Source: Reinekea thalattae (GTDB taxonomy: Bacteria; Pseudomonadota; Gammaproteobacteria; Pseudomonadales; Natronospirillaceae). Taken from it: a stretch of DNA of 64,000 nucleotides. The translations under genes and the position numbers were made by a program. The stretch spans positions 682,001 through 746,000 of the forward strand of contig NZ_VKAD01000001.1 in NCBI RefSeq assembly GCF_008041945.1, in the 5' to 3' direction. Below, piece after piece: positions 1 through 64,000 of this stretch (positions are counted from its first letter, which is position 1; every line of letters begins with the position of its first letter). Below the pieces are notes generated by a model, which did no database searches, had not been told where the DNA came from, and saw only the letters and a list, made by a program, of their open reading frames with translations.

Positions 1-1
1 A

Positions 2-529
2 CCAACCCGCGCCGAAATAGCAAAAGAGCTTGGCTTTAAATCGGCAAATGCAGCAGAAGAACACATCAAGGCACTGGCAAGAAAGCAACACATTGAAATT
101 GTACAAGGCGCAAGCCGTGGCATTCGGCTGCCAGAGTCAGAATCTGGTATTCCTGTCATTGGTCGTGTTGCCGCAGGTTCGCCAGTACTGGCTGAAGAAC
201 AAATTGCAGAATACGTTGACCTTCCTCGTAGCCTGTTTCAGCCAAATGCCGATTTCATGCTGCAAGTTCAGGGCTTAAGTATGAAAGATATTGGTATTTT
301 AGAGGATGACCTTATTGCCGTTCACAAAACTACATCCGTGCGTAACGGTGATATTGTAGTGGCTCGTGTCGGTGACGATGTCACGGTAAAGCGCTACGAG
401 AAAAAAGGCAGCATTGTTACGCTCTACCCAGAAAACGAAGATTTTGAGCCTATTGTGGTCAATCTAGCTGAAGAAGACTTTGCCATTGAAGGCCTTTATG
501 TTGGCGTTATTCGACGCTCAATTCACTAG
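2..529 (+). CDS. lexA: LexA repressor, 3' part (5' end outside window)
   Basis: SOS-response repressor and self-cleaving S24 peptidase. The frame is open from base 2, so the gene starts before the window; 175 residues are visible of about 200 usual ones. The visible part opens in the winged-helix DNA-binding domain ([12 protein letters not shown], then [13 protein letters not shown]). Next come the Ala-Gly cleavage site in GRVAAGSP, the catalytic Ser in GLSMKD and the catalytic Lys in DVTVKRY. The C-terminus ([10 protein letters not shown]) matches the family end. An intrinsic terminator follows within 45 bases, so the gene is at least the last of its transcript. Shorter in-frame starts inside this stretch are artefacts of the missing 5' end. 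The assignment is secure. Confidence 0.97.
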
Positions 530-571
530 CCACAACCGACATTGATTAGGCTAACTTAGGTTAGCAGCTAC

Positions 572-600
572 AAAAAAAGCCGCTTAATGCGGCTTTTTTT
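572..600 (+). terminator. Intrinsic terminator after lexA
   Basis: An A-tract, the inverted repeat AAGCCGC-TTAAT-GCGGCTT and a run of seven T form a textbook rho-independent terminator 43 bases after the lexA stop. The A/T-rich flanks mirror each other, so it could also act on leftward transcripts leaving dnaQ. Confidence 0.9.
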
Positions 601-630
601 ATTTGAGCAATTATTATAGTGAAGATCGTG

Positions 631-670
631 TTTATTTAGTTGTCTTTATTAGTTGTCTTTATTAGTTGCC
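631..670. repeat. 13-nt tandem repeat downstream of dnaQ stop
   Basis: Three head-to-tail copies of a 13-14 nt unit (TTTATTAGTTGTC on the plus strand) sit at 631-644, 645-657 and 658-670. The dnaQ stop codon (672-674) lies in the next, diverged copy, which begins with the same TTTA. Copies 2 and 3 differ by one base, so the duplication is recent. Confidence 0.85.
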
Positions 671-671
671 T

Positions 672-1388
672 TTACCAGCTGACTTCTTTATCGGCTTTAG
701 CGCTGATCATTGCTAAAAATTCTTTATGTGCCGCCAACTCTTCAGCACTTGGCTGAACCTGAACAAGAGGCTTCTGCCCTTGAGTGTCGAGCACAGAAAG
801 GTCAATCGCCGCCGTTTCATTAGCGTTCGTTTCAGATTCACCGAGCATCAAATCTGTCTGGCCACCGGTTAGGAACAGATAAACATCCGCCAGAATCTCA
901 GAATCCAGTAATGCGCCGTGTAAGGTTCGATGCGAATTATCGATGCCATAACGCTTACACAATGCATCCAGCGACACCTTAGAGCCAGGATGCTTATCGC
1001 GTGCAATTTTTAATGTATCGATAACGCCACAAGCTGATTCCAGTGGCACAAAAGTCTGGCCCTGCTCTTTTGCAAAACGCTCAAATTCAGCGTTTAAAAA
1101 GCCCATATCGAAAGCGGCGTTATGAATAACTAGATCGGCACCTTCGAGCCATTGCCACAAACCAACAGCAATATCACGAAACTTAGGGCAATCTTTAACT
1201 CGTTCGTTGTCGATACCATGAACGGCCACTACCTCGGCAGGGATATCGCGTTCAGGGTTTATGTATTCATGATAATGGCGCCCAGTTAATTTACGCTCCA
1301 CCATTTCAACACAGCCGACCTCAACAATACGATCGCCTTTTTTGGGATTTAAACCCGTTGTCTCGGTATCTAAAATAACTAATCTCAT
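672..1388 (-). CDS. dnaQ: DNA polymerase III epsilon subunit (3'-5' proofreading exonuclease)
   Basis: Proofreading subunit of the replicative polymerase, a DEDDh exonuclease. Exo I is D7-T-E9 in LDTETTGL, Exo II is HNAAFDMGFL near residue 92, and Exo III ends in LHGALLDSEILADVY with the catalytic His and Asp. At 238 aa it is close to the 243 aa of the E. coli protein. The C-terminal tail after about residue 185 is the linker and segment that bind the alpha subunit. It is transcribed leftward 12 bases behind rnhA, so rnhA-dnaQ is probably one operon. Enteric genomes carry these two genes divergently, so the co-directional order here differs. Confidence 0.97.
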   Translation of the reverse strand: MRLVILDTETTGLNPKKGDRIVEVGCVEMVERKLTGRHYHEYINPERDIPAEVVAVHGIDNERVKDCPKFRDIAVGLWQWLEGADLVIHNAAFDMGFLNAEFERFAKEQGQTFVPLESACGVIDTLKIARDKHPGSKVSLDALCKRYGIDNSHRTLHGALLDSEILADVYLFLTGGQTDLMLGESETNANETAAIDLSVLDTQGQKPLVQVQPSAEELAAHKEFLAMISAKADKEVSW

Positions 1389-1400
1389 GCGAGTTTATTT

Positions 1401-1844
1401 TTACCCCTTAAATTCATCCATCGCTTGGTTGGCAAGTTGATCGGCAACTTCATTATATTTGTCGCCCGCGTGCCCCTTTACCCAGCGCCAAGTCACCTTA
1501 TGCTGAGACATCATTTGATCGAGCTGCTGCCATAAATCCTGATTTTTTACTGGCTTGCGTGCGGCTGTCTTCCAACCGTTTTTCTTCCAGCCTTCGATCC
1601 ACTTAGTAATGCCTTGCTGAACATATTTTGAATCCGTATAGAGCTCGACACTGACTGGCTTTTTCAACGCTTTTAAACCTTCAATGGCAGCAGTTAACTC
1701 CATACGGTTATTGGTTGTGTCAGCTTCAGCGCCATAAAGTTTCTTTTCGCGCCCAGCCCAAATTAAGACTGTACCCCAACCACCAAGGCCAGGATTACCG
1801 CGACAACCACCGTCGGTGTATATCGTTACTGCTTTTTCACTCAC
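1401..1844 (-). CDS. rnhA: Ribonuclease HI
   Basis: Degrades the RNA strand of RNA:DNA hybrids in the cytoplasm. The open frame extends upstream to 1874, but I place the start at a GTG (1844). That codon is preceded by GGGAG at proper spacing and gives 147 aa beginning [12 protein letters not shown], in line with the usual 150-155 aa. The catalytic acidic residues are visible in [23 protein letters not shown] and YTDSKYV, with the last Asp in EVADQLAN. The GTG overlaps the end of the upstream methyltransferase by 8 nt, which suggests translational coupling. Confidence 0.96.
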
Positions 1845-2643
1845 TAGAAGACTCCCTCTTTGACGAACTGACACCCAGCGTGGTTTCTAAAACGCTTCTT
1901 TTTGAATTTCTTCGCAGCTCAGGGGGAAGCTTACCCAAAACCTGCTTATAACCGACCAATACATAAACCGCACCAAAAAATGGACATAGCTTTGTCAGCC
2001 ATTTTTTTAAGCCATTAAACCGATTCAACCAATTGGGTGCCACCATCGGTAATGTAAAGACATGCTTTTCGTGACGCTCTAATTCAAAGTCGAGCACTTG
2101 CATCCAATCTTCTACACGGCTACTGCGAATAAATCGTGAGCACCAAATACTGTTATTACTGCGAGCGGCAGAAAAAAGCGAACGCAAGCCCCAACTACTG
2201 TAAGGGTTAAAACCAACCACAATCATCAAGCCACCCGGCTTTAAGGCAATCGATGCTTCACGAACGGCTTTGTAAGGGTTTTCACAGACATCCAGTGTGT
2301 GGTGCAACAACACCATGTCGATACTTTCTGGCTCGAACGGTAAAGCCTCTGCACTGGCGCAAACCACCGGACATAACGCTCTATTCTCTAGCTGAGAAAC
2401 CAGAATGCCAGAGCCGAACAGGCGCTTTTCAAACAACGCCTCATGATAGCCGCTGTCAAGCTGAGCAATGGTGGCGGCAAAGCGACCCGAAATAGCACGA
2501 GCAACAATGACTTTTTCCTGCTCAATTAGCTTTTCACCTAAAGGCGTACGATACCAATAAGACAAGCTAGCCTCTTGTGCACGACTGTCATTAGGCCCTT
2601 TCTTGTACACCTGTTTAAACTTTTGTTTCAGTCGTTGTACCAA
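1837..2643 (-). CDS. YafS-like class I SAM-dependent methyltransferase
   Basis: A 268-aa protein of the Methyltransf_11 type. The substrate is unknown. The usual glycine-rich motif I is degenerate (around FGSGILVSQ), but the acidic post-motif region ([14 protein letters not shown]), the strand [10 protein letters not shown] and the motif III segment [13 protein letters not shown] are typical. It sits between mltD and rnhA-dnaQ, where E. coli has yafS, and this context supports the name. In enterics and pseudomonads gloB lies between this gene and mltD; here it is absent. It ends inside the rnhA start region. Confidence 0.85.
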
Positions 2644-2768
2644 ATCGAACCTCTCGGCATGAATAAATTCATTAGATCGTATAAGCTGTGACTTGCTAGA
2701 ACTGTCTCTGGAAAATAGAATTATCTATGATCTAGAAAATACCTACAAATTATTCGCAGTGCGAGACC

Positions 2769-4448
2769 ATGACTTTTATTAAAAAATCTATTTTCCTTGT
2801 TGCTGGCAGCCTCTTTTTAGCCGGTTGTAGCACCACGTCCTCCAATACATCGGCAGGCGTTTTTTCTCCCAGCAAATGGTCTACTGCGTTTTCTTCGCTT
2901 AGCCGAGATAAGAAACAAGATCCTAATCATGAGGCGCTAGCGCAGCAAATTATTACCGCGACCTCTGAAAAAACTTACAACAAAGCAACCGACACGCTAC
3001 CTGTCTGGGGCAAGCCTCTCGATTTAAGCCGCCCAATACCAGACGATCTTTATCAGGTTCTTAGAGAAGGCTTTACGTTCGACCTAACAATTGAAGACAG
3101 TCGCGTTGATGCTCAGCTTCGTTGGTATGCAAGACACCAAAGCTACCTTAACCGAGTCAGCGATCGCGCATCGCGTTACATGTATCACATCGTTACCGAA
3201 ATCGAAGCTCGTGATATGCCACTCGAATTAGCACTGCTACCGATTGTTGAAAGCGCCTTCGATCCATTTGCTTATTCCCACGGCAGTGCTTCAGGCATGT
3301 GGCAGTTTATTGCTAGCACCGGCAGAATGTACGGCCTACAGCAGGACTGGTGGTACGATGGCCGCAGAGACGTTGTTGCTTCAACAGATGCGGCATTGAA
3401 TTACCTAGAAGACCTAAACCGCATGTTCAAGGGCGACTGGCTTTTAGCTCTCGCCTCCTATAACTCAGGTCCAGGCACTGTATTAAGAGCTCAACGCCGC
3501 AATCGCGCTGCCGGCAAGCCGACTGACTTCTGGCATTTAGACCTTCCTAAAGAAACAGAAGCCTATGTTCCTAAGTTAATTGCCTTAGCCAAACTATTCA
3601 GCGAACCAGAAAAATACGGCATCACCCTACCAAAAGTTGCCAACGAACCTTTCTTTGCAGAAGTCGACACTGGCGGTCAAATTGATCTAGCCCAAGCTGC
3701 GACGCTGGCAGACATGAACCTTAGCGATCTTTACATTCTTAACCCAAGCTACAATCGCTGGGCAACGGCGCCTCAAGGCCCACACAAATTGTTAGTATTT
3801 AAAGACCGAGCTGACCTATTCAATCAACGCATCGCCGAATTACCTGCCAACCAACGATTAACATGGAAACGCTACACCATTGAATCTGGCGATTCATTAT
3901 TGTCCATCGCACACCAACATGAAGTCACCGTGGATGTGCTTAAGGACGTCAACAATATTAATGGCAACCTTATTCGTGCCGGACACACCCTTCTGATTCC
4001 AGTGGCCAGTAAAAACGACAACTACTATTCCATGTCGGCGGAAAACCGCTTAAAGATCAAACAGAATGCCTTGGCAGGCTCAAGTAAACAGCGTATCGAT
4101 TACACGGTCCAATCTGGTGATAGCTTCTGGAGCATTTCGAGAAAGTTTGGTGTTAGCACTGCATCGGTTGCCAAATGGAACAACATGGCTCCGAAAGATG
4201 TCTTAAAAGTTGGCCAACAATTAGTAATATGGTCAGACTCAAGCAGCTCAGCCAGCGCACTAGATAGCCGCCAAGTTGTACGTAAAGTCGGCTATGTTGT
4301 TCGCCGTGGCGATTCGCTCTATCGCATTGCAGATAAATTCAGCGTGCGCGTCAGCGATATTCAAAAATGGAACCAGATTTCCTCGAATCAGTATTTACAG
4401 CCCGGTGATCGGCTTACACTCTATGTTGACGTAACCCGTATTCAATAG
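2769..4448 (+). CDS. mltD: Membrane-bound lytic murein transglycosylase D
   Basis: Outer-membrane lipoprotein that cleaves peptidoglycan glycan strands to 1,6-anhydro products. The N-terminus is a lipoprotein signal with lipobox LAGC (Cys20). The SLT catalytic domain covers roughly residues 115-250, with catalytic Glu161 in VESAFDP followed by SGMWQF and the ASYNSGPG motif. Three LysM peptidoglycan-binding repeats follow at about 372-414, 443-490 and 508-553, each with YTV/YVV...SGDS/RGDS cores. Length (559 aa) and order match MltD rather than the soluble Slt. It is divergent from the methyltransferase across a 125-bp gap that must hold both promoters. Confidence 0.96.
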   Translation: MTFIKKSIFLVAGSLFLAGCSTTSSNTSAGVFSPSKWSTAFSSLSRDKKQDPNHEALAQQIITATSEKTYNKATDTLPVWGKPLDLSRPIPDDLYQVLREGFTFDLTIEDSRVDAQLRWYARHQSYLNRVSDRASRYMYHIVTEIEARDMPLELALLPIVESAFDPFAYSHGSASGMWQFIASTGRMYGLQQDWWYDGRRDVVASTDAALNYLEDLNRMFKGDWLLALASYNSGPGTVLRAQRRNRAAGKPTDFWHLDLPKETEAYVPKLIALAKLFSEPEKYGITLPKVANEPFFAEVDTGGQIDLAQAATLADMNLSDLYILNPSYNRWATAPQGPHKLLVFKDRADLFNQRIAELPANQRLTWKRYTIESGDSLLSIAHQHEVTVDVLKDVNNINGNLIRAGHTLLIPVASKNDNYYSMSAENRLKIKQNALAGSSKQRIDYTVQSGDSFWSISRKFGVSTASVAKWNNMAPKDVLKVGQQLVIWSDSSSSASALDSRQVVRKVGYVVRRGDSLYRIADKFSVRVSDIQKWNQISSNQYLQPGDRLTLYVDVTRIQ

Positions 4449-4533
4449 CTGCGCCTTTAGATTTACTGATATAAAGATTTAGCGACACAAGAGAGCAGCA
4501 ACAAGACACCCAGATATAAAAAGACATTCAAAC

Positions 4534-4572
4534 AAAAAGAGCGATTTGCCTTAGCAACTCGCTCTTTTTTTA
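4534..4572. terminator. Bidirectional terminator between mltD and sohB
   Basis: Inverted repeat AAAAAGAGCGA / TCGCTCTTTTT (arms 4534-4544 and 4559-4569) with a 14-nt loop and T-run. A- and T-tracts flank both sides, so it can serve the convergent genes mltD and sohB. Confidence 0.85.
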
Positions 4573-4610
4573 TTTTTTATTCACTCAATAGATGCTTACA
4601 CCGACATCGG

Positions 4611-4638
4611 TAAAGACTATGGCATAAAGACTATGGCA
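4611..4638. repeat. Perfect 14-nt tandem duplication spanning the sohB stop
   Basis: TAAAGACTATGGCA occurs twice in direct succession (4611-4624 and 4625-4638). The sohB stop codon (4631-4633) lies inside the gene-proximal copy. The second copy is therefore a perfect duplication of the gene's last codons placed behind the stop. Confidence 0.9.
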
Positions 4639-5644
4639 AAGGTCGCTTACCCAAAAACTGTTCCACAGAATGGAATAGCGCTGTGCTGGCACCGCGAATA
4701 CGTTCTTCCATGGTTTTATGCGCCAACCACTGTACACGGTAAACATCATTGCTCTCACTGACACGTTGCAAATAAGCATCGCTGCTACCAATCTCATCGA
4801 CAAGCTTGTGCTCAAGAGCATCTTCAGCAAGCCAAAAATCACCTTCTGAGACCTGTTCTAAATCCAATTGATCACGATGCAATTTCACCAATGATTTAAA
4901 ACGCGCATGAATAGCCGTTAAATCCTGCTCATATTTTTTACGTCCTTCATCAGTATTTTCACCTAACAACGTCATTGGTGCCTTGTGTTTACCAGCGGTA
5001 ATCACATCAACATCGACATCAAAGCGCTTCAGCATGCGATGAATATTCGGTATCTGAGAAATAACGCCAATAGAGCCAACAATAGCAAAGGGAGCGGCAA
5101 TAATTTTATCCGCGACACAGGCCATCATATAACCGCCACTGGCAGCGACTTTATCGACACAGGCAGTCAGTGTTAACCCTGCATCCTTAATACGCTGCAA
5201 TTGCGTCGCGGCGAGACCATAGCCAGATACGGCACCACCGGGGCTTTCAATGGCTACAATCACCTCGTCACCCGGCTTTGCGATGGTCAATAAGGCGGTC
5301 ACTTCTTGGCGTAATGCACTGACTTGCGAGGCCTGAATATCGCCTTTAAATTTAATAAAGAAGCTCCGAGGTCGCTGTTCGCCTTGCTTGAGCTTTTTCT
5401 GTAATTGCTTCTGCTCTGCTTTCTTTTCTTTCGATAACTGCTTCAGTTCTGCCTTGCCTAATATTTGCTGCTGCATTCGTGACTTAATGGCTTCAAACGC
5501 CTTATTGAGATTTGTCACCTCGAGCTTACCCTTGCCTGCACCACCCGATTTCGAAGCCTTAGCAAACAGGCTGATTAAAATAGCAACAACAATTAAAACC
5601 GTGACAGACTTTAATAAAAATAATAAATAGTCGGACCAGAGCAT
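4631..5644 (-). CDS. sohB: Protease SohB (S49 signal-peptide-peptidase family)
   Basis: Inner-membrane-anchored serine protease with a Ser-Lys dyad. There is one N-terminal membrane helix (about residues 7-28), then a basic, glutamine-rich coiled stretch (about 60-90), then the S49 domain: SPGGAVSGYG, and the nucleophile Ser in VAASGGYMMAC, followed by the Lys-containing region of the fold. At 337 aa it is slightly shorter than E. coli SohB (349 aa). It stands alone and leftward, converging on mltD. Its final codons are duplicated behind the stop. Confidence 0.93.
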   Translation of the reverse strand: MLWSDYLLFLLKSVTVLIVVAILISLFAKASKSGGAGKGKLEVTNLNKAFEAIKSRMQQQILGKAELKQLSKEKKAEQKQLQKKLKQGEQRPRSFFIKFKGDIQASQVSALRQEVTALLTIAKPGDEVIVAIESPGGAVSGYGLAATQLQRIKDAGLTLTACVDKVAASGGYMMACVADKIIAAPFAIVGSIGVISQIPNIHRMLKRFDVDVDVITAGKHKAPMTLLGENTDEGRKKYEQDLTAIHARFKSLVKLHRDQLDLEQVSEGDFWLAEDALEHKLVDEIGSSDAYLQRVSESNDVYRVQWLAHKTMEERIRGASTALFHSVEQFLGKRPLP

Positions 5645-5786
5645 TAGATTCCTCGCATGATTATCTGGTAATTTAAAATGGCTTGCTCATATGACAATGA
5701 ACATTTGAATTTCTTTATAACAGGGCTCTACAATGCACGCCAGCGAAACACCGCCAATATTGACACCATACTGAGTGAGCTAAGCA

Positions 5787-6098
5787 ATGAATGCCATCGA
5801 ACAGGTCTTTGATAAAATCGAATCGCGCTTTAATCCATCCGCGGCGATCGACTTTAACCATAACTTTCAGTTTGAAATTGATGATCAGATTTATCATCTC
5901 GTCATCAATAACGGCCAATGCAAAACCGCTAAAGGCGCGCATCCGGACCCTAGCATCACTCTATTTATGGACTTAGATACCTTTAATGAGCTCATTTCTG
6001 GGGAACTCAATGGCATGCAAGCTTTTATGAGCGGAAAATTACGTGCAGAAGGCGATATCATGCTTGCCAGTAAGCTTAGCAAACTGTTTAAACGTTGA
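5787..6098 (+). CDS. SCP2 sterol-binding domain protein
   Basis: A single-domain, 103-aa protein with the SCP2 lipid-carrier fold: amphipathic N-terminal helix (NAIEQVFDKIESRF), beta strands with FEIDDQIYHLVINNGQ, the DPSITLFMDLDTFNELISG segment and the end GKLRAEGDIMLASKLSKLF. Small bacterial members of this family bind hydrophobic ligands or act in quinone biosynthesis (UbiT/UbiJ type); the precise role here is unknown. No signal peptide is visible. It lies upstream of dusA on the same strand, 111 bp apart, and may be independent of it. Confidence 0.88.
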   Translation: MNAIEQVFDKIESRFNPSAAIDFNHNFQFEIDDQIYHLVINNGQCKTAKGAHPDPSITLFMDLDTFNELISGELNGMQAFMSGKLRAEGDIMLASKLSKLFKR

Positions 6099-6209
6099 AG
6101 CTAAGGCGAATATGGATAGCAAAACGAAACACTATGGAGACTAAAGCGCAATACAACAGCTCTCGTTGCCTGCTACAATACCGTCCGCTTAAAAAAAACC
6201 AGTACCAAG

Positions 6210-7199
6210 ATGTCAGATTACCCTCATAAATTTTCTGTTGCTCCAATGATGGATTGGACAACCAGCGAATGCCGACAGTTTCATCGCATACTCAGTCAAC
6301 GCGCTCTGCTCTATACCGAAATGGTGACCACCGGAGCCATTCTGCACGCTGGCGCTGAACGCTTTTTAAAACATGAAAGCATGGAACACCCACTCGCCTT
6401 ACAGCTTGGCGGCTCAGACTATAAACAGCTTAGCGATTGCGCCAGCATTGGTGAGTCTTACGGTTATCAAGAAATTAACCTGAATGCCGGCTGCCCAAGT
6501 GATCGGGTACAAAATGGCATGATTGGCGCAATATTGATGGCACATGCCACTCTGGTTAAAGATTGCATGAAAGCGATGCTCGATCGTGTTTCGATTCCAG
6601 TAACGCTTAAACATCGCATTGGTATTGATGATTTTGACAGCTATGAATTTTTACGAGACTTTGTCGGCGAAGTTGCCGAATCTGGTTGTGATACCTTTAT
6701 CGTTCATGCTCGAAAGGCTATTTTGCAAGGCTTAAGCCCGAAGGAAAATCGTGATATTCCGCCACTGGATTATGACCGTGTATTGCGCTTAAAAGCCGAC
6801 TTCCCACAGCTCAACCTCATAATTAATGGTGGTATCAAAGATCATCAACTGGCTCTATCATTGATGGATCAGGGTATCGACGGAGTCATGCTTGGCCGTG
6901 AAGCCTACCAGAACCCGTTAATGCTATTAGCGGTTGACCCGACTTACTACCAACAGGACTGTCGCTTTACAGAAGCTAACAGCCTAAATGCCGCGCTCAT
7001 TGATTGGGTACAACAAAGAACCCAACAGGGCGTGCCACTAAAATATTTAGTTCGTCATATGTTAGGCCTATATTCTGGCTTGCCTGGCTCAAAAAAATAT
7101 CGCCGCCTACTGAGCGAAAACATGACTAAAGAAAATGCCGATACCGACTTATTTTGCTCGGCTTTAAAGCTAATCAACACAACAGATTTTTTATTCTAA
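6210..7199 (+). CDS. dusA: tRNA-dihydrouridine(20/20a) synthase DusA
   Basis: FMN-dependent reductase that converts U20/U20a of tRNA to dihydrouridine. FMN-binding APMMDWTT lies at the N-terminus. The catalytic Cys is in LNAGCPSDRVQNG, followed by KHRIGIDD, the subfamily marker HARKAILQGLSPKENR, and the phosphate-binding NGGIKD and GVMLGREAY. The long match to the HARKA...LSPKENR block separates it from DusB and DusC. Length (329 aa) is normal. A hairpin overlaps its stop codon, and the transaldolase gene follows. Confidence 0.95.
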   Translation: MSDYPHKFSVAPMMDWTTSECRQFHRILSQRALLYTEMVTTGAILHAGAERFLKHESMEHPLALQLGGSDYKQLSDCASIGESYGYQEINLNAGCPSDRVQNGMIGAILMAHATLVKDCMKAMLDRVSIPVTLKHRIGIDDFDSYEFLRDFVGEVAESGCDTFIVHARKAILQGLSPKENRDIPPLDYDRVLRLKADFPQLNLIINGGIKDHQLALSLMDQGIDGVMLGREAYQNPLMLLAVDPTYYQQDCRFTEANSLNAALIDWVQQRTQQGVPLKYLVRHMLGLYSGLPGSKKYRRLLSENMTKENADTDLFCSALKLINTTDFLF

Positions 7200-7220
7200 A
7201 TTGCCAAACGCAATTTAGAA
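7194..7220 (+). other. Hairpin overlapping the dusA stop
   Basis: TTCTAAATTG (7194-7203) pairs perfectly with CAATTTAGAA (7211-7220) around a 7-nt loop. The dusA stop TAA (7197-7199) is in the left arm. No T-run follows, so it is not a standard terminator; it could act as an RNA-processing or stability element between dusA and the transaldolase gene. Confidence 0.6.
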
Positions 7221-7242
7221 CCCTGACAAATGGAAACAACAG

Positions 7243-8169
7243 ATGAACCAACTAGCGCAACTCGAAAAAATGACAACTATTGTTGCCGACACCGGTGATA
7301 TTGATTCAATCAATCAATTTCAACCTCAAGACGCAACCACAAATCCATCGCTCGTGCTTAAAGCCATTGAGAGCGGTCAATTCGATGCAAAACTCGATCG
7401 ACTTGCACAGCAAAACTTAACGCAAGCAGATTTCATCGATCATATTGGTGTGGAAATTGGCGAAGAAATCCTCAATACCGTTTCTGGTTATGTCTCAACC
7501 GAAGTAGACGCTCGGCTCTCTTTCAACACTGAAAAAACAATTGAAAAAGCACGTAAACTGATTTCACTGTACGAACAAAAAGGCTTTGCAAAAGAGCGAG
7601 TTCTGATCAAAATTGCCAGCACATGGGAAGGTATCCAAGCTGCAAAACAGTTAGAAGCAGAAGGCATTAAGTGCAACCTAACGTTATTGTTTAGCATGGT
7701 GCAAGCGCAAGCCTGTGCAGACGTTAACGCGACGCTAATTTCGCCGTTTGTTGGTCGTATTTTAGATTGGTATAAAAACGCCACTGGCGAGAATTACAGC
7801 AGCGAAACAGACCCTGGCGTTGTCAGCGTAAAAAGCATTTTCAACTACTACAAGCAGCACGGCTACAAAACCATTGTCATGGGTGCCAGCTTCAGGAACA
7901 TTGGTGAGATCCAAGCTTTAGCAGGATGTGATCGCCTAACTATTGCGCCGGCATTACTGGATGCATTGAAAAACAATGACCAGCCGTTAGAGCAACAGCT
8001 ATTTGATAACGGCAAGGTCTCAGAAAAGCCAGATGTAATCAGCGAAGATGACTTTAGGCTAGCGCTCAACGCAGACGCTATGGCAACCGAAAAACTCGCC
8101 GAAGGCATCCGTAATTTCATTAAAGATCAGCAGACGCTAGAGCAGCTTATTGCCAAGCGTTACTATTAA
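7243..8169 (+). CDS. tal: Transaldolase (TalB type)
   Basis: Transfers a dihydroxyacetone unit between sedoheptulose-7-phosphate and glyceraldehyde-3-phosphate in the non-oxidative pentose phosphate pathway. N-terminal VADTGDI and the signature DATTNPSLVLKA are present, and the Schiff-base Lys is in VLIKIASTWEGI. The substrate loop CNLTLLFS and ISPFVGRILDWYK follow. At 308 aa it belongs to the classical long subfamily (E. coli TalB 317 aa). A terminator follows about 140 bases downstream. Confidence 0.96.
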   Translation: MNQLAQLEKMTTIVADTGDIDSINQFQPQDATTNPSLVLKAIESGQFDAKLDRLAQQNLTQADFIDHIGVEIGEEILNTVSGYVSTEVDARLSFNTEKTIEKARKLISLYEQKGFAKERVLIKIASTWEGIQAAKQLEAEGIKCNLTLLFSMVQAQACADVNATLISPFVGRILDWYKNATGENYSSETDPGVVSVKSIFNYYKQHGYKTIVMGASFRNIGEIQALAGCDRLTIAPALLDALKNNDQPLEQQLFDNGKVSEKPDVISEDDFRLALNADAMATEKLAEGIRNFIKDQQTLEQLIAKRYY

Positions 8170-8518
8170 TTTAATAACCGTTAATTAAATGACGTTCGTT
8201 ACGGATGAAAATACTCGTTACGAACTTAAACTTAAAATACAAAAGTAAAAGTAGCGACAGGCTAAGCATCTAACACTGCGCTATCTAAAGATAAGCATCT
8301 TCATACAAGCACTGACCTAAATATTGGCAGTGCTTTTTTCTTACTCTCTATTTATCAACACTTATAAACTCGCAAGACAATAACTCACAACTAAATCAAA
8401 TTTAGCAGTGAACTTAACGAGCCAGCCAAATCGAGTTTTTCGACTGAAACCACTGCCCTTCCTTTTTTTAACAGCATCCGCTAGACTCATAGATCGCAAC
8501 ATAGATAACGGTATAAAA
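8170..8518. other. Intergenic region between tal and the tus-like gene
   Basis: No gene is visible. It contains the terminator at 8307-8341 and imperfect direct repeats (TCGTTACG twice near 8200-8222; AAGCATCT twice). Two very weak sequences resembling parts of a Ter site (AACTAAA near 8390; TATGTTG on the minus strand, 8497-8503) lie before the tus-like start. I do not consider either one proven. Confidence 0.5.
8307..8341 (+). terminator. Intrinsic terminator after transaldolase
   Basis: AAGCACTG (8307-8314) pairs with CAGTGCTT (8328-8335), followed by a T-run. Confidence 0.8.
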
Positions 8519-9343
8519 ATGGCTATTATCGAGATATTCGAACAGTTACAAAAGCAGCTTTCTGAGTTAGCTGATGATATCCAGCAACACGAAATCTACT
8601 GGTTATTAGATGTTGCCCACCTCAATACAACAGCTCCTTTAGCGCAGGCTTTTTTAGACCTCTGGTATCAGGGTGACCAAGATGGCCGCACCACTCGCAT
8701 CTATCCGGGTTTAGTTGCCGCCACTGAAAACCAACTGCAAAAAGCCGTTGAGATTAATCAGCTAAAAACCGATTTACGCCAACTAATCAACGAAATAAAA
8801 CAACAGGACTTGAGTGGCTGGAAAGAAATACAGCAGAAATTAGGTAAGAGAAACCGGCAGCTACATGAGTCGTTAAGCAGCCAAGGTATAGAGCGATTAC
8901 ACCTGAAACAGATGTGGCGGCAAATCCCGATCATAGATCAAGTGCCGATTAAAATAAGCTTTAACTGGTACACCAGTGGCCGCTCTATCACGCGCGTTAG
9001 CAAGCAAGAGGCATACGACATGCTATTGCAGCTAAATACCGAAGCGGCTCATATTAAAATGCAATTAGCGAAGCTTGCGAGTTTGCCAGAGTCAGAAAAG
9101 TTAGCTCGAGTGCAAAAGCAAGCTCCGGTATTGCGCGCTAATCTACTGTTTGAAAATGGTCAGCGCAAAGCGATGAACGCCTCATTGCCGATATTATTTT
9201 TACAGCAGGATAAACAGACCTTGCCGAGCTTTATTGCGCCCTCACCTGCGCCGCCAAAAGAACGTAACCGGCAAGTTCGATCCGATAACCGACTCGAAGA
9301 CGAGCCGTTCTTAAAATCGATTAGAGTCCATCGATATCAATAA
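8519..9343 (+). CDS. Tus-like DNA replication terminus site-binding protein
   Basis: Family call from motif-by-motif resemblance to E. coli Tus (remembered sequence, no alignment run). The N-terminal coiled region IFEQLQKQLSELADDIQQHE parallels the Tus start. A middle block RIYPGLVAA...INQLKTDLRQLI parallels RLPGVLCYQ...INKLKTTFEHI. A C-terminal block ASLPESEKL...APVLRANLLFENGQRKAMNASLPILFL parallels AALPQNAKL...VQPIARVWYKGDQKQV. The protein is basic, as expected for a DNA-binding protein. The frame is open from 8408, but the ATG at 8519 aligns with the Tus N-terminus and gives 274 aa (Tus 309). If real, it binds Ter sites and blocks replication forks from one side. It stands alone, convergent with sthA. 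Confidence 0.72.
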   Translation: MAIIEIFEQLQKQLSELADDIQQHEIYWLLDVAHLNTTAPLAQAFLDLWYQGDQDGRTTRIYPGLVAATENQLQKAVEINQLKTDLRQLINEIKQQDLSGWKEIQQKLGKRNRQLHESLSSQGIERLHLKQMWRQIPIIDQVPIKISFNWYTSGRSITRVSKQEAYDMLLQLNTEAAHIKMQLAKLASLPESEKLARVQKQAPVLRANLLFENGQRKAMNASLPILFLQQDKQTLPSFIAPSPAPPKERNRQVRSDNRLEDEPFLKSIRVHRYQ

Positions 9344-9379
9344 CAATCAGAGCCGATAACGCAATTATCAGCAACGCCA

Positions 9380-10780
9380 TTAAAAGAGCCGATTAATACC
9401 GTTTAAGGCAGCCACTCGATAAGCCTCAGCCATCGTTGGGTAATTAAACGTATGCTCTAAAAAGTATCGAATGGAGTTGCCACCACTCTCGCTTGGTTGC
9501 GACATAATCGCCTGCCCAATGTGTAAAATTTCTGCTGCCTGATCACCAAAACAATGAATCCCTAACAGTTCTGTCGTTTCACGATGGAAAAGTAATTTAA
9601 GAACACCTGCTTCCTCGCCGGTAATTTGAGCGCGAGCAGTGTCTTTGAAATAGGCCTTACCGACTTCGTACGGAACCTTTTCTGCGGTGAGTTCACGCTC
9701 GGTTTTACCAATCGATGAAATCTCTGGAATCGTATAGATACCCGTTGGAATGTCATTAACATGACGATAGGTACCGTTATCACTGATCACACCAGATATG
9801 GAGCGACCTTGGTCATAGGCTGCACTGGCAAGACTTGGCCAACCAATAACATCACCAGCGGCATAGATATTCTCTTGTTGGGTACAATAATGCTCATCAA
9901 CTTCTAATTGACCTCGACGATTTGCCTTAAGGTCAATTGCAGCCAAATTTAAACTGTCGGTATTGCCTGTTCGGCCATTGGCCCATAGGAAGCTGTCGCA
10001 CTTAATTTTTTTGCCTGATTGCAACGTTAAAACAACGTGGTCATCAAAGCCTTCTATCGATTTAAAGGCTTCATTATGGCGAATCAAAACACCGTGGCTA
10101 CGTAGGTGATAACTCAAGGCATCGGAAATTTCATCATCCATAAAGGCCAATAAACGCTCACCTGGATTAATCAGGTCAACCTTTAACCCTAAGCCATTGA
10201 AGATTGATGCGTATTCACAGCCAATAACACCGGCACCGTAGATGACGATGTTTTTCGGCGTACTATCTAAAGAAAGAATAGAATCGCTATCAAAAATTCG
10301 CGGATGATTAAAATCGATCTCTGGTGGCTGATATGGGCGAGAACCCGTGGCAATAACAAAGTTTTTTGCCTTTATGGTTTCGACCTTCTTATCTTGATAG
10401 GTCAGCTCTAACGTATGTTTGTCTTTAAAAGCCGCTTGAGCATGAAATAGATCAACTCGATTGCGAGCATAAAAACGAGCCCGCATAGACACCTGTTTTT
10501 GAATGACGCGCTCTGCTGTTTCTAAGACTTGAGGAAAGGAGAGCCAGGTTTGATCGGCAACATAGCGAAACATAGGATTGCGGTTAAATTGCATAATCTG
10601 ATGCACTGCATGCCTAAGCGCCTTCGATGGAATAGTGCCCTGATGAGTGCAATTGCCGCCAACCGCCTTGCGGAAGTCAATAACTGCGACGCTCAAACCA
10701 GACTTCGTAGCATTCATCGCGGCACTTTCGCCAGCAGGACCTGAACCGATAACGACCAAATCATATTGATGTTCTATCAT
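9380..10780 (-). CDS. sthA: Soluble pyridine nucleotide transhydrogenase (Si-specific)
   Basis: FAD enzyme that transfers hydride between NADPH and NAD+. FAD-binding [13 protein letters not shown] is at the N-terminus. The active-site stretch [15 protein letters not shown] keeps a single Cys where disulfide reductases have CxxxxC, which identifies SthA rather than lipoamide dehydrogenase. NAD-binding [14 protein letters not shown], the FAD-ribityl motif IYAAGDV and the dimerisation domain to the end follow. At 466 aa it matches E. coli SthA. It lies downstream of nqrM on the same strand across a 133-bp gap containing repeats, so it may be co-transcribed with or separately promoted from the nqr operon. 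Confidence 0.96.
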
Positions 10781-10827
10781 TGACGACCCTCTTCCTTAAT
10801 TATTATTTATTGAAAAGCGCTTTATGT

Positions 10828-10903
10828 AGAAAACTATGCTTTCAGGAAACCATGTGCCTCTTTCAGAAACTATATGTCTCCTCTCTATAAGGAGAAACTA
10901 TCG
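10828..10903. repeat. Imperfect 16-25-nt repeats between nqrM and sthA
   Basis: Four diverged copies on the plus strand begin AGAAAACTATG, AGGAAACCATG, AGAAACTATATG and AGGAGAAACTATC (starts near 10828, 10844, 10865 and 10890). They fill most of the spacer behind the nqrM stop. Unit length varies, so the tandem nature is less certain than at other loci in this window. Confidence 0.55.
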
Positions 10904-10913
10904 ATATTGAGAG

Positions 10914-11138
10914 CTATTTTCCTGCGTCGTAAGCCTCTACAGTGCTGTTAACAGCTTTGCTTTCTTTTTCACATTTAGACTTATCACCACCGCAAACATC
11001 ACACTCAGCTTCCATGCCAACGGCAGCCATGCCGCCACAAGAGCCAGCAATAGGTTTTTGCCCAAACATGACACCCACGGCCATCATTGCAATGATTAAA
11101 GCAAAGGCGAGAAATACGATTAAAAAGGTAACGAGCAT
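10914..11138 (-). CDS. nqrM: Na+-NQR maturation protein NqrM
   Basis: Small membrane protein of the DUF539 family needed to assemble the iron centre of Na+-NQR. One N-terminal membrane helix (residues 2-24) is followed by GQKPIAGSCGG and a Cys cluster CDVCGGDKSKC. These four conserved Cys residues are the expected iron-handling ligands. Its length (74 aa) and its position directly after apbE at the end of the nqr operon match Vibrio and Pseudomonas. Confidence 0.93.
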   Translation of the reverse strand: MLVTFLIVFLAFALIIAMMAVGVMFGQKPIAGSCGGMAAVGMEAECDVCGGDKSKCEKESKAVNSTVEAYDAGK

Positions 11139-11179
11139 TATCCTGACTCCTCTATTATTTTATTTGAAGGCGCTCACTG

Positions 11180-12217
11180 CTAATGAGTTTGAGATTTCTC
11201 GATCAACGCCGAATAGGCACTGGTTTGAAGCGACTCAAAGCCTTCTTCATTATCCGCCTTGGTTATAAAAAATGCGGCTATATTGTGAGCTTCAGCATAG
11301 CTGAAAGCTTCTTCTACGCCCATCACCAAAAAGGCGGTGGCATAAGCATCGGCTTGCATGCTGCTGTCCATCATCACGGTGACAGACGCTAGATTATGTA
11401 CGATCGGGTAACCTGTACTTGGGTCAATGGTATGACTGTAACGATTGCCATCGATTTCAAAGTAATTACGATAATCACCACTGGTCGCGATAGCAATATC
11501 AGAAACAGCTAAAACACGATAAGCCGATCGTTCAGCCACATCTGGCTTTTCAATGGCAATGCGCCAAGACTCATTATTTGGCTTTAGACCTGACAGCCTC
11601 ATTTCACCACCGACCTCAACCAAATAGTTATTAATGCCTTTCGCCTCTAAAAAGCGAGCAATCTGATCGACCGCATAGCCTTTAGCGATCGCAGAAAGAT
11701 CCAGCTCCAACTCTTTAAACTTGGTAACTTGAGGATCGTCTAGCTGAACATCTAATGCTCGATAATCAATACGGGCCAATAACCTATCAATATCATCGGG
11801 ATTTGGAAGCTGATGTCGTTGAATGACAGGACCAAAGCCCCACAAATTAACTAATGGAGCAATAGTTGGATCAAAGCGTCCATCGGTAGCCGCCGCAATA
11901 GACAATGCTGCCTGCAAAACTTCAGCAGTTTCACTGGCAATTTTGATGGGCTGATTAATGGGTGCCGCTGAGATAGTGGAGATATCAGACTTGGGTAAGT
12001 AGGTGGACATCAGGCGGTCTATTTTACTAAGAACCCCTTCGACGCCTAATTGTAATGTCTGAGGTTCTGTATTCTGCGAGACATATTTGATCGAATAGCT
12101 GGTGCCTATCGCATAGCCACTAAAGCTTTGCAGCGTGTCTTTATCCGATAATGAACAGCCCGCAAGCAGACTGATAAAGATCAGTACTGCTGCGGGAAAT
12201 GAGAAAACGCGAATCAC
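11180..12217 (-). CDS. apbE: FAD:protein FMN transferase (flavinylates NqrB/NqrC)
   Basis: Attaches FMN through a phosphodiester bond to a Thr in target proteins. It is a lipoprotein (lipobox LLAGC, Cys about 21) exposed to the periplasm. Family motifs are GTSYSIKYV, the metal and FAD site DLSAIAKGYAVDQ, LVEVGGEMRLSG, and TSGDYRNYFEIDGNRYSHTIDPSTGYP with the catalytic region. At 345 aa it is standard. It sits 6 bases behind nqrF and before nqrM, so its substrates are very probably NqrB and NqrC, whose acceptor motifs are visible in this window. Confidence 0.95.
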   Translation of the reverse strand: MIRVFSFPAAVLIFISLLAGCSLSDKDTLQSFSGYAIGTSYSIKYVSQNTEPQTLQLGVEGVLSKIDRLMSTYLPKSDISTISAAPINQPIKIASETAEVLQAALSIAAATDGRFDPTIAPLVNLWGFGPVIQRHQLPNPDDIDRLLARIDYRALDVQLDDPQVTKFKELELDLSAIAKGYAVDQIARFLEAKGINNYLVEVGGEMRLSGLKPNNESWRIAIEKPDVAERSAYRVLAVSDIAIATSGDYRNYFEIDGNRYSHTIDPSTGYPIVHNLASVTVMMDSSMQADAYATAFLVMGVEEAFSYAEAHNIAAFFITKADNEEGFESLQTSAYSALIEKSQTH

Positions 12218-12223
12218 TGACGA

Positions 12224-13450
12224 TTAGCCACCAAAGTCATCAAGAAGAATATTCTCGCTCTCAACACCTAAGTCTTCGAGCATCTTAATAACAGCAGCAT
12301 TCATCATTGGAGGCCCACACATGTAGTACTCACAATCTTCTGGCGCTTCATGATCTTTCAAGTAGTTTTCATAAAGCACATTATGGATGAATCCAGTGTA
12401 GCCATCCCAGTTATCTTCTGGCATTGGATCAGACAACGCCAGATGCCAGTTAAAGTTCTCATTCTCTTTCGCCAGCATGTCGTATTCGTCCATATAGAAC
12501 GCTTCACGCATAGAACGAGCACCATACCAGAAGCTCATTTTACGAGTGCTGTTCAAACGCTTCAGCTGATCGAAAATATGCGAACGCATTGGTGCCATAC
12601 CTGCACCACCACCGATAAACACCATCTCTGCATCGGTATCTTTGGCGAAGAACTCACCAAACGGACCATAAACATCGATTTTGTCACCCGGTTTTAGGCT
12701 AAACACATAAGAAGACATCTGGCCTGGCGCATAATCACTGCCTGGAGGCGGTGTCGCAATACGGATATTAAATTTAACTAGGCCTTTCTCTTCAGGGTAA
12801 TTAGCCATTGAGTAAGCACGAATAACTGGCTCAGTTACCTTCGAGCTGTATTGCCAAATGTTAAATTTATCCCAATCAGGGTGATATTCTTTATCGATGT
12901 CAAAATCTTTGTAGTGAACTTCATGCGCTGGACATTCAAGCTGCACATAACCACCAGCTCTAAAATCAACGTTTTCACCTTCTGGTAATTTCAACGTTAA
13001 TTCTTTAATGAAGGTCGCTACGTTCGGGTTAGAAACCACTTCACAAGTCCATTTTTTAACACCGAACACCTCAGGCTCGACATCAATTTTCATGTCTTGC
13101 TTCACAGCAACCTGACAGGCTAAGCGCCAGCCTTCTCGAAGCTCACCCTTAGTAAAGTGAGGTTCTTCTGTTGGCAGAGCACTACCGCCACCATCTAAGA
13201 CCTTACACTTACATTGAGCGCATGTACCGCCACCGCCGCAAGCAGAAGACAAAAACACGCCGTTAGCCGCAAGCGTTTGCAATAGCTTACCACCAGCCGA
13301 AACACTGATGGTTTTTTCGGCGTCTTCGTTAATTTCAATAGCAACGTCGCCACTATTTACCAGCTTGGCACGTGCAGACAGGATCACTGCGACCAATGCC
13401 AATACGATAACGGCAAATAGCACAACACCAAGAATAATTTCTGTAGCCAT
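12224..13450 (-). CDS. nqrF: Na+-NQR subunit F (NADH-oxidising, FAD and 2Fe-2S)
   Basis: Entry point for electrons from NADH. One N-terminal membrane helix is followed by a 2Fe-2S ferredoxin domain with Cys ligands in [17 protein letters not shown], then a ferredoxin-reductase-type FAD domain ([11 protein letters not shown]) and NADH domain ([21 protein letters not shown]). It ends in the family-typical DDFGG. At 408 aa it is exactly the usual size. It is the last core subunit gene of the operon, 12 bases behind nqrE. Confidence 0.98.
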
Positions 13451-13462
13451 CTGAGTATCCTT

Positions 13463-14068
13463 TTATAGCGAAATGCCGGAGAACGACATAAATCCAAGAG
13501 ACATTAGGCCTACAGTAATAAAAGTAATCCCTAATCCTTCCAAGCCTTTTGGAACATCGCTGTATTTTAGTTTTTCACGAATACCTGCCAGTGCAACAAT
13601 GGCTAATGCCCAACCTGCACCTGCACCCACACCGTAAACCACACTCTCACTGAAATTATAGTCACGTTCAACCATAAACAGCGATGCACCCATGATGGCG
13701 CAGTTCACTGTAATCAGTGGTAGAAACACGCCTAAGGCGTTATAGAGTGCTGGGAAGAAACGATCTAAGATCATCTCCATAATCTGAACAATTGCTGCAA
13801 TAACACCAATGTAGCTTAAGAGTCCTAAGAAGCTTAAGTTAACATCTAGGCCAGTCCAGTCGAGCGCACCATCACGTAATACGTAGGTATATAAAAGATT
13901 GTTCACCGGCACCGTAATTGCCTGAACAACAATTACCGCAATACCTAGACCAATCGCTGCCGACACCTTCTTAGAAATAGCAAGGAAGGTACACATTCCT
14001 AAGAAGAATGCTAACGCCATGTTTTCTACGAAAATAGCGCGTATAAATAAACTCAATAAACCTTCCAT
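13463..14068 (-). CDS. nqrE: Na+-NQR subunit E
   Basis: Integral membrane subunit with six predicted helices, homologous to NqrD and RnfA. NqrD and NqrE together hold the intramembrane iron-sulfur cluster through Cys residues; here these are in LGMCTFLA and the [10 protein letters not shown] segment. At 201 aa it is standard. It is immediately adjacent to nqrD (stop and start touch), implying coupled translation. Confidence 0.97.
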
Positions 14069-14737
14069 TTATAACGCCTCCTGCTTGCTGTTGCTGGCAA
14101 TTTTGTAATCGGCCTTTTCAACCTGCTCTTTCTTATAAGTACGTAACAACCATATAAATAGTGCAATCAAGAAGAACGCACTTGGAGGTAACAGTAATAA
14201 ACCGTTTGCAACGTACCAGCCACCATTAGTGGTGAGCGGGATAATTTCGAAACCGAAAAGACTGCCTGAACCTAACAACTCACGAATCGTTGCGACAAAA
14301 ATCAACACCGTGCTGTAGCCTAAACCGTTTCCGATACCATCTAAAAAGCTTGGAATCGGCGGATTAGACATAGCAAAGGCTTCCGCTCGACCCATCACAA
14401 TACAGTTAGTGATAATCAAACCGACAAAAACCGACAGCTGCTTAGAAATATCATAAGCGAAGGCTTTTAATACCTGCTCAACCACTATTACCAACGAAGC
14501 AATAATCGTCATCTGGATAATGATACGAATGCTACTTGGAATATAGTTACGGATCGAAGAGATAAAAAAGTTAGAAAAAGCCGTCACAGAAGTCAGTGCA
14601 ATACACATGACCAGAGTAACATTTAGGCTAGTGGTTACCGCTAACGCAGAACAGACACCAAGGATCTGAGCTGCGATCGGGTTATTAGTCAGAACAGGCG
14701 TGAACAGAATCTTACGTGTATCAGACATCTCAAGCAC
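14069..14737 (-). CDS. nqrD: Na+-NQR subunit D
   Basis: Integral membrane subunit with six helices, homologous to RnfE. The cluster Cys residues are visible in [10 protein letters not shown] and [13 protein letters not shown]. At 222 aa it is slightly longer than the Vibrio protein (210 aa). Its start overlaps the nqrC end by 8 bases. Confidence 0.97.
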
Positions 14738-15503
14738 CTCCTGCTTTCAAGTTATTAATAAAGGGTTGAAATCCATCTTCGCCCAACCAAAAACGAACGA
14801 GGTTATTAACACCTTTGGTTGTTAGGGTCGCTCCAGAAAGGCCGTCGACCTGATAGCTGCTGTTTGGATCTGCGTTACCACCTTTAGTCACTTCAATAGC
14901 AAGCTCACCAGATTCATTCAATATCTCTTTGCCTGGCCACTGAGCTTTCCAAGCTGGATTATCGACTTCACCGCCTAAGCCTGGAGTTTCGGTATGAGAA
15001 TAAAAACCAAGGCCAGCAACAGTATTAAGGTCAGACTCTAGAGCAATAAAGCCCCACAAGGTCGACCACAAACCATAACCACGAATCGGCAAAATTAAGG
15101 TTTCAATCCCGCCTTCGCTATTGAGTACTAAATAAACTTCTGTGTAGTTCTCACGGCGTTTAATAGCAGCGATGTCTTCTTCTTTACTCAATGCAGTGGT
15201 GATCGCAGGATCACGCACGGCAGCAACAGGGTCAAAGGTATCGACATCAAACTCATCTGAGAACTTACCGGTATCGATATTCACTAAGCGAGTTTCGATC
15301 TGCGAGAAAGCTTCTTCTACAGAAACGCCTTCTTGCAATAGGCCTGCGGCAGCCAAAATATTACTTTTTAGATCAAGCTCTTTATTGCGCTCTTGTAAGG
15401 AGCGTAAGCCAACCGCAGCACTTGCCACAGCAACAGCACAAACAAGACAAACCGAGAATGCGACTGTGAAAACATACAGAATGGAATCTTTATTCTTAGC
15501 CAC
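14730..15503 (-). CDS. nqrC: Na+-NQR subunit C (covalent FMN)
   Basis: Membrane-anchored periplasmic flavoprotein. The frame is open to 15572, but I place the start at a GTG (15503) preceded by GGAGAC. This gives AKNKDSI at the N-terminus as in other NqrC proteins and 257 aa (Vibrio 256-257). One N-terminal helix follows. The FMN is attached to a Thr in the C-terminal motif LSGATLTT. The GTG lies within the end of nqrB (8-nt overlap), consistent with translational coupling. Confidence 0.96.
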
Positions 15504-16698
15504 GAGCCAGTCTCCTTTTAACATTTCGCTGCACAACAAAGTAATCAATCGTTGGCGCAAAGATATTTGCAAACAGAATGGCTAACATAATGCCTTCTGG
15601 GAATGCAGGGTTGACGACTCGAATTAAGATAGTCATAACGCCGACAAGTGCACCAAACCAAATTTTACCAACATTGGTCATTGATGCAGAAACAGGATCA
15701 GTCGCCATAAACATGGTACCGAAAGCCACACCACCAATCACAAAGTGCCAATACCAAGGCAAAGCAAACATTGGGTTAGTTTCTGAGCCGATAACATTCA
15801 ATAGCAATGTTGTTGAAATCAGGCCGATTAAAACACCGGCAACAATACGCCACTGGACAATGCCCATTAGCATTAACACACCACCACCAAGAAGAATCAT
15901 CAAAGTCGAAACTTCGGCAATAGAACCTTGCTGTAAGCCAAAGAATGCTTGCAACCAAGAGATATCACCAAGCTTGCCATCAACAAGACCTTCACTAAAG
16001 GCATAACTCAATGCGGTCGCACCTGAGAAACCATCAACAGCAGTCCAGATAGCATCACCGGACATAGAAGCTGGGTAAGCAAAGTACAAAAATGCGCGAC
16101 CCGTTAACGCTGGGTTTAAGAAGTTTTTGCCGGTACCGCCAAACACTTCTTTACCAAATACCACACCAAAGCTAATGCCTAAGGCAACGGCCCACAACGG
16201 CAATGATGGCGGGCAAATCAGCGCAAACAAAATCGATGTCACAAAGAAACCTTCATTAACTTCGTGACCTCGAATCGACGCAAATAAAATTTCCCAAAAG
16301 ATACCAACCGCAAAGGTGGTGATATAAATGGGCAAGAAAAATACCGCGCCGTACCAGAAGTTATCCCACAAACTGGCAGGATTATTACTCGACAGCAGGC
16401 TAATCAACCAACCGTGCCAATCATCTGGTAAAACACCGGCACCACTGGCAATCGCCGTATTTGCTTGATAACCCAAGTTCCACATACCAAAGAACATGGC
16501 CGGGAAAACAAACAGCCAAACCATAATCATAATGCGCTTAAGGTCGATACCATCGCGAACGTGAGCGTTCGACTTAGTAGTAAAATTAACCTTATAGAGA
16601 GCCGTTTCTAAGGCTTCGTATAATGGATAAAGCGCGGCATATTTACCGTTTTTATGAAAATGAGGTTCGATATCATCTAAAAACTTTCTAAGCCCCAT
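15496..16698 (-). CDS. nqrB: Na+-NQR subunit B (covalent FMN, Na+ channel subunit)
   Basis: Large membrane subunit that carries one covalent FMN, riboflavin and the Na+ path. The FMN acceptor Thr is in [11 protein letters not shown]. Typical segments include VNEGFFVTS and [17 protein letters not shown], and DPVSAS in the C-terminal half. At 400 aa with about ten hydrophobic helices it matches the family. It lies 3 bases behind nqrA. Confidence 0.98.
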
Positions 16699-16701
16699 GG
16701 T

Positions 16702-18039
16702 TTAACCCTCCGCCTCAATTCTTGTTAATGTATCCCTAAGAATCGGGCCATATTCGTACTTACTTGCACAAGCATAGGTACAAAGTGCCAGATCTTCTTC
16801 ATCTAACTCCAAAGCACCTAGCTGCTCGGCTGATTCCAAATCACCACAAACAATGGCGCGCAATAACTGAGTCGCCAAGATATCCAGCGGCATCACTTTT
16901 TCGTAATTACCGATCGGTACCATGCCTCGCTCAGAGCCATTGGTCGATGTTGAGAAATTAAACAGCTTATTTTTAAATAACGATGACAAGAAAGTCGTTT
17001 TCACCGAATGAGTATTAACACCCAAACGCAAGAAGTGAATCATCGGTCGGCTATAGTCGTTAACCAAAACACTGACTTGAGTATGGTGGCGACCTAAGTA
17101 AGCAACGGTATCGCTGGCAGTACGTCCGCCAAATACAGAGCCGGAAATAAGTCGGAAATCACCTTCTGGCAGCTCACCAGTGACCAATTCATCGATCGAT
17201 GCACCAAGCTGAGTTTTGACTAAACGAGGCTTGATCACTTCTGGACCTGCCAACGAAACAACACGCGCTGTATCGATCTCACCAGACTTAAATAATGCGC
17301 CATAAGCAATGACGTCCTGGTAGCCAATAGTCCAAACCGTTTTAGTCAGCGACACCGGATCTAAGAAATGAATATGAGTACCGGCATTACCCGCTGGGTG
17401 AACACCTGCAAACTCTTCAACAGAAACACCATCAACCGTTGGAATATCAGCGTTTGGCGCTTTACACAACCAAACCTTACCTTCAGTTAATTTAGTCAGT
17501 AACGAAAGCCCTAGCTGAAAATCTCTAGAACGCTCGGCAATAACCACTTGAGGGTCGGCTGCTAAAGGGTTGGTATCGATTGCCTGTACAAAAATAGCGG
17601 CAGGCGTTGCATCAATCGCTGGAACTTTTGAATAGGGTCTGGTGCGCAGTGCTGTCCACTGACCCGATTCAACCAGCTGATCAACAACAGCTTGACGATC
17701 TAACGCAGCTATTTGCTCTTCACTGTATGCGTTAAAACTAACAGAATCTTCGCCTTCAACTTCAATGACTAACGATTGAAAAACTCGTTTAGCACCTCGA
17801 TTGATCTGCTTTACCGAGCCACTTGCAGGTGCGGTATAGGTTACACCTTCATTCTTTTTATCGGTAAAGAGCGGTTGGCCTTTTATTACTTTATCACCTT
17901 CACGAACCAACATAGTTGGTTTCATACCGTGATAATCGTAACCAACCAAAGCGACGTGTTTAATGCTATGCCCTTCGCTGATCTCCTGCTTTGGTGAGCC
18001 TAAGATAGGAAGGTCTAGTCCTTTTTTGATGGTTATCAT
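16702..18039 (-). CDS. nqrA: Na+-NQR subunit A
   Basis: Peripheral subunit of the Na+-translocating NADH:ubiquinone reductase, on the cytoplasmic side. The N-terminus MITIKKGLDLPI is the family signature, followed by a biotinyl-lipoyl-like domain (VREGDKVIKGQPLF; APASGSVKQI) and a Rossmann-like/SLBB region. At 445 aa it is normal. It is the first gene of the leftward nqrABCDEF-apbE-nqrM operon. No strong Shine-Dalgarno is visible before this ATG, but the protein start is unambiguous. Confidence 0.98.
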   Translation of the reverse strand: MITIKKGLDLPILGSPKQEISEGHSIKHVALVGYDYHGMKPTMLVREGDKVIKGQPLFTDKKNEGVTYTAPASGSVKQINRGAKRVFQSLVIEVEGEDSVSFNAYSEEQIAALDRQAVVDQLVESGQWTALRTRPYSKVPAIDATPAAIFVQAIDTNPLAADPQVVIAERSRDFQLGLSLLTKLTEGKVWLCKAPNADIPTVDGVSVEEFAGVHPAGNAGTHIHFLDPVSLTKTVWTIGYQDVIAYGALFKSGEIDTARVVSLAGPEVIKPRLVKTQLGASIDELVTGELPEGDFRLISGSVFGGRTASDTVAYLGRHHTQVSVLVNDYSRPMIHFLRLGVNTHSVKTTFLSSLFKNKLFNFSTSTNGSERGMVPIGNYEKVMPLDILATQLLRAIVCGDLESAEQLGALELDEEDLALCTYACASKYEYGPILRDTLTRIEAEG

Positions 18040-18390
18040 ATTTAATTATCCGATGACGACTTGAAACAGCACTCTGATAACTTTACGTTCAAAGTCTGAT
18101 CTAGGGTCAAATTCATTTCGAGCGATCCACCAGCACTTTATATTCAGCGCTTTTATTGGAGCTCCCCAAAAAATTCAATCACAGTATAAAGATCAACGAG
18201 TTATAAGGCTACCGGTGTTATTCTTGTCGATTAGTCATACTTTAAGACGAAGTCACGCCTTTGTTCATCCATTTTGAGTGTAGACACTGATCTTCAGATG
18301 ACAATCTAAACTGCATGATACTCGCGTCCTCCTCTAATTTTAGCTAGGATGCGCGCTCAATGTTCGACGACACTGCACCCAACAGCCATC
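18040..18390. other. Divergent intergenic region between nqrA and mfd
   Basis: About 350 bp without a convincing gene. It must contain the leftward nqr operon promoter and the rightward mfd promoter. A TATACT on the minus strand near 18184 is a possible -10 for nqrA, but I see no good -35 partner. No repeats or operators stand out. Confidence 0.5.
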
Positions 18391-21300
18391 ATGAAACAGC
18401 TTCTATCCTTTGTACCCAGCGCACCACGCGATCGCAAAACCCTTTCGAACCTTTATGGCTCGGCACCCGCATACGTACTGGGTGCGATAAAGCAGGAGTC
18501 TAGCAATACCCTAGTCTGCATTGTCAATTCGCCCAGCGAGTTGGAAACACTCTATACCGATTTGCAGGCCTATCACGTCAATAAAGACTGGCAAGTTCTG
18601 CGCTTTCCAGATTGGGAAACGCTGCCGTACGATAACTTCTCGCCACACGAAGACATTATTTCTGAACGCCTTGGGCTGCTGAACCAGCTCAATCATCAAC
18701 CCAACGCCATTATTTTAACCACGGCCGCGAACGCCTTGCATCGACTAGCGCCGAAAAGTGCCATTCATGGTGGCGCGATCGATTGGCACATTGGTCAATC
18801 GATGAACCTTGATGAACAGCGAAAACAGCTCGAAAAAGCCGGCTATCGAGCTACCGACACTGTTTATGAACATGGTGAATACACCGTACGAGGTGCCCTA
18901 CTCGATGTTTATCCAATGGGTAGCGAGTTTCCTGTCAGGATCGAGCTATTTGATGATGCCATTGAAACCATTCGTCAATTCGACCCCGAAACACAGCGCA
19001 CCGCGGAAAAGATCGATGGCATTCAAATGCTGCCAGGCCGAGAGGTGCCATTAAATGAAGCCGGCATCAACCTATTCCGGCAAAATTTCCGTGAGCGATT
19101 CGAAACCGATTTCAGCAAAAACACACTGTACAAAGACGTCAGCGAAGGCATCGCCTCACCTGGCATCGAATACTACCTACCGTTATTTTACGACCAAACC
19201 TCGACACTACTGGATTATCTAGCGTCTGATACGCTGATTGTACGTTTTGATAACTTATCTGAAACGGTCGACCGTTACTGGCAGGAGATTAACAGCCGCT
19301 ACGAAAACCGCCGCCACGATATCCAAAACCCGATCCTGTCTCCAGCCGAGCTGTTTATTCCTAAAGAGTTTTTTTTCCAGCAGCTGAATGAATACCCCTG
19401 CTTGCAACTGTCGACACATGCCTCCGACGAGTCTGATGCCAATGCCTTGCCGTTCAGCAAACCTAGCGCCTATCCTGTCGATCACCGAGCACAGGAGCCA
19501 CTCAATCGATTGGAGTGTTTCTTAAAAGAGACCGATCATCGCGTCTTATTTTGTGCCGAATCGGCAGGTCGCCGCGAAGCCATGCGTGAACTACTGAATC
19601 GTATTCGAATCAGCGCGCAAGATGTTGACAGCATCGAAAGCTTTTTAAGTAACAAAAGCATTCGCTTGGGGCTGACCAGCGCGCCTCTTTCGAATGGCTT
19701 AGTGCTTACCGAAGACAAAGTAACCTTAATTAGCGAAACGCAGTTATTTGGTGAATACGTTGCTCAGCGTCGTCGTCGCCAAAAACAATCCGCCAGTGAC
19801 GACGATCAAATCATCAAAAGCTTGGCTGAGCTGCATATCGGCGTACCAGTTGTGCATCTCGATCACGGCATTGGTCGCTATCAAGGGCTGGAAACGCTAG
19901 AAGTAGACGGTCATGCACAAGAGTTCTTAAAGCTGACTTATCATGGCGAAAGTAACCTCTATGTTCCGGTTGCCAACTTGCACCTTATTAGTCGTTATTC
20001 TGGTGCCGACGTTGACTATGCGCCAATGCATAAACTCGGTAACGACCGTTGGGCCAAAACCAAGCGTAAAGCCGCGGAAAAAATTCGTGATACGGCGGCC
20101 GAGCTGCTCGATATCTATGCCCGACGAGAGGCCCAAGAAGGCTTTGGTTTTAAACTGGACGATGCCGAATACCAGCAGTTTGCTTCCGGTTTTGGCTTTG
20201 AAGAAACCGACGACCAAGCCACTGCGATTAACGCTGTAATTGCTGACATGCGCCAGAAAAAACCCATGGATCGCCTAGTCTGCGGTGATGTTGGTTTTGG
20301 TAAAACCGAAGTTGCAATGCGCGCAGCTTTTTTAGCCGCCAACAACGGTAAGCAGGTTGCGGTATTAGTGCCAACCACCCTACTGGCTCAACAGCACGTT
20401 GAAAGCTTTCAAGATCGCTTTGCTGACTGGCCGCTGAGCATCGAGGTTTTAAGCCGATTTAACAGCACAGCTCAAACGCAATCCATTCTTGAGCGGCTTG
20501 CTGATGGCAAAATCGATATCATCGTAGGCACACATAAGCTGATTCAAAAATCGGTTAAATTTAAAAATTTAGGTCTGCTCGTTATCGACGAAGAGCACCG
20601 TTTCGGCGTGGCTCAAAAAGAAGCGATAAAATCAATGCGCGCGAACGTCGACATTCTGGCATTAACCGCGACTCCTATTCCGCGAACGATGAATATGTCG
20701 ATGTCCGGTGTGCGAGATCTAAGCATCATCGCAACACCTCCGTCGAAACGACTTTCGGTAAAAACCTTCGTACGTGAAAAATCCGATGCCTTAGTCAAAG
20801 AGGCGGTATTACGGGAAATATTACGTGGCGGACAGGTGTATTTTTTACATAACGAAGTCAGCACTATCGAAAAAACCCAAAGCTGGCTCAGTGAATTAGT
20901 GCCCGAGGCTCGCGTTGTTGCCGCACACGGCCAAATGCCTGAGCGTCAGCTTGAACGTATAATGAGTGATTTTTACCATAAGCGTTTCAATGTATTGCTC
21001 TGTACCACCATTATTGAAACCGGTATCGATGTGCCAAGCGCCAACACCATTATCATTGAACGAGCCGACAAATTCGGTCTTGCTCAGCTGCACCAGTTAC
21101 GCGGCCGTGTTGGTCGGTCACACCACCAAGCCTATGCTTATCTAATTACACCGGGCTGGAAAAGCCTCACTAAAGATGCACAAAAGCGACTGGAAGCCAT
21201 TGCTGAGTCTCAGCACTTAGGCGCAGGCTTTACTCTAGCAACGCACGATCTTGAGATTCGAGGTGCCGGTGAATTACTGGGCGACGAACAAAGTGGTCAC

Positions 21301-21840
21301 ATTGAAGGCATTGGCTTTGCACTCTATATGGACTTACTCAATAAAGCCGTTACCGCACTGAAAAAAGGTGAAAAGGTATCTCTAGAGAGCCTAGAAGATA
21401 ACGGCCCTGATGTGAATTTGCGCATCCCCTGCATCATTCCAGAAGATTACATTCACGACATCAACCTTCGGTTGTCACAATACAAACGCATAGCCAGTGT
21501 TAACAGCGCTGAAGATATGCGTGAGCTGCAAGTGGAGATGATCGACCGCTTTGGGCTGCTCCCCGAGCCAGTAAAAAACCTCTGCCAGCAAACATTGCTA
21601 CGCCTAAAACTGGCCGAATTTGGTGTGGTGCGAGTTGATATGAATGCAAAGCAAGGCACCATCGAGTTTGGTCAACGAACCACCGTTGACCCAGTGAAGA
21701 TCGTAATGCTGGTGCAGCAACAGTCGCATCGTTACGCTTTAGCAAAGGGAACGCAGCTTAAATTTACCATAGACACCGAGACAGCAGAGCAACGATTTGA
21801 GACTATAGAGTCGATTCTCAACCAACTAACGCCATCTTAG
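18391..21840 (+). CDS. mfd: Transcription-repair coupling factor
   Basis: Removes RNA polymerase stalled at lesions and recruits UvrA. The UvrB-like N-terminal domains cover about residues 1-340 (RFPDWETLPYD, VRGALLDVYP). The RNAP-interaction domain is near 470-550 (VHLDHGIGRYQGLE). The RecG-like translocase has Walker A CGDVGFGKTEVAMRA, DEEH box VIDEEHRFG, TATPIPRTM and motif VI LRGRVGRSHHQAYAY. The TRCF domain closes the protein. The frame is open from 18349; the ATG at 18391 (MKQLLSF) gives 1149 aa, almost identical to E. coli Mfd at 1148. Confidence 0.97.
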   Translation: MKQLLSFVPSAPRDRKTLSNLYGSAPAYVLGAIKQESSNTLVCIVNSPSELETLYTDLQAYHVNKDWQVLRFPDWETLPYDNFSPHEDIISERLGLLNQLNHQPNAIILTTAANALHRLAPKSAIHGGAIDWHIGQSMNLDEQRKQLEKAGYRATDTVYEHGEYTVRGALLDVYPMGSEFPVRIELFDDAIETIRQFDPETQRTAEKIDGIQMLPGREVPLNEAGINLFRQNFRERFETDFSKNTLYKDVSEGIASPGIEYYLPLFYDQTSTLLDYLASDTLIVRFDNLSETVDRYWQEINSRYENRRHDIQNPILSPAELFIPKEFFFQQLNEYPCLQLSTHASDESDANALPFSKPSAYPVDHRAQEPLNRLECFLKETDHRVLFCAESAGRREAMRELLNRIRISAQDVDSIESFLSNKSIRLGLTSAPLSNGLVLTEDKVTLISETQLFGEYVAQRRRRQKQSASDDDQIIKSLAELHIGVPVVHLDHGIGRYQGLETLEVDGHAQEFLKLTYHGESNLYVPVANLHLISRYSGADVDYAPMHKLGNDRWAKTKRKAAEKIRDTAAELLDIYARREAQEGFGFKLDDAEYQQFASGFGFEETDDQATAINAVIADMRQKKPMDRLVCGDVGFGKTEVAMRAAFLAANNGKQVAVLVPTTLLAQQHVESFQDRFADWPLSIEVLSRFNSTAQTQSILERLADGKIDIIVGTHKLIQKSVKFKNLGLLVIDEEHRFGVAQKEAIKSMRANVDILALTATPIPRTMNMSMSGVRDLSIIATPPSKRLSVKTFVREKSDALVKEAVLREILRGGQVYFLHNEVSTIEKTQSWLSELVPEARVVAAHGQMPERQLERIMSDFYHKRFNVLLCTTIIETGIDVPSANTIIIERADKFGLAQLHQLRGRVGRSHHQAYAYLITPGWKSLTKDAQKRLEAIAESQHLGAGFTLATHDLEIRGAGELLGDEQSGHIEGIGFALYMDLLNKAVTALKKGEKVSLESLEDNGPDVNLRIPCIIPEDYIHDINLRLSQYKRIASVNSAEDMRELQVEMIDRFGLLPEPVKNLCQQTLLRLKLAEFGVVRVDMNAKQGTIEFGQRTTVDPVKIVMLVQQQSHRYALAKGTQLKFTIDTETAEQRFETIESILNQLTPS

Positions 21841-21850
21841 ATTACATATT

Positions 21851-22678
21851 ATGAGAAAAACATTATCACCCCTTGCAGCCTTGCTACTGGCATTCGCATC
21901 TTTGTTATTAGCCGCCAACTACGCTGTGGCCGAAGAAGAAGAGCCGCAGGAGCGCTGGTTTCAAATTGAAATTCTAGCCTTTAAAAACCCAGCTACCGAG
22001 GTTGACAACCCCGAGGTTTGGCCTGCTTTTAGTCAAATTGAACACCCTGAAGACTATATAGAATTGCGCAACAGCAATAGGAACCTCAGCTTAAGTGAGC
22101 CACTTTCAAGCACTCGCATAGATGAATTTATTAATGATGGCAGCCTCAGTTCGTTCCGAGCTTTATCGAGTGAACATTATCAACTTAGAGGCGAACGTAA
22201 TCGGCTAGATAGCCAAGATGGTTATCAGGTTTTATTTCATGATGTTTGGAATCAACCGGTACCAAACCGTGAAGAAGTCATCCCAATTCGGCTAGAAGGT
22301 GGCGAACAGTACGGTCGTCAATATGAGTTCCAAGGTTACATAAACCTTTATGTTGAACGTTATCTGCATTTAGCTGCAGATCTTCATCTTACCGAATACA
22401 AAATCAGCGAAGATCCGTTCAGTGTTATTGAAACTCCGGAACTGACACTGCCATCGCTACAGCCGCCAACGACTGAAGATGACTTTACTTCGCTACTTAA
22501 TGATAACTCTCCGTTTATTAATATCGATTTAGAAGGCTCTGATGAGTTTTACGTCTCAGTTGCCGATATCGAATTAAAGGAGAATCGCCGCATGCGCAGC
22601 CGAGAGATTCATTACTTTGATAATCCAAAGTTTGGAGTTTTAGTCTATATCACTCCGATAGAAACACTAGAGCCATAA
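21851..22678 (+). CDS. CsiV-like peptidoglycan-binding protein
   Basis: Periplasmic protein of the CsiV (DUF2803) family. A signal peptide (residues 1-27, cleavage after YAVA) is followed by the family opening ERWFQIEILAFKN and EVWPAF. A middle block carries YQVLFHDVWNQP, then YEFQGYINLYVERYLHLAADL, and REIHYFDNPKFGVLVYITPIE closes the protein. It lies 10 bases behind mfd, the same pairing as in Vibrio cholerae. In Vibrio CsiV works with the lytic transglycosylase/amidase system against D-amino acid stress; the same role here is inferred. Confidence 0.85.
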   Translation: MRKTLSPLAALLLAFASLLLAANYAVAEEEEPQERWFQIEILAFKNPATEVDNPEVWPAFSQIEHPEDYIELRNSNRNLSLSEPLSSTRIDEFINDGSLSSFRALSSEHYQLRGERNRLDSQDGYQVLFHDVWNQPVPNREEVIPIRLEGGEQYGRQYEFQGYINLYVERYLHLAADLHLTEYKISEDPFSVIETPELTLPSLQPPTTEDDFTSLLNDNSPFINIDLEGSDEFYVSVADIELKENRRMRSREIHYFDNPKFGVLVYITPIETLEP

Positions 22679-22763
22679 AAACCAAAACTATAAAAGCAGG
22701 CAGCAAACAACAAAGTAAAATTATAACCTCTGATCAAACATCGTTTTTATATTTTTTAAAAAG

Positions 22764-22840
22764 TGGCGTCCCCTAGAGGATTCGAACCTCTGACCTACTC
22801 CTTAGGAGGGAGTCGCGCTATCCAGCTGTGCCAAGGGGAC
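22764..22840 (-). tRNA. tRNA-Arg(CCU)
   Basis: A 77-nt cloverleaf on the minus strand. The acceptor GTCCCCT pairs with AGGGGAC, followed by discriminator G and an encoded CCA. The anticodon stem is ACTCC/GGAGT with loop CTCCTAA, giving anticodon CCU. The T-arm is AGAGG-TTCGAAT-CCTCT. Upstream on the minus strand is TACAAT (22852-22857) followed by a GC-rich discriminator, a plausible -10 for a stringently controlled promoter. Confidence 0.97.
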
Positions 22841-22953
22841 GCAGGCGGCCGATTGTAACGAGGGCTTGATTGCTTTTAAAGACTTCATTAAAAATCAATA
22901 AAGCGGACCCTGTATAAAACAGATATAATGTTATTTTTTTATAGACGAATACG

Positions 22954-23499
22954 ATGTCAACATACGATCTTGATGCACTCGCCGACTGGCTTGAATCCGA
23001 TAACCGCTCTGAAGACTGTTTTGATATTCATGGTTTACATGGTTATTTAACAGCATTACATCTATGCGGTGAACCGCTGAGTGACGAATGGTTAAATGCC
23101 GCCATTGACCAACCTTTAACCGACTTACCAGAAGCAGAAGCCGCTGTATTTGCTCAGAGCTGCGTCGAGTTAAGCCAAACCATCGCTGAAGAACTCTACA
23201 GTGACGATACCATTTCATTAACCTTTGAGCCTAGTGTTGACTGGCAAGAATCAGACATGCAAGCTTGGTGTCAAGGTTTCATGGAAGTGGTGTTTGAATT
23301 ACCAGAACAGTGGCAACACCCGAACGAAGAACAGCTGGCGCTATTATTATTGCCGATTGAAACCGCCTCTGGCTTTTTTGAAGAAGAAGCGGACTTTCAA
23401 AAACTCTATCAACAGCCAAAACTGCTACAGCAGATGTTCAGTGATATCCCTGAAGTGCTGACAGACATCTACTTATTATTTAACGCGCCCAGTAAATAA
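22954..23499 (+). CDS. UPF0149 (YgfB/YecA) family protein
   Basis: A 181-aa soluble, acidic, mainly helical protein. The family opening is DLDALADWLESDNRSEDCFDIHGLHGYLTAL; the motif GYLTAL and later WCQGFMEVVF with FEEEADFQKLY match the YecA/YgfB family. The C-terminal SEC-C metal-binding tail of longer YecA proteins is absent. The function is unknown. It faces bolA convergently across only 9 bp. Confidence 0.75.
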   Translation: MSTYDLDALADWLESDNRSEDCFDIHGLHGYLTALHLCGEPLSDEWLNAAIDQPLTDLPEAEAAVFAQSCVELSQTIAEELYSDDTISLTFEPSVDWQESDMQAWCQGFMEVVFELPEQWQHPNEEQLALLLLPIETASGFFEEEADFQKLYQQPKLLQQMFSDIPEVLTDIYLLFNAPSK

Positions 23500-23508
23500 A
23501 ACTATTCG

Positions 23509-23817
23509 TTAATGATTGCCAGCACACTGCGGCGATTGTGGCGCATGCCCTTGCCATTCATCAGGGGCATAAAGATGCAAAGATAAGGCATGTAAGCCTG
23601 CTTGGAAATCGTCACCAAACAATCCATAAATCAATTGGTGGCGACCTACTCTGGATAAGCCTTGAAAAGCTTCGGCAACCATTTCGACTCTAAAGTGCGT
23701 TTCTCTATTAGGAGGACCTGCGTGCATATCGCTTTCATTATCGACACGCAGATGTATCGGCGAAAATTGCTGCAATTGTTGAATAATTTTATTCTCTAAA
23801 CTCACGTTAGTATCCAC
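23509..23817 (-). CDS. bolA: BolA family protein
   Basis: Small class II KH-fold protein that partners monothiol glutaredoxins and affects morphology and iron-sulfur metabolism. Motifs are LRVDNESDMHAG, ETHFRVEMVAEAFQG, RHQLIYGLFGDD and HALSLHLYAPDEW, including the conserved His. The tail SPQCAGNH resembles the Cys-containing tail of E. coli BolA. The start is a GTG, either at 23817 or, with better spacing to GGA, at 23805 (97 or 102 aa). It lies 7 bases behind the exonuclease gene and is probably co-transcribed with it. Confidence 0.88.
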   Translation of the reverse strand: MDTNVSLENKIIQQLQQFSPIHLRVDNESDMHAGPPNRETHFRVEMVAEAFQGLSRVGRHQLIYGLFGDDFQAGLHALSLHLYAPDEWQGHAPQSPQCAGNH

Positions 23818-23824
23818 GCCTAAA

Positions 23825-24331
23825 TTAACTCAGCTGTTCTTCAATGGCTGTTCGCTGATAGGTCAGTTGTAATAGATGCGCATCGATACCTGCTCGGTGA
23901 TGCTGCCAACCATACTTCTCTCGCAACAATTCTTTGGTTAAATCCCAATGCTCTAACTGAAATTGAGTCATCACCTTCGGCAACGTATCGAGTTTAAAAT
24001 ACATCGACTGGCCTGCGGTATAAAATAATAACGCCAACCAACCAGAATCGACGCCCCAGCCATCGGAATAAATAGTCTGCCCTTCAAATTTTTCATTTAA
24101 TAGCTGTGCAATTTCACGACAGCTCAGGCCTTTTTCGAATAACTCTTGGCGACTAATTTTATGGAGTTCGGCAGCTTCCTCATTCCAATGAACCCAATCA
24201 TCTTCAGGTTTCACTAACCAAGAAAAGGTTTCTCCAGATTCGGTTGCAACCCCAATCTCTATAGGGTAACTACCCTTGCCAAAACCTGATGCTTCGATAT
24301 CCAGAATGGCAGGGATGTGAGTTTGATTCAA
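23825..24331 (-). CDS. DnaQ-like 3'-5' exonuclease family protein
   Basis: A 168-aa single-domain DEDDh-type fold: Exo I in LDIEASGFG, Exo II-like DGWGVDSGWL, and Exo III with His and Asp in HRAGIDAHLL. It is shorter than DnaQ and lacks the polymerase-binding tail. The IEASGFG...YPIEIGVA pattern is typical of stand-alone exonucleases in Pseudomonas-like genomes. The substrate is unknown. It is probably the first gene of a small operon with bolA. Confidence 0.8.
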   Translation of the reverse strand: MNQTHIPAILDIEASGFGKGSYPIEIGVATESGETFSWLVKPEDDWVHWNEEAAELHKISRQELFEKGLSCREIAQLLNEKFEGQTIYSDGWGVDSGWLALLFYTAGQSMYFKLDTLPKVMTQFQLEHWDLTKELLREKYGWQHHRAGIDAHLLQLTYQRTAIEEQLS

Positions 24332-24475
24332 AACAATGGCCTTAAAAGCAACAGCAGTAAAAATTGATGATTTAATAACGAATGGGCAAGAATAATAGGT
24401 TATGCCTATGAAAGTAAGTCACTGTTTCGCAAATACAAACATCCGTTGAATTAAAAACCACCAAACGATCAAAAT

Positions 24476-24522
24476 CTAATCAATCTGATTGAAGAAAAAG
24501 CCTCAACCAGATGATTGATTAG
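24476..24522 (-). terminator. Hairpin terminator after the chemoreceptor gene
   Basis: Directly after the stop of the BdlA-like gene, CTAATCAATC pairs with GATTGATTAG, and an inner stem TCTGGTTGAG pairs with CTTCAATCAGA around GCTTTTT. On the minus strand it is followed by ATTTTG. A long stem with one bulge; probable terminator. Confidence 0.65.
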
Positions 24523-24524
24523 CG

Positions 24525-25844
24525 TCACTGGCTAAATTGGTTTGAAAACTGTCCGACGGCATCAACAACCTTTTGTGCTCCATCTTGAATTTCGACAATA
24601 ACCTCACCCGCTTCATTTGACAGCGCCAAGCCCTGCTCTGCTTGCTCTTTGCCTCGGTTCATCAAGTTGACGGCTTTTTCAGCCAGCGCCTGATTTTTTG
24701 TCACTACTCCGACAATCTCTTCAGTCGCCTCACTGGTTCTGGACGCTAACTGCCGAACTTCATCTGCCACCACCGCAAAACCTCGGCCCTGCTCACCGGC
24801 TCTGGCCGCTTCAATAGCGGCATTTAGTGCCAACAGATTGGTTTGATCTGCAATACCGCTGATACTTTGAATAATGCTACCCACTAATTGAGATTGTTGA
24901 TCGAGCTCCGAAATCCCTTCGGCTGCCTGCTCCATCTGTTCAGACAGCTGATGCATCACCTCCATGGTTTGTTTCACAACGCTACTGCCTTTACGCGCAC
25001 TTTCATCGGTCATTTTAGAGGTTGAAAAAGCAATATCTGCGGCTTCCGTAACTGCCGAATCTTTTAAAACCTGGTCGGTAATAATCGTGGCAAATTTAAT
25101 CACCTTATACAGCCGACCATGTACATCTGATATGGGGTTATAGGACGCCTCTAGCCAAACAACATCGCCCTGACTGTCAAGCCGCTTATAGCGCGCAGCT
25201 GCAAATTCACCGCGACCAAGGCTTTGCCAAAACTTTTTGTAATTATCTGAGCTGTATTCTTCTTCGGCGCAAAATATACGGTGATGCTTGCCTTTAATTT
25301 CATCAAGGCTATAACCCATGCCAGATAAAAAGAGCTCGTTTGCGGTTAAAACATGCCCATCCATATCAAATTCAATCACCGCCATAGAACGCTGCAATGC
25401 GGCAATGATATTTTCATCTTCACGAGAGCGGCTAATCGTGCGAGTCAAATCAGAGCAATGCAAAGTAAAGGCATTCACCCTCGATGTTTTCGCGTCGATA
25501 ATGGGTTGTAAAATAACTCGAAGCCAAGATTCTTTACCATCTGACTTTTCTACTTCCATCGCACCAACCCAATGCTTTTGATCCCGAAGTGCACTACACA
25601 AGGCTTTATAGTGGGGAGTGTTGCGGGCGTAGGTCGGTGCTAAGTCGGTTATTTTTTTACCCACAAAATACTGTTCTGGCTCACCAACTTCGCGCACTAA
25701 CAATGAATTAACCGAACTAATGACTAAGTCATCCGACAAACGAATCACTAGCATTTCTTGCTCTAAACTGTCCCTGACTTGGTTCAGGGCATACAGCTCT
25801 TCTTCGAGCAACTGAATGCGGTTTTTTAATGCTTGTTTAAACAT
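24525..25844 (-). CDS. BdlA-like soluble chemoreceptor (PAS-PAS-MCP)
   Basis: Cytoplasmic methyl-accepting chemotaxis protein, about 439 aa from the ATG at 25844, which has AGGAG six bases upstream (a frame extension to 25862 lacks this). Domains: an N-terminal coiled segment, PAS 1 (about 30-140), PAS 2 (about 150-265, [21 protein letters not shown]) and a short MCP signalling domain with the hairpin tip [22 protein letters not shown]. There are no membrane helices. Order, size and segments such as DLTRTI and WLEASYNPI closely follow Pseudomonas aeruginosa BdlA, which controls biofilm dispersion. A dispersal role here is inferred. Confidence 0.88.
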
Positions 25845-26012
25845 TAGAACTCCTAAAAACAACCCTAATCATTGTTTCGTTAAACTCTAGACCGCTTTCT
25901 TAGAGTGATATATTTATTGACTCTCATTTTCAGGCTAGCACAACAAATAGGGTTTGCTTTTTTAAAGCACTAAATTAGTAAAATATCTGACTGCTTATTT
26001 TAAAAGGCAGGA

Positions 26013-26060
26013 TTTTTGAAGGACTGTATTTCTAAAGGACTGTGTTTTTAAAGGACTAGC
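26013..26060. repeat. Three tandem 16-nt repeats downstream of dsbD-like gene
   Basis: Units at 26013-26028, 26029-26044 and 26045-26060 share TTTnTAAAGGACTGT (plus strand). Unit length is constant at 16 nt, with 11-13 matches between copies, and a more diverged fourth copy may precede them. They lie in the 3' untranslated region of the leftward dsbD-like gene, next to a hairpin. Confidence 0.85.
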
Positions 26061-26083
26061 ACCCTAATCGAACGATTAGGGTG
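26060..26083 (-). other. Perfect inverted repeat containing the dsbD-like stop codon
   Basis: CACCCTAATCG-AA-CGATTAGGGTG, 11-bp arms and a 2-nt centre. The gene's TAA stop (26076-26078) is in one arm. No clear T-run follows on the minus strand, so its role as terminator is doubtful. Confidence 0.7.
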
Positions 26084-27719
26084 TTACTAGATACTGTTCG
26101 ACAGTCGATGGCGTTAATAACTGAGGTAGAATAACCGGTTGCGCTGAGGCACTGGCATAATAGATATAAAGCGGTATGCCTTCTCGATTGTGGCGAGAAA
26201 TCAAGTCATCAACTGCCGCTGAAGGCTCAGTCCAATCAGCCCTTAGCAGTACTAGATCGAGCTGTTCAACCAAACTATCAAATCGAGAGCCACTGAGCGC
26301 AACCACTTCGTTAACTTTGCAGGTAATACACCAATCTGCCGTGACATCTATCAATACCGGTCGGTCTTGCTGCAATGACTGTTGCAATAATTGTGGCGTA
26401 TATTCCAGCCAATCATGCTGCTGCTTAACTGGCTTGAAAACCAACCATGCAGTAAGCAATAGAATCACCACCTGAAGCGTTGATTTTCGCCAGCTAGATC
26501 CATTTTTACGCTCAGCTAATGGTGGCCAAAACAATAGAGCGACCAACACCAACACCGTTCCCATACTGATAATCGCAGCATCACCTTTGACGCTTACCAA
26601 TAACCAAAACAGCCATACAGCCGTTAACAGTAATGGAAAGGCAAGAAATCGTTGGAAGTTAACCATCCAAATACCCGGTTTAGGTAACAACCCTGCCAGC
26701 GCAGGAATAAAACCAATCAAAAGCACTGGCAACGCTAAGCCCAACCCCATAAAGGCAAAAATAATCAAGCCGACACTGGCTGGTTGAGACAACGCAAAAC
26801 CTATCGCCGAACCCATAAAGGGTGCGGTACAGGGTGTTGCGACCAGTGTTGCTAAGACGCCGGTGAAAAAGGAACCCGTGACGCCTGAGCTTTCAGTCCA
26901 ACGCTGGCCTACATTGCTCCAGCGCCCCGTTATACTGATGTAGCCAGACATCGCCAACGCCATGATAAAAAACAGCAGCAATAACAAACTCAAAAATATC
27001 GGCGATTGCAATTGAAAGCCCCAACCCACCCATTGGCCAACATGACGCAAGCTAAGCAAAACCACAGCAACGGCTATAAAGCTGAGAATCACACCAGCAC
27101 TATAAAATACCGCGTGCCGTCGCGCTGTGGCAGAGTCTTGGGATTGTTTAGTCAGGCTAAACGCCTTCATCGATAATACTGGAAATACGCAAGGCATTAG
27201 GTTTAATACCAGTCCGCCTAACAATGCGAACACGGCGGCCATTACTGCGCTGGTTAGCTGAGTACTTGAAGGCGGTGTCACCGGATTAGCTTGGTCAGTC
27301 TGATTCGGTGCACTAATTTCCCTAGCTTGCGCATCGAAATAACGTTTTTGCGGCGCATAACATAAGCCCGCATCGGCACAGCCTTGGTAGGTCACTTCAA
27401 AATAACCCTGCTCATTTAATAGGCTGTGGGTCACTTCCATATAGCCATAAAAGACCGTCATTTGCTGATCAAAGGTCTCATCATAGCGAACCACATCATT
27501 GACACTAAACTGTGGCTCAGAAGCATCAAAGCCATCAAAGCCGCGAATTTGATAATGGTCTTTGTAGAGGTAATAGTTCGGCAGATTGGTAAAATCGACA
27601 TACAGCTCATCGCCATTGCGGCTTACATTAAGCTGAAACGCCTCATCAACTGGCGCAAATTCAACGCTATACGCAAAGCTAGTACAGACCGCAACAACAC
27701 AGCCAAGTAACCACTTCAT
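26076..27719 (-). CDS. DsbD/ScsB-family thiol:disulfide interchange protein
   Basis: Moves electrons from cytoplasmic thioredoxin to periplasmic disulfides. Start chosen at the ATG 27719 (MKWLLGC, signal peptide); the frame is open to 27803. Domains: periplasmic alpha domain (about 25-150) with the Cys pair in CADAGLCYAPQ; eight-helix transmembrane domain with the redox Cys residues in LMPCVFPVLS and ATPCTAPFMG; C-terminal thioredoxin-like gamma domain with CxxC in ADWCITCKVNE. The second transmembrane Cys motif resembles ScsB/DipZ-type proteins more than E. coli DsbD. About 547 aa. It is flanked by repeats and a hairpin at its 3' end. Confidence 0.9.
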   Translation of the reverse strand: MKWLLGCVVAVCTSFAYSVEFAPVDEAFQLNVSRNGDELYVDFTNLPNYYLYKDHYQIRGFDGFDASEPQFSVNDVVRYDETFDQQMTVFYGYMEVTHSLLNEQGYFEVTYQGCADAGLCYAPQKRYFDAQAREISAPNQTDQANPVTPPSSTQLTSAVMAAVFALLGGLVLNLMPCVFPVLSMKAFSLTKQSQDSATARRHAVFYSAGVILSFIAVAVVLLSLRHVGQWVGWGFQLQSPIFLSLLLLLFFIMALAMSGYISITGRWSNVGQRWTESSGVTGSFFTGVLATLVATPCTAPFMGSAIGFALSQPASVGLIIFAFMGLGLALPVLLIGFIPALAGLLPKPGIWMVNFQRFLAFPLLLTAVWLFWLLVSVKGDAAIISMGTVLVLVALLFWPPLAERKNGSSWRKSTLQVVILLLTAWLVFKPVKQQHDWLEYTPQLLQQSLQQDRPVLIDVTADWCITCKVNEVVALSGSRFDSLVEQLDLVLLRADWTEPSAAVDDLISRHNREGIPLYIYYASASAQPVILPQLLTPSTVEQYLVTP

Positions 27720-27904
27720 AAGCACAGGCCTACCTTTAGAAAAACACGATAAATACATTGACGATAAATGCCTTGATAAATTAACTAGATTGATAATAAA
27801 CATACTCTAATAGTAACCGAGAAGCGCTTCGGCATTCTGTTACAGAGCCTCTTTTTAGAGTAAAGTTCTGTTTCTTTGCAAGATATTGAGTTGGACACCC
27901 CTGC

Positions 27905-28270
27905 ATGGCAAATCTTATCGACACAAACGCTGTACGCAAAACCCTTGTCTCTTACGCTAAACAGGCAACAACCATTGACTATAAAAGTTTATGTCAGCAA
28001 CTCGGTATTGAACCACCACAATCGATCCAGAAAGTAACTGCCCTACTTGAAGCCTGCCAAGAAGATGATGCCAACCTTGGTCTACCTCAGCTAGCTGCTG
28101 TGGTGATCAGCAAGGGCGCGAATCCAATACCTAGACCGGGATTTTTCCAAACCCTAACACAGCTCGATCTTTATCATGGCAGTGACGAGGGTGCGCAAGC
28201 GCAAATGTGGCATCAAAATGAATTGGAAAAAGTCTTCGAGTTTTATTCAGATAACGAACAACCGGACTAA
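27905..28270 (+). CDS. Conserved hypothetical protein with VVxSKG...PGFF motif
   Basis: A 121-aa soluble protein with no signal peptide or membrane segment. A helical N-terminal half (VRKTLVSYAKQATTIDYKSLCQQLG) resembles a small winged-helix-like fold. The segment LPQLAAVVISKGANPIPRPGFF resembles a motif of the form LxALVVxKxTGxPGxGFF that I recall in several uncharacterised proteobacterial proteins. I do not recognise the family and assign no function. It faces yihY convergently and has its own rightward promoter region after dsbD. Confidence 0.7.
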   Translation: MANLIDTNAVRKTLVSYAKQATTIDYKSLCQQLGIEPPQSIQKVTALLEACQEDDANLGLPQLAAVVISKGANPIPRPGFFQTLTQLDLYHGSDEGAQAQMWHQNELEKVFEFYSDNEQPD

Positions 28271-28319
28271 CCCACCTCTGATATAGCCTGAGCCCTACAG
28301 AAAAAGTTTATGCCCAGCG

Positions 28320-29144
28320 TTAAATTGTGGCATCGCTTAATTGTTGGCGTTTGGAATGGCTTAACCACTTTAGCACCAACGCGCCATATAAAAATAAACT
28401 CCACGCAGTTTGGCACCACAGTAAAAACAGAGGGATGGCTGAAAACATACCGTAGATTAGCGACCAATTCGGCAAGGTCACATAGAGCCAAGCAAACAAA
28501 ACCTTAAGAATATAGAAAGCTGCTGTGACCAAGAACGCTACCGCCAAATTAGCCTTCTTCGAAGCCGTACCGCGGCTGGCAAACTGATAACTTAGCCACA
28601 ACAGCAGCCACATAATAGGAATGGATGTCAGGTTGGCATTCGGAATCAGCAACAACAGCCCTGTTCCTAATGCTATTTGCAGTAACATCGTGATGATCAC
28701 TAATAATGACACGCCACTCATTAATGCTGGCATCAACCACAGATAGTGCAGCCAACGCATGCGGCCACGTGGTTTATGTTGATCGACACGAAAAATAGCG
28801 TACAAAGCACTGTCGATACGATTCACAAGAAAAACGATTGAGGCAAAAAACATTAGCACCGAGATGGTTTTAAGATGCTGAACATCATCGCTCCATAGAG
28901 CAAATCGAGTTCGCCATGCGATCGCCTGTTCTGGCACCAAATAAGACAGCAACTGTTCCAACTGTGTTAACACCTGCTCCTGAAAACCCGGCAACAGACT
29001 AATAAACCATAAAATACCACTGACCATTGGCACCAACGCAAATAGCGTTGTCAAGGTTAATACGCTGGCTCTCTGGCCAATTTGATTCATGGTTGGCAAT
29101 TCTGCTTTTAAAAATGTAAACAGGCGTTTTTGATTAATTCGCAA
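28320..29144 (-). CDS. YihY/UPF0761 family inner-membrane protein (BrkB-like)
   Basis: Polytopic membrane protein with six predicted helices; function unknown despite old annotations as ribonuclease BN. Family features are LTLTTLFALVPMVSGILWF, the RTRFALWSDDVQHLKTISVLMF region, and C-terminal YGMFSAIPLFLLWCQTAWSLFLYGA. The frame is open to 29243, which would run into the divergent arsC-like gene. I place the start at a TTG (29144) preceded by AAGG with 7-nt spacing, giving 274 aa beginning LRINQKRL as expected for the family. Confidence 0.85.
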   Translation of the reverse strand: MRINQKRLFTFLKAELPTMNQIGQRASVLTLTTLFALVPMVSGILWFISLLPGFQEQVLTQLEQLLSYLVPEQAIAWRTRFALWSDDVQHLKTISVLMFFASIVFLVNRIDSALYAIFRVDQHKPRGRMRWLHYLWLMPALMSGVSLLVIITMLLQIALGTGLLLLIPNANLTSIPIMWLLLWLSYQFASRGTASKKANLAVAFLVTAAFYILKVLFAWLYVTLPNWSLIYGMFSAIPLFLLWCQTAWSLFLYGALVLKWLSHSKRQQLSDATI

Positions 29145-29222
29145 TGATGTAACCTTGCAGCATAAAATATAGAAGTTTGAAACTAACACGATCTGAACCG
29201 AATACGAAGAAACGGATGCAGC

Positions 29223-29567
29223 ATGAAAGCGACTATTTATCACAACCCGCGTTGTTCTAAATCTCGACAGGCACTTGCCCTGTTAAAAAGCCACGGCATA
29301 GAACCTGAAGTTGTAGAGTATTTAAAATCACCACTGGACAGCAGCGAACTCAATAAGCTTTTGGATCTGTTAAGCATTGAACCTCACCATCTTTTACGAT
29401 CCAAAGAGGCTGAATACAAAACACTTGGATTATCAAAATCCTCAACACGCAATGAAATAATCGAAGCGATTGTTACAGCACCCAAACTAATGGAACGACC
29501 CATTGTCATAACCGCTAAAGGCGCTCGCATCGGTCGCCCGACAGAAGCCATTGAAGCTATTTTATAA
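29223..29567 (+). CDS. ArsC/YfgD-family glutaredoxin-dependent reductase
   Basis: Thioredoxin-fold protein of the arsenate reductase family (114 aa): nucleophilic Cys in NPRCSKSR, VVEYLKSPL, and the conserved Arg in MERPIVI followed by RIGRP. This length and the absence of neighbouring ars genes fit the YfgD/YffB-like chromosomal type, whose arsenate activity is often unproven. It precedes the DUF2069 gene by 30 bp; in Pseudomonas the same pair is separated by wrbA. Divergent from yihY. Confidence 0.9.
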   Translation: MKATIYHNPRCSKSRQALALLKSHGIEPEVVEYLKSPLDSSELNKLLDLLSIEPHHLLRSKEAEYKTLGLSKSSTRNEIIEAIVTAPKLMERPIVITAKGARIGRPTEAIEAIL

Positions 29568-29597
29568 TCGACAGCCCACAACAGGTACCAACCGTTA

Positions 29598-30014
29598 ATG
29601 AACAAAGCACAAGTGAACCTTAATAAAAAAATCAAACTGCATTTTTGGTTATTTTTACTTTCCACCATGGCCTCGGTATTTGTTGCTGGCCCTTCACTGA
29701 TCAACACTGAATTCGTCCATTGGCTGGCGACTGGTTTCGCTTGGGCGGTTATTTCTACGCTGCCATTATTAGCCTTTCTGCCTGCTATTATACGGCCATC
29801 AACCAGCAGCCTTACCTGGTTAAGCTATCTGCTACTAGGCTACTTGGTGTGGGCAATTATCAAAGTCTTTACCCCGGCTCAAGCTGCGGTAGGCATTGTC
29901 ATGGTTACCTTTAACCTGACTACATTCACTTACATTTTACTGTGGGTGCAGACCGCTAAAAAAATAGAGAACGCAAAAGCCAAGCCTCGCACTACCACAA
30001 AAACAAAACGCTAA
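29598..30014 (+). CDS. DUF2069 membrane protein
   Basis: A 138-aa protein with four hydrophobic helices (about 14-32, 42-62, 72-90, 95-115) and a basic tail ending KTKR. It is recognised as DUF2069 by its position behind an arsC-like gene and near the hda locus, as in Pseudomonas, and by its topology. The function is unknown. Its last four bases overlap the 3' end of the convergent AraC-type gene. Confidence 0.75.
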   Translation: MNKAQVNLNKKIKLHFWLFLLSTMASVFVAGPSLINTEFVHWLATGFAWAVISTLPLLAFLPAIIRPSTSSLTWLSYLLLGYLVWAIIKVFTPAQAAVGIVMVTFNLTTFTYILLWVQTAKKIENAKAKPRTTTKTKR

Positions 30015-30982
30015 GCAGAAAAGCCCTTATTACGCACTACTTTGCGATAATCGCTCGGCGTCATATTAGTATGACGCTTAAAAGAAGCAGAAAAATAAGC
30101 CACATTTAAATAACCGCAGGCACTGGCGATATCTGCAACGTTAGCATTAGTTTCACGCAGCATACTTTGCGACTCTTCAATACGAATACGACTTAAATAC
30201 TGCTGCGGTGACTCCTGCGTTGCCGCCTGAAAACGCCGCCTTAATTGCCGTTCAGATTGCCCGACATAGGCTGCGGCATCGGCTATAGAAACAGCATCAG
30301 CCATGTGCGTTCTTAGCCAGCTTTGCGCCAAGCTCACAACCTCATCAGGATTGAGTTTGCCACCAGGCTCATAAAAGGGTGTTGCAAAGGTGCGCTTTAA
30401 TTCGTGCATGAATTGCTGTTCAACCAATGCCAATGACTTTTCACCGAACTGCAACTTGATAAAGTACAGCACCAGTTCGGTTTGAGCATTGATCGAGCCG
30501 GCACAGTAAATACCGTCCTGATGCGTAATAAAGTGCTCTGGTTGGAACAACACATCCGTAAATTTGGCTTGAAAGCGAGGCAAATAATACCAGTGAGTTG
30601 TTGCGACTCGATGATGCAATAAGCCAGCTTGAGCTAAATGGCCGACGCCAGAACCGGTCGCCACTAGGCGCGCGCCAGCATTATATTGACGAACCAAAAA
30701 GGCTTGCAGGTCTTGGCTATTGCTCAGTGACTTCCACGGTGTGCCCCACATTGGCGGCACAAAAATCCAATCAAACCGTTGGTCGCCAGAAAAGTCTTCC
30801 TGCGCAACCAGCTGAATACCCGCCGAGGTTTGCACCGAGCCTTTGGCTTGCGCAATAAAATGCAGTGACAGCTCTCGACCACGGTAATCGCCTTGAGCTT
30901 GGGCTGCCGCGTTATACATTTCTGCGGGCAGAGACACTCCGGTGGTTAATATTTGCGGAAACAACACAAAAGCTATTTTCAT
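30011..30982 (-). CDS. GlxA-type AraC family transcriptional regulator
   Basis: A 323-aa regulator: N-terminal DJ-1/PfpI-like (class I glutamine amidotransferase-like) domain (about 1-180, starting KIAFVLFPQILTTGVSLPAEM) and C-terminal AraC double helix-turn-helix (VSIADAAAYVGQSERQLRRRF; VADIASACGYLNVAYFSASFKR). It is divergent from fabY with a 97-bp shared promoter region, so fabY is a plausible target along with autoregulation. The ligand is unknown. Confidence 0.88.
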   Translation of the reverse strand: MKIAFVLFPQILTTGVSLPAEMYNAAAQAQGDYRGRELSLHFIAQAKGSVQTSAGIQLVAQEDFSGDQRFDWIFVPPMWGTPWKSLSNSQDLQAFLVRQYNAGARLVATGSGVGHLAQAGLLHHRVATTHWYYLPRFQAKFTDVLFQPEHFITHQDGIYCAGSINAQTELVLYFIKLQFGEKSLALVEQQFMHELKRTFATPFYEPGGKLNPDEVVSLAQSWLRTHMADAVSIADAAAYVGQSERQLRRRFQAATQESPQQYLSRIRIEESQSMLRETNANVADIASACGYLNVAYFSASFKRHTNMTPSDYRKVVRNKGFSA

Positions 30983-31079
30983 AAATGGCCGTTAATCTAA
31001 AAATTATGACCATAAAGTTATAACATCTAGTGAAAAAAATACCTATATTGACCAACAAATTAAGTTTGTAGGATTTGTC

Positions 31080-32918
31080 ATGAAAAAACTGCCGGTTATT
31101 GTTGGCTTTGGTGGCGTAAACGCCGCTGGCCGTAGTTCGATGCACCATGGACATAAACGCTTAGTACATGAAGCGCTCAGTGATGATCAAATGCAGTCCA
31201 CATGGCAAAGCTTAGCGACCCAGATGGGCCTTGATAGTCAGCGTGACGATTTAAAAGAAGCCATCTTAGCCGGTACATTGATTCGCCGTATTGAATCCAG
31301 CCATTATGATGTTGATGCCGTAGACACTGGCAAAAAAACTCAGCTGACGCCCAATACAGCCTTACAATTCCAAATTAAAAAGATGCAGCTACCGCAAACC
31401 TTACCGGCTAACTGGAAGATTATTAGCGAACAGGATCGTCTCGTTACTGTTGAGGTTGAAGGCGATCTGGATGTCATTATTCCAGATAACTACACCTCAA
31501 AAGTAAGCTCCGCTGGCCAGCTGCCAACCGGCTTTAATCCTGGCTCACTTTATAATTCAGCGCATCAACCACGGGCACTACAAATGACCGTGTATGGCGC
31601 TTCCGATGCAGTACAGTCAATCGGTATCGAGTGGCAACAGATCATGCAATCGGTCTCGCCTGAACATGTTTCGGTCTATGCGGGCTCATCGATTAGCCAA
31701 GTAGATCAATTCGGTATGAAAGGCCTGTTCCAAGCCGGTTATAACGGCAAACGGACAACATCGAAAATGATGCCGCTGGCCATGCCTGAAATGCCTGCCG
31801 ACTTTATTAACAGCTATATCATCAACAGCGTCGGCAATACCGGCTCCAATGCTGGTGCTTGCGCAACCTTTTTATACAACCTTCGCCAAGGTATTACCGA
31901 TATTCAGGCTGGCAATTGCCGTGTTGCGATTGTCGGTAATGCAGAAGCACCGATTACGCCAGAGATCATGGAAGGCTTCCGAGTCATGGGCGCATTGGCC
32001 GAAGATGAACAACTTAAAGCATTAGACGACAGCGAGCAGGCAGACAATCGCCGAGCCTGTCGTCCATTCTCTGCCAATGCTGGTTTTACCATGGCTGAGT
32101 CCGCTCAATTTTTAATCCTAATGGATGATGAACTAGCCATGGATCTAGGAGCGACAGTCTTTGGTTCTGTGGCGGATGTGTTTGTTAATGCCGATGCCAA
32201 TAAAAAATCTATCTCAGGCCCTGGTGTTGGTAATTACGTCACCATGGCGCGCGCCACTGCATTGGCTAATGCCGTGCTGCAAGACGACTTACATAAAACC
32301 TTTGTCATGGCTCACGGCACTGGCACACCGCAAAACCGAGTCACCGAATCAAAAATCCTAAACGATATTGCCGCCACCTTTAAAATCGATCAGTGGGCTG
32401 TTTCGGCGGTTAAATCTTATCTTGGCCATTCTCTTGGGCCTGCGGCAGGTGACCAAATCACAGCAGCGCTAGGTGTTTGGCATACCGGTTTAATACCGGG
32501 CATTAAGTCGATTGACCACATTGCCGACGATGTTGAGACTGAGAACCTATCGATACTGATGGATCACCAAGCCGTTGGCGACCAGGGCGAACAGATGCTC
32601 GGCGCAGTGATTAATTCCAAAGGTTTTGGTGGTAATAACGCCAGCGCGTTGATCTTATCACCTGAAAAAACCAAACAGCTGCTAAAACAACGTCACGGTG
32701 AAAAAGCATTGTCGTCTTACTTAACAAAGAATGAAGCGGTTGTTGAACAACAAGCGGCTTTTGATCAGCATGCATGCACTAGCGGCGTTGATGTTATCTA
32801 TTCGTTTGGCGAATCTGTGATGGGCGATGACGATATTAAAATGACTCAAAACAGCATCAAGTTGAGTGAGTTTGAACGAGAAATCGAATTGCCCAATAGC
32901 AATCCGTTCATCGATTAA
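31080..32918 (+). CDS. fabY: Beta-ketoacyl-ACP synthase FabY
   Basis: Initiates fatty acid synthesis by condensing acetyl-CoA with malonyl-ACP, replacing FabH in Pseudomonas. At 612 aa it is much longer than FabB/FabF, and its N-terminus LPVIVGFGGVNAAGRSS matches FabY (634 aa in P. aeruginosa). The catalytic triad is Cys in GSNAGACATFLYN, His in AHGTGTPQNR and His in SYLGHSLGPAAGD, followed by NSKGFGGNNASA. It is monocistronic, bounded by a hairpin. Confidence 0.92.
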   Translation: MKKLPVIVGFGGVNAAGRSSMHHGHKRLVHEALSDDQMQSTWQSLATQMGLDSQRDDLKEAILAGTLIRRIESSHYDVDAVDTGKKTQLTPNTALQFQIKKMQLPQTLPANWKIISEQDRLVTVEVEGDLDVIIPDNYTSKVSSAGQLPTGFNPGSLYNSAHQPRALQMTVYGASDAVQSIGIEWQQIMQSVSPEHVSVYAGSSISQVDQFGMKGLFQAGYNGKRTTSKMMPLAMPEMPADFINSYIINSVGNTGSNAGACATFLYNLRQGITDIQAGNCRVAIVGNAEAPITPEIMEGFRVMGALAEDEQLKALDDSEQADNRRACRPFSANAGFTMAESAQFLILMDDELAMDLGATVFGSVADVFVNADANKKSISGPGVGNYVTMARATALANAVLQDDLHKTFVMAHGTGTPQNRVTESKILNDIAATFKIDQWAVSAVKSYLGHSLGPAAGDQITAALGVWHTGLIPGIKSIDHIADDVETENLSILMDHQAVGDQGEQMLGAVINSKGFGGNNASALILSPEKTKQLLKQRHGEKALSSYLTKNEAVVEQQAAFDQHACTSGVDVIYSFGESVMGDDDIKMTQNSIKLSEFEREIELPNSNPFID

Positions 32919-32936
32919 AAGAAGATAATTTCTTTC

Positions 32937-32965
32937 GGCCAAACCGTGCTTTGCACGGTTTGGCC
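32937..32965. other. Perfect 13-bp hairpin between fabY and hda
   Basis: GGCCAAACCGTGC-TTT-GCACGGTTTGGCC is perfectly symmetric and lies between convergent genes. Neither strand has a T-run after it, so it is not a canonical intrinsic terminator, although the stem is very stable. It may stop 3' exonucleases or act with Rho. Confidence 0.75.
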
Positions 32966-33017
32966 GCCGTATAGTATTAACTAAATACCTATCTAAAATC
33001 TAACCACCAGCAACCCG

Positions 33018-33725
33018 TTACCAGCCCAATACCTGCTTTACAAAAGGTATGGTGAGACGACGTTGTTCTGCCAACGATGCCTGATCCAAATGGTCAAAGG
33101 TTTGCACCATCTTATGCATATTTTGGTTATGCCGAACAATTAAAAACTCTGCAACATCGCGCTCTATCACTAACCCTCGGCGACGCCCTTTCCAGATCAC
33201 CCAATCAATGCGCTCTTCATCACTCATCGTTAACAGCTGTAAGGTTAGGCCTGAACTTAACCGAGACTTTAAATCGGCCAGTGTGTAATTGGCTTGCAAT
33301 GGGCTGGATTGAGCACCGACCAACAGTAAGCGCCCAGAGTCTCGCATTTGGTTATAAAAATGAAACAGACCTTCCTGCCATGCACTATCTTCGGCAATAA
33401 GTTCGATATCATCAATTGCGACGGCATCTAACTGCTCTAATCCATCTAAAGCCTCAGGGCCATATTCATGACATTGACTTAATGGCAAATAGACAACGTT
33501 TAACCCCTGCAGCTGTAGATCATTGACTGATGCTTGCAGCAGATGGCTGACACCACTGCCCTGAGCACCCCAAAGATAAATGAGATGCTCACTTAAATTC
33601 GCCAGACTCTGCCGTAAAAGACCGACCGCAACCGCATTCTGGCCCGGTAGAAAATCTTCAAAGACGGCATCTTCTCTATAGCTCATATGCAAAGGTATTT
33701 GCGAGTTAATCGTCGCTGATGACAC
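33018..33725 (-). CDS. hda: DnaA regulatory inactivator Hda
   Basis: DnaA-related AAA+ protein that, with the beta clamp, promotes ATP hydrolysis by DnaA after initiation. The N-terminal clamp-binding motif is QIPLHM (residues 9-14). Walker A-like GAQGSGVSHLLQA, the Walker B stretch VAIDDIELI, and the C-terminus LTIPFVKQVLGW correspond to E. coli Hda. At 235 aa it is normal. It is downstream of the PerM-like gene on the same strand, as in Pseudomonas. Confidence 0.93.
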   Translation of the reverse strand: MSSATINSQIPLHMSYREDAVFEDFLPGQNAVAVGLLRQSLANLSEHLIYLWGAQGSGVSHLLQASVNDLQLQGLNVVYLPLSQCHEYGPEALDGLEQLDAVAIDDIELIAEDSAWQEGLFHFYNQMRDSGRLLLVGAQSSPLQANYTLADLKSRLSSGLTLQLLTMSDEERIDWVIWKGRRRGLVIERDVAEFLIVRHNQNMHKMVQTFDHLDQASLAEQRRLTIPFVKQVLGW

Positions 33726-33810
33726 AGTAAAACCTATTTAGTCAGATTAAAAATAATACGTTTGAACATGTTGACGCCTCTGCTCCTTTATCGACTGGCT
33801 GTAGCTGATA

Positions 33811-34920
33811 TCACTGACTATCAGCCTCATCCGTTTCACCAGATACGACGTCTGCTGGTGCTTTAGAAAGGTCTTCATAGAGATTACTGTTACGATAGCT
33901 TTGATGTACACGATTAAGCAGTACTTTCAATATGGCTGCTGCTGGTAAGGCCAACAAAACACCGGTAAAGCCAAACAGCTGCCCACCGGCGAGTACAGCA
34001 AAGATGACCGCCACCGGATGCAAACCGATGCGATCGCCAATCAATTTCGGGGTTAACACTGTCGACTCGATGGCTTGACCAACACCAAATACCACGATCA
34101 CCAACAGAATATGCAACCAATCACCAAACTGGAAAAATGCTGCGATAAGGCCTGCTGATATTCCAATAATCGAGCCTAAGTAAGGCACAATAGAAACCAA
34201 GCCCGCTAGTAAACCAATCAACAAGCCTAAATCTAAACCAATCAACATAAGGCCAATAGAGTACATCACTCCCTGCGCAACCATGACCAGTAATTGACCG
34301 CGGAAAAATCCACCGAGCATTTCGTGACACTGGGCGAAGATATTACTCAAAGTGCTGATGTAATAACGCGGCACTAACGCCGAAAGCTTCGTAATAATGA
34401 GCTTCCAATCACGCAATAGATAAAAAGTGACAACGGGAATCAAAACCAAGTTAGCAAGAAAGCCTGCGACGGCAAACCCAGACTGCGTCAGGTTGGTTAA
34501 TATGGCTTTTAACATATTACCGGTGGCGCCCCAGTCGAGGCTTTGAAACAGCTCTGCCCAATCGTAATCGATCAGCTCGATACCTAAGGCTGTTTCCAAA
34601 TAAGGAACGGCAACCTGATTAATCCAGCGGCCCATGCTAGGTAACATGGTAATTAGGTATTCAATTTGCTGAATCACTGCAGGTATCAGCAGCAATGTCA
34701 TGATACTCAGGATAACAGAGAACAATAAAAAGCTCACGGCGACTGCGCCTGTTCGGGACATCTTCCAAGACTCGAATCGATCGACTAATGGGCTACCAAG
34801 ATAAGCTAACAATAGCGCAGTCAAAAAAGGGCTTAGGATTGGTGATAGGCTAACCAATAGCCAACCCAACAGCAGGCAAGCAATGGCTAACAACCATTTT
34901 TGTGAATCCGTTATTTGCAT
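33811..34920 (-). CDS. AI-2E/PerM family transporter
   Basis: A 369-aa polytopic membrane protein with about eight helices. Family features are the N-terminal pair of helices (LLAIACLLLGWLLVSLSPIL), PVVTFYLLRDW in the centre, and the C-terminal VPYLGSIIGI, PKLIGDRIGLHPVAVIFAVLAGGQLFG block. Members export small molecules or act in Na+/H+ homeostasis; the substrate is unknown. It lies between hda and the DUF2066 gene, the conserved purM neighbourhood of pseudomonads. Confidence 0.9.
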   Translation of the reverse strand: MQITDSQKWLLAIACLLLGWLLVSLSPILSPFLTALLLAYLGSPLVDRFESWKMSRTGAVAVSFLLFSVILSIMTLLLIPAVIQQIEYLITMLPSMGRWINQVAVPYLETALGIELIDYDWAELFQSLDWGATGNMLKAILTNLTQSGFAVAGFLANLVLIPVVTFYLLRDWKLIITKLSALVPRYYISTLSNIFAQCHEMLGGFFRGQLLVMVAQGVMYSIGLMLIGLDLGLLIGLLAGLVSIVPYLGSIIGISAGLIAAFFQFGDWLHILLVIVVFGVGQAIESTVLTPKLIGDRIGLHPVAVIFAVLAGGQLFGFTGVLLALPAAAILKVLLNRVHQSYRNSNLYEDLSKAPADVVSGETDEADSQ

Positions 34921-35004
34921 AGCCTGCGGCCCCTTAATTGACTTTTATTTTTTGCTTATCAATTAGCTATTGTTTGTTTACCTACTCGCGAAAATAAGAT
35001 TTCG

Positions 35005-36123
35005 TTAATAGGCTATCCATCGGTAGACCAGCGTTGAGTCGAGCTGCTCTTCTAAGGTTAGCTCTAATTCAGGCGCTAACTTTCGATCAAGCGATAAAAG
35101 ATCCGCTAACTGTTGCTGTGTACCACTGACCATGACATTAAAGGTCACTTTATCTTCAGCGATTTCAGCCAAGGTGCTCTGAGTAATTAAATTAACACTG
35201 CCGAGATAACGATCGATGTCCGCAAAGGTTTTTGCCGAATGCACATCGACAACCTGTACTTGAATATTACTTGCGTCTGAACCATCCGATAAGTAAGCGT
35301 ATTGATCGGACAACTGTTCAGCCATCGCGGCTAAACCGGCATTAATGACCTCAAGTCGAGAACCTTCTGCAGTCTCAATAGGAATACGCATTCCTTTAAA
35401 TAAAATTAACCAATCAGCCTTATAGCGGCTGCCTTGACGATCCAATCGACCAGCCAATACCGCTTCGGCGGTGTAACGGCTCGACGCCTTTTCTATATCT
35501 TCCGAGAACAAACCATATAGATTTGGAAACTCCATGTTTAACGTGTCAGTCAAATCCATAATCGGCAAAATGTAAGGCAAGCCCAATCGGCTGCTTAAAC
35601 GATCAAAGGTCGCAACAATCGGTCCTGAATCTGCATCCGATACAATGTGCTCTCGATCTTGTGAACGATCCGCTAGCCAAACCAACACTTCCGGCCGACG
35701 GCTGCCCCACACCGGCAACTGGTATTCAATGAGTAGGGAATTAACCGCTGTGTCGTCAAATTCCAACATCATGGTTTTGGTTGGGATCTGTTCACCTAGA
35801 ATATTAGTGAAGAATTCATCAGAAGCTTCAAAGCGGAAAGTACTCAAATAACGACTGCCATTTTCTAGCGCATCGATCAACGCTGGATCATCAACAACAT
35901 CCTGACGCCCTGTGACACGTTTCAGTACTCGTTCAAAGGCACTGCGAATGGCCTCATCTTGCTCTTCTTGATTGGCATTTTGGCTGATCACTTCCTGATC
36001 TTTATAAAGCTCTACGTCTGTCGCTGCCCATGCCGATGTAGCAGTGGCAACACACAATATGACGCTAACCCAAAGAGCACGAAGCCCATGATAAGTTCGA
36101 ATCCTAGCGTTAGGAAAATTCAT
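35005..36123 (-). CDS. DUF2066 domain periplasmic protein
   Basis: A 372-aa exported protein: signal peptide (residues 1-33, cleavage after SAWA), then the DUF2066 start VELYKDQEVISQ...RSAFERVLKRVTGRQDV and YLSTFRFEA. Later segments RPEVLVWLAD and AVLAGRLDRQG are typical. The function is unknown. It is divergent from purM and directly upstream of the PerM-like gene, the same order as around Pseudomonas purMN. Confidence 0.85.
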   Translation of the reverse strand: MNFPNARIRTYHGLRALWVSVILCVATATSAWAATDVELYKDQEVISQNANQEEQDEAIRSAFERVLKRVTGRQDVVDDPALIDALENGSRYLSTFRFEASDEFFTNILGEQIPTKTMMLEFDDTAVNSLLIEYQLPVWGSRRPEVLVWLADRSQDREHIVSDADSGPIVATFDRLSSRLGLPYILPIMDLTDTLNMEFPNLYGLFSEDIEKASSRYTAEAVLAGRLDRQGSRYKADWLILFKGMRIPIETAEGSRLEVINAGLAAMAEQLSDQYAYLSDGSDASNIQVQVVDVHSAKTFADIDRYLGSVNLITQSTLAEIAEDKVTFNVMVSGTQQQLADLLSLDRKLAPELELTLEEQLDSTLVYRWIAY

Positions 36124-36386
36124 ATCAACACCGAAAAATAAAAGGTAAATGAAGAATAACTGTCTGATTTTAAATGGCTATTGTGACAGACAGAACAATA
36201 AAAATCAGGGCTAATGTGCAGGAAAAACGCCGTGAATAGGTAAATTGAGCTAAGTCGGTCACGCTATTTCCGGTAAAGACAAGCCCTGCTCGACAAAAAC
36301 TGACCGAATGGACATGCTGAAGATCCGGTTTTAGCCTGATACAATCCGCGCCCATCGCCCAGCCAGTCAAATTCTCGGAGCTTAGA

Positions 36387-37442
36387 ATGACAGATCAAAA
36401 CAAGACTTCTCTTAGTTACAAAGATGCCGGTGTCGATATCGACGCAGGCAATGCTCTTGTTGAACGTATTAAAGGAACCGTTAAAGCCACTCGTCGCCCA
36501 GAAGTTCTTGGCGGTATCGGTGGCTTCGGTGCGTTATGTCGTATTCCCTCTCACTACAAAAGCCCGATTTTAGTATCTGGCACAGACGGTGTCGGTACCA
36601 AGTTAAAGCTTGCCATGGAGCTGGATCATCACGACACCATCGGTATTGATCTGGTAGCAATGTGCGTCAATGACCTCATTGTGCTTGGCGCCGAACCGCT
36701 CTACTTCTTAGATTATTACGCAACCGGCAAGCTCAGTGTTGATATCGCCAGCCGTGTCGTTGCTGGTATTGGTGAAGGCTGCCAGCAATCAAACTGCGCT
36801 TTAGTCGGTGGCGAGACCGCAGAAATGCCGGGCATGTACGAAGGTGACGACTACGATCTTGCTGGTTTTTGCACTGGCGTTGTCGAAGAAAGCAACATTA
36901 TTGATGGCAGCCAAGTTGCTGCTGGCGATGCTGTTCTTGGCTTGGCATCTAGCGGTCCGCATTCCAACGGTTATTCACTGATCCGAAAAGTACTTGAAGT
37001 CTCTGGCTGTGATGCCAGTACCGAAGTCATCGAAGGTCAAACATTGGCGCAAGCACTGATGGCACCAACCCGCATCTACGTAAAACCGATATTGGAACTG
37101 TTAAAAACACAGACCGTACATGCAATCTCACACATTACCGGCGGTGGCTTCTGGGAGAACTTACCTCGAGTATTGCCTGACGATCTAGCGGTACGAATCG
37201 ATGCCAATGCTTGGCAGCGCCCTGCCGTGTTCGACTGGTTACAAAGTCAAGGCAACATCACTGACGTTGAGATGCTACGCACCTTCAACTGCGGTATTGG
37301 TCTGGTGTTAGTGGTAAAAGCGGCAGATAGAGAAGCAATCCAAACAACACTAGAAAGCCTAGGCGAAACTGTATTTAACCTCGGTAACATTGAGCCTAAA
37401 GAACAGGACGCTGTCATTATCGACGGTTTAAAAAGCGCCTAA
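36387..37442 (+). CDS. purM: Phosphoribosylformylglycinamidine cyclo-ligase
   Basis: AIR synthetase, fifth step of de novo purine synthesis. Motifs: [19 protein letters not shown] at the start, [44 protein letters not shown] and [15 protein letters not shown]. At 351 aa it is normal. The stop overlaps the purN start by one base (TAATG), so the two are translationally coupled. Confidence 0.98.
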
Positions 37443-38113
37443 TGAAACAACCTGCAGTCATGAAAAGATTAGTTGTATTAATCAGTGGCGGCGGCAGCAA
37501 TCTACAAACCTTGCTGGACGCCTGCCAACGCGGCGATATTAACGGCCAAGTTGTCGCGGTGATTTCTAATCGCCCCGATGTACGAGGCCTTATCCGAGCA
37601 GAGCAAGCGGGTGCCGATGCGCTCTGTATTGACCATACTGAATACGACAGCCGAGAGGCTTTCGATGAACAGTTGCGTCAACACATTGATGACTACCAGC
37701 CAGATTACGTCATCCTAGCGGGCTTTATGCGTATTTTAACGGCTTCCTTCGTTAACCATTTTTTGGGAAAAATGGTTAATATTCATCCGTCCTTATTGCC
37801 TAAATACCCCGGCTTAGATACGCATCAGCGTGCAATCGATGCAAACGACTCACACGCTGGCGCGACTGTGCACTTTGTGACGCCTGAATTGGATGGCGGT
37901 CCACTAATCATGCAATCGAGCGTCACCCTTGAGCCAAGCGACACTGCTGCAAGCCTAGCGAAACGTGTGCTGGCAACCGAACATCAGCTTTACCCAAGAG
38001 TGGTTCAACTGCTTTGCCAAGATAAACTGAAGCTAATCGACAATATTGCATACTATGACCAAACGCCTATTCATGTTCCGTTACAGTTAGACCATACTAG
38101 AACCTCTAGCTAG
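37442..38113 (+). CDS. purN: Phosphoribosylglycinamide formyltransferase
   Basis: GAR transformylase, third step of purine synthesis, using 10-formyltetrahydrofolate. Phosphate-binding SGGGSNLQTL, the catalytic Asn and His in VNIHPSLLPKYPGLDTHQ, and the Asp in TPELDGGPLI are visible. At 223 aa it is similar to E. coli PurN (212 aa). It overlaps purM by one base; an internal in-frame ATG six codons later is an alternative start. Confidence 0.97.
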   Translation: MKQPAVMKRLVVLISGGGSNLQTLLDACQRGDINGQVVAVISNRPDVRGLIRAEQAGADALCIDHTEYDSREAFDEQLRQHIDDYQPDYVILAGFMRILTASFVNHFLGKMVNIHPSLLPKYPGLDTHQRAIDANDSHAGATVHFVTPELDGGPLIMQSSVTLEPSDTAASLAKRVLATEHQLYPRVVQLLCQDKLKLIDNIAYYDQTPIHVPLQLDHTRTSS

Positions 38114-38130
38114 CAAAGATTGAAAACGTC

Positions 38131-38159
38131 GATCTAACACAGATTAAGATCTAACACAG
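38131..38159. repeat. 12-nt direct repeat in the purN 3' region
   Basis: GATCTAACACAG occurs at 38131-38142 and 38148-38159, a period of 17 nt, just behind purN and before the DUF3108 gene. Confidence 0.7.
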
Positions 38160-38172
38160 GTTGAATAGTCAT

Positions 38173-38952
38173 ATGGGCTTAGAGTTATGGAAGACGGCAA
38201 ATCCGATTAGCAATAAAGCGCTCGCTTTACTGTTAGGCACACTGATTACGCTCACCTGCTTACCCAGTACGCTACAGGCAAATGAGATCGACCCACGCAT
38301 GTCGAGCTACAAAGCTGAGGTTGACGCTGTACGTTTCGGCGCGATTGATATAAAAGCCAAAGGTGAACTGCGCTTTAATTTGGCAGACGATGGCGACTGG
38401 GATTTGACCATTAGTATTAAAGGCGGCCCATTAAAGTCTTACGAACGCTCTGTTGGCGAGCACCTAAATAACCAGTTTCGCCCACTCAGTTTTAAAAGAG
38501 ACGTTCGCTTTCTGTTCGTTAAAGAAAAAATTCAATGGCAATTCGACTGGCCCAACCAAAAGGTAACGGGCAAGGTGCAAAAGGATGATCGCAGCCACGC
38601 ATTAACCGACATTCTGCACGACCCAATCAGCTTTCAAGTCGCCATGCGTCAGGCATTGATGTCTGGCGAACAGGCCTATAACACCCAATTTTTACGCTAC
38701 TCGCGTCCAGATGACCTCAGCTTTCGTGTTGTCGGTGAAGAGACTATTCGTATTGCCGGCCAGTCAATCAACACTCTAGTCGTTGAGCAAACCAAACCGC
38801 GCCGTAAAAATGAGCTCAAGCGTATTTGGGTCTCGCCCGAGCATGATTACATAGCTCTGCGCTTTGCAACCTATAAAGAAGGCAAACTCGCAGAAGACTT
38901 TTACGTCACCAAGTTATGGATTAACGACAAGGCAGTCGACTTCGCATCCTGA
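38173..38952 (+). CDS. DUF3108 periplasmic protein
   Basis: About 259 aa from the ATG at 38173; a TTG four codons upstream (38161) is an alternative. A signal peptide of roughly 35 residues ends near STLQA-NE. The rest is beta-rich: SYKAEVDAVRFGAIDIKAKGELRF, PLSFKRDVRFLFV and ELKRIWVSPEHDYIALRF are typical of DUF3108 proteins, which are presumed lipid-binding envelope proteins. It follows purMN in Pseudomonas as well. The function is unknown. Confidence 0.85.
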   Translation: MGLELWKTANPISNKALALLLGTLITLTCLPSTLQANEIDPRMSSYKAEVDAVRFGAIDIKAKGELRFNLADDGDWDLTISIKGGPLKSYERSVGEHLNNQFRPLSFKRDVRFLFVKEKIQWQFDWPNQKVTGKVQKDDRSHALTDILHDPISFQVAMRQALMSGEQAYNTQFLRYSRPDDLSFRVVGEETIRIAGQSINTLVVEQTKPRRKNELKRIWVSPEHDYIALRFATYKEGKLAEDFYVTKLWINDKAVDFAS

Positions 38953-38995
38953 CCAATAACGAGTCGCAGTCAAATACAGGTAGCGCCCATCTAGA

Positions 38996-39952
38996 TCAGG
39001 ATTGGAAACTGGGCGCACTGATTTCCTCACCCAGCTCAACAATCATCCGGCGGATCCATCGATGTGTTGAGTCATGTTGTAATAACGGGCTCCATACCAT
39101 TTGCAGTAAAAACGGCGGTATCTCAAAAGGCGGTTCCATCACCGCTAAACGACTGTTTTTGGCTTGCAAATGAGCGGCGCGTGCAGGAATGGTTACAACC
39201 AGATTATTTTCTTCAGCCAGTAGCATGGCGGCCTGATAATGGCGAGTAAAGATAGCAATGTCGCGCTTCTTGCCCATCTTATCCAAGACTTCATCAACAA
39301 AACCAAGCTTTTGCACATCATCAGGATCAACACCGACGCCGACGCCATAACCTGTCTTACTAACCCAGACATGCTTGGCCTCTAAATAGCTGTCTAGATT
39401 AAAATTTTTATAGATTGGGTGGTCGACACTGAGCATGCAGCAAAATTTTTCACTCCACACTGGCATTTGGTGAAACGACTGCGGCAGTGACTCAAAGCGA
39501 TTAATGGCCATGTCGACACGGCCTTGCTCAACATCCAAAAAGCTGACATCACTGGGCGTCATAATATCCAATGAGATGTTAGGCGCTTCTACCGATAACC
39601 GTCGGTACAGAGCTGGAATCAATGTCGACTCCGCGTAATCGCTGGCCATAATACGAAATACTCGGTAGTCGTCTTGAATATCAGGCTGAGTGCGCGGCCG
39701 AACTACCTTTTCCAGTGACTGCAACGCTACTCGCAGCAATGGCTCTAATTCCCGAGCGCGCTCTGTCGGCCTCATGCCACTGCTGGTACGCACCAACAAT
39801 GGATCATCAAATAACACCCTTAATCGCTTTAGGCCATTACTCATCGCCGGTTGACTGAGACCCAGCTTATGAGCGGCCTTAGTCACACTGCGCTCGCGCA
39901 AAAGCGCGTCCAGATATACCAGTAAGTTCATGTCTATGTGACTAAGCTGCAT
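38996..39952 (-). CDS. LysR family transcriptional regulator
   Basis: A 318-aa LTTR. The winged helix is at residues 5-65 (IDMNLLVYLDALLRERSVTKAAHKLGLSQPAMSNGLKRLR), followed by FDDPLLVRTSSGMRPTERA. This form is typical of the NodD/LeuO-like subgroup. A PBP2 effector domain begins near residue 90. No divergent target gene is present; the NUDIX gene upstream is on the same strand. Target and ligand are unknown. Confidence 0.9.
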   Translation of the reverse strand: MQLSHIDMNLLVYLDALLRERSVTKAAHKLGLSQPAMSNGLKRLRVLFDDPLLVRTSSGMRPTERARELEPLLRVALQSLEKVVRPRTQPDIQDDYRVFRIMASDYAESTLIPALYRRLSVEAPNISLDIMTPSDVSFLDVEQGRVDMAINRFESLPQSFHQMPVWSEKFCCMLSVDHPIYKNFNLDSYLEAKHVWVSKTGYGVGVGVDPDDVQKLGFVDEVLDKMGKKRDIAIFTRHYQAAMLLAEENNLVVTIPARAAHLQAKNSRLAVMEPPFEIPPFLLQMVWSPLLQHDSTHRWIRRMIVELGEEISAPSFQS

Positions 39953-40053
39953 AGTGCGCGCCTCAACAATACGCTCTGATTAATTTTTCTGGCTAGATAA
40001 ACGGCCAACAATGCTGGCCTAATAAAGAATAAAACAACCAAGACAAATAGTAG

Positions 40054-40596
40054 CTAAACCATGCTTTTACGCACCATACGCAGCACTGACTCTTCGTTGG
40101 TTTTTGCCATAATTTGTTCTTTCGATAGCCAACATAAATCATTCGATTCATCGCTTAAAACCAAATTTTCATCAGCTGTTTCAAACCAAAAGCGAATATC
40201 CAAATGCTCATGAGCCGGTTCATCTTTACGGGCTGGAATTGGATGAATGTCGACATCGAAGATACCTTGCATGACTAATTTAAAATCCTGCAAGCCGGTT
40301 TCTTCATTGGCTTCTCGCTGACTGGCTAACAACAGGCTCTGGTCTTGATCGTCAATATGGCCACCCGGCTGCACCCAGATATCTAATTTACGATGATGCA
40401 AAAGCACTGCTTTATCGCGTGCAGCATTGGTTATCCAAGCACTGGCCGTGAGGTGGCCGACTAGCGTACTTCGCGACCAATAGGCTGGCTGTTGCTGAAC
40501 AAATTCTTGAATCGTGCGAACAGTAGAATGTTCGGTTTCTGCGGCATTTACTAAGTATTGTTGAAGTAATTCAACGACCGATTGCTGCGACTGCAT
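40054..40596 (-). CDS. NUDIX hydrolase
   Basis: A 180-aa hydrolase with a complete Nudix box: GGHIDDQDQSLLLASQREANEETG, that is G-x5-E-like spacing with REANEETG carrying the metal-binding glutamates. The upstream strand LHHRKLDIWVQPGGH and downstream IDVDIHPIPARKDEPAHEHLDIRF resemble the YjhB/MutT-like group found in many gammaproteobacteria. The substrate is unknown. Its start abuts the stop of the ion-channel gene (1-base overlap), so the two are an operon. Confidence 0.9.
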   Translation of the reverse strand: MQSQQSVVELLQQYLVNAAETEHSTVRTIQEFVQQQPAYWSRSTLVGHLTASAWITNAARDKAVLLHHRKLDIWVQPGGHIDDQDQSLLLASQREANEETGLQDFKLVMQGIFDVDIHPIPARKDEPAHEHLDIRFWFETADENLVLSDESNDLCWLSKEQIMAKTNEESVLRMVRKSMV

Positions 40597-41423
40597 TAGT
40601 TACTTTTTCCTTGGTTGCTTTTTAACTGAGCCACTTCAGACCTCAAGCTACGTAATTCCAGCATGATATCATCGAGCGTGGCCTTGCCATCAATTTTATC
40701 TTGCGCTTGTTTTTCACGCGCATGCTCATCCTCTAGCACATTAACCACAATACCGATCACCATATTTAAAAATGCAAAGGTGGTTAAAAAGATAAACGAT
40801 AAATAAAACATCCAAGAAAATGGATAAACCGCCATGGTTTCATACATCACATCGGTCCAATCTTCGAACGTCATGACTCGAAACAGGGTTAGCATACTGA
40901 TCGAAATATCGCCCCAGAGCTGAGCATTAATGTGTGCAAAAAAGGTCGCGCCGATAGCACCATAAATATAAAAAATAATAAACATCAGCAATACGACATA
41001 GCCTAACTGAGGCATCGCTCGTAGCAGACTGTTCAACAACGTGCGCAGCTCTGGAATAATCGATACCATTCGCAGGACACGAAATATCCTCACCAACCGA
41101 CCAATCAAGGCGAGCTCACTGTGCTCAATTGGAATCAGGCTAACCACTACCACGAGCGTATCGAAAATATTCCAACCGCTGCGGAAAAAGTATTTTTTCT
41201 GCTCCGTGGCAAAAAATCGGACCACAATCTCAAACAAGAATAGCAGCGTGATGCCTGCGTCTAACCAATGCATAAGAGTAATAATGGAACCTGGGATAAC
41301 ATAGGTTCGAGCACCAATGAGCAATGCGGACAACAGAATGACACTGACCACCAGCCATTCAAATAATTTATTGTCTCGAACACGTTGAGAGATCGACTGA
41401 AGTTTTTGAATATTAATCTGCAT
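40596..41423 (-). CDS. Bacterial voltage-gated cation channel (BacNav-like) with acidic filter
   Basis: A 275-aa single-domain, six-helix channel. S4 carries four Arg at three-residue spacing (R109, R112, R115, R118). The pore filter is T185-F-E-D-W-T-D191. S6 is FLTTFAFLNMVIGIVVNVL, and the tail ends in a coiled coil (LDDIMLELRSLRSEVAQLK) that tetramerises such channels. Classic Na+ channels have TLESWSM/TLESWAS; the extra Asp residues at filter positions 4 and 7 match engineered Ca2+-selective variants. Ion selectivity is therefore uncertain. It is in an operon with a NUDIX gene. Confidence 0.88.
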   Translation of the reverse strand: MQINIQKLQSISQRVRDNKLFEWLVVSVILLSALLIGARTYVIPGSIITLMHWLDAGITLLFLFEIVVRFFATEQKKYFFRSGWNIFDTLVVVVSLIPIEHSELALIGRLVRIFRVLRMVSIIPELRTLLNSLLRAMPQLGYVVLLMFIIFYIYGAIGATFFAHINAQLWGDISISMLTLFRVMTFEDWTDVMYETMAVYPFSWMFYLSFIFLTTFAFLNMVIGIVVNVLEDEHAREKQAQDKIDGKATLDDIMLELRSLRSEVAQLKSNQGKSN

Positions 41424-41592
41424 ACGTCATTTCAGTTATAGAGCTATTGTTAGCCCGATATATAGCATAATCCGGCACAGACAGAAATCCTCCGAGAGCC
41501 CGAGCACCGCTATAGGCTTGCTGTAAAGCCAATCAAGACAGTCGAGCTGCTTTCGGTTACACTTGCCGCCACTACCCTGTCGGAATCCCATT

Positions 41593-42243
41593 GTGAGCGT
41601 ATTAGAACCCGTGCAAAAAAAACCAGCTGGCCGTAAAGCAACGATCAGTCGTGACGACATCATGAATGCCGCATTGCGTTTGGTTGGTCCAAATCGCTCT
41701 ATTTCTAGCCTTAGCTTACGTGAAATTACCCGTGAAGCAGGGATTGCACCTAACAGCTTCTATCGCCATTTCGACAGCACCGAAGACTTAGCCATCAGCA
41801 TTATTAATCTTGCCGGTTCAACCTTGCGTACACTGATCGGGCAAGCGCGAGTCAAAGCGAAAGAGGTCGATAAAGGTATTGTTCGTAACTCGGTTGAAAT
41901 TTTTATCGAGCAGCTCTACGTCGATGCTCACTATCTACCGACCTTGTTAAGAGAAGGCATTGTTGGCACTGACCGCTACAAGCAGGCCGTGCGCCAACAG
42001 CTGGCGTATTTTGAACAGGAATTAACCGAAGACATTATCAGTATCGGAGAAAAAGCCAACGGCGTGCCGATTTATCCTGAGCTGATTGCTCAAGCAATTA
42101 CACGATTGGTGTTTGCGATGGGAACGGACGCATTGGACATGCCGCGCGAAAAGCACGCCCAACTAATCGACCAAATGGTTGTTATGATTAAAATGCTATT
42201 TGCCGGTGCACATCTTTTAAAAAAACAACAGCCATCTAAATAA
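41593..42243 (+). CDS. TetR family regulator, FabR/DesT-like
   Basis: About 216 aa from a GTG at 41593 (a TTG at 41563 is the longer alternative; neither has a strong ribosome-binding site). The helix-turn-helix SISSLSLREITREAGIAPNSFYRHFDSTEDLAISII is very close to the FabR pattern ([22 protein letters not shown]). The C-terminus, with MGTDALDMPREKHAQL, also follows FabR. FabR and DesT control unsaturated fatty acid genes; the same role is inferred. It is divergent from the channel gene. Confidence 0.85.
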   Translation: MSVLEPVQKKPAGRKATISRDDIMNAALRLVGPNRSISSLSLREITREAGIAPNSFYRHFDSTEDLAISIINLAGSTLRTLIGQARVKAKEVDKGIVRNSVEIFIEQLYVDAHYLPTLLREGIVGTDRYKQAVRQQLAYFEQELTEDIISIGEKANGVPIYPELIAQAITRLVFAMGTDALDMPREKHAQLIDQMVVMIKMLFAGAHLLKKQQPSK

Positions 42244-42273
42244 ACAGTGGCAATCAAAACAAGCCGTCATAAC

Positions 42274-43029
42274 CTAAAGCAGCATCCATAGCTGCCGCAC
42301 CGACATCGCAACACACATAATAATAACAATCGGTCGAATCAACCGCGCGCCACCCCAATAGATCGAATGAGCACCCAAAACCGCGCCCAGTGCTTGACCT
42401 ACCATCATTACGATACCGACCAGCCAAACCACCTGCCCTCCGGCGGCAAACAGCAGCAGCGATGTAATATTTGAAACAAAGTTTAGCGGTTTGGCGATGA
42501 CCGTTGATTCAATTAATTCTTTGCCCAATAGCGCCACTCGACTGGCAGCAAAAAACGAACCAGTACCTGGGCCAAAAAAGCCATCGTAAAAACCCACGAC
42601 TGGTACGACAAAACGTGCCCAACTCGAGTCTTTTATTTTTGCCTTGGTTTCCGTTTCACCAATACTTGGTACAAAGAAAAAGTACGCCGCAATAGAAAGC
42701 AGCAAAACAGGTACAAACCACTGCAACCAATCGGTACTCAACTGCTGGATCAACCAGGTGCCGAGCAATGCGCCAATACAGGTATAAAACATTAAAGGGG
42801 GAAGGATAGAAAGCTTTAGCTTTCCTTTCGCTAAAAGCGTGACACTGGCAGTCAGAGTACCGATAAAGCCTTGGCACTTATTTGTTGCCAGCGCTTGCAC
42901 AGGCGTCATACCAGAAACCATCAACACCGGCAAGACAATCAAGCCGCCACCACCGGCTAGGGTATCAACCCAACCGGCAAGCATCGCAACTAAGAATAGA
43001 ATGCCGAGCAGTTCTACTGTCACTTCCAT
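42274..43029 (-). CDS. TSUP (TauE/SafE) family permease
   Basis: A 251-aa membrane protein with eight helices. Family motifs are AGWVDTLAGGGGLIVLPVLMVSGM and TNKCQGFIGTLTASV in the first half, and GFYDGFFGPGTGSFF with KPLNFVSNITSLLLF in the second. Members carry sulfonates, sulfite or other organic anions; the substrate is unknown. It follows the SPOR protein gene on the same strand with a 68-bp gap containing a 15-nt duplication. Confidence 0.9.
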   Translation of the reverse strand: MEVTVELLGILFLVAMLAGWVDTLAGGGGLIVLPVLMVSGMTPVQALATNKCQGFIGTLTASVTLLAKGKLKLSILPPLMFYTCIGALLGTWLIQQLSTDWLQWFVPVLLLSIAAYFFFVPSIGETETKAKIKDSSWARFVVPVVGFYDGFFGPGTGSFFAASRVALLGKELIESTVIAKPLNFVSNITSLLLFAAGGQVVWLVGIVMMVGQALGAVLGAHSIYWGGARLIRPIVIIMCVAMSVRQLWMLL

Positions 43030-43070
43030 CAGAGCTCCTTAATAAAAGCAAAGAAGTCGATAACCGTGAC

Positions 43071-43100
43071 TTGAAATACTCCTTTTGGAAATACCCCTTA
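43071..43100. repeat. 15-nt tandem duplication ending at the stop of the SPOR protein gene
   Basis: TTGAAATACTCCTTT (43071-43085) and TGGAAATACCCCTTA (43086-43100) are adjacent and match at 11 of 15 positions. The stop codon (43098-43100) is the end of the gene-proximal unit. Confidence 0.75.
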
Positions 43101-45047
43101 AGGCTCGGCTATTGAAGGTAATAAACCAACCGCGGTCAGGTCACTCCAAATTTGAGTTTGTTCTGATTTGGAATGAACATCGACCACGATTAAATGATAG
43201 CGCTGATCAACTGTTGACCAGTTAAGCGAGGTTCTAACCGGATAATCGTTAATCTTCTGATAAGCATGGAACCATAGCACTTCTGCCGATCGAAGTCTTT
43301 CAAGCATCATGCTAATCGATGCTCGACGATCAATCTCAACACTGAACTCTTGCAACGGTTGCGCCAAGCTGAATTCGTAGATATCACCCATTGGCGTAAA
43401 CAGCTTATCAACCGGCTTACTTTCAACACCTTCTGTCTCTAACCAGGTACGCCATTGGTCCGCTGCCTGATCGGTCTCAAATTGACTAAAGTGTAACCAG
43501 GCTTCTTCTTTGCCTTCATCCCAAACCATACGCATGGAATTCGGAACCGATTTTTGACTGTCGCGTGCCAACACCATTTTAAAGGCATCGTTTTCTAAAA
43601 GTGTTTCTAGCTCAGGCAATGCAATCGGACCAACCTGTAACTTAGCGTCACTGTAGCTTATCGAGCTAGGCGCTAAACTATTGCCACCCTGCTCCATCAT
43701 CTCAGCTGCATCGCCACTCGCACCGACAGCCTGACTACTCATATCATCGCCTGCATGTGCATCGCCGACCATAGATTCACCGTGCTGGTCGATGCTTGAT
43801 GATGACGCCTGAGCCATCGCCTCAACATCGGCTTCAGTCTCAGACACTTCAGGCATATCACCAGGCAATGAATTCATGCGGCGAACATCGTCAGCAGAAT
43901 AAGCAGCCGAACCCATGCCCGGATTTTCTAATTCAAGCTGATTAACGCTTAGAGCCACGCTTGAACCATCGGAATTAAGCGAATTTAATCGTTCAATATC
44001 CTGTTTTGAATAAACAACCTCAGTTGGATTGTCAGCATCAATAACGCGTGCCACACCATCATGGCTTTCGGCAGCGTCGATAACCTTTTTAAAGCGTGCA
44101 TTAATGCCATTCTTCTTCAGCTCATGACTCCAGTAGGCTAAGTCTTCAACCGACTCAACCTCACCGACATACATTTTAACCGAGCCATTTTCGTACTCTT
44201 GCGATAAAAACACCGGTTGTGGCTTGCGTTGGTAAGTATAGGAATTAAAGAATTGACGCAGACCTCGAAACTCCAAACTACGAACCGCTTGCTGCATATT
44301 GCTAAATTCGCCCAATTGCAGCGTATAAGGCCCACGAGGGAAACACTTACACAACTCCGAATAAGCCACGATCGGCGGTAGTGATTCGGAAACACCACCG
44401 GGAATGTATTCCGGAACACTAGCATTAATCGTCATTGGCGGGTTTTCACGTAACTGACGCTCACGCTCTTCAGCCTCGGCTTCTGCTGCCAGCTGCTGGG
44501 CGCGTGTTTTTTCTGCTGCACTTTTACCAAACAGCATCTTGATGCCGTAACGCCATTTCATATGAGATGGCACCTCAGCATCAAGCCAACCTTGGTGACC
44601 TAATTCACCAAAGACACGAATATTTTGATAGATCGGCGCACTCAAGCCAAAGCTAGCTTGGTAGCCTGGTTGAAAGCGAGAAATGATTTCCGTACCAGCG
44701 TTTTCAACATCGGTTAACGACAATACCGAACCAGCTTTCAGTTGCAGCCTTAACCCTGGATCTCCGATCTGCCACAGCACGGCTGTTTCTAACTGACTCA
44801 TCGAATGATTCAGCGTGGTTCCGGCAACATCATATTCAATGCTATCTAAATAATCGTAACCAATATCGAAACCTAAACCATCACTACTCACCAACTGAAA
44901 ATGAGTCGCGCCGCCTAACCCTTGAGCCTGTGACGATGAAGACATACCAATATCCCACGCGCCCTGCATCGCATGTAAGTAGGTTGGGTACAATAGAAAG
45001 CCAGCGAGTAGGTATTTCACGCACTGAAAAATTCGAAGCATAGTCAC
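43098..45047 (-). CDS. Exported barrel-like protein with SPOR domain
   Basis: A 649-aa exported protein; the signal peptide ends near LHA (residue 26). Residues about 27-170 alternate short beta strands (GFDIGYDYLDSIEYDV; LRLQLKAGSVLSL; NIRVFGELGHQGWL) and look like a small outer-membrane beta barrel. A charged helical linker (KTRAQQLAAEAEAEERERQLRE) follows. A SPOR-like domain lies at about 235-320 (YTLQLGEFSNMQQAVRSLEFRGL...VKMYVGEVES). Acidic low-complexity sequence covers about 390-450, and a second SPOR-like segment comes later. SPOR domains bind denuded peptidoglycan at septa. I do not recognise the full architecture; function unknown. Confidence 0.7.
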   Translation of the reverse strand: MTMLRIFQCVKYLLAGFLLYPTYLHAMQGAWDIGMSSSSQAQGLGGATHFQLVSSDGLGFDIGYDYLDSIEYDVAGTTLNHSMSQLETAVLWQIGDPGLRLQLKAGSVLSLTDVENAGTEIISRFQPGYQASFGLSAPIYQNIRVFGELGHQGWLDAEVPSHMKWRYGIKMLFGKSAAEKTRAQQLAAEAEAEERERQLRENPPMTINASVPEYIPGGVSESLPPIVAYSELCKCFPRGPYTLQLGEFSNMQQAVRSLEFRGLRQFFNSYTYQRKPQPVFLSQEYENGSVKMYVGEVESVEDLAYWSHELKKNGINARFKKVIDAAESHDGVARVIDADNPTEVVYSKQDIERLNSLNSDGSSVALSVNQLELENPGMGSAAYSADDVRRMNSLPGDMPEVSETEADVEAMAQASSSSIDQHGESMVGDAHAGDDMSSQAVGASGDAAEMMEQGGNSLAPSSISYSDAKLQVGPIALPELETLLENDAFKMVLARDSQKSVPNSMRMVWDEGKEEAWLHFSQFETDQAADQWRTWLETEGVESKPVDKLFTPMGDIYEFSLAQPLQEFSVEIDRRASISMMLERLRSAEVLWFHAYQKINDYPVRTSLNWSTVDQRYHLIVVDVHSKSEQTQIWSDLTAVGLLPSIAEP

Positions 45048-45205
45048 GGTTCCAAAATATCTCAGAGAAGTTATCGCCCTATATTTTAAAACATTTAGCG
45101 ATTTATGCGCCTAATGACAAGAAACTCAGATAATTATCAACGAAACATGACTCATGTAACGAGGCTATTAAGGTGGGGGTTAAATATAGAGACAAAGCTA
45201 TAGAT

Positions 45206-45235
45206 ACAAAAACACCGGCTAAATGAGCCGGTGTT
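45206..45235 (-). terminator. Terminator behind the 56-aa gene
   Basis: AACACCGGCT-AAATG-AGCCGGTGTT (arms 45211-45220 and 45226-45235) is a perfect 10-bp stem. On the minus strand it continues into TTTTTG, so it is an intrinsic terminator for leftward transcription, about 50 bases behind the stop of the small gene. Confidence 0.8.
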
Positions 45236-45283
45236 CATGGTTAGCGAGTCAGTCGCATTGGCAAAAAAGCCAGCCTGACGAGC

Positions 45284-45454
45284 TTAGTTATTACTTAGGA
45301 TCGCAATACCCTGTAACGTCATTTCCTCTGCCGTATTAGTTAGCCACGTTGATTTTTTGGTGACTTCCTTATCTTTACGGTTAGGCTTGCAGCTATCGTT
45401 TAATACTTTAACAAAAGCTGTTAATGAGGGTCGGTCGGGTTCGTTGCGTTCCAT
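45284..45454 (-). CDS. Small hypothetical protein, 56 aa
   Basis: A short open frame with all the signals of a real gene: ATG (45454) preceded by AAGGATAAACTC (AAGGA with 7-nt spacing), 56 sense codons, TAA, and an intrinsic terminator about 50 bases later. The product begins MERNEPDRPSLTAFVKVLND and ends GIAILSNN. It is hydrophilic, Lys/Asn/Thr-rich, with a single Cys and no signal peptide or membrane helix. No family is recognised. It is monocistronic in an 815-bp gap between the EamA transporter and the SPOR gene. It could be a stress-related small protein or a peptide precursor; no modification genes lie nearby, so I assign no function. Confidence 0.65.
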   Translation of the reverse strand: MERNEPDRPSLTAFVKVLNDSCKPNRKDKEVTKKSTWLTNTAEEMTLQGIAILSNN

Positions 45455-45863
45455 GAGTTTATCCTTAAAAGTTACTATAAAAAGTCGGTTGTTCGAGTAG
45501 CTAACAATAAATCTTTTTTAAAAAAGAACACAGTGAGTAAGATCAAAACATCTGTGAACTTTTTGAACAATCCTTGTCGGCACTCGACTATTTCTAGTTC
45601 GTCTATCTCTATTTTGGCAGGCGTTAGCTTTCAGCCTAGCCTCTGCCGAGTCACAATAACCTCAGTTACCGGACCGAGTTAAATGAGCCGCTAAGGGTTA
45701 ACTCAGCTTCACAATTAACTACGGCATAGAATAGCAACTTATATTGAGTCACAGTGTGAACTAGAGCCGCTTTACAGTATCTTTTATTATCGCTGTGGCA
45801 ATTTTATTTAATTACCTATGTCATTGTTGATACTGCTGTTATTAGAGTTCAACAAACGCAGCA
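45455..45863. other. Gene-free region upstream of the 56-aa gene
   Basis: About 400 bp with no convincing gene. It contains a 16-bp palindrome TCTTTTTTAAAAAAGA (45512-45527), lying about 60-75 bp upstream of the 56-aa start and so possibly in its promoter region, and a 7-bp inverted repeat GAGTTAA/TTAACTC (45676-45704). The stretch also has to hold the 3' end of the EamA transporter transcript. Confidence 0.5.
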
Positions 45864-46808
45864 TTAGCTGATGGTTGTTTGACGCTTTGTGAACTTTTGC
45901 AGCCACTGAGCAACATCAACATGCACAACAAAACTTCCCAACACCAACAGGCAACTACCAACCAACTGAATAGGCGTTAATGTAATATCAAGCACCAGCC
46001 AATTAATAACACCAGCCATAAGAGGAAAAGCCATTTCAGCCAAGGCACTGTGCTTAGAATCGATTCGCTTTAAGCCTTGGTAATAAAGCAACATACCAAG
46101 AGCTCCAGAAAGCAAAACCATCAGGGCGATCTTTTCAACCTGCAACAGCGATACGGTTTGTTCCAACGGGCTGTTTAGTAAAAACAACGGCAGCAACACC
46201 AACAGGCCAACCGAAAATCGACCGTTCATAATTTGCGAGCTGCTGTAACCCTTCATGGAAAGCTTTTTGCCAAACACAGTACTCGCACCCCAACTGACAA
46301 CAGCAATTAAGGCCAAACCATAGCCCATTAGCCGTGCCGATAATTCGGCCGTATAGTGCCAGCCGCTGGTCGCTAAAAACTGAATAATGTCGTGATACAT
46401 CAACATAAAGCTGCCGGAAAAGGCCAAGACAACACACAGTAGATAACCACTGCTTAATCGCTCTTTTAATAACCAAGCCGATAAGCTAATGGCAACAACC
46501 GGTTGGAGTTTTTGCAATAAGATCACCAGCGTTGGGTTCATATAGGAAAACGCCTGAGTGAAGGTCAAGGTACCAATAGCTGAACCAAAGCCACCAATGA
46601 CAACCAGTGCGAATAGATCCTTGCGATCGAAAGGCCAGAATTTGTGTCGACGAACCGTAAACCACAACCAAAAACCCAACACTAAAATAAAGTGCTCTAT
46701 CAGCACGATATTCACTGCTGAGACACCTTCGTCCATTAATGGATAACGAATCAGTGTATCGAGCGCCCAAAAAAACGTCGCGAAAATAACGAGAATAGTA
46801 CCTGTCAC
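45864..46808 (-). CDS. EamA (DMT) family transporter under FMN riboswitch: probable riboflavin importer
   Basis: A 314-aa membrane protein with about ten helices and two EamA repeats (FATFFWALDTLIRYPL...QKLQPVVAISLSAWLLKERLS; SWGASTVFGKKLS...KHSALAEMAFPLMAGVINWLVLD). Start is a GTG at 46808 with AAGGA seven bases upstream. An FMN riboswitch lies immediately upstream on the same strand. DMT-type riboflavin importers of the RibN/ImpX kind have exactly this control, so riboflavin uptake is the best inference; the EamA fold alone would not show it. Confidence 0.82.
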   Translation of the reverse strand: MTGTILVIFATFFWALDTLIRYPLMDEGVSAVNIVLIEHFILVLGFWLWFTVRRHKFWPFDRKDLFALVVIGGFGSAIGTLTFTQAFSYMNPTLVILLQKLQPVVAISLSAWLLKERLSSGYLLCVVLAFSGSFMLMYHDIIQFLATSGWHYTAELSARLMGYGLALIAVVSWGASTVFGKKLSMKGYSSSQIMNGRFSVGLLVLLPLFLLNSPLEQTVSLLQVEKIALMVLLSGALGMLLYYQGLKRIDSKHSALAEMAFPLMAGVINWLVLDITLTPIQLVGSCLLVLGSFVVHVDVAQWLQKFTKRQTTIS

Positions 46809-46953
46809 AATTGAATCCTTAATTCTATATACAAGGGTGACAGAGCTGCTTAGGAAGGATATGAAAACACAATGACGCCTGAGCCCACTTATTAACCGAC
46901 AACAGCAAAAGACAGCTGTGCCAAATTAATCGCGGATTCACGCATCTAGTTTC

Positions 46954-47115
46954 GACTTCTTCCATCCGGACTATAACCGTCGGCTCAGGCATTTAACCTG
47001 ATCTGCTGACCTTACCTAATTTAGATAAGCGCTCGTGGGCTCCCGCCTAATGATGCAAGGCGCATCATCAGTTATTGCGATTACCACCGGTGGGGAATTT
47101 CGCCCCGCCCTGAAG
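46954..47115 (-). ncRNA. FMN riboswitch (RFN element)
   Basis: Read on the minus strand, all conserved blocks are present in order. P1/P2 is CTTCAGGGCGGGGCGAAATT then CCCCACCGGTGGTAAT. A variable stem follows (GATGATGCGCC / near GGCG). Then come GGGAGCCCACGAGCG, GTCAGCAGATCAGG, TGCCTGAGCCGACGGTTATAGTCCGGATGGAAGAAG. It lies about 145 bases before the EamA transporter start. FMN binding normally shuts down downstream expression. A 17-codon frame (46892-46945) in the leader has no ribosome-binding site and is probably incidental. Confidence 0.96.
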
Positions 47116-47173
47116 TCAGTTGCTAATCATACATTTCAGCGATAAAAAGAAAAGCGCTATCGGCGGCTTATAG

Positions 47174-47199
47174 AAAAAAGCTTGATGCTCGGCAAGCTT
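47174..47199 (-). terminator. Terminator of the fbpABC operon
   Basis: On the minus strand AAGCTTG pairs with CAAGCTT around CCGAGCAT, followed by TTTTTT. It begins 15 bases behind the fbpC stop. Confidence 0.85.
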
Positions 47200-47213
47200 C
47201 ACTGTGAACATGC

Positions 47214-48281
47214 TCAGGTTTGATCAAACAACACCATGTGATCAAGTTCGAGGCGGATGCCGATCATTTCACCGATGGCATGATTATGATGACTCGGCGC
47301 TTGGCAAGGTAATAAACAGCCATTACTAAGTTGTACTTCGTATTGAAAAAAGCTGCCCTTAAAGTGTTTACGCGTGATACTCGCCTGATACGGGCTTTCA
47401 TCATCATGCAAAATATCATCTGGCCGCAGTAACAATAACTTCTTCTGCCCTGCCGTTGCCGCTAAGGGCTGCGGGCTGGTGAGTACGCCTAGCTCAGTAT
47501 TTATTTGCTGACTATTAAGTAGCTCGACCGGCAGAAAGTAACCATTGCCGACAAAATCTGCGACATAACGATTGACCGGTTGGTGATACAGCTCATAAGG
47601 CGTAGCAAATTGCACGATCTTACCGTCATCCATCAGAGCGACTTTATCGGCAATGGCGAAGGCTTCCAGTTGATCATGAGTAACGAATAAGGCGGTTATT
47701 TGTTGCTGAATTAAAATACTGCGCAACTCTACTAACAAGCTATCTCGCAACATCACATCCAAACCAGAAAAGGGTTCATCCAGCAATAATAAGTCCGGCT
47801 CTGGAGCCAGCGCTCGGGCAATGGCCACCCTTTGCTGTTGACCACCCGATAATTCATTCGGGTAACGCTGTTGATAATCGCTCAAGCCAACTAACGCCAA
47901 CAGTTCTGTCACTCGACGGCGCTGCTCTGGCCGACTCAGTTTAGCAAGACCAAAAGCTATATTTTGTCCAATCGTTAAATGCGGAAACAACGCAATATCT
48001 TGAAACACCATGCCCACTCGTCGATGCTCAGTAGCCAAACTCGACTGCGGGCTGGCGAGTTGCCGATCACCTAACTGAATTGTTCCGGAGGTTAATTCAC
48101 CAAAGCCAGCAATCAACTTTAATAGAGTCGACTTACCACAGCCACTGGCTCCCAATAAGCAACCTATTTCACCGGCCTGAAGCTGTAAGCTCAAGCCTTT
48201 AATAATGGTGTTTTGACCGTACGCGGCAGTCACTTGATCTACGATCAGTGGCAAACACTGTTTAGCCATAGCAGAACTCAT
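47214..48281 (-). CDS. fbpC: Ferric iron ABC transporter, ATP-binding protein
   Basis: A 355-aa ABC ATPase: Walker A GASGCGKSTLLKLIAG, Q-loop VFQDIALFPHLT, signature LSGGQQQRVAIARAL, Walker B LLLLDEPFSGLD, H-loop FVTHDQLEAF. The C-terminal extension after about residue 240 is a TOBE-like regulatory domain as in FbpC/PotA. It lies 3 bases behind the permease gene fbpB. Confidence 0.92.
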   Translation of the reverse strand: MSSAMAKQCLPLIVDQVTAAYGQNTIIKGLSLQLQAGEIGCLLGASGCGKSTLLKLIAGFGELTSGTIQLGDRQLASPQSSLATEHRRVGMVFQDIALFPHLTIGQNIAFGLAKLSRPEQRRRVTELLALVGLSDYQQRYPNELSGGQQQRVAIARALAPEPDLLLLDEPFSGLDVMLRDSLLVELRSILIQQQITALFVTHDQLEAFAIADKVALMDDGKIVQFATPYELYHQPVNRYVADFVGNGYFLPVELLNSQQINTELGVLTSPQPLAATAGQKKLLLLRPDDILHDDESPYQASITRKHFKGSFFQYEVQLSNGCLLPCQAPSHHNHAIGEMIGIRLELDHMVLFDQT

Positions 48282-48284
48282 AAT

Positions 48285-49913
48285 TTAGCGCTCTCGATAA
48301 ATAGATTTCGTCAGTAGATAGACCGGAATCAAGCCTACCAAAACAATGGTTAATGCCGCTGGTGCTGCCTCATATAGGCGCTCATCGCTGGCTAACTCAT
48401 AAGCCCTAACGGCCAAAGTATTAAAGTTAAAAGGACGTAAAATTAACGTTGCTGGCAGCTCTTTTAATACATCGACAAACACCATCAAAAAGGCCGTTAA
48501 CAGACTGCCTTTAAGCAGTGGCATATGGATTTGATAAAGGGTTTGAGCCGTGTTTTTACCTAACGTTTTGGCACTCTGATCAATAGAGGGTTTAATTTGT
48601 GCTAAAGCACTGCGCGCAGCACCGAGCGGCATCGCCATAAAGCGTACACAATAAGCAAACAATAACGCCATCAAGGTACCAGAAAACAACAGCCCTAAAT
48701 CTTTTGAGAACAAGCCCGACAATAGTGGTACCAACTGATGATCTAACCACGCAAAACTGGTCAAGACACCAATGGCGATAATCGTACCTGGCAAGGCGTA
48801 ACCTAATGACGCTACCTGTACAGAGGCTTGTGTTAATCGACTGCGATTAAAACGCTCAGCATAGGCTAGCAATAAGGCTATCGCCGTTGCGATCAAAGCA
48901 GCCACGGCTGCGAGCATCAATGAGTTCCACGCCAAAATAAAAAAACTGGCGGTGAATTGCTCAACATACTGCAGACACCACACCAGCAATAGGCAGACGG
49001 GAATTACAAATCCAAACAACACCGGCAACAAACACCAGCTAAATGCCAAAGCCCCTGCCAGTGGCGATAACGAGATTTTAGCAGGCTGAGCCGCGGCTTC
49101 GGTGTTATTAAAATATTGCTGTTTACGACGTGAATACTTTTCTAGCCAGATCAATAAAGCGATTGCAGATAACAATAAACTCGCCAACTGAGCAGCAGCA
49201 GCTAGATTGCCCAAACCATAGTAGGTTCGAAAAATTCCTGTGGTAAAGGTCGGAATACCAAAGTATTGCATGGTGCCGTAATCAGCCAGCGTTTCCATTA
49301 ACACCAACGAAACACCCGCGACAATGGCTGGCCGAGCAAGTGGTAAATTAATTCGCCAGAACGTTGACCAACCACTATTACCAAGACTCCGACTGGCCGC
49401 TGCCAAGCTGCTCGACTGCGATAAAAAAGCCGCTCGCGCGAGCAAAAATACATAGGGATAGAGCACAAAAATAAGCATCCAGATGGCCCCGCCCAATGAA
49501 CGGATCTGTGGGAACCAGTAATCACCGTATCGTAGATCAAAGCTGGTGCGAATCCACTGCTGCACTGGGCCAGAAAAGTCCAGCAAACCGGTATAGCTGT
49601 AGGCAATAATGTAGGCAGGTATCGCCATTGGTAGCATCAGTAATAGATTAAGTAAGCGCGAGCCTAAAAAATGATACTGACTGGTGAGCCATGCCGTAGA
49701 AACACCAATCACCAGCACGCCAGCACTAACGCCGATACTCAAATAAAAAGAATTTTTTAGATAGTCTGGCAACACCGTTTGTGCCAGATGCTGCCATAAC
49801 GCAGCCGAGCCAGAAAATACCTGACTGACAATGACAAGAATAGGCACGGACAACAACAGCGCGATGACTACCGCCAAACCACTGAACCGATCCACCCGCT
49901 TAAGTCTTTTCAT
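48285..49913 (-). CDS. fbpB: Ferric iron ABC transporter, fused permease
   Basis: A 542-aa inner-membrane protein made of two tandem permease domains (about 20-260 and 290-540), 12 helices. Each half has an EAA-type loop (AASRSLGNSGWSTFWRINLPLARPAI; QSAKTLGKNTAQTLYQIHMPLLKGS) that docks to the ATPase. Fused permeases of this type belong to FbpB/AfuB-like Fe3+ systems. It is the middle gene of the operon. Confidence 0.92.
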   Translation of the reverse strand: MKRLKRVDRFSGLAVVIALLLSVPILVIVSQVFSGSAALWQHLAQTVLPDYLKNSFYLSIGVSAGVLVIGVSTAWLTSQYHFLGSRLLNLLLMLPMAIPAYIIAYSYTGLLDFSGPVQQWIRTSFDLRYGDYWFPQIRSLGGAIWMLIFVLYPYVFLLARAAFLSQSSSLAAASRSLGNSGWSTFWRINLPLARPAIVAGVSLVLMETLADYGTMQYFGIPTFTTGIFRTYYGLGNLAAAAQLASLLLSAIALLIWLEKYSRRKQQYFNNTEAAAQPAKISLSPLAGALAFSWCLLPVLFGFVIPVCLLLVWCLQYVEQFTASFFILAWNSLMLAAVAALIATAIALLLAYAERFNRSRLTQASVQVASLGYALPGTIIAIGVLTSFAWLDHQLVPLLSGLFSKDLGLLFSGTLMALLFAYCVRFMAMPLGAARSALAQIKPSIDQSAKTLGKNTAQTLYQIHMPLLKGSLLTAFLMVFVDVLKELPATLILRPFNFNTLAVRAYELASDERLYEAAPAALTIVLVGLIPVYLLTKSIYRER

Positions 49914-50008
49914 CCAACGCCTAATCTATGTGCTTTGATAATCGACGGCTGTCGCCGTCGGCAATACTCAGCTCAGCAATGAACAACAGGCTGAGCGATC
50001 AACTCTTC

Positions 50009-50066
50009 TAACAAGAACGGTCTGACTAACTAACAAGGACGGCCAGACTAACAAGAACTGCCTTAC
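50009..50066. repeat. Three 18-nt repeats directly behind fbpA
   Basis: Units TAACAAGAACGGTCTGAC (50009-50026), TAACAAGGACGGCCAGAC (50031-50048) and TAACAAGAACTGCCTTAC (50049-50066), with a 4-nt TAAC insertion after the first. Neighbouring units agree at 14-15 of 18 positions. The last base is the final base of the fbpA stop codon (50066-50068). Confidence 0.9.
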
Positions 50067-51085
50067 TAGCGCCAGCCTGCTTTATCCATCAGCTGTACCG
50101 CAGCTGCATTATTAACACCTAGCACGCTCAAATTTAAAGCATCGGCTTTAAAGTCACCAAGGCTTTTCAATGCTTCAGAAGCCTCGATACCCTGCACGAC
50201 TGGGTACTCGCTATTGACCTCTGAATACCATGTCTGAGATTCATCAGTGAGCATAAACTCAATTAAACGAATTGCCTGTGCTTTATTTTTAGCAGATTTT
50301 GTTAATGCAATCCCACTGACATTAACATGCGTGCCGCGATCGTCTTGGTTTGGCCAAATCACGCCTAGGCGCTGAGCGATTTTTTGGTCAATGGCTTTAT
50401 CACTGATCAGCAGGCGGCCAAAATAATAGGTATTGGCAATGGCAATATCACAGACACCAGCAGCTGCGGCTTTTAATTGGTCGGTATCAGCACCTGCCGG
50501 CGGGCGAGCAAAATTAGCCACTAAACCTTGAGCAAAAGCTAATGCATTGGCCTCGCCTTCGGAGGCAATCATCGATGCCATCAATGATTGATTATAAATA
50601 TTATCTGACGACCGAACGCAGATTCTGCGCGACCATTGCTCATCGGTTAAATCGGAGTAGCTGGTAATGAGGCTAGGATCGACTCGATCTTTAGCATAAA
50701 AAATAGGCCGAGCACGTAGAGTTAAGCCTACCCATTGTTGGTCGACATCGATGAGGTGTTCAGGAACCCGCTGGGTAATAAAATCACTTTCTAACGGCTG
50801 CAACAGTTGCGCGACTTTAGCGCGATGCAATCGCCCTGCGTCAGCGGTCACCAATAAATCTGCCGGTGACTTACTGCCTTCTAAAGATAATCGGCTAATT
50901 AAGGCATCGTCAGCACCGGTGATAAGGTTCACCTTAATACCAGTTTGTTCGGTAAAACGATCAAGTAGCGGCTTAATCAATGCTTCTTTACGTGAAGAGT
51001 AAACATTAACCTCTTCAGCAAAGGCTGGAAGCTGTATAGAAAGTAACGTGATCAGCGCTAAAGAAAAAAACTTGGATACCATCAT
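50066..51085 (-). CDS. fbpA: Ferric iron-binding periplasmic protein
   Basis: Substrate-binding protein of the Fe3+ uptake system. Start chosen at ATG 51085 (or 51082): GAGACGG lies just upstream at good spacing, whereas the frame-extending ATG at 51100 has no such site. The signal peptide (residues 1-23) is cleaved after AFA. The paired Tyr residues that ligate ferric iron are in IANTYYFGRLL near residue 225. VNVYSSRKE at the mature N-terminus is typical. A candidate Fur box lies about 50-70 bp upstream. Confidence 0.92.
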   Translation of the reverse strand: MMVSKFFSLALITLLSIQLPAFAEEVNVYSSRKEALIKPLLDRFTEQTGIKVNLITGADDALISRLSLEGSKSPADLLVTADAGRLHRAKVAQLLQPLESDFITQRVPEHLIDVDQQWVGLTLRARPIFYAKDRVDPSLITSYSDLTDEQWSRRICVRSSDNIYNQSLMASMIASEGEANALAFAQGLVANFARPPAGADTDQLKAAAAGVCDIAIANTYYFGRLLISDKAIDQKIAQRLGVIWPNQDDRGTHVNVSGIALTKSAKNKAQAIRLIEFMLTDESQTWYSEVNSEYPVVQGIEASEALKSLGDFKADALNLSVLGVNNAAAVQLMDKAGWR

Positions 51086-51134
51086 ACAATGCCGTCTCAT
51101 GCTAAAAAATAAAGCTTAGCACTCAACGGCATCG

Positions 51135-51153
51135 AATGGGAATGACTTGCATT
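51135..51153 (-). promoter_or_regulatory. Candidate Fur box upstream of fbpA
   Basis: On the minus strand AATGCAAGTCATTCCCATT agrees with the Fur consensus AATGATAATCATTATCATT at 14 of 19 positions. Position in front of an iron-uptake operon supports it. Confidence 0.55.
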
Positions 51154-51172
51154 TCTAGCGATGTAAAAATTT

Positions 51173-51775
51173 CTAGGTGATTTGATAACGGCCAGGCTTG
51201 TGGTTAACCGCGATCACCATATTCATCGCAACCGCACCTAAAATGGAAAGCAGCAATGTCGTAAACGGCACCAAGAAAAAGCCCACGGTGATAATGCAAA
51301 CATCAACCACCAACTGGAAACGCCCGGCATTCATAATGCCCTGCTCTTGTAGGTATTTTGCTAACACACCTAGGCCACCCAAACTGGATTGATGGCGGAA
51401 CATTATAAGGATGCCTAAACCAACCAATAAACCGCCACTGATTGCAGCAAAGAACACATTAACATCCGTTACCACCCACAGCTTGGGTAATAGGTCTGAA
51501 ACAAACGATACGGTGGTGACTGCAATAAAGGTATTCAACGTAAATCGCTTACCCATTCGGGTCCAAGCCAAATAATAGAATGGTAAATTGACTAAAAAGA
51601 AGGCTTGGCCAAAGCTTAAAAATGACACCTTTGTCAATATCAAAGCGATGCCCGCAGTACCGCCAGTTAAAAAACCACATAACTTAAACAGATAGACGCC
51701 AATCGATACCGCCGCAGATGCGGTAATCAACGCTAATAGGTCCTCTACCAATGGGTGTCGATGTTGTTGGTTCAA
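51173..51775 (-). CDS. YitT family membrane protein
   Basis: A 200-aa protein with five or six membrane helices: SIGVYLFKLCGFLTGGTAGIALIL, FLVNLPFYYLAWTRMGKRF and GLGILIMFRHQSSLGGLGVLAKYLQE are the hallmark YitT_membrane segments. It lacks the cytosolic DUF2179 domain found in longer Bacillus members. Function unknown; it lies upstream of fbpA on the same strand, but the Fur box between them suggests separate transcription. Confidence 0.85.
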   Translation of the reverse strand: MNQQHRHPLVEDLLALITASAAVSIGVYLFKLCGFLTGGTAGIALILTKVSFLSFGQAFFLVNLPFYYLAWTRMGKRFTLNTFIAVTTVSFVSDLLPKLWVVTDVNVFFAAISGGLLVGLGILIMFRHQSSLGGLGVLAKYLQEQGIMNAGRFQLVVDVCIITVGFFLVPFTTLLLSILGAVAMNMVIAVNHKPGRYQIT

Positions 51776-51954
51776 CAGCTTTTCCTCTAAATGAAGGTTG
51801 AGTCAGAAGCGCCGAATAGTAAAGCATCACCGATAAAGGAACAGCGCACGCCGGAAAATAAAAACCACGCATCAGACCGTCATTTGTAAAGTTAAAACTA
51901 CAATGGCAGCAAAATTGAACACCTACCTGTGCAGAGTCAGCAATTCGCAGGCAT

Positions 51955-51981
51955 AAAAAAGCCGAGCATCTCTGGCTCGGC
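51955..51981 (-). terminator. Terminator behind the VanZ-MgsA gene
   Basis: On the minus strand GCCGAGC pairs with GCTCGGC around a 7-nt loop, followed by TTTTTT. It ends the leftward VanZ-MgsA transcript, beyond the 16-nt repeats. Confidence 0.85.
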
Positions 51982-51990
51982 TATTCATCG

Positions 51991-52038
51991 TACAAGTCGT
52001 GCATCTTATAAGCTGTGCATCGACTAAGCTGTTTGTCG
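51991..52038. repeat. Three 16-nt repeats behind the VanZ-MgsA gene
   Basis: Units at 51991-52006, 52007-52022 and 52023-52038 (TACAAGTCGTGCATCT, TATAAGCTGTGCATCG, ACTAAGCTGTTTGTCG) match at 11-12 of 16 positions in sequence. They lie between the stop (52055) and the terminator. Confidence 0.75.
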
Positions 52039-52054
52039 ACTCAACTAAACAGCA

Positions 52055-52882
52055 TTAACTCAGGGTCGCGACCTGACGCTCAGTGTACAGGCTAAAGTCT
52101 GGCGCTTCGCGCTCATAGCCTTCGTGCAGCAACGGAGAATGAATCATAAAGTCGGCTGAAGCTCGGTTACAGGCAACAGGAATATTATAAAGTGCAGCAA
52201 TACGTAACAGCGCTTTAATATCAGGATCATGTGGCTGAGGTTCTAGCGGGTCCCAAAAGAATATCAACAGATCAATTTCACCTTCGGCGATTTTTGCACC
52301 AATTTGCTGATCACCACCTAACGGACCACTAAGAAGCTTTTGTACCGGGCGACCTAATGCTTCTTCAATAAGACGACCCGTTGTGCCGGTTGCAAAAATG
52401 CCAATCGTTTCGAACAGAGGCTGCTTTTGCATTGCCCATTCAACTAAGTCTTTCTTTTTATTATCGTGCGCTACTAGCGCTATGTTTCGTTTGCCTTTCA
52501 TATTCGACTTCCTGATTGTTATTTTATTGACCAATTCAGCCCTGTGCTTCAAGCCGAGCCACGCTAGGCTGCCCAAGAGAACGCCTATGCCGTTAGCTAC
52601 TATATCCAGTAAACTGAAAAAGCGATAGCCAGTTAGCCCCTGTAACAGTTCAATTAAAACACCAAATAGGCAGGTAGCCAAAGCAGGCTTTAGCAACTGT
52701 TGATAGCCGATTGCGGCGAAAAAGCTTAACAGGCTATAGGCCAATAGATGATTCAGCTTATCGTTCGGCGAATAGCTAGGCTGATCCACCGGCAATAACG
52801 ACAAACAAAATACGGTGGCCAACAACAGATAAAACAGACAACGAAACAAATATTGCCGACCAAGACTCATCGTTAAATCCAT
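52055..52882 (-). CDS. mgsA: VanZ-like membrane domain fused to methylglyoxal synthase
   Basis: One 275-aa frame with two parts. Residues 1-120 are a VanZ-like, four-helix domain (SPNDKLNHLLAYSLLSFF; ELLQGLTGYRFFSLLDIVANGIGVLLG). From residue 128 follows a complete methylglyoxal synthase (IALVAHDNKKKDL, FATGTTGRLI, SGPLGGDQQIGA, LLIFFWDPLEPQPHDPDI), which turns dihydroxyacetone phosphate into methylglyoxal. The frame passes without a stop from one to the other. An internal ATG (52501) has AGGAAG at ideal spacing and would give a free 148-aa MgsA, the usual size. Both products may be made. Confidence 0.88.
   Translation of the reverse strand: MDLTMSLGRQYLFRCLFYLLLATVFCLSLLPVDQPSYSPNDKLNHLLAYSLLSFFAAIGYQQLLKPALATCLFGVLIELLQGLTGYRFFSLLDIVANGIGVLLGSLAWLGLKHRAELVNKITIRKSNMKGKRNIALVAHDNKKKDLVEWAMQKQPLFETIGIFATGTTGRLIEEALGRPVQKLLSGPLGGDQQIGAKIAEGEIDLLIFFWDPLEPQPHDPDIKALLRIAALYNIPVACNRASADFMIHSPLLHEGYEREAPDFSLYTERQVATLS
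52504..52516 (-). promoter_or_regulatory. Internal ribosome-binding site for free MgsA
   Basis: On the minus strand AGGAAGTCGAAT precedes ATG (52501-52499), a good Shine-Dalgarno with about 6-nt spacing inside the fused coding frame. It argues that mgsA was, and may still be, separately translated. Confidence 0.6.
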
Positions 52883-52893
52883 AGTGCTAGCGA

Positions 52894-53616
52894 CTAATCG
52901 ACCAGCTCAGCATTGTGATAAACATTTTGCACGTCATCCAAAAAGTTAAGCAGCTCTAAGAATTTATCGAACTGCTCTCGATCTTCACCGCTGACTTCAA
53001 CCGTAGTTTGTGGCACAAACTGCACTTCGTCGACATCAAATTCAACGCCTTCAAACGCAGCAAGCAGTGCTTGGCGGGTTTTGGCGTATTCTGTATTGGG
53101 GGTAAAGACCGTAACTTTGCCGTCGTCGCATTCAATATCGGTGACATCAACATCGGCTTCCATTAATACTTCAAGCACGGCTTCTTCATCGTTGCCATCA
53201 AATACAAAAATAGCAGCATGATCAAACATATGGCTGACCGAGCCTTGTCCGCCAATCTTAGTTTTTACTTTGTTAAAGCAAGATCGAACATCACCAAAGG
53301 TACGGTTAGGGTTATCCGTTAGGCAATCGACGATAATCATCGTATTACCAGGGCCAAAGCCTTCGTAACGCGCTACATCAAAATCTTCGCCACCACCACC
53401 TTTGGCTTTATCAATCGCTTTATCGATAACGTGAGCCGGCACCTGATCTTTTTTGGCTCGCTCAACAAGCGAAGCCAGAGCTAAATTACTTTCTAACTCA
53501 ATGCCTCCAGCCTTAGCACATACATAGATTTCGCGGCTGTATTTGCTGTATATCTTAGCCTTCATATCCGATGTTTTAGCCATCGATTCTTTGCGGTTTT
53601 GGTAGGCGCGACCCAT
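52894..53616 (-). CDS. YebC/PmpR family protein (YeeN type)
   Basis: A 240-aa protein of the YebC/TACO1 family. The start [31 protein letters not shown] matches the YeeN branch rather than YebC (which begins AGHSKWAN). Core segments are [41 protein letters not shown] and GSVSHMFD. YebC proteins bind DNA and also rescue ribosomes on proline stretches; which applies to this branch is not known. It lies 11 bases upstream of the VanZ-MgsA gene, probably one operon. Confidence 0.9.
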
Positions 53617-53802
53617 AAAATTACCCTATATCAAACATAAAAGAGGCCAGATTCTATAAAGAATATCGACTGCGAACTAGCCTTAGCGCGCGATTTTAAT
53701 GATATGCATTAAAAGAGGTGCAAATAGCTTTAGCCGAAACTGGCTGTTTTTTAGACAAATACAATCGGTACCAACTCAACCGACACATCGCCGTAAGAGC
53801 TG

Positions 53803-54927
53803 CTACAACGGCGGCTGATTAGCCTGCATGCGCAACGCATTGGCGTATTGCTTTAAGATCAGCGGTTGAATCTCTTCTCGTGCCGACTGAACCCGCCGCT
53901 GCAATCGCTGAACGCTGTCTGGCTGCTGATCATCGATCTGAACTGTCTCACTAGAATCAAGCTGCTGTTGTGCCCAGTAGTTGGTAGCAAACGGCTGATA
54001 GTTTTGATGTATCTGCTGATCAATAGCGCGAGCCACTTCATCATCAGACTGGAAGTCGCCATTGAGCACTTCACCAAATTCTAAATGCACTCGCCCCTTC
54101 CAGCCTGTCATACCTTGAGCAATGGAGCGCAAATCTTCATCTTTACCCTTACGATAAGAGCCTTTAGTTTGCTGTGCATGTATTTCTCGGGCCTTGGCAA
54201 GATCCAGTGGATCTAACTCATAACTGATGGCAACCGGTACAATATTTAATTCATTGATATAGTCGGCGTAAGCTCGATCTTTGGGTCGGCTTAGGCTGAA
54301 CATGCCTATAACGGCAGAATTGGTACGGTCGTAACCGTCTTTTGCCCGGCCTTCACGTTGAGCGATCCAAATGTTGGCGTGCTCTTCAAGAATAGAAAAA
54401 TGAATGTATTTTGATAACTGCTGCGCAGCCTTGAGTCGTTCTTTCATGCCCTTTAGGCCACGCTTTACAATAAAGCTTTTATTTAAGCGCATTAGGTTGG
54501 ACGAAAATGGCTTGCTGAGCAAATTATCACCAACGGCAATACGCGCAGTCGCAAAACCATTGAGGTGCAACGCCCAATTCATCATCGTTGGGTCCATGAC
54601 AATATCGCGATGATTAGAGACAAAAAGGTAGGCTTTATTTTTATCTAAACGCTCTAGCCCATGTACAGAAAAATCAGCAATGGACTTTCGTAATAGACGA
54701 CGAATCACCGGCGCAAGCTTTAATTGAAAGCTATCAATGGAGCGAACGTTCCATGAGTAGGCTTTAAGGAACCACCGAATAAGAGTGCGAATAAACCAAG
54801 GCGCTTTCTTATTGAGCGATGGAGCAACCCAGGCAGCAATAGTTTGGCTAAATTCAGGGTCGTTGAGTGTCTCTTTTAATACAGTACGTGCTTCGGTGTC
54901 GTTATAAGGGCGAATATCGTCAAACAC
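53803..54927 (-). CDS. PlsC-like 1-acyl-glycerol-phosphate acyltransferase family protein
   Basis: A 374-aa protein with the acyltransferase fold. Motif I is NHRDIVMD, with one more residue between His and the last Asp than the classic HX4D. Motif III is REGRAKDGYDRT, with later VPVAISYEL. A long N-terminal region and a C-terminal coiled extension distinguish it from 1-acyl-sn-glycerol-3-phosphate acyltransferase PlsC (about 245 aa). Probable role in phospholipid or storage-lipid acylation; exact substrate unknown. It is isolated, with 186 bp to the next gene. Confidence 0.8.
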   Translation of the reverse strand: MFDDIRPYNDTEARTVLKETLNDPEFSQTIAAWVAPSLNKKAPWFIRTLIRWFLKAYSWNVRSIDSFQLKLAPVIRRLLRKSIADFSVHGLERLDKNKAYLFVSNHRDIVMDPTMMNWALHLNGFATARIAVGDNLLSKPFSSNLMRLNKSFIVKRGLKGMKERLKAAQQLSKYIHFSILEEHANIWIAQREGRAKDGYDRTNSAVIGMFSLSRPKDRAYADYINELNIVPVAISYELDPLDLAKAREIHAQQTKGSYRKGKDEDLRSIAQGMTGWKGRVHLEFGEVLNGDFQSDDEVARAIDQQIHQNYQPFATNYWAQQQLDSSETVQIDDQQPDSVQRLQRRVQSAREEIQPLILKQYANALRMQANQPPL

Positions 54928-55018
54928 TAAAAAATCTCATTTTCAAAAATCGGGCATAGACTAGAGCAATCCTCTGCACTTTACAGCCTTTCTTTTCATT
55001 TTAACGACCAACCTCTAC

Positions 55019-55321
55019 TTAAATCGTCCAGATCAAATAGCCGTCACTTAATTGGGCAGTAAAAGTAGGCTGCCTTGCCAATATGTAATCGGCTCCGGCT
55101 AACAATGCAAACAACAGATCATCGTTATACAGCTGGTAATCCTGTGCCTGTGGTTGCTGAACAAAACGAGCCAAGCCGATCTTTGCAACGTCAGGCCAGA
55201 GCTGTAAAAAACGTTGCTGCAATGGTGCTGGAATATCAAATTCGAGGCTTTGGTGCTGCTCCAGCCATTTTAGTTGAACCGTCGGTTGGTTTAACAACCT
55301 GTTCAGAGGCACTCGCTGCAT
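55019..55321 (-). CDS. Hypothetical protein in operon with HAD phosphatase
   Basis: A 100-aa soluble protein, no signal peptide or membrane helix. Aromatic and Gln-rich, with segments LQLWPDVAKIGLARFVQQP, NDDLLFALLAGADYIL and the C-terminus LSDGYLIWTI. It starts 2 bases behind the HAD gene, so the two are clearly co-transcribed. I do not recognise the family. Confidence 0.65.
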   Translation of the reverse strand: MQRVPLNRLLNQPTVQLKWLEQHQSLEFDIPAPLQQRFLQLWPDVAKIGLARFVQQPQAQDYQLYNDDLLFALLAGADYILARQPTFTAQLSDGYLIWTI

Positions 55322-55323
55322 CG

Positions 55324-55989
55324 TTACTCACCTCGGCCAGCGAACCAGTCAGGCAATAGTGCCAGCGAGTCCAACGCTACCGCCAATTGGTCACGCCAGT
55401 CATTTGATGTAGCTAATAGATCCGGCACATGCACCACCTGAGCACCAGCAGCGAGCCCTGCTTTTACGCCATTGGCGCTATCTTCGATCACCAAACAATG
55501 CTCAGGCGAAACATTCAACAAGGATGCGGCCGCCAAATAGGGCTCAGGATGTGGCTTGCCACAAGACACCTGATCGCCGCCGATCAAGGCGGTAAAATAA
55601 TCCAACAACCCGGTACGCTCTAACTTTAACCGCGCCTGTTCAGAATGCGAGCTAGTCACCACCATCTGCGGCAAGCCCTGTTGTTTAAAATATGTTAACG
55701 CTTGTTCAACGCCTGGTTTTACCTGTAAATCCGTCTCGATCAACTCAAGCAAACGATCACGCACCGCGCCATAGTAGCGCTCGCATTGAGCTAAAGAAGG
55801 TTCTACCTTGGTATACCATTGCAAGGTGCTATCACGATTCAAGCCGATGGTTTCTAAATAGCTCTGAGCCGGATTATCAAATAAATGCAACGGAGTATTA
55901 ACCTCGACAAAGGCCTGTTGGCAAAGCCGTTCCGTGTCGAGTAGTACGCCGTCCATATCCCAAAGAATTGCTTCAATTTGCATATCCAA
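55324..55989 (-). CDS. HAD-superfamily phosphatase (beta-phosphoglucomutase-like)
   Basis: A 221-aa HAD hydrolase: motif I WDMDGVLLDTE with nucleophilic Asp and acid/base Asp, an alpha-helical cap (about 20-85), motif II VVTSSHSEQ, motif III Lys in GKPHPEPY, and motif IV VIEDSANGVKAG. This pattern is closest to sugar-phosphate phosphatases such as YniC/hexitol phosphatase. Substrate unknown. First gene of a two-gene operon. Confidence 0.88.
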   Translation of the reverse strand: MDMQIEAILWDMDGVLLDTERLCQQAFVEVNTPLHLFDNPAQSYLETIGLNRDSTLQWYTKVEPSLAQCERYYGAVRDRLLELIETDLQVKPGVEQALTYFKQQGLPQMVVTSSHSEQARLKLERTGLLDYFTALIGGDQVSCGKPHPEPYLAAASLLNVSPEHCLVIEDSANGVKAGLAAGAQVVHVPDLLATSNDWRDQLAVALDSLALLPDWFAGRGE

Positions 55990-56109
55990 AGCCTTTTCTA
56001 ACCGCTCACTATTTAAACGGGTTTTATCTATTCATAAACAACCAACCAGCTAAGTGGTTAGCGACAATTAGGTAGCAATCTCTTAACAAGGAGCGATTAA
56101 CATGCTGCG

Positions 56110-56364
56110 CTAAGAGGTCTGTATAAAAAACTTACCGATACCGTAGGCATACAGGATAAGAAAAATAAGATTTACATATTTTAATTGCCGTTCGGTATGT
56201 AACCAGGCGCAATAAATCCAAATAAGGCAAAAAGGTACGCTGATAAACATGGTGTAAGGGTACCAATCTTGAATGATTGCAATAGTACTGATAACGCCCA
56301 AAAACAAAGCTAACCACTTTAGCGGCTGTTCGTATTTTGCAAACCTCATTAAAAAATCTGTCAT
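56110..56364 (-). CDS. Small membrane protein
   Basis: An 84-aa protein with three hydrophobic helices (about 13-32, 36-52, 60-80). Segments RFAKYEQPLKWLALFLGV and WYPYTMFISVPFCLIWIYCAW resemble small DUF6552-like or semiSWEET-like proteins of proteobacteria. That likeness is a guess. Its ATG at 56364 has no obvious Shine-Dalgarno. Function unknown. Confidence 0.55.
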   Translation of the reverse strand: MTDFLMRFAKYEQPLKWLALFLGVISTIAIIQDWYPYTMFISVPFCLIWIYCAWLHTERQLKYVNLIFLILYAYGIGKFFIQTS

Positions 56365-56477
56365 ATTAGAAACTCTGTCATATCGTTCAGCCTCAATTTT
56401 TTAGGGTTTAATTCTTTGTCTTAGCATGCCTTTACGTTCTCACCTAACGATGCCGTTACCTTCCACTGATGATGGCT

Positions 56478-57137
56478 TTATTTTATAACGGGGTAAGCAA
56501 TATCGCCCCAGTCTTCGTCGCCGGCATTTAACATGATGCGAATAATCACCGGCATTAAAAAGCTCAACAAGCCAGCTCCGTCTTCTACCTGCCGACGATT
56601 CACCTGACTTAAAAAGGTGGCACCGCCGAAAATCAATTGATTACGCAAGACAAAAAGTCGATCCAACACCACCAAACACAGATCAGCGACTCGCTGACGG
56701 CTAAGCGCATTTAATGCCTCTAACGACGACTGATCAAACTCGGCCCGCCAATGTTCATTGCCCTGCCGTTGAGACTGCCAAAACGGATGAAACACATAAG
56801 GATTTTTAATCAGGTTTTTAACGTGCAGCGAGTACTCTTCCCACAGGCAGCTATAGATCGCGCCATCGAAATCGTGCTTGATTAGTAATTCGATAAACTG
56901 AGAAAACTGCTGATGTTCTGCCAGCGCTTGTGTTTCCTGCTGGTCCAATGCGCAACAGGCATTTAATGAAACCCACAAGGCAATAAATTTCATGTCGGCG
57001 TTATCAGCCTGCTGTGCGCAGTGCAGCCAGCTAATGGCTCGATGCAGCCGAATGGCCTGCTCGTTTGTCAAATCAGATTGGCGATCTTTGAGTTCTTTTT
57101 TAAGCGCCAAAACTAATTCAGATGTGATAGCGGTCAT
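56478..57137 (-). CDS. HEPN-like protein lacking the usual catalytic His
   Basis: I place the start at ATG 57137 (MTAITSELV), giving 219 aa; the frame extends to 57275 without a good start signal. The protein is all-helical. Its C-terminal helix LCLVVLDRLFVLRNQLIFGGATFLSQVNRRQVEDG follows a family of HEPN-type proteins I recall with LRNQLVHGGATW...VNRDQVRDG, where R-N-x-x-x-H forms the RNase motif. Here Phe replaces that His, so the protein may be catalytically inactive. It lies downstream of the PLP enzyme. The family call is from memory. Confidence 0.6.
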   Translation of the reverse strand: MTAITSELVLALKKELKDRQSDLTNEQAIRLHRAISWLHCAQQADNADMKFIALWVSLNACCALDQQETQALAEHQQFSQFIELLIKHDFDGAIYSCLWEEYSLHVKNLIKNPYVFHPFWQSQRQGNEHWRAEFDQSSLEALNALSRQRVADLCLVVLDRLFVLRNQLIFGGATFLSQVNRRQVEDGAGLLSFLMPVIIRIMLNAGDEDWGDIAYPVIK

Positions 57138-57239
57138 GCACCATTCCGTGTAACCATAAAGGCTTAAGTTAACACAAAATCGACGGTTTGAGCTATTGAT
57201 CCTCGAAGGCTGTAGCCTTATCGCCGTGCAGCCCTTCCC

Positions 57240-57276
57240 AATGAGCCAGCAGTCGCCTGATGACTTCTGGCTCATT
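57240..57276 (-). other. Perfect 10-bp hairpin between PLP enzyme and HEPN-like gene
   Basis: AATGAGCCAG (57240-57249) and CTGGCTCATT (57267-57276) form a perfect stem with a 17-nt loop. No T-run follows on the minus strand. It lies beyond the stop-proximal repeats of the PLP gene and could be an RNA-processing or Rho-dependent signal. Confidence 0.6.
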
Positions 57277-57278
57277 AA

Positions 57279-57345
57279 CTTAACTACTTTAACCCACTTA
57301 ACACCTTGACTCGCTTAACTTCTTAATCCACTTAACTCAATGACT
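57279..57345. repeat. 17-18-nt tandem repeats spanning the PLP enzyme stop
   Basis: Units beginning CTTAAC at 57279, 57297, 57314 and 57331 (18, 17, 17 nt and a partial). All keep CTTAACnnCTTnA. The stop codon (57332-57334) lies in the gene-proximal partial unit. Confidence 0.8.
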
Positions 57346-58750
57346 GCCAAAAATCCAAATGACTCTGCTCTGGCGTAATCTGAGTATCTGATGGCAACTC
57401 GGCAACAGCCGCGATGGCATCCGCAATGCTATCAACCTGTTCATTTGTCATCATAGGGTGCAGACTCACCCGAACCCAGCCGGGTTTAAGATAACTGGAA
57501 TCTTGACTCAAGTACTGAGAAATAGAGTTCGAACGAGCTTTATCAATATCGAGCAAATAATGGCTGTAGGTGCCTGCGCAGGTATAGCCGCCTCGGGTTT
57601 CAATAGCATAACGCTCACTCAGAGCAACCACCGCTTTACGGTAATCTAAATTGCTAAACACCAATGAAAACACACTCAACCGTTCTCGTTGATGTCCAGA
57701 CAGCACACGCACATTGGCTATCTGATCCACTCGATCAAACAGCCGCTTATTCAACACCGCCTCTCTTTGCGCCATTGCCGACACGCCCATTTCTTCTTTT
57801 AACTGGATCGCCAAGGCGGTTTTTAAAACCTGTAAAATACCGGGGGTACCACCGGACTCGCGCTCCTCAATGTCATTAATATAGCGCTGACCACCCCATG
57901 GGTCAGTCCAAACAACGGTGCCTCCGCCCGGCACATCCGGTACCTTATTAGCGTAAAGGCTCTCATTAAATACCAACACACCACTGGAACCTGGGCCGCC
58001 CAAAAATTTATGCGGTGAAAAAAAGATCGCATCTAAGCGCTCTTCTTCATTCGGGTGCATATCGATCTCAACGTAAGGCGCTGACGCGGCAAAATCGACA
58101 AAGCAAACGCCACCTGCCTGATGCATGATTTTAGCGATCTCCCGATACGGCGTTTTAATACCAGTAACATTAGAAGCCGCCGTTACCGATGCTATTATCC
58201 GAGTATTAGCAGGCAGCTTTTGAAGATCGTCTCGAAGCCATTGTAAATCGATATCATCACCTTCAAGCATCGGGATAATACGAACCTGCGCCAAACTTTG
58301 CTGCCACATGACTTGGTTACTGTGATGTTCACGATGCGTCATATAAACAACCGGACGGTTCTCCATATGGGCAGCAATCAAGTTCTTATGGCTTTCATGG
58401 CACGACAAGCCCAATATTCGAATCAACTTTGCTAAAGCGGCGGTCATACCAAAACCAACATTCAGCAAAATATCCTGCTCTAATGCATTCACATGCTGTT
58501 TAATTTTTTGCTTAGCCTGCTCGACTAGAGCTGTCATTTGCCGACCACTATAACTGCTTCGCGTATGGGTATTAGCCATGACGCTGCCAGCTACATCAAC
58601 CAAGCGTTGCTCAATCGGCCGGTACAGCTTGCCGCCTGCCGTCCAATCGGCATAGATTCGATGAGGAGATTGTTGATCATGAATAGTATTGCGGCGAATC
58701 TCTGACCAGAAATCATACTCCGGCTGTTTAGTTACACTTGGTTGAGTCAT
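57332..58750 (-). CDS. Class-V aminotransferase-fold PLP enzyme (cysteine desulfurase-like)
   Basis: A 472-aa fold-type I PLP enzyme. N-terminal YADWTAGGKLYRPIE and NTHTRSSYSG, the PLP-binding His pair in THREHHSNQVMW, the Asp in VCFVDFAASAPY and the Schiff-base Lys in FFSPHKFLGGPGSSG are visible. A conserved Cys in GGYTCAGTYSHYLL could be a desulfurase-like nucleophile. The extended C-terminus is longer than in SufS (about 406 aa). It is divergent from a DecR-like regulator, so cysteine or related sulfur amino acid degradation is the best inference. Reaction unproven. Confidence 0.8.
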   Translation of the reverse strand: MTQPSVTKQPEYDFWSEIRRNTIHDQQSPHRIYADWTAGGKLYRPIEQRLVDVAGSVMANTHTRSSYSGRQMTALVEQAKQKIKQHVNALEQDILLNVGFGMTAALAKLIRILGLSCHESHKNLIAAHMENRPVVYMTHREHHSNQVMWQQSLAQVRIIPMLEGDDIDLQWLRDDLQKLPANTRIIASVTAASNVTGIKTPYREIAKIMHQAGGVCFVDFAASAPYVEIDMHPNEEERLDAIFFSPHKFLGGPGSSGVLVFNESLYANKVPDVPGGGTVVWTDPWGGQRYINDIEERESGGTPGILQVLKTALAIQLKEEMGVSAMAQREAVLNKRLFDRVDQIANVRVLSGHQRERLSVFSLVFSNLDYRKAVVALSERYAIETRGGYTCAGTYSHYLLDIDKARSNSISQYLSQDSSYLKPGWVRVSLHPMMTNEQVDSIADAIAAVAELPSDTQITPEQSHLDFWQSLS

Positions 58751-58767
58751 TAGGTTTTACTCAGAAA

Positions 58768-58856
58768 TTGGTATTTCCGATATAATATTCCCTATCTACT
58801 GCCCTTTTTTTCTAATTATCTGCTCAAAATACGATAGTATTGGTAAAAATTACCAA
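58768..58856. promoter_or_regulatory. Candidate operators between PLP enzyme and DecR-like regulator
   Basis: A perfect 17-bp inverted repeat TTGGTAA-AAA-TTACCAA lies at 58840-58856, 20 bp before the regulator ATG. A related half-site TTGGTATTTCC lies at 58768-58778 near the PLP gene start. Two sites with the same TTGGTA core in a 126-bp divergent region fit an Lrp-type regulator acting on both genes. Confidence 0.6.
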
Positions 58857-58876
58857 CATAATGACAATTAATAGAA

Positions 58877-59332
58877 ATGATTGATTCAACAGACAAACAA
58901 ATACTCCAACTACTACAAAGCGACGCGACACTATCGGTACAGCAAATTGCCGAGCGCATTCATCTCACCGTAAGCCCCTGTTGGCGCCGTATTCAAAATT
59001 TAGAAACAAAGGGGTTTATCGAAAAGCGTGTGGCGCTGCTAAACAGAGCCAAGCTTGATTTAGGTATCGATGTGTTCGTTTTTGTGCGCGCCAAAACCCA
59101 TAACGACCGCTGGCTGGAGCAATTCAGTTCTGCCGTCGAATCGCTGCCAGAGGTTTGTGAGGCCTACCGCATGAGTGGCGAAGTCGATTACTTATTAAGA
59201 GTGGTGGTGAAAGATATTCAGGCATACGATCATTTTTATAAGCGCTTAGTCAGCCGAGTCGATCTTGCCGATGTTAGCTCCAGCTTTGCTATGGAACGCA
59301 TGAAATACACAACAAAGCTGCCGTTAGAATAA
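58877..59332 (+). CDS. Lrp/AsnC family regulator, DecR-like
   Basis: A 151-aa regulator: helix-turn-helix (DKQILQLLQSDATLSVQQIAERIHLTVSPCWRRIQNLE), then the RAM ligand domain (VCEAYRMSGEVDYLLRVVV, YDHFYKRLVSRV). The ending SSFAMERMKYTTKLPLE is nearly the same as in E. coli DecR (YbaO), the activator of cysteine detoxification. Divergent PLP enzyme is the likely target; cysteine is the likely ligand. Confidence 0.88.
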   Translation: MIDSTDKQILQLLQSDATLSVQQIAERIHLTVSPCWRRIQNLETKGFIEKRVALLNRAKLDLGIDVFVFVRAKTHNDRWLEQFSSAVESLPEVCEAYRMSGEVDYLLRVVVKDIQAYDHFYKRLVSRVDLADVSSSFAMERMKYTTKLPLE

Positions 59333-59376
59333 TCGCTTGCTTGGTCTTCACATCATTTAACGATTGAGAGCCTCTA

Positions 59377-59892
59377 CTAACTATTTAAAGTCTCGACAAA
59401 ACGCGAAACATCATCCCAATTGGTGTACTCAATCGTACTGACACCATCGGTACAGCCGCCGGTCATTTTCATAATAAAGCGGATCATTTGCTTATCAAAA
59501 AAACCGTATTTCGGGTAAGCCAGCTGCCCAGCAAACATAGCGATATGATCGGGTAGCCAGCCGGTGCGTTTGAGAAATTTCTGAATATAGCTGCTTGTAT
59601 CAGGATCATTCTTACCGGGTTTACGCGCGGTTAAATTTACCGAGAAAAAGGCAGAGTCAATCGAGGCTAACCATTCTCGATGCCGCTGAATCAATTTAAT
59701 TAAATCCTTGTTGTAATGGCCGTAACGAATCGAGCTGCCGATAACAATGCGACTCACCTGCTCCCGCTTTGGGTAATCTTCGAACGACTCAAACGGAATC
59801 ACATCGACATCATCTGGCCAATCTTTGGCCATGGCTTGAGCAATTTTTTGGGTTTGCCCATCAACCGTAGAATAGATAATCAGGCTATGCAC
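59377..59892 (-). CDS. hemG: Menaquinone-dependent protoporphyrinogen IX dehydrogenase
   Basis: Flavodoxin-like enzyme that oxidises protoporphyrinogen IX in heme synthesis and passes electrons to quinones. N-terminal FMN loop IIYSTVDGQTQKIA, then IVIGSSIRYGHYN, FFSVNLTARKPGKNDPDT with the long insert loop typical of HemG, and IMKMTGGCTDG. At 171 aa it is close to E. coli HemG (181). Monocistronic, convergent with the DecR-like gene. Confidence 0.93.
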   Translation of the reverse strand: MHSLIIYSTVDGQTQKIAQAMAKDWPDDVDVIPFESFEDYPKREQVSRIVIGSSIRYGHYNKDLIKLIQRHREWLASIDSAFFSVNLTARKPGKNDPDTSSYIQKFLKRTGWLPDHIAMFAGQLAYPKYGFFDKQMIRFIMKMTGGCTDGVSTIEYTNWDDVSRFVETLNS

Positions 59893-59933
59893 TGGTGGCT
59901 CCTATCGAGTTTTTAGCCATCATAACAAATAAT

Positions 59934-59962
59934 AAAAAAAGCACCCTTAAAGAGTGCTTTTC
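59934..59962 (-). terminator. Terminator of feoAB
   Basis: On the minus strand AAGCACTC pairs with GGGTGCTT (one G-U pair) around TTTAA, followed by seven T. It lies about 80 bases behind feoB, partly inside A/T-rich repeats. Confidence 0.75.
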
Positions 59963-60026
59963 TTTTAAAAAAACTTTTTTTCTAAAGGATACTTTTACTT
60001 TAAAAAGTACTTTTACTTTGGCTGAC
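59955..60026. repeat. About four imperfect 18-nt A/T-rich repeats behind feoB
   Basis: Units near 59955, 59973, 59991 and 60009 share ACTTTTACTTTAAAAAGT-like sequence; the last two carry the identical 12-nt TACTTTTACTTT at an 18-nt period. Low complexity inflates the similarity of the outer units. The feoB stop is at 60044-60046. Confidence 0.65.
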
Positions 60027-60043
60027 AGATTGCGCACTCATGT

Positions 60044-62200
60044 TTAGCAAGTATGCCTTGATTGAGCACCAACATCCCTCAATGGAATACGATTCATCAT
60101 GACCGCTTCCGAAGGCTTACCAATCTGTTTGATCACCCAGATATAAAAGCTCATTAGCGCCAACATCGCTGCAATCCATAAGCTTGAACTCAACCAATGC
60201 TGAACAATTGTGCCAGCCTGATACAGAATCGTCGCAGTGGCATAGGCCAATACGGTACTCCAACTAACAACCACCCAAGCCCAGCGTGGCCCAGCTTCTC
60301 GCACGAGCGCGCCAATAACCGCAACACAAGGTGTATACAATAAAATAAACACCAAGTAACAGAAGGCCGCAAAGGGAGTGACAAACAACGACAACATAGT
60401 GACAAAGGTTGCCGAGCTAACTTCCTGCTCCTCTGCAGCCTGCTCAATAGAGTCGTAACTTCCGACACGAATGCCTAATGGATCCATCAGCGCTCCGGTT
60501 AGGTCGAGCGTGTTATAGCCAATACTGGCAAAGGCCTCGATGGTTTGCGCCCACAAGTTCAACGCTTCTTCATCTACCACGTCCTGCTGACTCGCGACAT
60601 CGGTATAGAGTGAGTCCAAGGTGCCAACAACCGCCTCTTTTGCAAAAATACCGGTGATCACACCAACCGTTGCAGGCCAGTTTTCGGTTTGCACGCCCAT
60701 CGGCGCTAACACTGGCGTCACCTTCATACTAATGGCACTCAATACTGAAGCTTCGCTGTCTTCATTACCAAAGCTACCATCGGTACCCCAAGAATTTAAA
60801 AACGATAAGGCGACGACGACAATAACAATGGTCTTGCCGGCATTTTTCACAAAGCCTTTTAGTCGGTGCCAGGTGTTCATTAAAATATTTTTCGCTGCAG
60901 GCAAATGATAAACCGGCATTTCCATAACAGAGCTTGAAAGGTCTCCCTTATAGAGCGCTTTACGAAAAACCCAACCGGTAGCAATAGCCATAGCAATGCC
61001 CATTAGGTACAGCCCAAATACGACGTTTTGGCTGTGAGTACCAAAAAAAGCTGCGGCGAATAATGCATACACCGGTAAGCGAGCGCCACACGACATAAAG
61101 GGTGCCATTGCCATGGTAACCAAACGATCAGACTGTCGATCTAACGTTCGTGTCGCCATCACCGATGGCACATTACAACCAAAGCCAACAATAAGCGGGA
61201 CAAAGGCTTTACCTGGCAAACCGATGGCTTGCATCATGCGATCAACAACAAAGGCCGCTCGGGCAATATAGCCTGACCCTTCCAACAGGGATAAACCCAA
61301 ATATAAAAAGCCGACCACAGGAATAAATGTCCCAACTAACTGAACACCGCCACCTAGGCCATCGGCGACAATCACCGCACTCCAATCAGGCAGGTGCAAG
61401 CTAGCAAATAACTGATGCACGCCATCGACCAACCAAGCGCCAAGAAAAATATCGAAAAAATCAATAAAGACGGCACCGACATTAATGGCAAAGGTGAACA
61501 GTAAATACATCACCAATAAAAAAATCGGCACACTCAAAAAGCGATTCAACACTAACCGGTCGATGCGCTCAGTGACACTCACCGTCTGCTCTGCTTGCGA
61601 CACACTGGCCGACACCCATTGAGCAACAACCGCTAAGCGCTGTTGTATTTTTTCTAAATCGTCACCCTTTATAATTTCGACCTGTTCTGCTACCAAAGCC
61701 TCTTGCAGGCACGCCTTAACAGCTTCAACAGCCGTTGATTGAGCAGCAACAATACCTACTACAGGCAGACCCAGCTGTTTGCTGAGAGTATCAAGATCGA
61801 CCTTAACCTGTTGCGATGCGGCGACATCAAGCATGTTAACAACCACAAGCATAGGTACTTGGAATTCTCGTAACTGATGCGTTAACAATAGCTGGCGGTC
61901 TAAACAGCTGGCGTCGACAATATTAATAATAAAATCTATGGATTCATTCTTTAAAAAAGTATGTGCTATTTGCTCATCAATACCTGAATGCTCTTGTTCT
62001 AAAGAATAAATCCCAGGGAGGTCAACCAATTCGATTTGAGAACCGTCAGCTAATTTAAATAGCCCTGTTTTTTTATCGACGGTCACTCCCGGCCAATTAC
62101 CGACACGCTGATGCGTTCCAGTGAGGCCATTAAACAATGTCGTCTTGCCGCAGTTCGGATTACCGATCAGTGCAGCACGTTTTATGTTTTGTCTATTCAT
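60044..62200 (-). CDS. feoB: Ferrous iron transporter B
   Basis: A 718-aa inner-membrane Fe2+ transporter. The N-terminal G-domain has G1 GNPNCGKTTLFNGLTG, G3 DLPGIYSL and G4 VVNMLD, then a helical domain. The membrane part carries the two Cys-containing gate motifs LIVGFGCNVPSV and MSCGARLPVYALF, and GIFAKEAVV in the second gate repeat. Its start overlaps the feoA stop by one base. No feoC follows. Candidate Fur box in front of feoA. Confidence 0.96.
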   Translation of the reverse strand: MNRQNIKRAALIGNPNCGKTTLFNGLTGTHQRVGNWPGVTVDKKTGLFKLADGSQIELVDLPGIYSLEQEHSGIDEQIAHTFLKNESIDFIINIVDASCLDRQLLLTHQLREFQVPMLVVVNMLDVAASQQVKVDLDTLSKQLGLPVVGIVAAQSTAVEAVKACLQEALVAEQVEIIKGDDLEKIQQRLAVVAQWVSASVSQAEQTVSVTERIDRLVLNRFLSVPIFLLVMYLLFTFAINVGAVFIDFFDIFLGAWLVDGVHQLFASLHLPDWSAVIVADGLGGGVQLVGTFIPVVGFLYLGLSLLEGSGYIARAAFVVDRMMQAIGLPGKAFVPLIVGFGCNVPSVMATRTLDRQSDRLVTMAMAPFMSCGARLPVYALFAAAFFGTHSQNVVFGLYLMGIAMAIATGWVFRKALYKGDLSSSVMEMPVYHLPAAKNILMNTWHRLKGFVKNAGKTIVIVVVALSFLNSWGTDGSFGNEDSEASVLSAISMKVTPVLAPMGVQTENWPATVGVITGIFAKEAVVGTLDSLYTDVASQQDVVDEEALNLWAQTIEAFASIGYNTLDLTGALMDPLGIRVGSYDSIEQAAEEQEVSSATFVTMLSLFVTPFAAFCYLVFILLYTPCVAVIGALVREAGPRWAWVVVSWSTVLAYATATILYQAGTIVQHWLSSSLWIAAMLALMSFYIWVIKQIGKPSEAVMMNRIPLRDVGAQSRHTC

Positions 62201-62427
62201 TAGCTTGCCTCCAACAAAATATTGTCTGCATCAGTTCGGCGAACACTTAAAAAGGTGGTACCGATTTTTATCTGCCAAGGACAACCTGCTGGCGCGACAT
62301 GAATAATTTTTACGTTAGAACCTGGAATTAATCCTAGCGATAAATAGCGTGACTGCTTCGCCGCGTCAGACTTGCTGAACCCGGATAAAACACCCGATTG
62401 ACCGATCTTTAATTGACTGAGCTGCAT
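62200..62427 (-). CDS. feoA: Ferrous iron transport protein A
   Basis: A 75-aa SH3-like cytosolic protein required for FeoB function. Family features are MQLSQLKIGQSGVLSGF, YLSLGLIPGSNVKIIHVAPAG and the C-terminal ADNILLEAS. The ATG at 62427 has a perfect AGGAGG upstream with proper spacing. First gene of feoAB. Confidence 0.94.
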   Translation of the reverse strand: MQLSQLKIGQSGVLSGFSKSDAAKQSRYLSLGLIPGSNVKIIHVAPAGCPWQIKIGTTFLSVRRTDADNILLEAS

Positions 62428-62460
62428 AACTGACCTCCTACTTTAGTTGGATAGATCATA

Positions 62461-62479
62461 AATAAAAATCATTCTCATG
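62461..62479 (-). promoter_or_regulatory. Candidate Fur box upstream of feoA
   Basis: On the minus strand CATGAGAATGATTTTTATT agrees with the Fur consensus AATGATAATCATTATCATT at 14 of 19 positions, 34-52 bp before the feoA start. Confidence 0.6.
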
Positions 62480-62621
62480 CGAGAACTAACCCCAGTCGCG
62501 TTGATATACGTCAACAGTAAATTTATTGGCCAGCTAAACAGCGCTTCGTGCAGTGCTTGGTTAAAATGTCATCAAAAATAAACTTTTTGTTACTTTTCAG
62601 CAGCTTAGCGATATTTTTTTG

Positions 62622-62649
62622 TTGACAGCAACGCTGAGGTCGGTATTAT
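62622..62649 (+). promoter_or_regulatory. Sigma-70 promoter of tRNA-Ser
   Basis: TTGACA (62622-62627), a 16-nt spacer and TATTAT (62644-62649), followed by a GC-rich discriminator GCGCC, which is typical of growth-rate-controlled stable RNA promoters. The tRNA begins 13 bases later. Confidence 0.85.
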
Positions 62650-62662
62650 GCGCCCCAATCAC

Positions 62663-62754
62663 GGAGAGTTGGCAGAGTCCGGCTGAATGCACCTGACTTG
62701 AAATCAGACGTACACGAAAGTGTACCGGGGGTTCGAATCCCTCACTCTCCGCCA
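62663..62754 (+). tRNA. tRNA-Ser(UGA)
   Basis: A 92-nt class II tRNA with encoded CCA. Acceptor GGAGAGT pairs with ACTCTCC. The anticodon stem CTGA(C)/(A)TCAG holds loop CTTGAAA, giving anticodon UGA. The long variable arm (GTACACGAAAGTGTAC) and T-arm GGGGGTTCGAATCCCTC are present. Confidence 0.97.
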
Positions 62755-62760
62755 TATTCC

Positions 62761-62801
62761 AAACAAAAAAGGCCACCCAATATGGGTGGCCTTTTTTGTT
62801 T
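62761..62801 (+). terminator. Strong symmetric terminator after tRNA-Ser
   Basis: AAACAAAAAAGGCCACCCA-ATA-TGGGTGGCCTTTTTTGTTT: perfect 19-nt arms, with T-runs on both strands, just behind the tRNA. Confidence 0.92.
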
Positions 62802-62962
62802 CTGCTGTATTCTTATTATCTCTAGCGCCCTTTTTACTATCAGCCAGCTCGCTTCCGATCTATGTTATTTAATGCTGCCGATAACTAGAACTAGATACCC
62901 GACTGACATTCGGCTTCAAAACCGATATTGTCGCTTCGACCTAACTGCTCTTCGGCTGGCTT

Positions 62963-63571
62963 ATGGACCTGATAGAACAACTGGATAACCAATACCGAAA
63001 CCTGCTCCCCGTTGATGGCATTGTTCATTATGTACCGAGAGTATTGCCGCAAGCTAACGCCGAGCATTATTTAAAACAGCTGCTTAAAGAGGTCGCATGG
63101 CAGTCTGACGAAGTGGTTTTATTTGGCAAAACGATTACCACCAAACGAAAGGTAGCTTGGTATGGCGATGAAGCTTTTCAATACAGCTATTCAGGGCGAA
63201 CAAAAACTGCTCTGCCTTGGCTGGATTGTCTGCAAGATTTAAAAACAATTACCGAACAAGCCTGCAATGAACGATTCAACTCGTGCTTATTGAACCTCTA
63301 CCACAACGGTGATGAAGGCATGTCTTGGCACAGCGACGCCGAACCAGAGCTCAAACCTAATGCCGCTATTGCGACGATAAGCCTTGGTGGTGAGCGCAAA
63401 TTTTCATTGAAGCACAAGACCAGCAAACAAACCGTACAACAACAATTAGAGCCTGGCAGCCTATTAATCATGAAGGCAGAAACACAACGCTATTGGCTGC
63501 ACTGCGTACCTAAAACAAAAAAACCAGTACCTGCCAGAATTAGCCTAACGTTTCGCAGCATTGAGACTTAG
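62963..63571 (+). CDS. alkB: AlkB-like 2-oxoglutarate/Fe(II) DNA-alkylation repair dioxygenase
   Basis: A 202-aa dioxygenase of the ALKBH2/3-like bacterial group. The metal His and Asp are in SWHSDAEPEL, with the last His in WLHCVPKT. The 2-oxoglutarate-binding Arg is in ARISLTFR. NLYHNGDEGM and the KRKVAWYGD loop (lesion-recognition and flipping region) are typical. It removes alkyl groups from DNA bases by oxidation. It stands alone; no ada gene or alkylation-response site is visible nearby. Confidence 0.9.
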   Translation: MDLIEQLDNQYRNLLPVDGIVHYVPRVLPQANAEHYLKQLLKEVAWQSDEVVLFGKTITTKRKVAWYGDEAFQYSYSGRTKTALPWLDCLQDLKTITEQACNERFNSCLLNLYHNGDEGMSWHSDAEPELKPNAAIATISLGGERKFSLKHKTSKQTVQQQLEPGSLLIMKAETQRYWLHCVPKTKKPVPARISLTFRSIET

Positions 63572-63582
63572 CCTCAACGGCA

Positions 63583-63948
63583 CTACTTTAGAAATGGAAT
63601 GCTTAGAGGGTAAACCCACGGTTGAGCTTGATAAGCACGTTGGCCAGCGACGATCACGAACAACAGATTAAACAGCGCTAAAACTAAAATACCCAGTGCG
63701 CCTACTGGGGTAATAATCAATACACTGCAAATCAAATAATAAATAATCAGACTTAAAATCCAATTGGTCGCAGCCTTGCCGTGCTTATCGATTTTAGTAC
63801 TTTTCTCTTTATTAGTGGCCCACATAATAACTGGCAGAACAAAGCCTAATCCTGGCAGCAGCAGACTGGTTAATTGACTCAGGTGAAGTAACATACAGTA
63901 GGTATCGGCTTTCATTCCCCAATAATCATCGTTATCTAACATGACCAC
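63583..63948 (-). CDS. DUF4870 (Tic20-like) membrane protein
   Basis: A 121-aa protein with three or four helices; CMLLHLSQLTSLLLPGLGFVLPVIMWATNKEKS with the following D-x-HGKAATNW is the DUF4870 signature (HGKEALNFQ in others). Function unknown. Its ATG is at 63948 with a possible second start six codons on. Convergent with alkB. Confidence 0.85.
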   Translation of the reverse strand: MVMLDNDDYWGMKADTYCMLLHLSQLTSLLLPGLGFVLPVIMWATNKEKSTKIDKHGKAATNWILSLIIYYLICSVLIITPVGALGILVLALFNLLFVIVAGQRAYQAQPWVYPLSIPFLK

Positions 63949-64000
63949 TCTCCTAGTCTATAAATCGGCATAGAAACAACACAACCAAAATAGCACCTAA

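Follow-up and report, generated by a model that had tools for sequence, protein, structure and literature searches.

Within a 64-kb window of the Reinekea thalattae genome (the whole stretch of DNA that was analysed, 64,000 nucleotides), we have found a monocistronic impX gene placed behind an FMN riboswitch, which very probably provides the cell with a riboflavin importer that is made at low FMN and whose translation is reduced at high FMN. In the mechanism that we propose, the leader would leave the GUG start codon open to ribosomes as long as little FMN is present in the cell, the ten-helix DMT permease would be made and riboflavin would be taken up. At high FMN the aptamer would bind FMN, the Shine-Dalgarno region and the start codon would be held in a hairpin, and translation would drop. 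The aptamer, the gene, its placement with ImpX, the co-conservation of aptamer and gene and the start-codon hairpin have all been recovered computationally (see below), and the coordinates of the features are given in Table 1.

Table 1. Features of the impX locus and of other parts of the window, in window positions.
Feature	Position	Strand	Basis or remark
ApbE-like protein	11180-12217		255 bits, under the NCBIfam model cut-off of 498
NqrA	16702-18039		above NCBIfam cut-off
ImpX-type EamA/DMT permease, 314 aa, GTG start	45864..46808	-	Pfam, BLASTP, tree, structure model
Predicted start-codon-sequestering hairpin	46801..46844	-	arms 46844-46837 (UCUGUCAC) and 46808-46801 (GUGACAGG)
Linker / expression platform, 141 nt, aptamer to start codon	46809..46949	-	
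FMN riboswitch aptamer (RFN element), complete	46950..47121	-	RF00050
Enlarged variable stem-loop within the aptamer (model's third helix and extra bases)	47035..47087	-	
ABC importer genes (ATP-binding protein, permease, binding protein)	47214-51100	-	directly upstream of aptamer

The aptamer matches RF00050 at 47121-46950 on the minus strand with 106.8 bits (gathering score 66.2; cmscan E 7.7e-24), and covers the model fully (positions 1-138 of 138). An earlier note, made on the letters of this DNA, had claimed a clear RFN element, and this is borne out. The locus that it delimited (45864-47115) was also right, except that it left out 6 nt of the aptamer, and the order of aptamer and gene stood as described, the gap given there as about 145 bp measuring 141 nt. 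This aptamer is the sole FMN riboswitch detected in a scan of the genome (2,942,562 bases, 98.5% complete). Its variable stem-loop contains 32 bases left unaligned by cmscan, and the 63-nt stretch around it (47026-47088) folds with -22.5 kcal/mol (z -2.03).

The protein encoded behind the aptamer matches Pfam EamA in two stretches with 119.9 bits, which together with the 314-aa reading frame confirms the DMT-type EamA permease that had been noted behind the RFN element, and an NCBIfam search with it gave no equivalog above its cut-off. The predicted structure is that of a ten-helix DMT protein (pTM 0.86, mean pLDDT 88.9). The PDB entry that resembles it most is 7paf, the choline importer LicB (TM 0.74 relative to query length), with further DMT proteins ranking next, a resemblance that shows the fold and not the substrate. 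A sequence search of solved structures returned just two chance-level matches, to nucleoproteins. Among the matches listed, the nearest named homologue comes from Reinekea marinisedimentorum (68-69% protein identity), the record lineage of whose relatives is Saccharospirillaceae.

Aptamer and gene are kept together among relatives of the host. With a threshold of E 1e-15, homologues were present in 11 of 194 sampled genomes of the host's order, namely the host, nine genomes with strong homologues and one with a weak homologue (L032), and the aptamer was found upstream in all nine strong cases and not in L032. The latter (genome G169), 59% identical to the Fusobacterium ImpX and with no FMN aptamer within 3.9 kb at its locus, is a candidate for a separate transfer. 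A contig collection gave a broader comparison, in which the best 80 of 251 relatives comprise 45 gammaproteobacterial and 35 Bdellovibrionota-type homologues by record title and tree position (L103, titled just Proteobacteria, was counted with the second group, since it groups with Bacteriovorax in the tree). Within these best 80 of 251, RF00050 was detected upstream of 42 of the 45 gammaproteobacterial homologues versus none of the 35 Bdellovibrionota-type ones, with 97 to 611 nt from aptamer to start in the 42 loci. The three gammaproteobacterial misses in the same 80 of 251 are a Psychromonas locus with a split aptamer (L051) and two Granulosicoccus loci without any. In L051 (Psychromonas sp. 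14N.309, 1928-2093) about 165 extra bases sit in the variable loop region of the aptamer, with both halves kept, and it is this insertion that makes RF00050 miss the aptamer at the gathering score; inverted repeats of 10 or more bases were not found at the insertion ends. Two loci titled Psychrobacter (L042 and L060) carry a Marinomonas-type impX and leader, which reflects either transfer or misnamed records.

The linker of the host, folded with its flanks, has a z of -2.46. A Shine-Dalgarno-like AAGGA (46820-46816) lies on the loop side of the start-codon hairpin, and within a 72-nt segment of the host the probability of the start codon being paired is about 1.0. In Marinomonas the hairpin is built from the arms CCUGUGCAUCUU and AAGAUGGCAGG, its loop containing the Shine-Dalgarno GGAG, and the start codon and its pairing partner co-vary, AUG with CAU in Marinomonas and GUG with CAC in Reinekea. 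Defining a local hairpin as one with all three start-codon bases paired to a partner 12-42 nt upstream, the predicted folds for the best 80 of 251 relatives place the start codon in such a hairpin in 36 of 43 riboswitch leaders versus 4 of the 35 homologues without a riboswitch. The seven of these 43 leaders in which the full hairpin is missing, again among the best 80 of 251, are those of all five riboswitch-bearing Psychromonas and two others. A pairing probability of the start of at least 0.8 was reached in 37/43 riboswitch leaders and 9/35 riboswitch-less homologues from the best 80 of 251, and in 31% of 420 controls in which the upstream bases had been shuffled. A simpler measure, the length of the longest run of perfect pairing, gives a poorer separation of the groups, with a mean of 6.6 versus 4.9 for riboswitch-less homologues and 5.8 for shuffles. 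On these folding models, the leader hairpin is a predicted start-codon sequestor, and Shine-Dalgarno sequestors in Gram-negative FMN leaders were reportedly described by Vitreschak and co-workers in 2002.

A pairing of the platform with the 5' strand of the aptamer looked promising by eye as an antisequestor and was dropped after a shuffle test, in which it did not surpass the shuffled sequences (mean z 0.14; at the 5% level, 0 of 43 leaders). When the whole leader is folded without constraints, the sequestor persists and P1 does not form. For these two reasons we infer the switching step from the family; FMN binding and FMN-driven formation of the hairpin, together with the direction of transport, are predicted. 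As this antisequestor did not stand up, and Rho takes part in E. coli-type control of ribB, one could suppose that the aptamer is a relic without control of the permease gene, or that control is exerted by Rho-dependent or intrinsic termination rather than at the start codon. We consider this unlikely, given the conserved aptamer core with its full-length RF00050 match, the maintenance of aptamer and gene together across genera, the marked difference in start-codon hairpins between riboswitch leaders and riboswitch-less homologues, and a host leader in which no terminator-like site is listed along the 141 nt between aptamer and start. A point against our own reading is the lack of a conspicuous promoter, with 2 consensus sites in the region versus 3.2 expected. 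Control of translation at the start codon is the reading that we keep.

Riboflavin as the substrate is suggested by kinship with ImpX of Fusobacterium nucleatum, a riboflavin importer that, as described in PMC4418817, restored growth of an E. coli ribB deletion strain when riboflavin was scarce (2.5 uM). The ImpX reference in our comparisons is the Fusobacterium vincentii orthologue, recognised from its riboswitch and from the impX primer sequences given in that paper. At its locus (L004, plasmid collection) an FMN aptamer (2776-2891, 118.2 bits) ends about 100 nt ahead of the gene, and the primers, one on each strand, match at 2530-2550 (4 mismatches) and 3905-3925 (3 mismatches), the best in five shuffled copies having 6-8; since they flank both aptamer and gene, L004 is the impX locus. 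When the Reinekea thalattae permease was compared by BLASTP with 29 selected EamA proteins, the Fusobacterium orthologue matched it over its full length with 27% identity (82 of 305 columns, E 2e-24), and the two share the motif TxVxLLQKxQPxxAI. A protein tree of 87 of 106 rows, from which 19 near-duplicate Marinomonas-type rows were omitted, and which had 14 EamA paralogues from the same genome and seven RibN-type proteins as comparison set, joins the permease, the Fusobacterium ImpX and their homologues in one clade (support 100/98), many of the paralogue branches being long and drawing a program warning. A second match in the plasmid collection, from Thermomicrobium (L003, 33.6% identity), has no aptamer.

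The riboswitch-less homologues have other neighbours. Those of the Bdellovibrionota type, 42-50% identical to the host permease (35 among the best 80 of 251), lie directly behind trmFO in 28 of these 35 loci (L067, L112 and L104 among others), the identity of TrmFO having been confirmed by NCBIfam on L067; an NAD-dependent epimerase gene is often the next one after the homologue (20/35, same best 80 of 251). The two Granulosicoccus homologues (L071 and L089) lie ahead of metK- and ahcY-like genes, neighbours named by eye, with the MetK neighbour matched between both loci. Because of these neighbours, some members of the wider family may transport another compound, and the riboswitch-less branches could have either another substrate or constitutive flavin uptake. 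Riboflavin auxotrophy as an explanation for Bdellovibrionota homologues without a riboswitch was rejected, as a search for lumazine synthase was positive in 16 of 16 genomes, 10 from that group among them. Considering also that EamA proteins have diverse substrates, the host permease might itself move some other compound tied to flavin status (folate-, methionine- or SAM-related, for example) or export flavin. The trmFO neighbour is however no argument against flavin, because TrmFO is itself a flavin enzyme, and it would serve little purpose to shut down an exporter at high FMN. According to PMC4418817, moreover, nearly all genes under FMN riboswitches serve riboflavin synthesis or transport, and the relative that was tested imports riboflavin. 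We therefore regard a different cargo, or export, as improbable and retain riboflavin import as the predicted function, which gives a named substrate to a protein left as a generic EamA transporter by NCBIfam and Pfam.

It is extremely improbable that the permease is RibN, the other EamA-type riboflavin importer found with a riboswitch. Both belong to the same Pfam family, and alpha-proteobacterial RibN genes, too, are monocistronic EamA genes behind a riboswitch (7 of 70 loci in the phylum survey described below). However, the seven riboswitch-linked alpha RibN-type proteins, so classed by gene context and fold and not by name, gave a best E of 9.5 by BLASTP, and form a 100/100 clade of their own, nested among the EamA paralogues of the host genome and outside the ImpX clade, while gamma RibN is described in PMC4418817 as missing the riboswitch. 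Sequence comparison thus supports that the permease belongs with ImpX and not with RibN. The riboswitch-controlled riboflavin importer of the earlier note is supported and narrowed from RibN/ImpX to ImpX; a tree comparison with both families had been set beforehand, and it places the permease inside the ImpX clade, hence not outside the riboflavin-importer clades.

We detected an FMN aptamer in 136 of 398 sampled Pseudomonadota genomes. Inspection of 70 aptamer loci (the 30 best-scoring and 40 mostly alpha-proteobacterial ones, a non-random sample) assigned the following gene by motif to ribH in 29, ribB in 26 (one with ribE), ribD in 6 (one with ribE) and RibN-type EamA in 7, with two loci without motif assignment, one being ribB by eye (L182) and the other a below-cut-off match (L162). 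In the family of the host, a single FMN aptamer match occurs in each of 17 of 22 genomes (16 above cut-off), followed by impX in 10, host included, and by ribH2, the second-type lumazine synthase, in 7 (for the Marinomonas copy the type was checked with NCBIfam). A pair of aptamers, one for impX and one for ribH2, is present in each of two Marinomonas genomes. In Marinomonas ushuaiensis the sole lumazine synthase match is low (118.9 bits versus 185-207 in others), and this species may rely on ribH2. A tree of 33 aptamers splits the 21 linked to impX from the 12 linked to ribB or ribH2 with support 100/100, a split that holds even within one Marinomonas genome carrying both, in a short tree with 16 of 30 inner branches open. 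Because of this split, joint descent of aptamer and impX is favoured over local borrowing, and the borrowing of the aptamer from ribH2 of the same genome finds no support in the tree. As a tentative scenario, somewhat less probable than not, aptamer and impX may move as one cassette between gammaproteobacterial genera, the transporter having been drawn from a riboswitch-less Bdellovibrionota lineage and FMN control having been acquired afterwards, through a platform in which the start codon itself is concealed (AUG/CAU in one lineage, GUG/CAC in the other), so that start codon and regulatory stem would co-evolve.

The host is probably a riboflavin prototroph, judging from two pathway markers searched in its genome, the DHBP synthase (ribB) and lumazine synthase (ribH) genes, which are adjacent and without aptamer. 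With these genes present, imported riboflavin seems to be an economy or an addition and not the sole source. ImpX is reported in PMC4418817 just in bacteria with the riboflavin pathway, and the locus fits the family pattern: monocistronic, FMN-riboswitch-linked and in a genome with riboflavin synthesis genes (ribB, ribH). The window also contains the Na+-NQR and the flavin transferase to which the earlier note had pointed, NqrA clearly and the second as an ApbE-like protein below cut-off. Their use as support does not hold, since these genes lie about 30 kb off and impX has other neighbours in the closest relatives. The ABC importer genes gave matches below the NCBIfam cut-offs, between iron, polyamine and 2-aminoethylphosphonate types; a link of impX with them was discarded, as the three nearest Reinekea loci have other neighbours.

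A riboswitch-controlled ImpX riboflavin importer is a kind of system already in print, reported in Proteobacteria in PMC4418817, and the locus of Reinekea thalattae is a further case. Neither Marinomonas nor Reinekea occurs in the main text of that paper, and our literature searches found nothing on riboflavin riboswitches in Marinomonas and nothing joining a riboflavin transporter, an FMN riboswitch and EamA. To this the present analysis adds members in named marine genera, a Bdellovibrionota branch from which the riboswitch is missing, and a predicted hairpin that encloses the start codon. Riboswitch-controlled ImpX is extended to marine gammaproteobacteria (Reinekea, Saccharospirillum, Marinomonas, Amphritea, Psychromonas and others), where prototrophs would invest in regulated vitamin uptake, and the riboswitch-less Bdellovibrionota homologues make it possible to test how control by a vitamin is acquired or lost in a transporter.

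Among the known systems, the ribB and ribH2 riboswitches (RF00050) have the same aptamer as impX and stand on the opposite side of the aptamer-tree split. RibN, known from Rhizobium leguminosarum, Ochrobactrum anthropi and Vibrio cholerae, is also an EamA riboflavin importer, riboswitch-linked in alpha-proteobacteria, and differs from the host permease in its separate clade and in a pairwise similarity too low to be detected. The closest counterpart is ImpX of F. nucleatum, like the host locus a single EamA/DMT gene right after an FMN aptamer in a riboflavin prototroph, with homology over the full length, yet only 27% identical and from a different phylum. Its riboswitch is described in PMC11014391 as acting on transcription, whereas the start-codon hairpin of the host suggests a control of translation.
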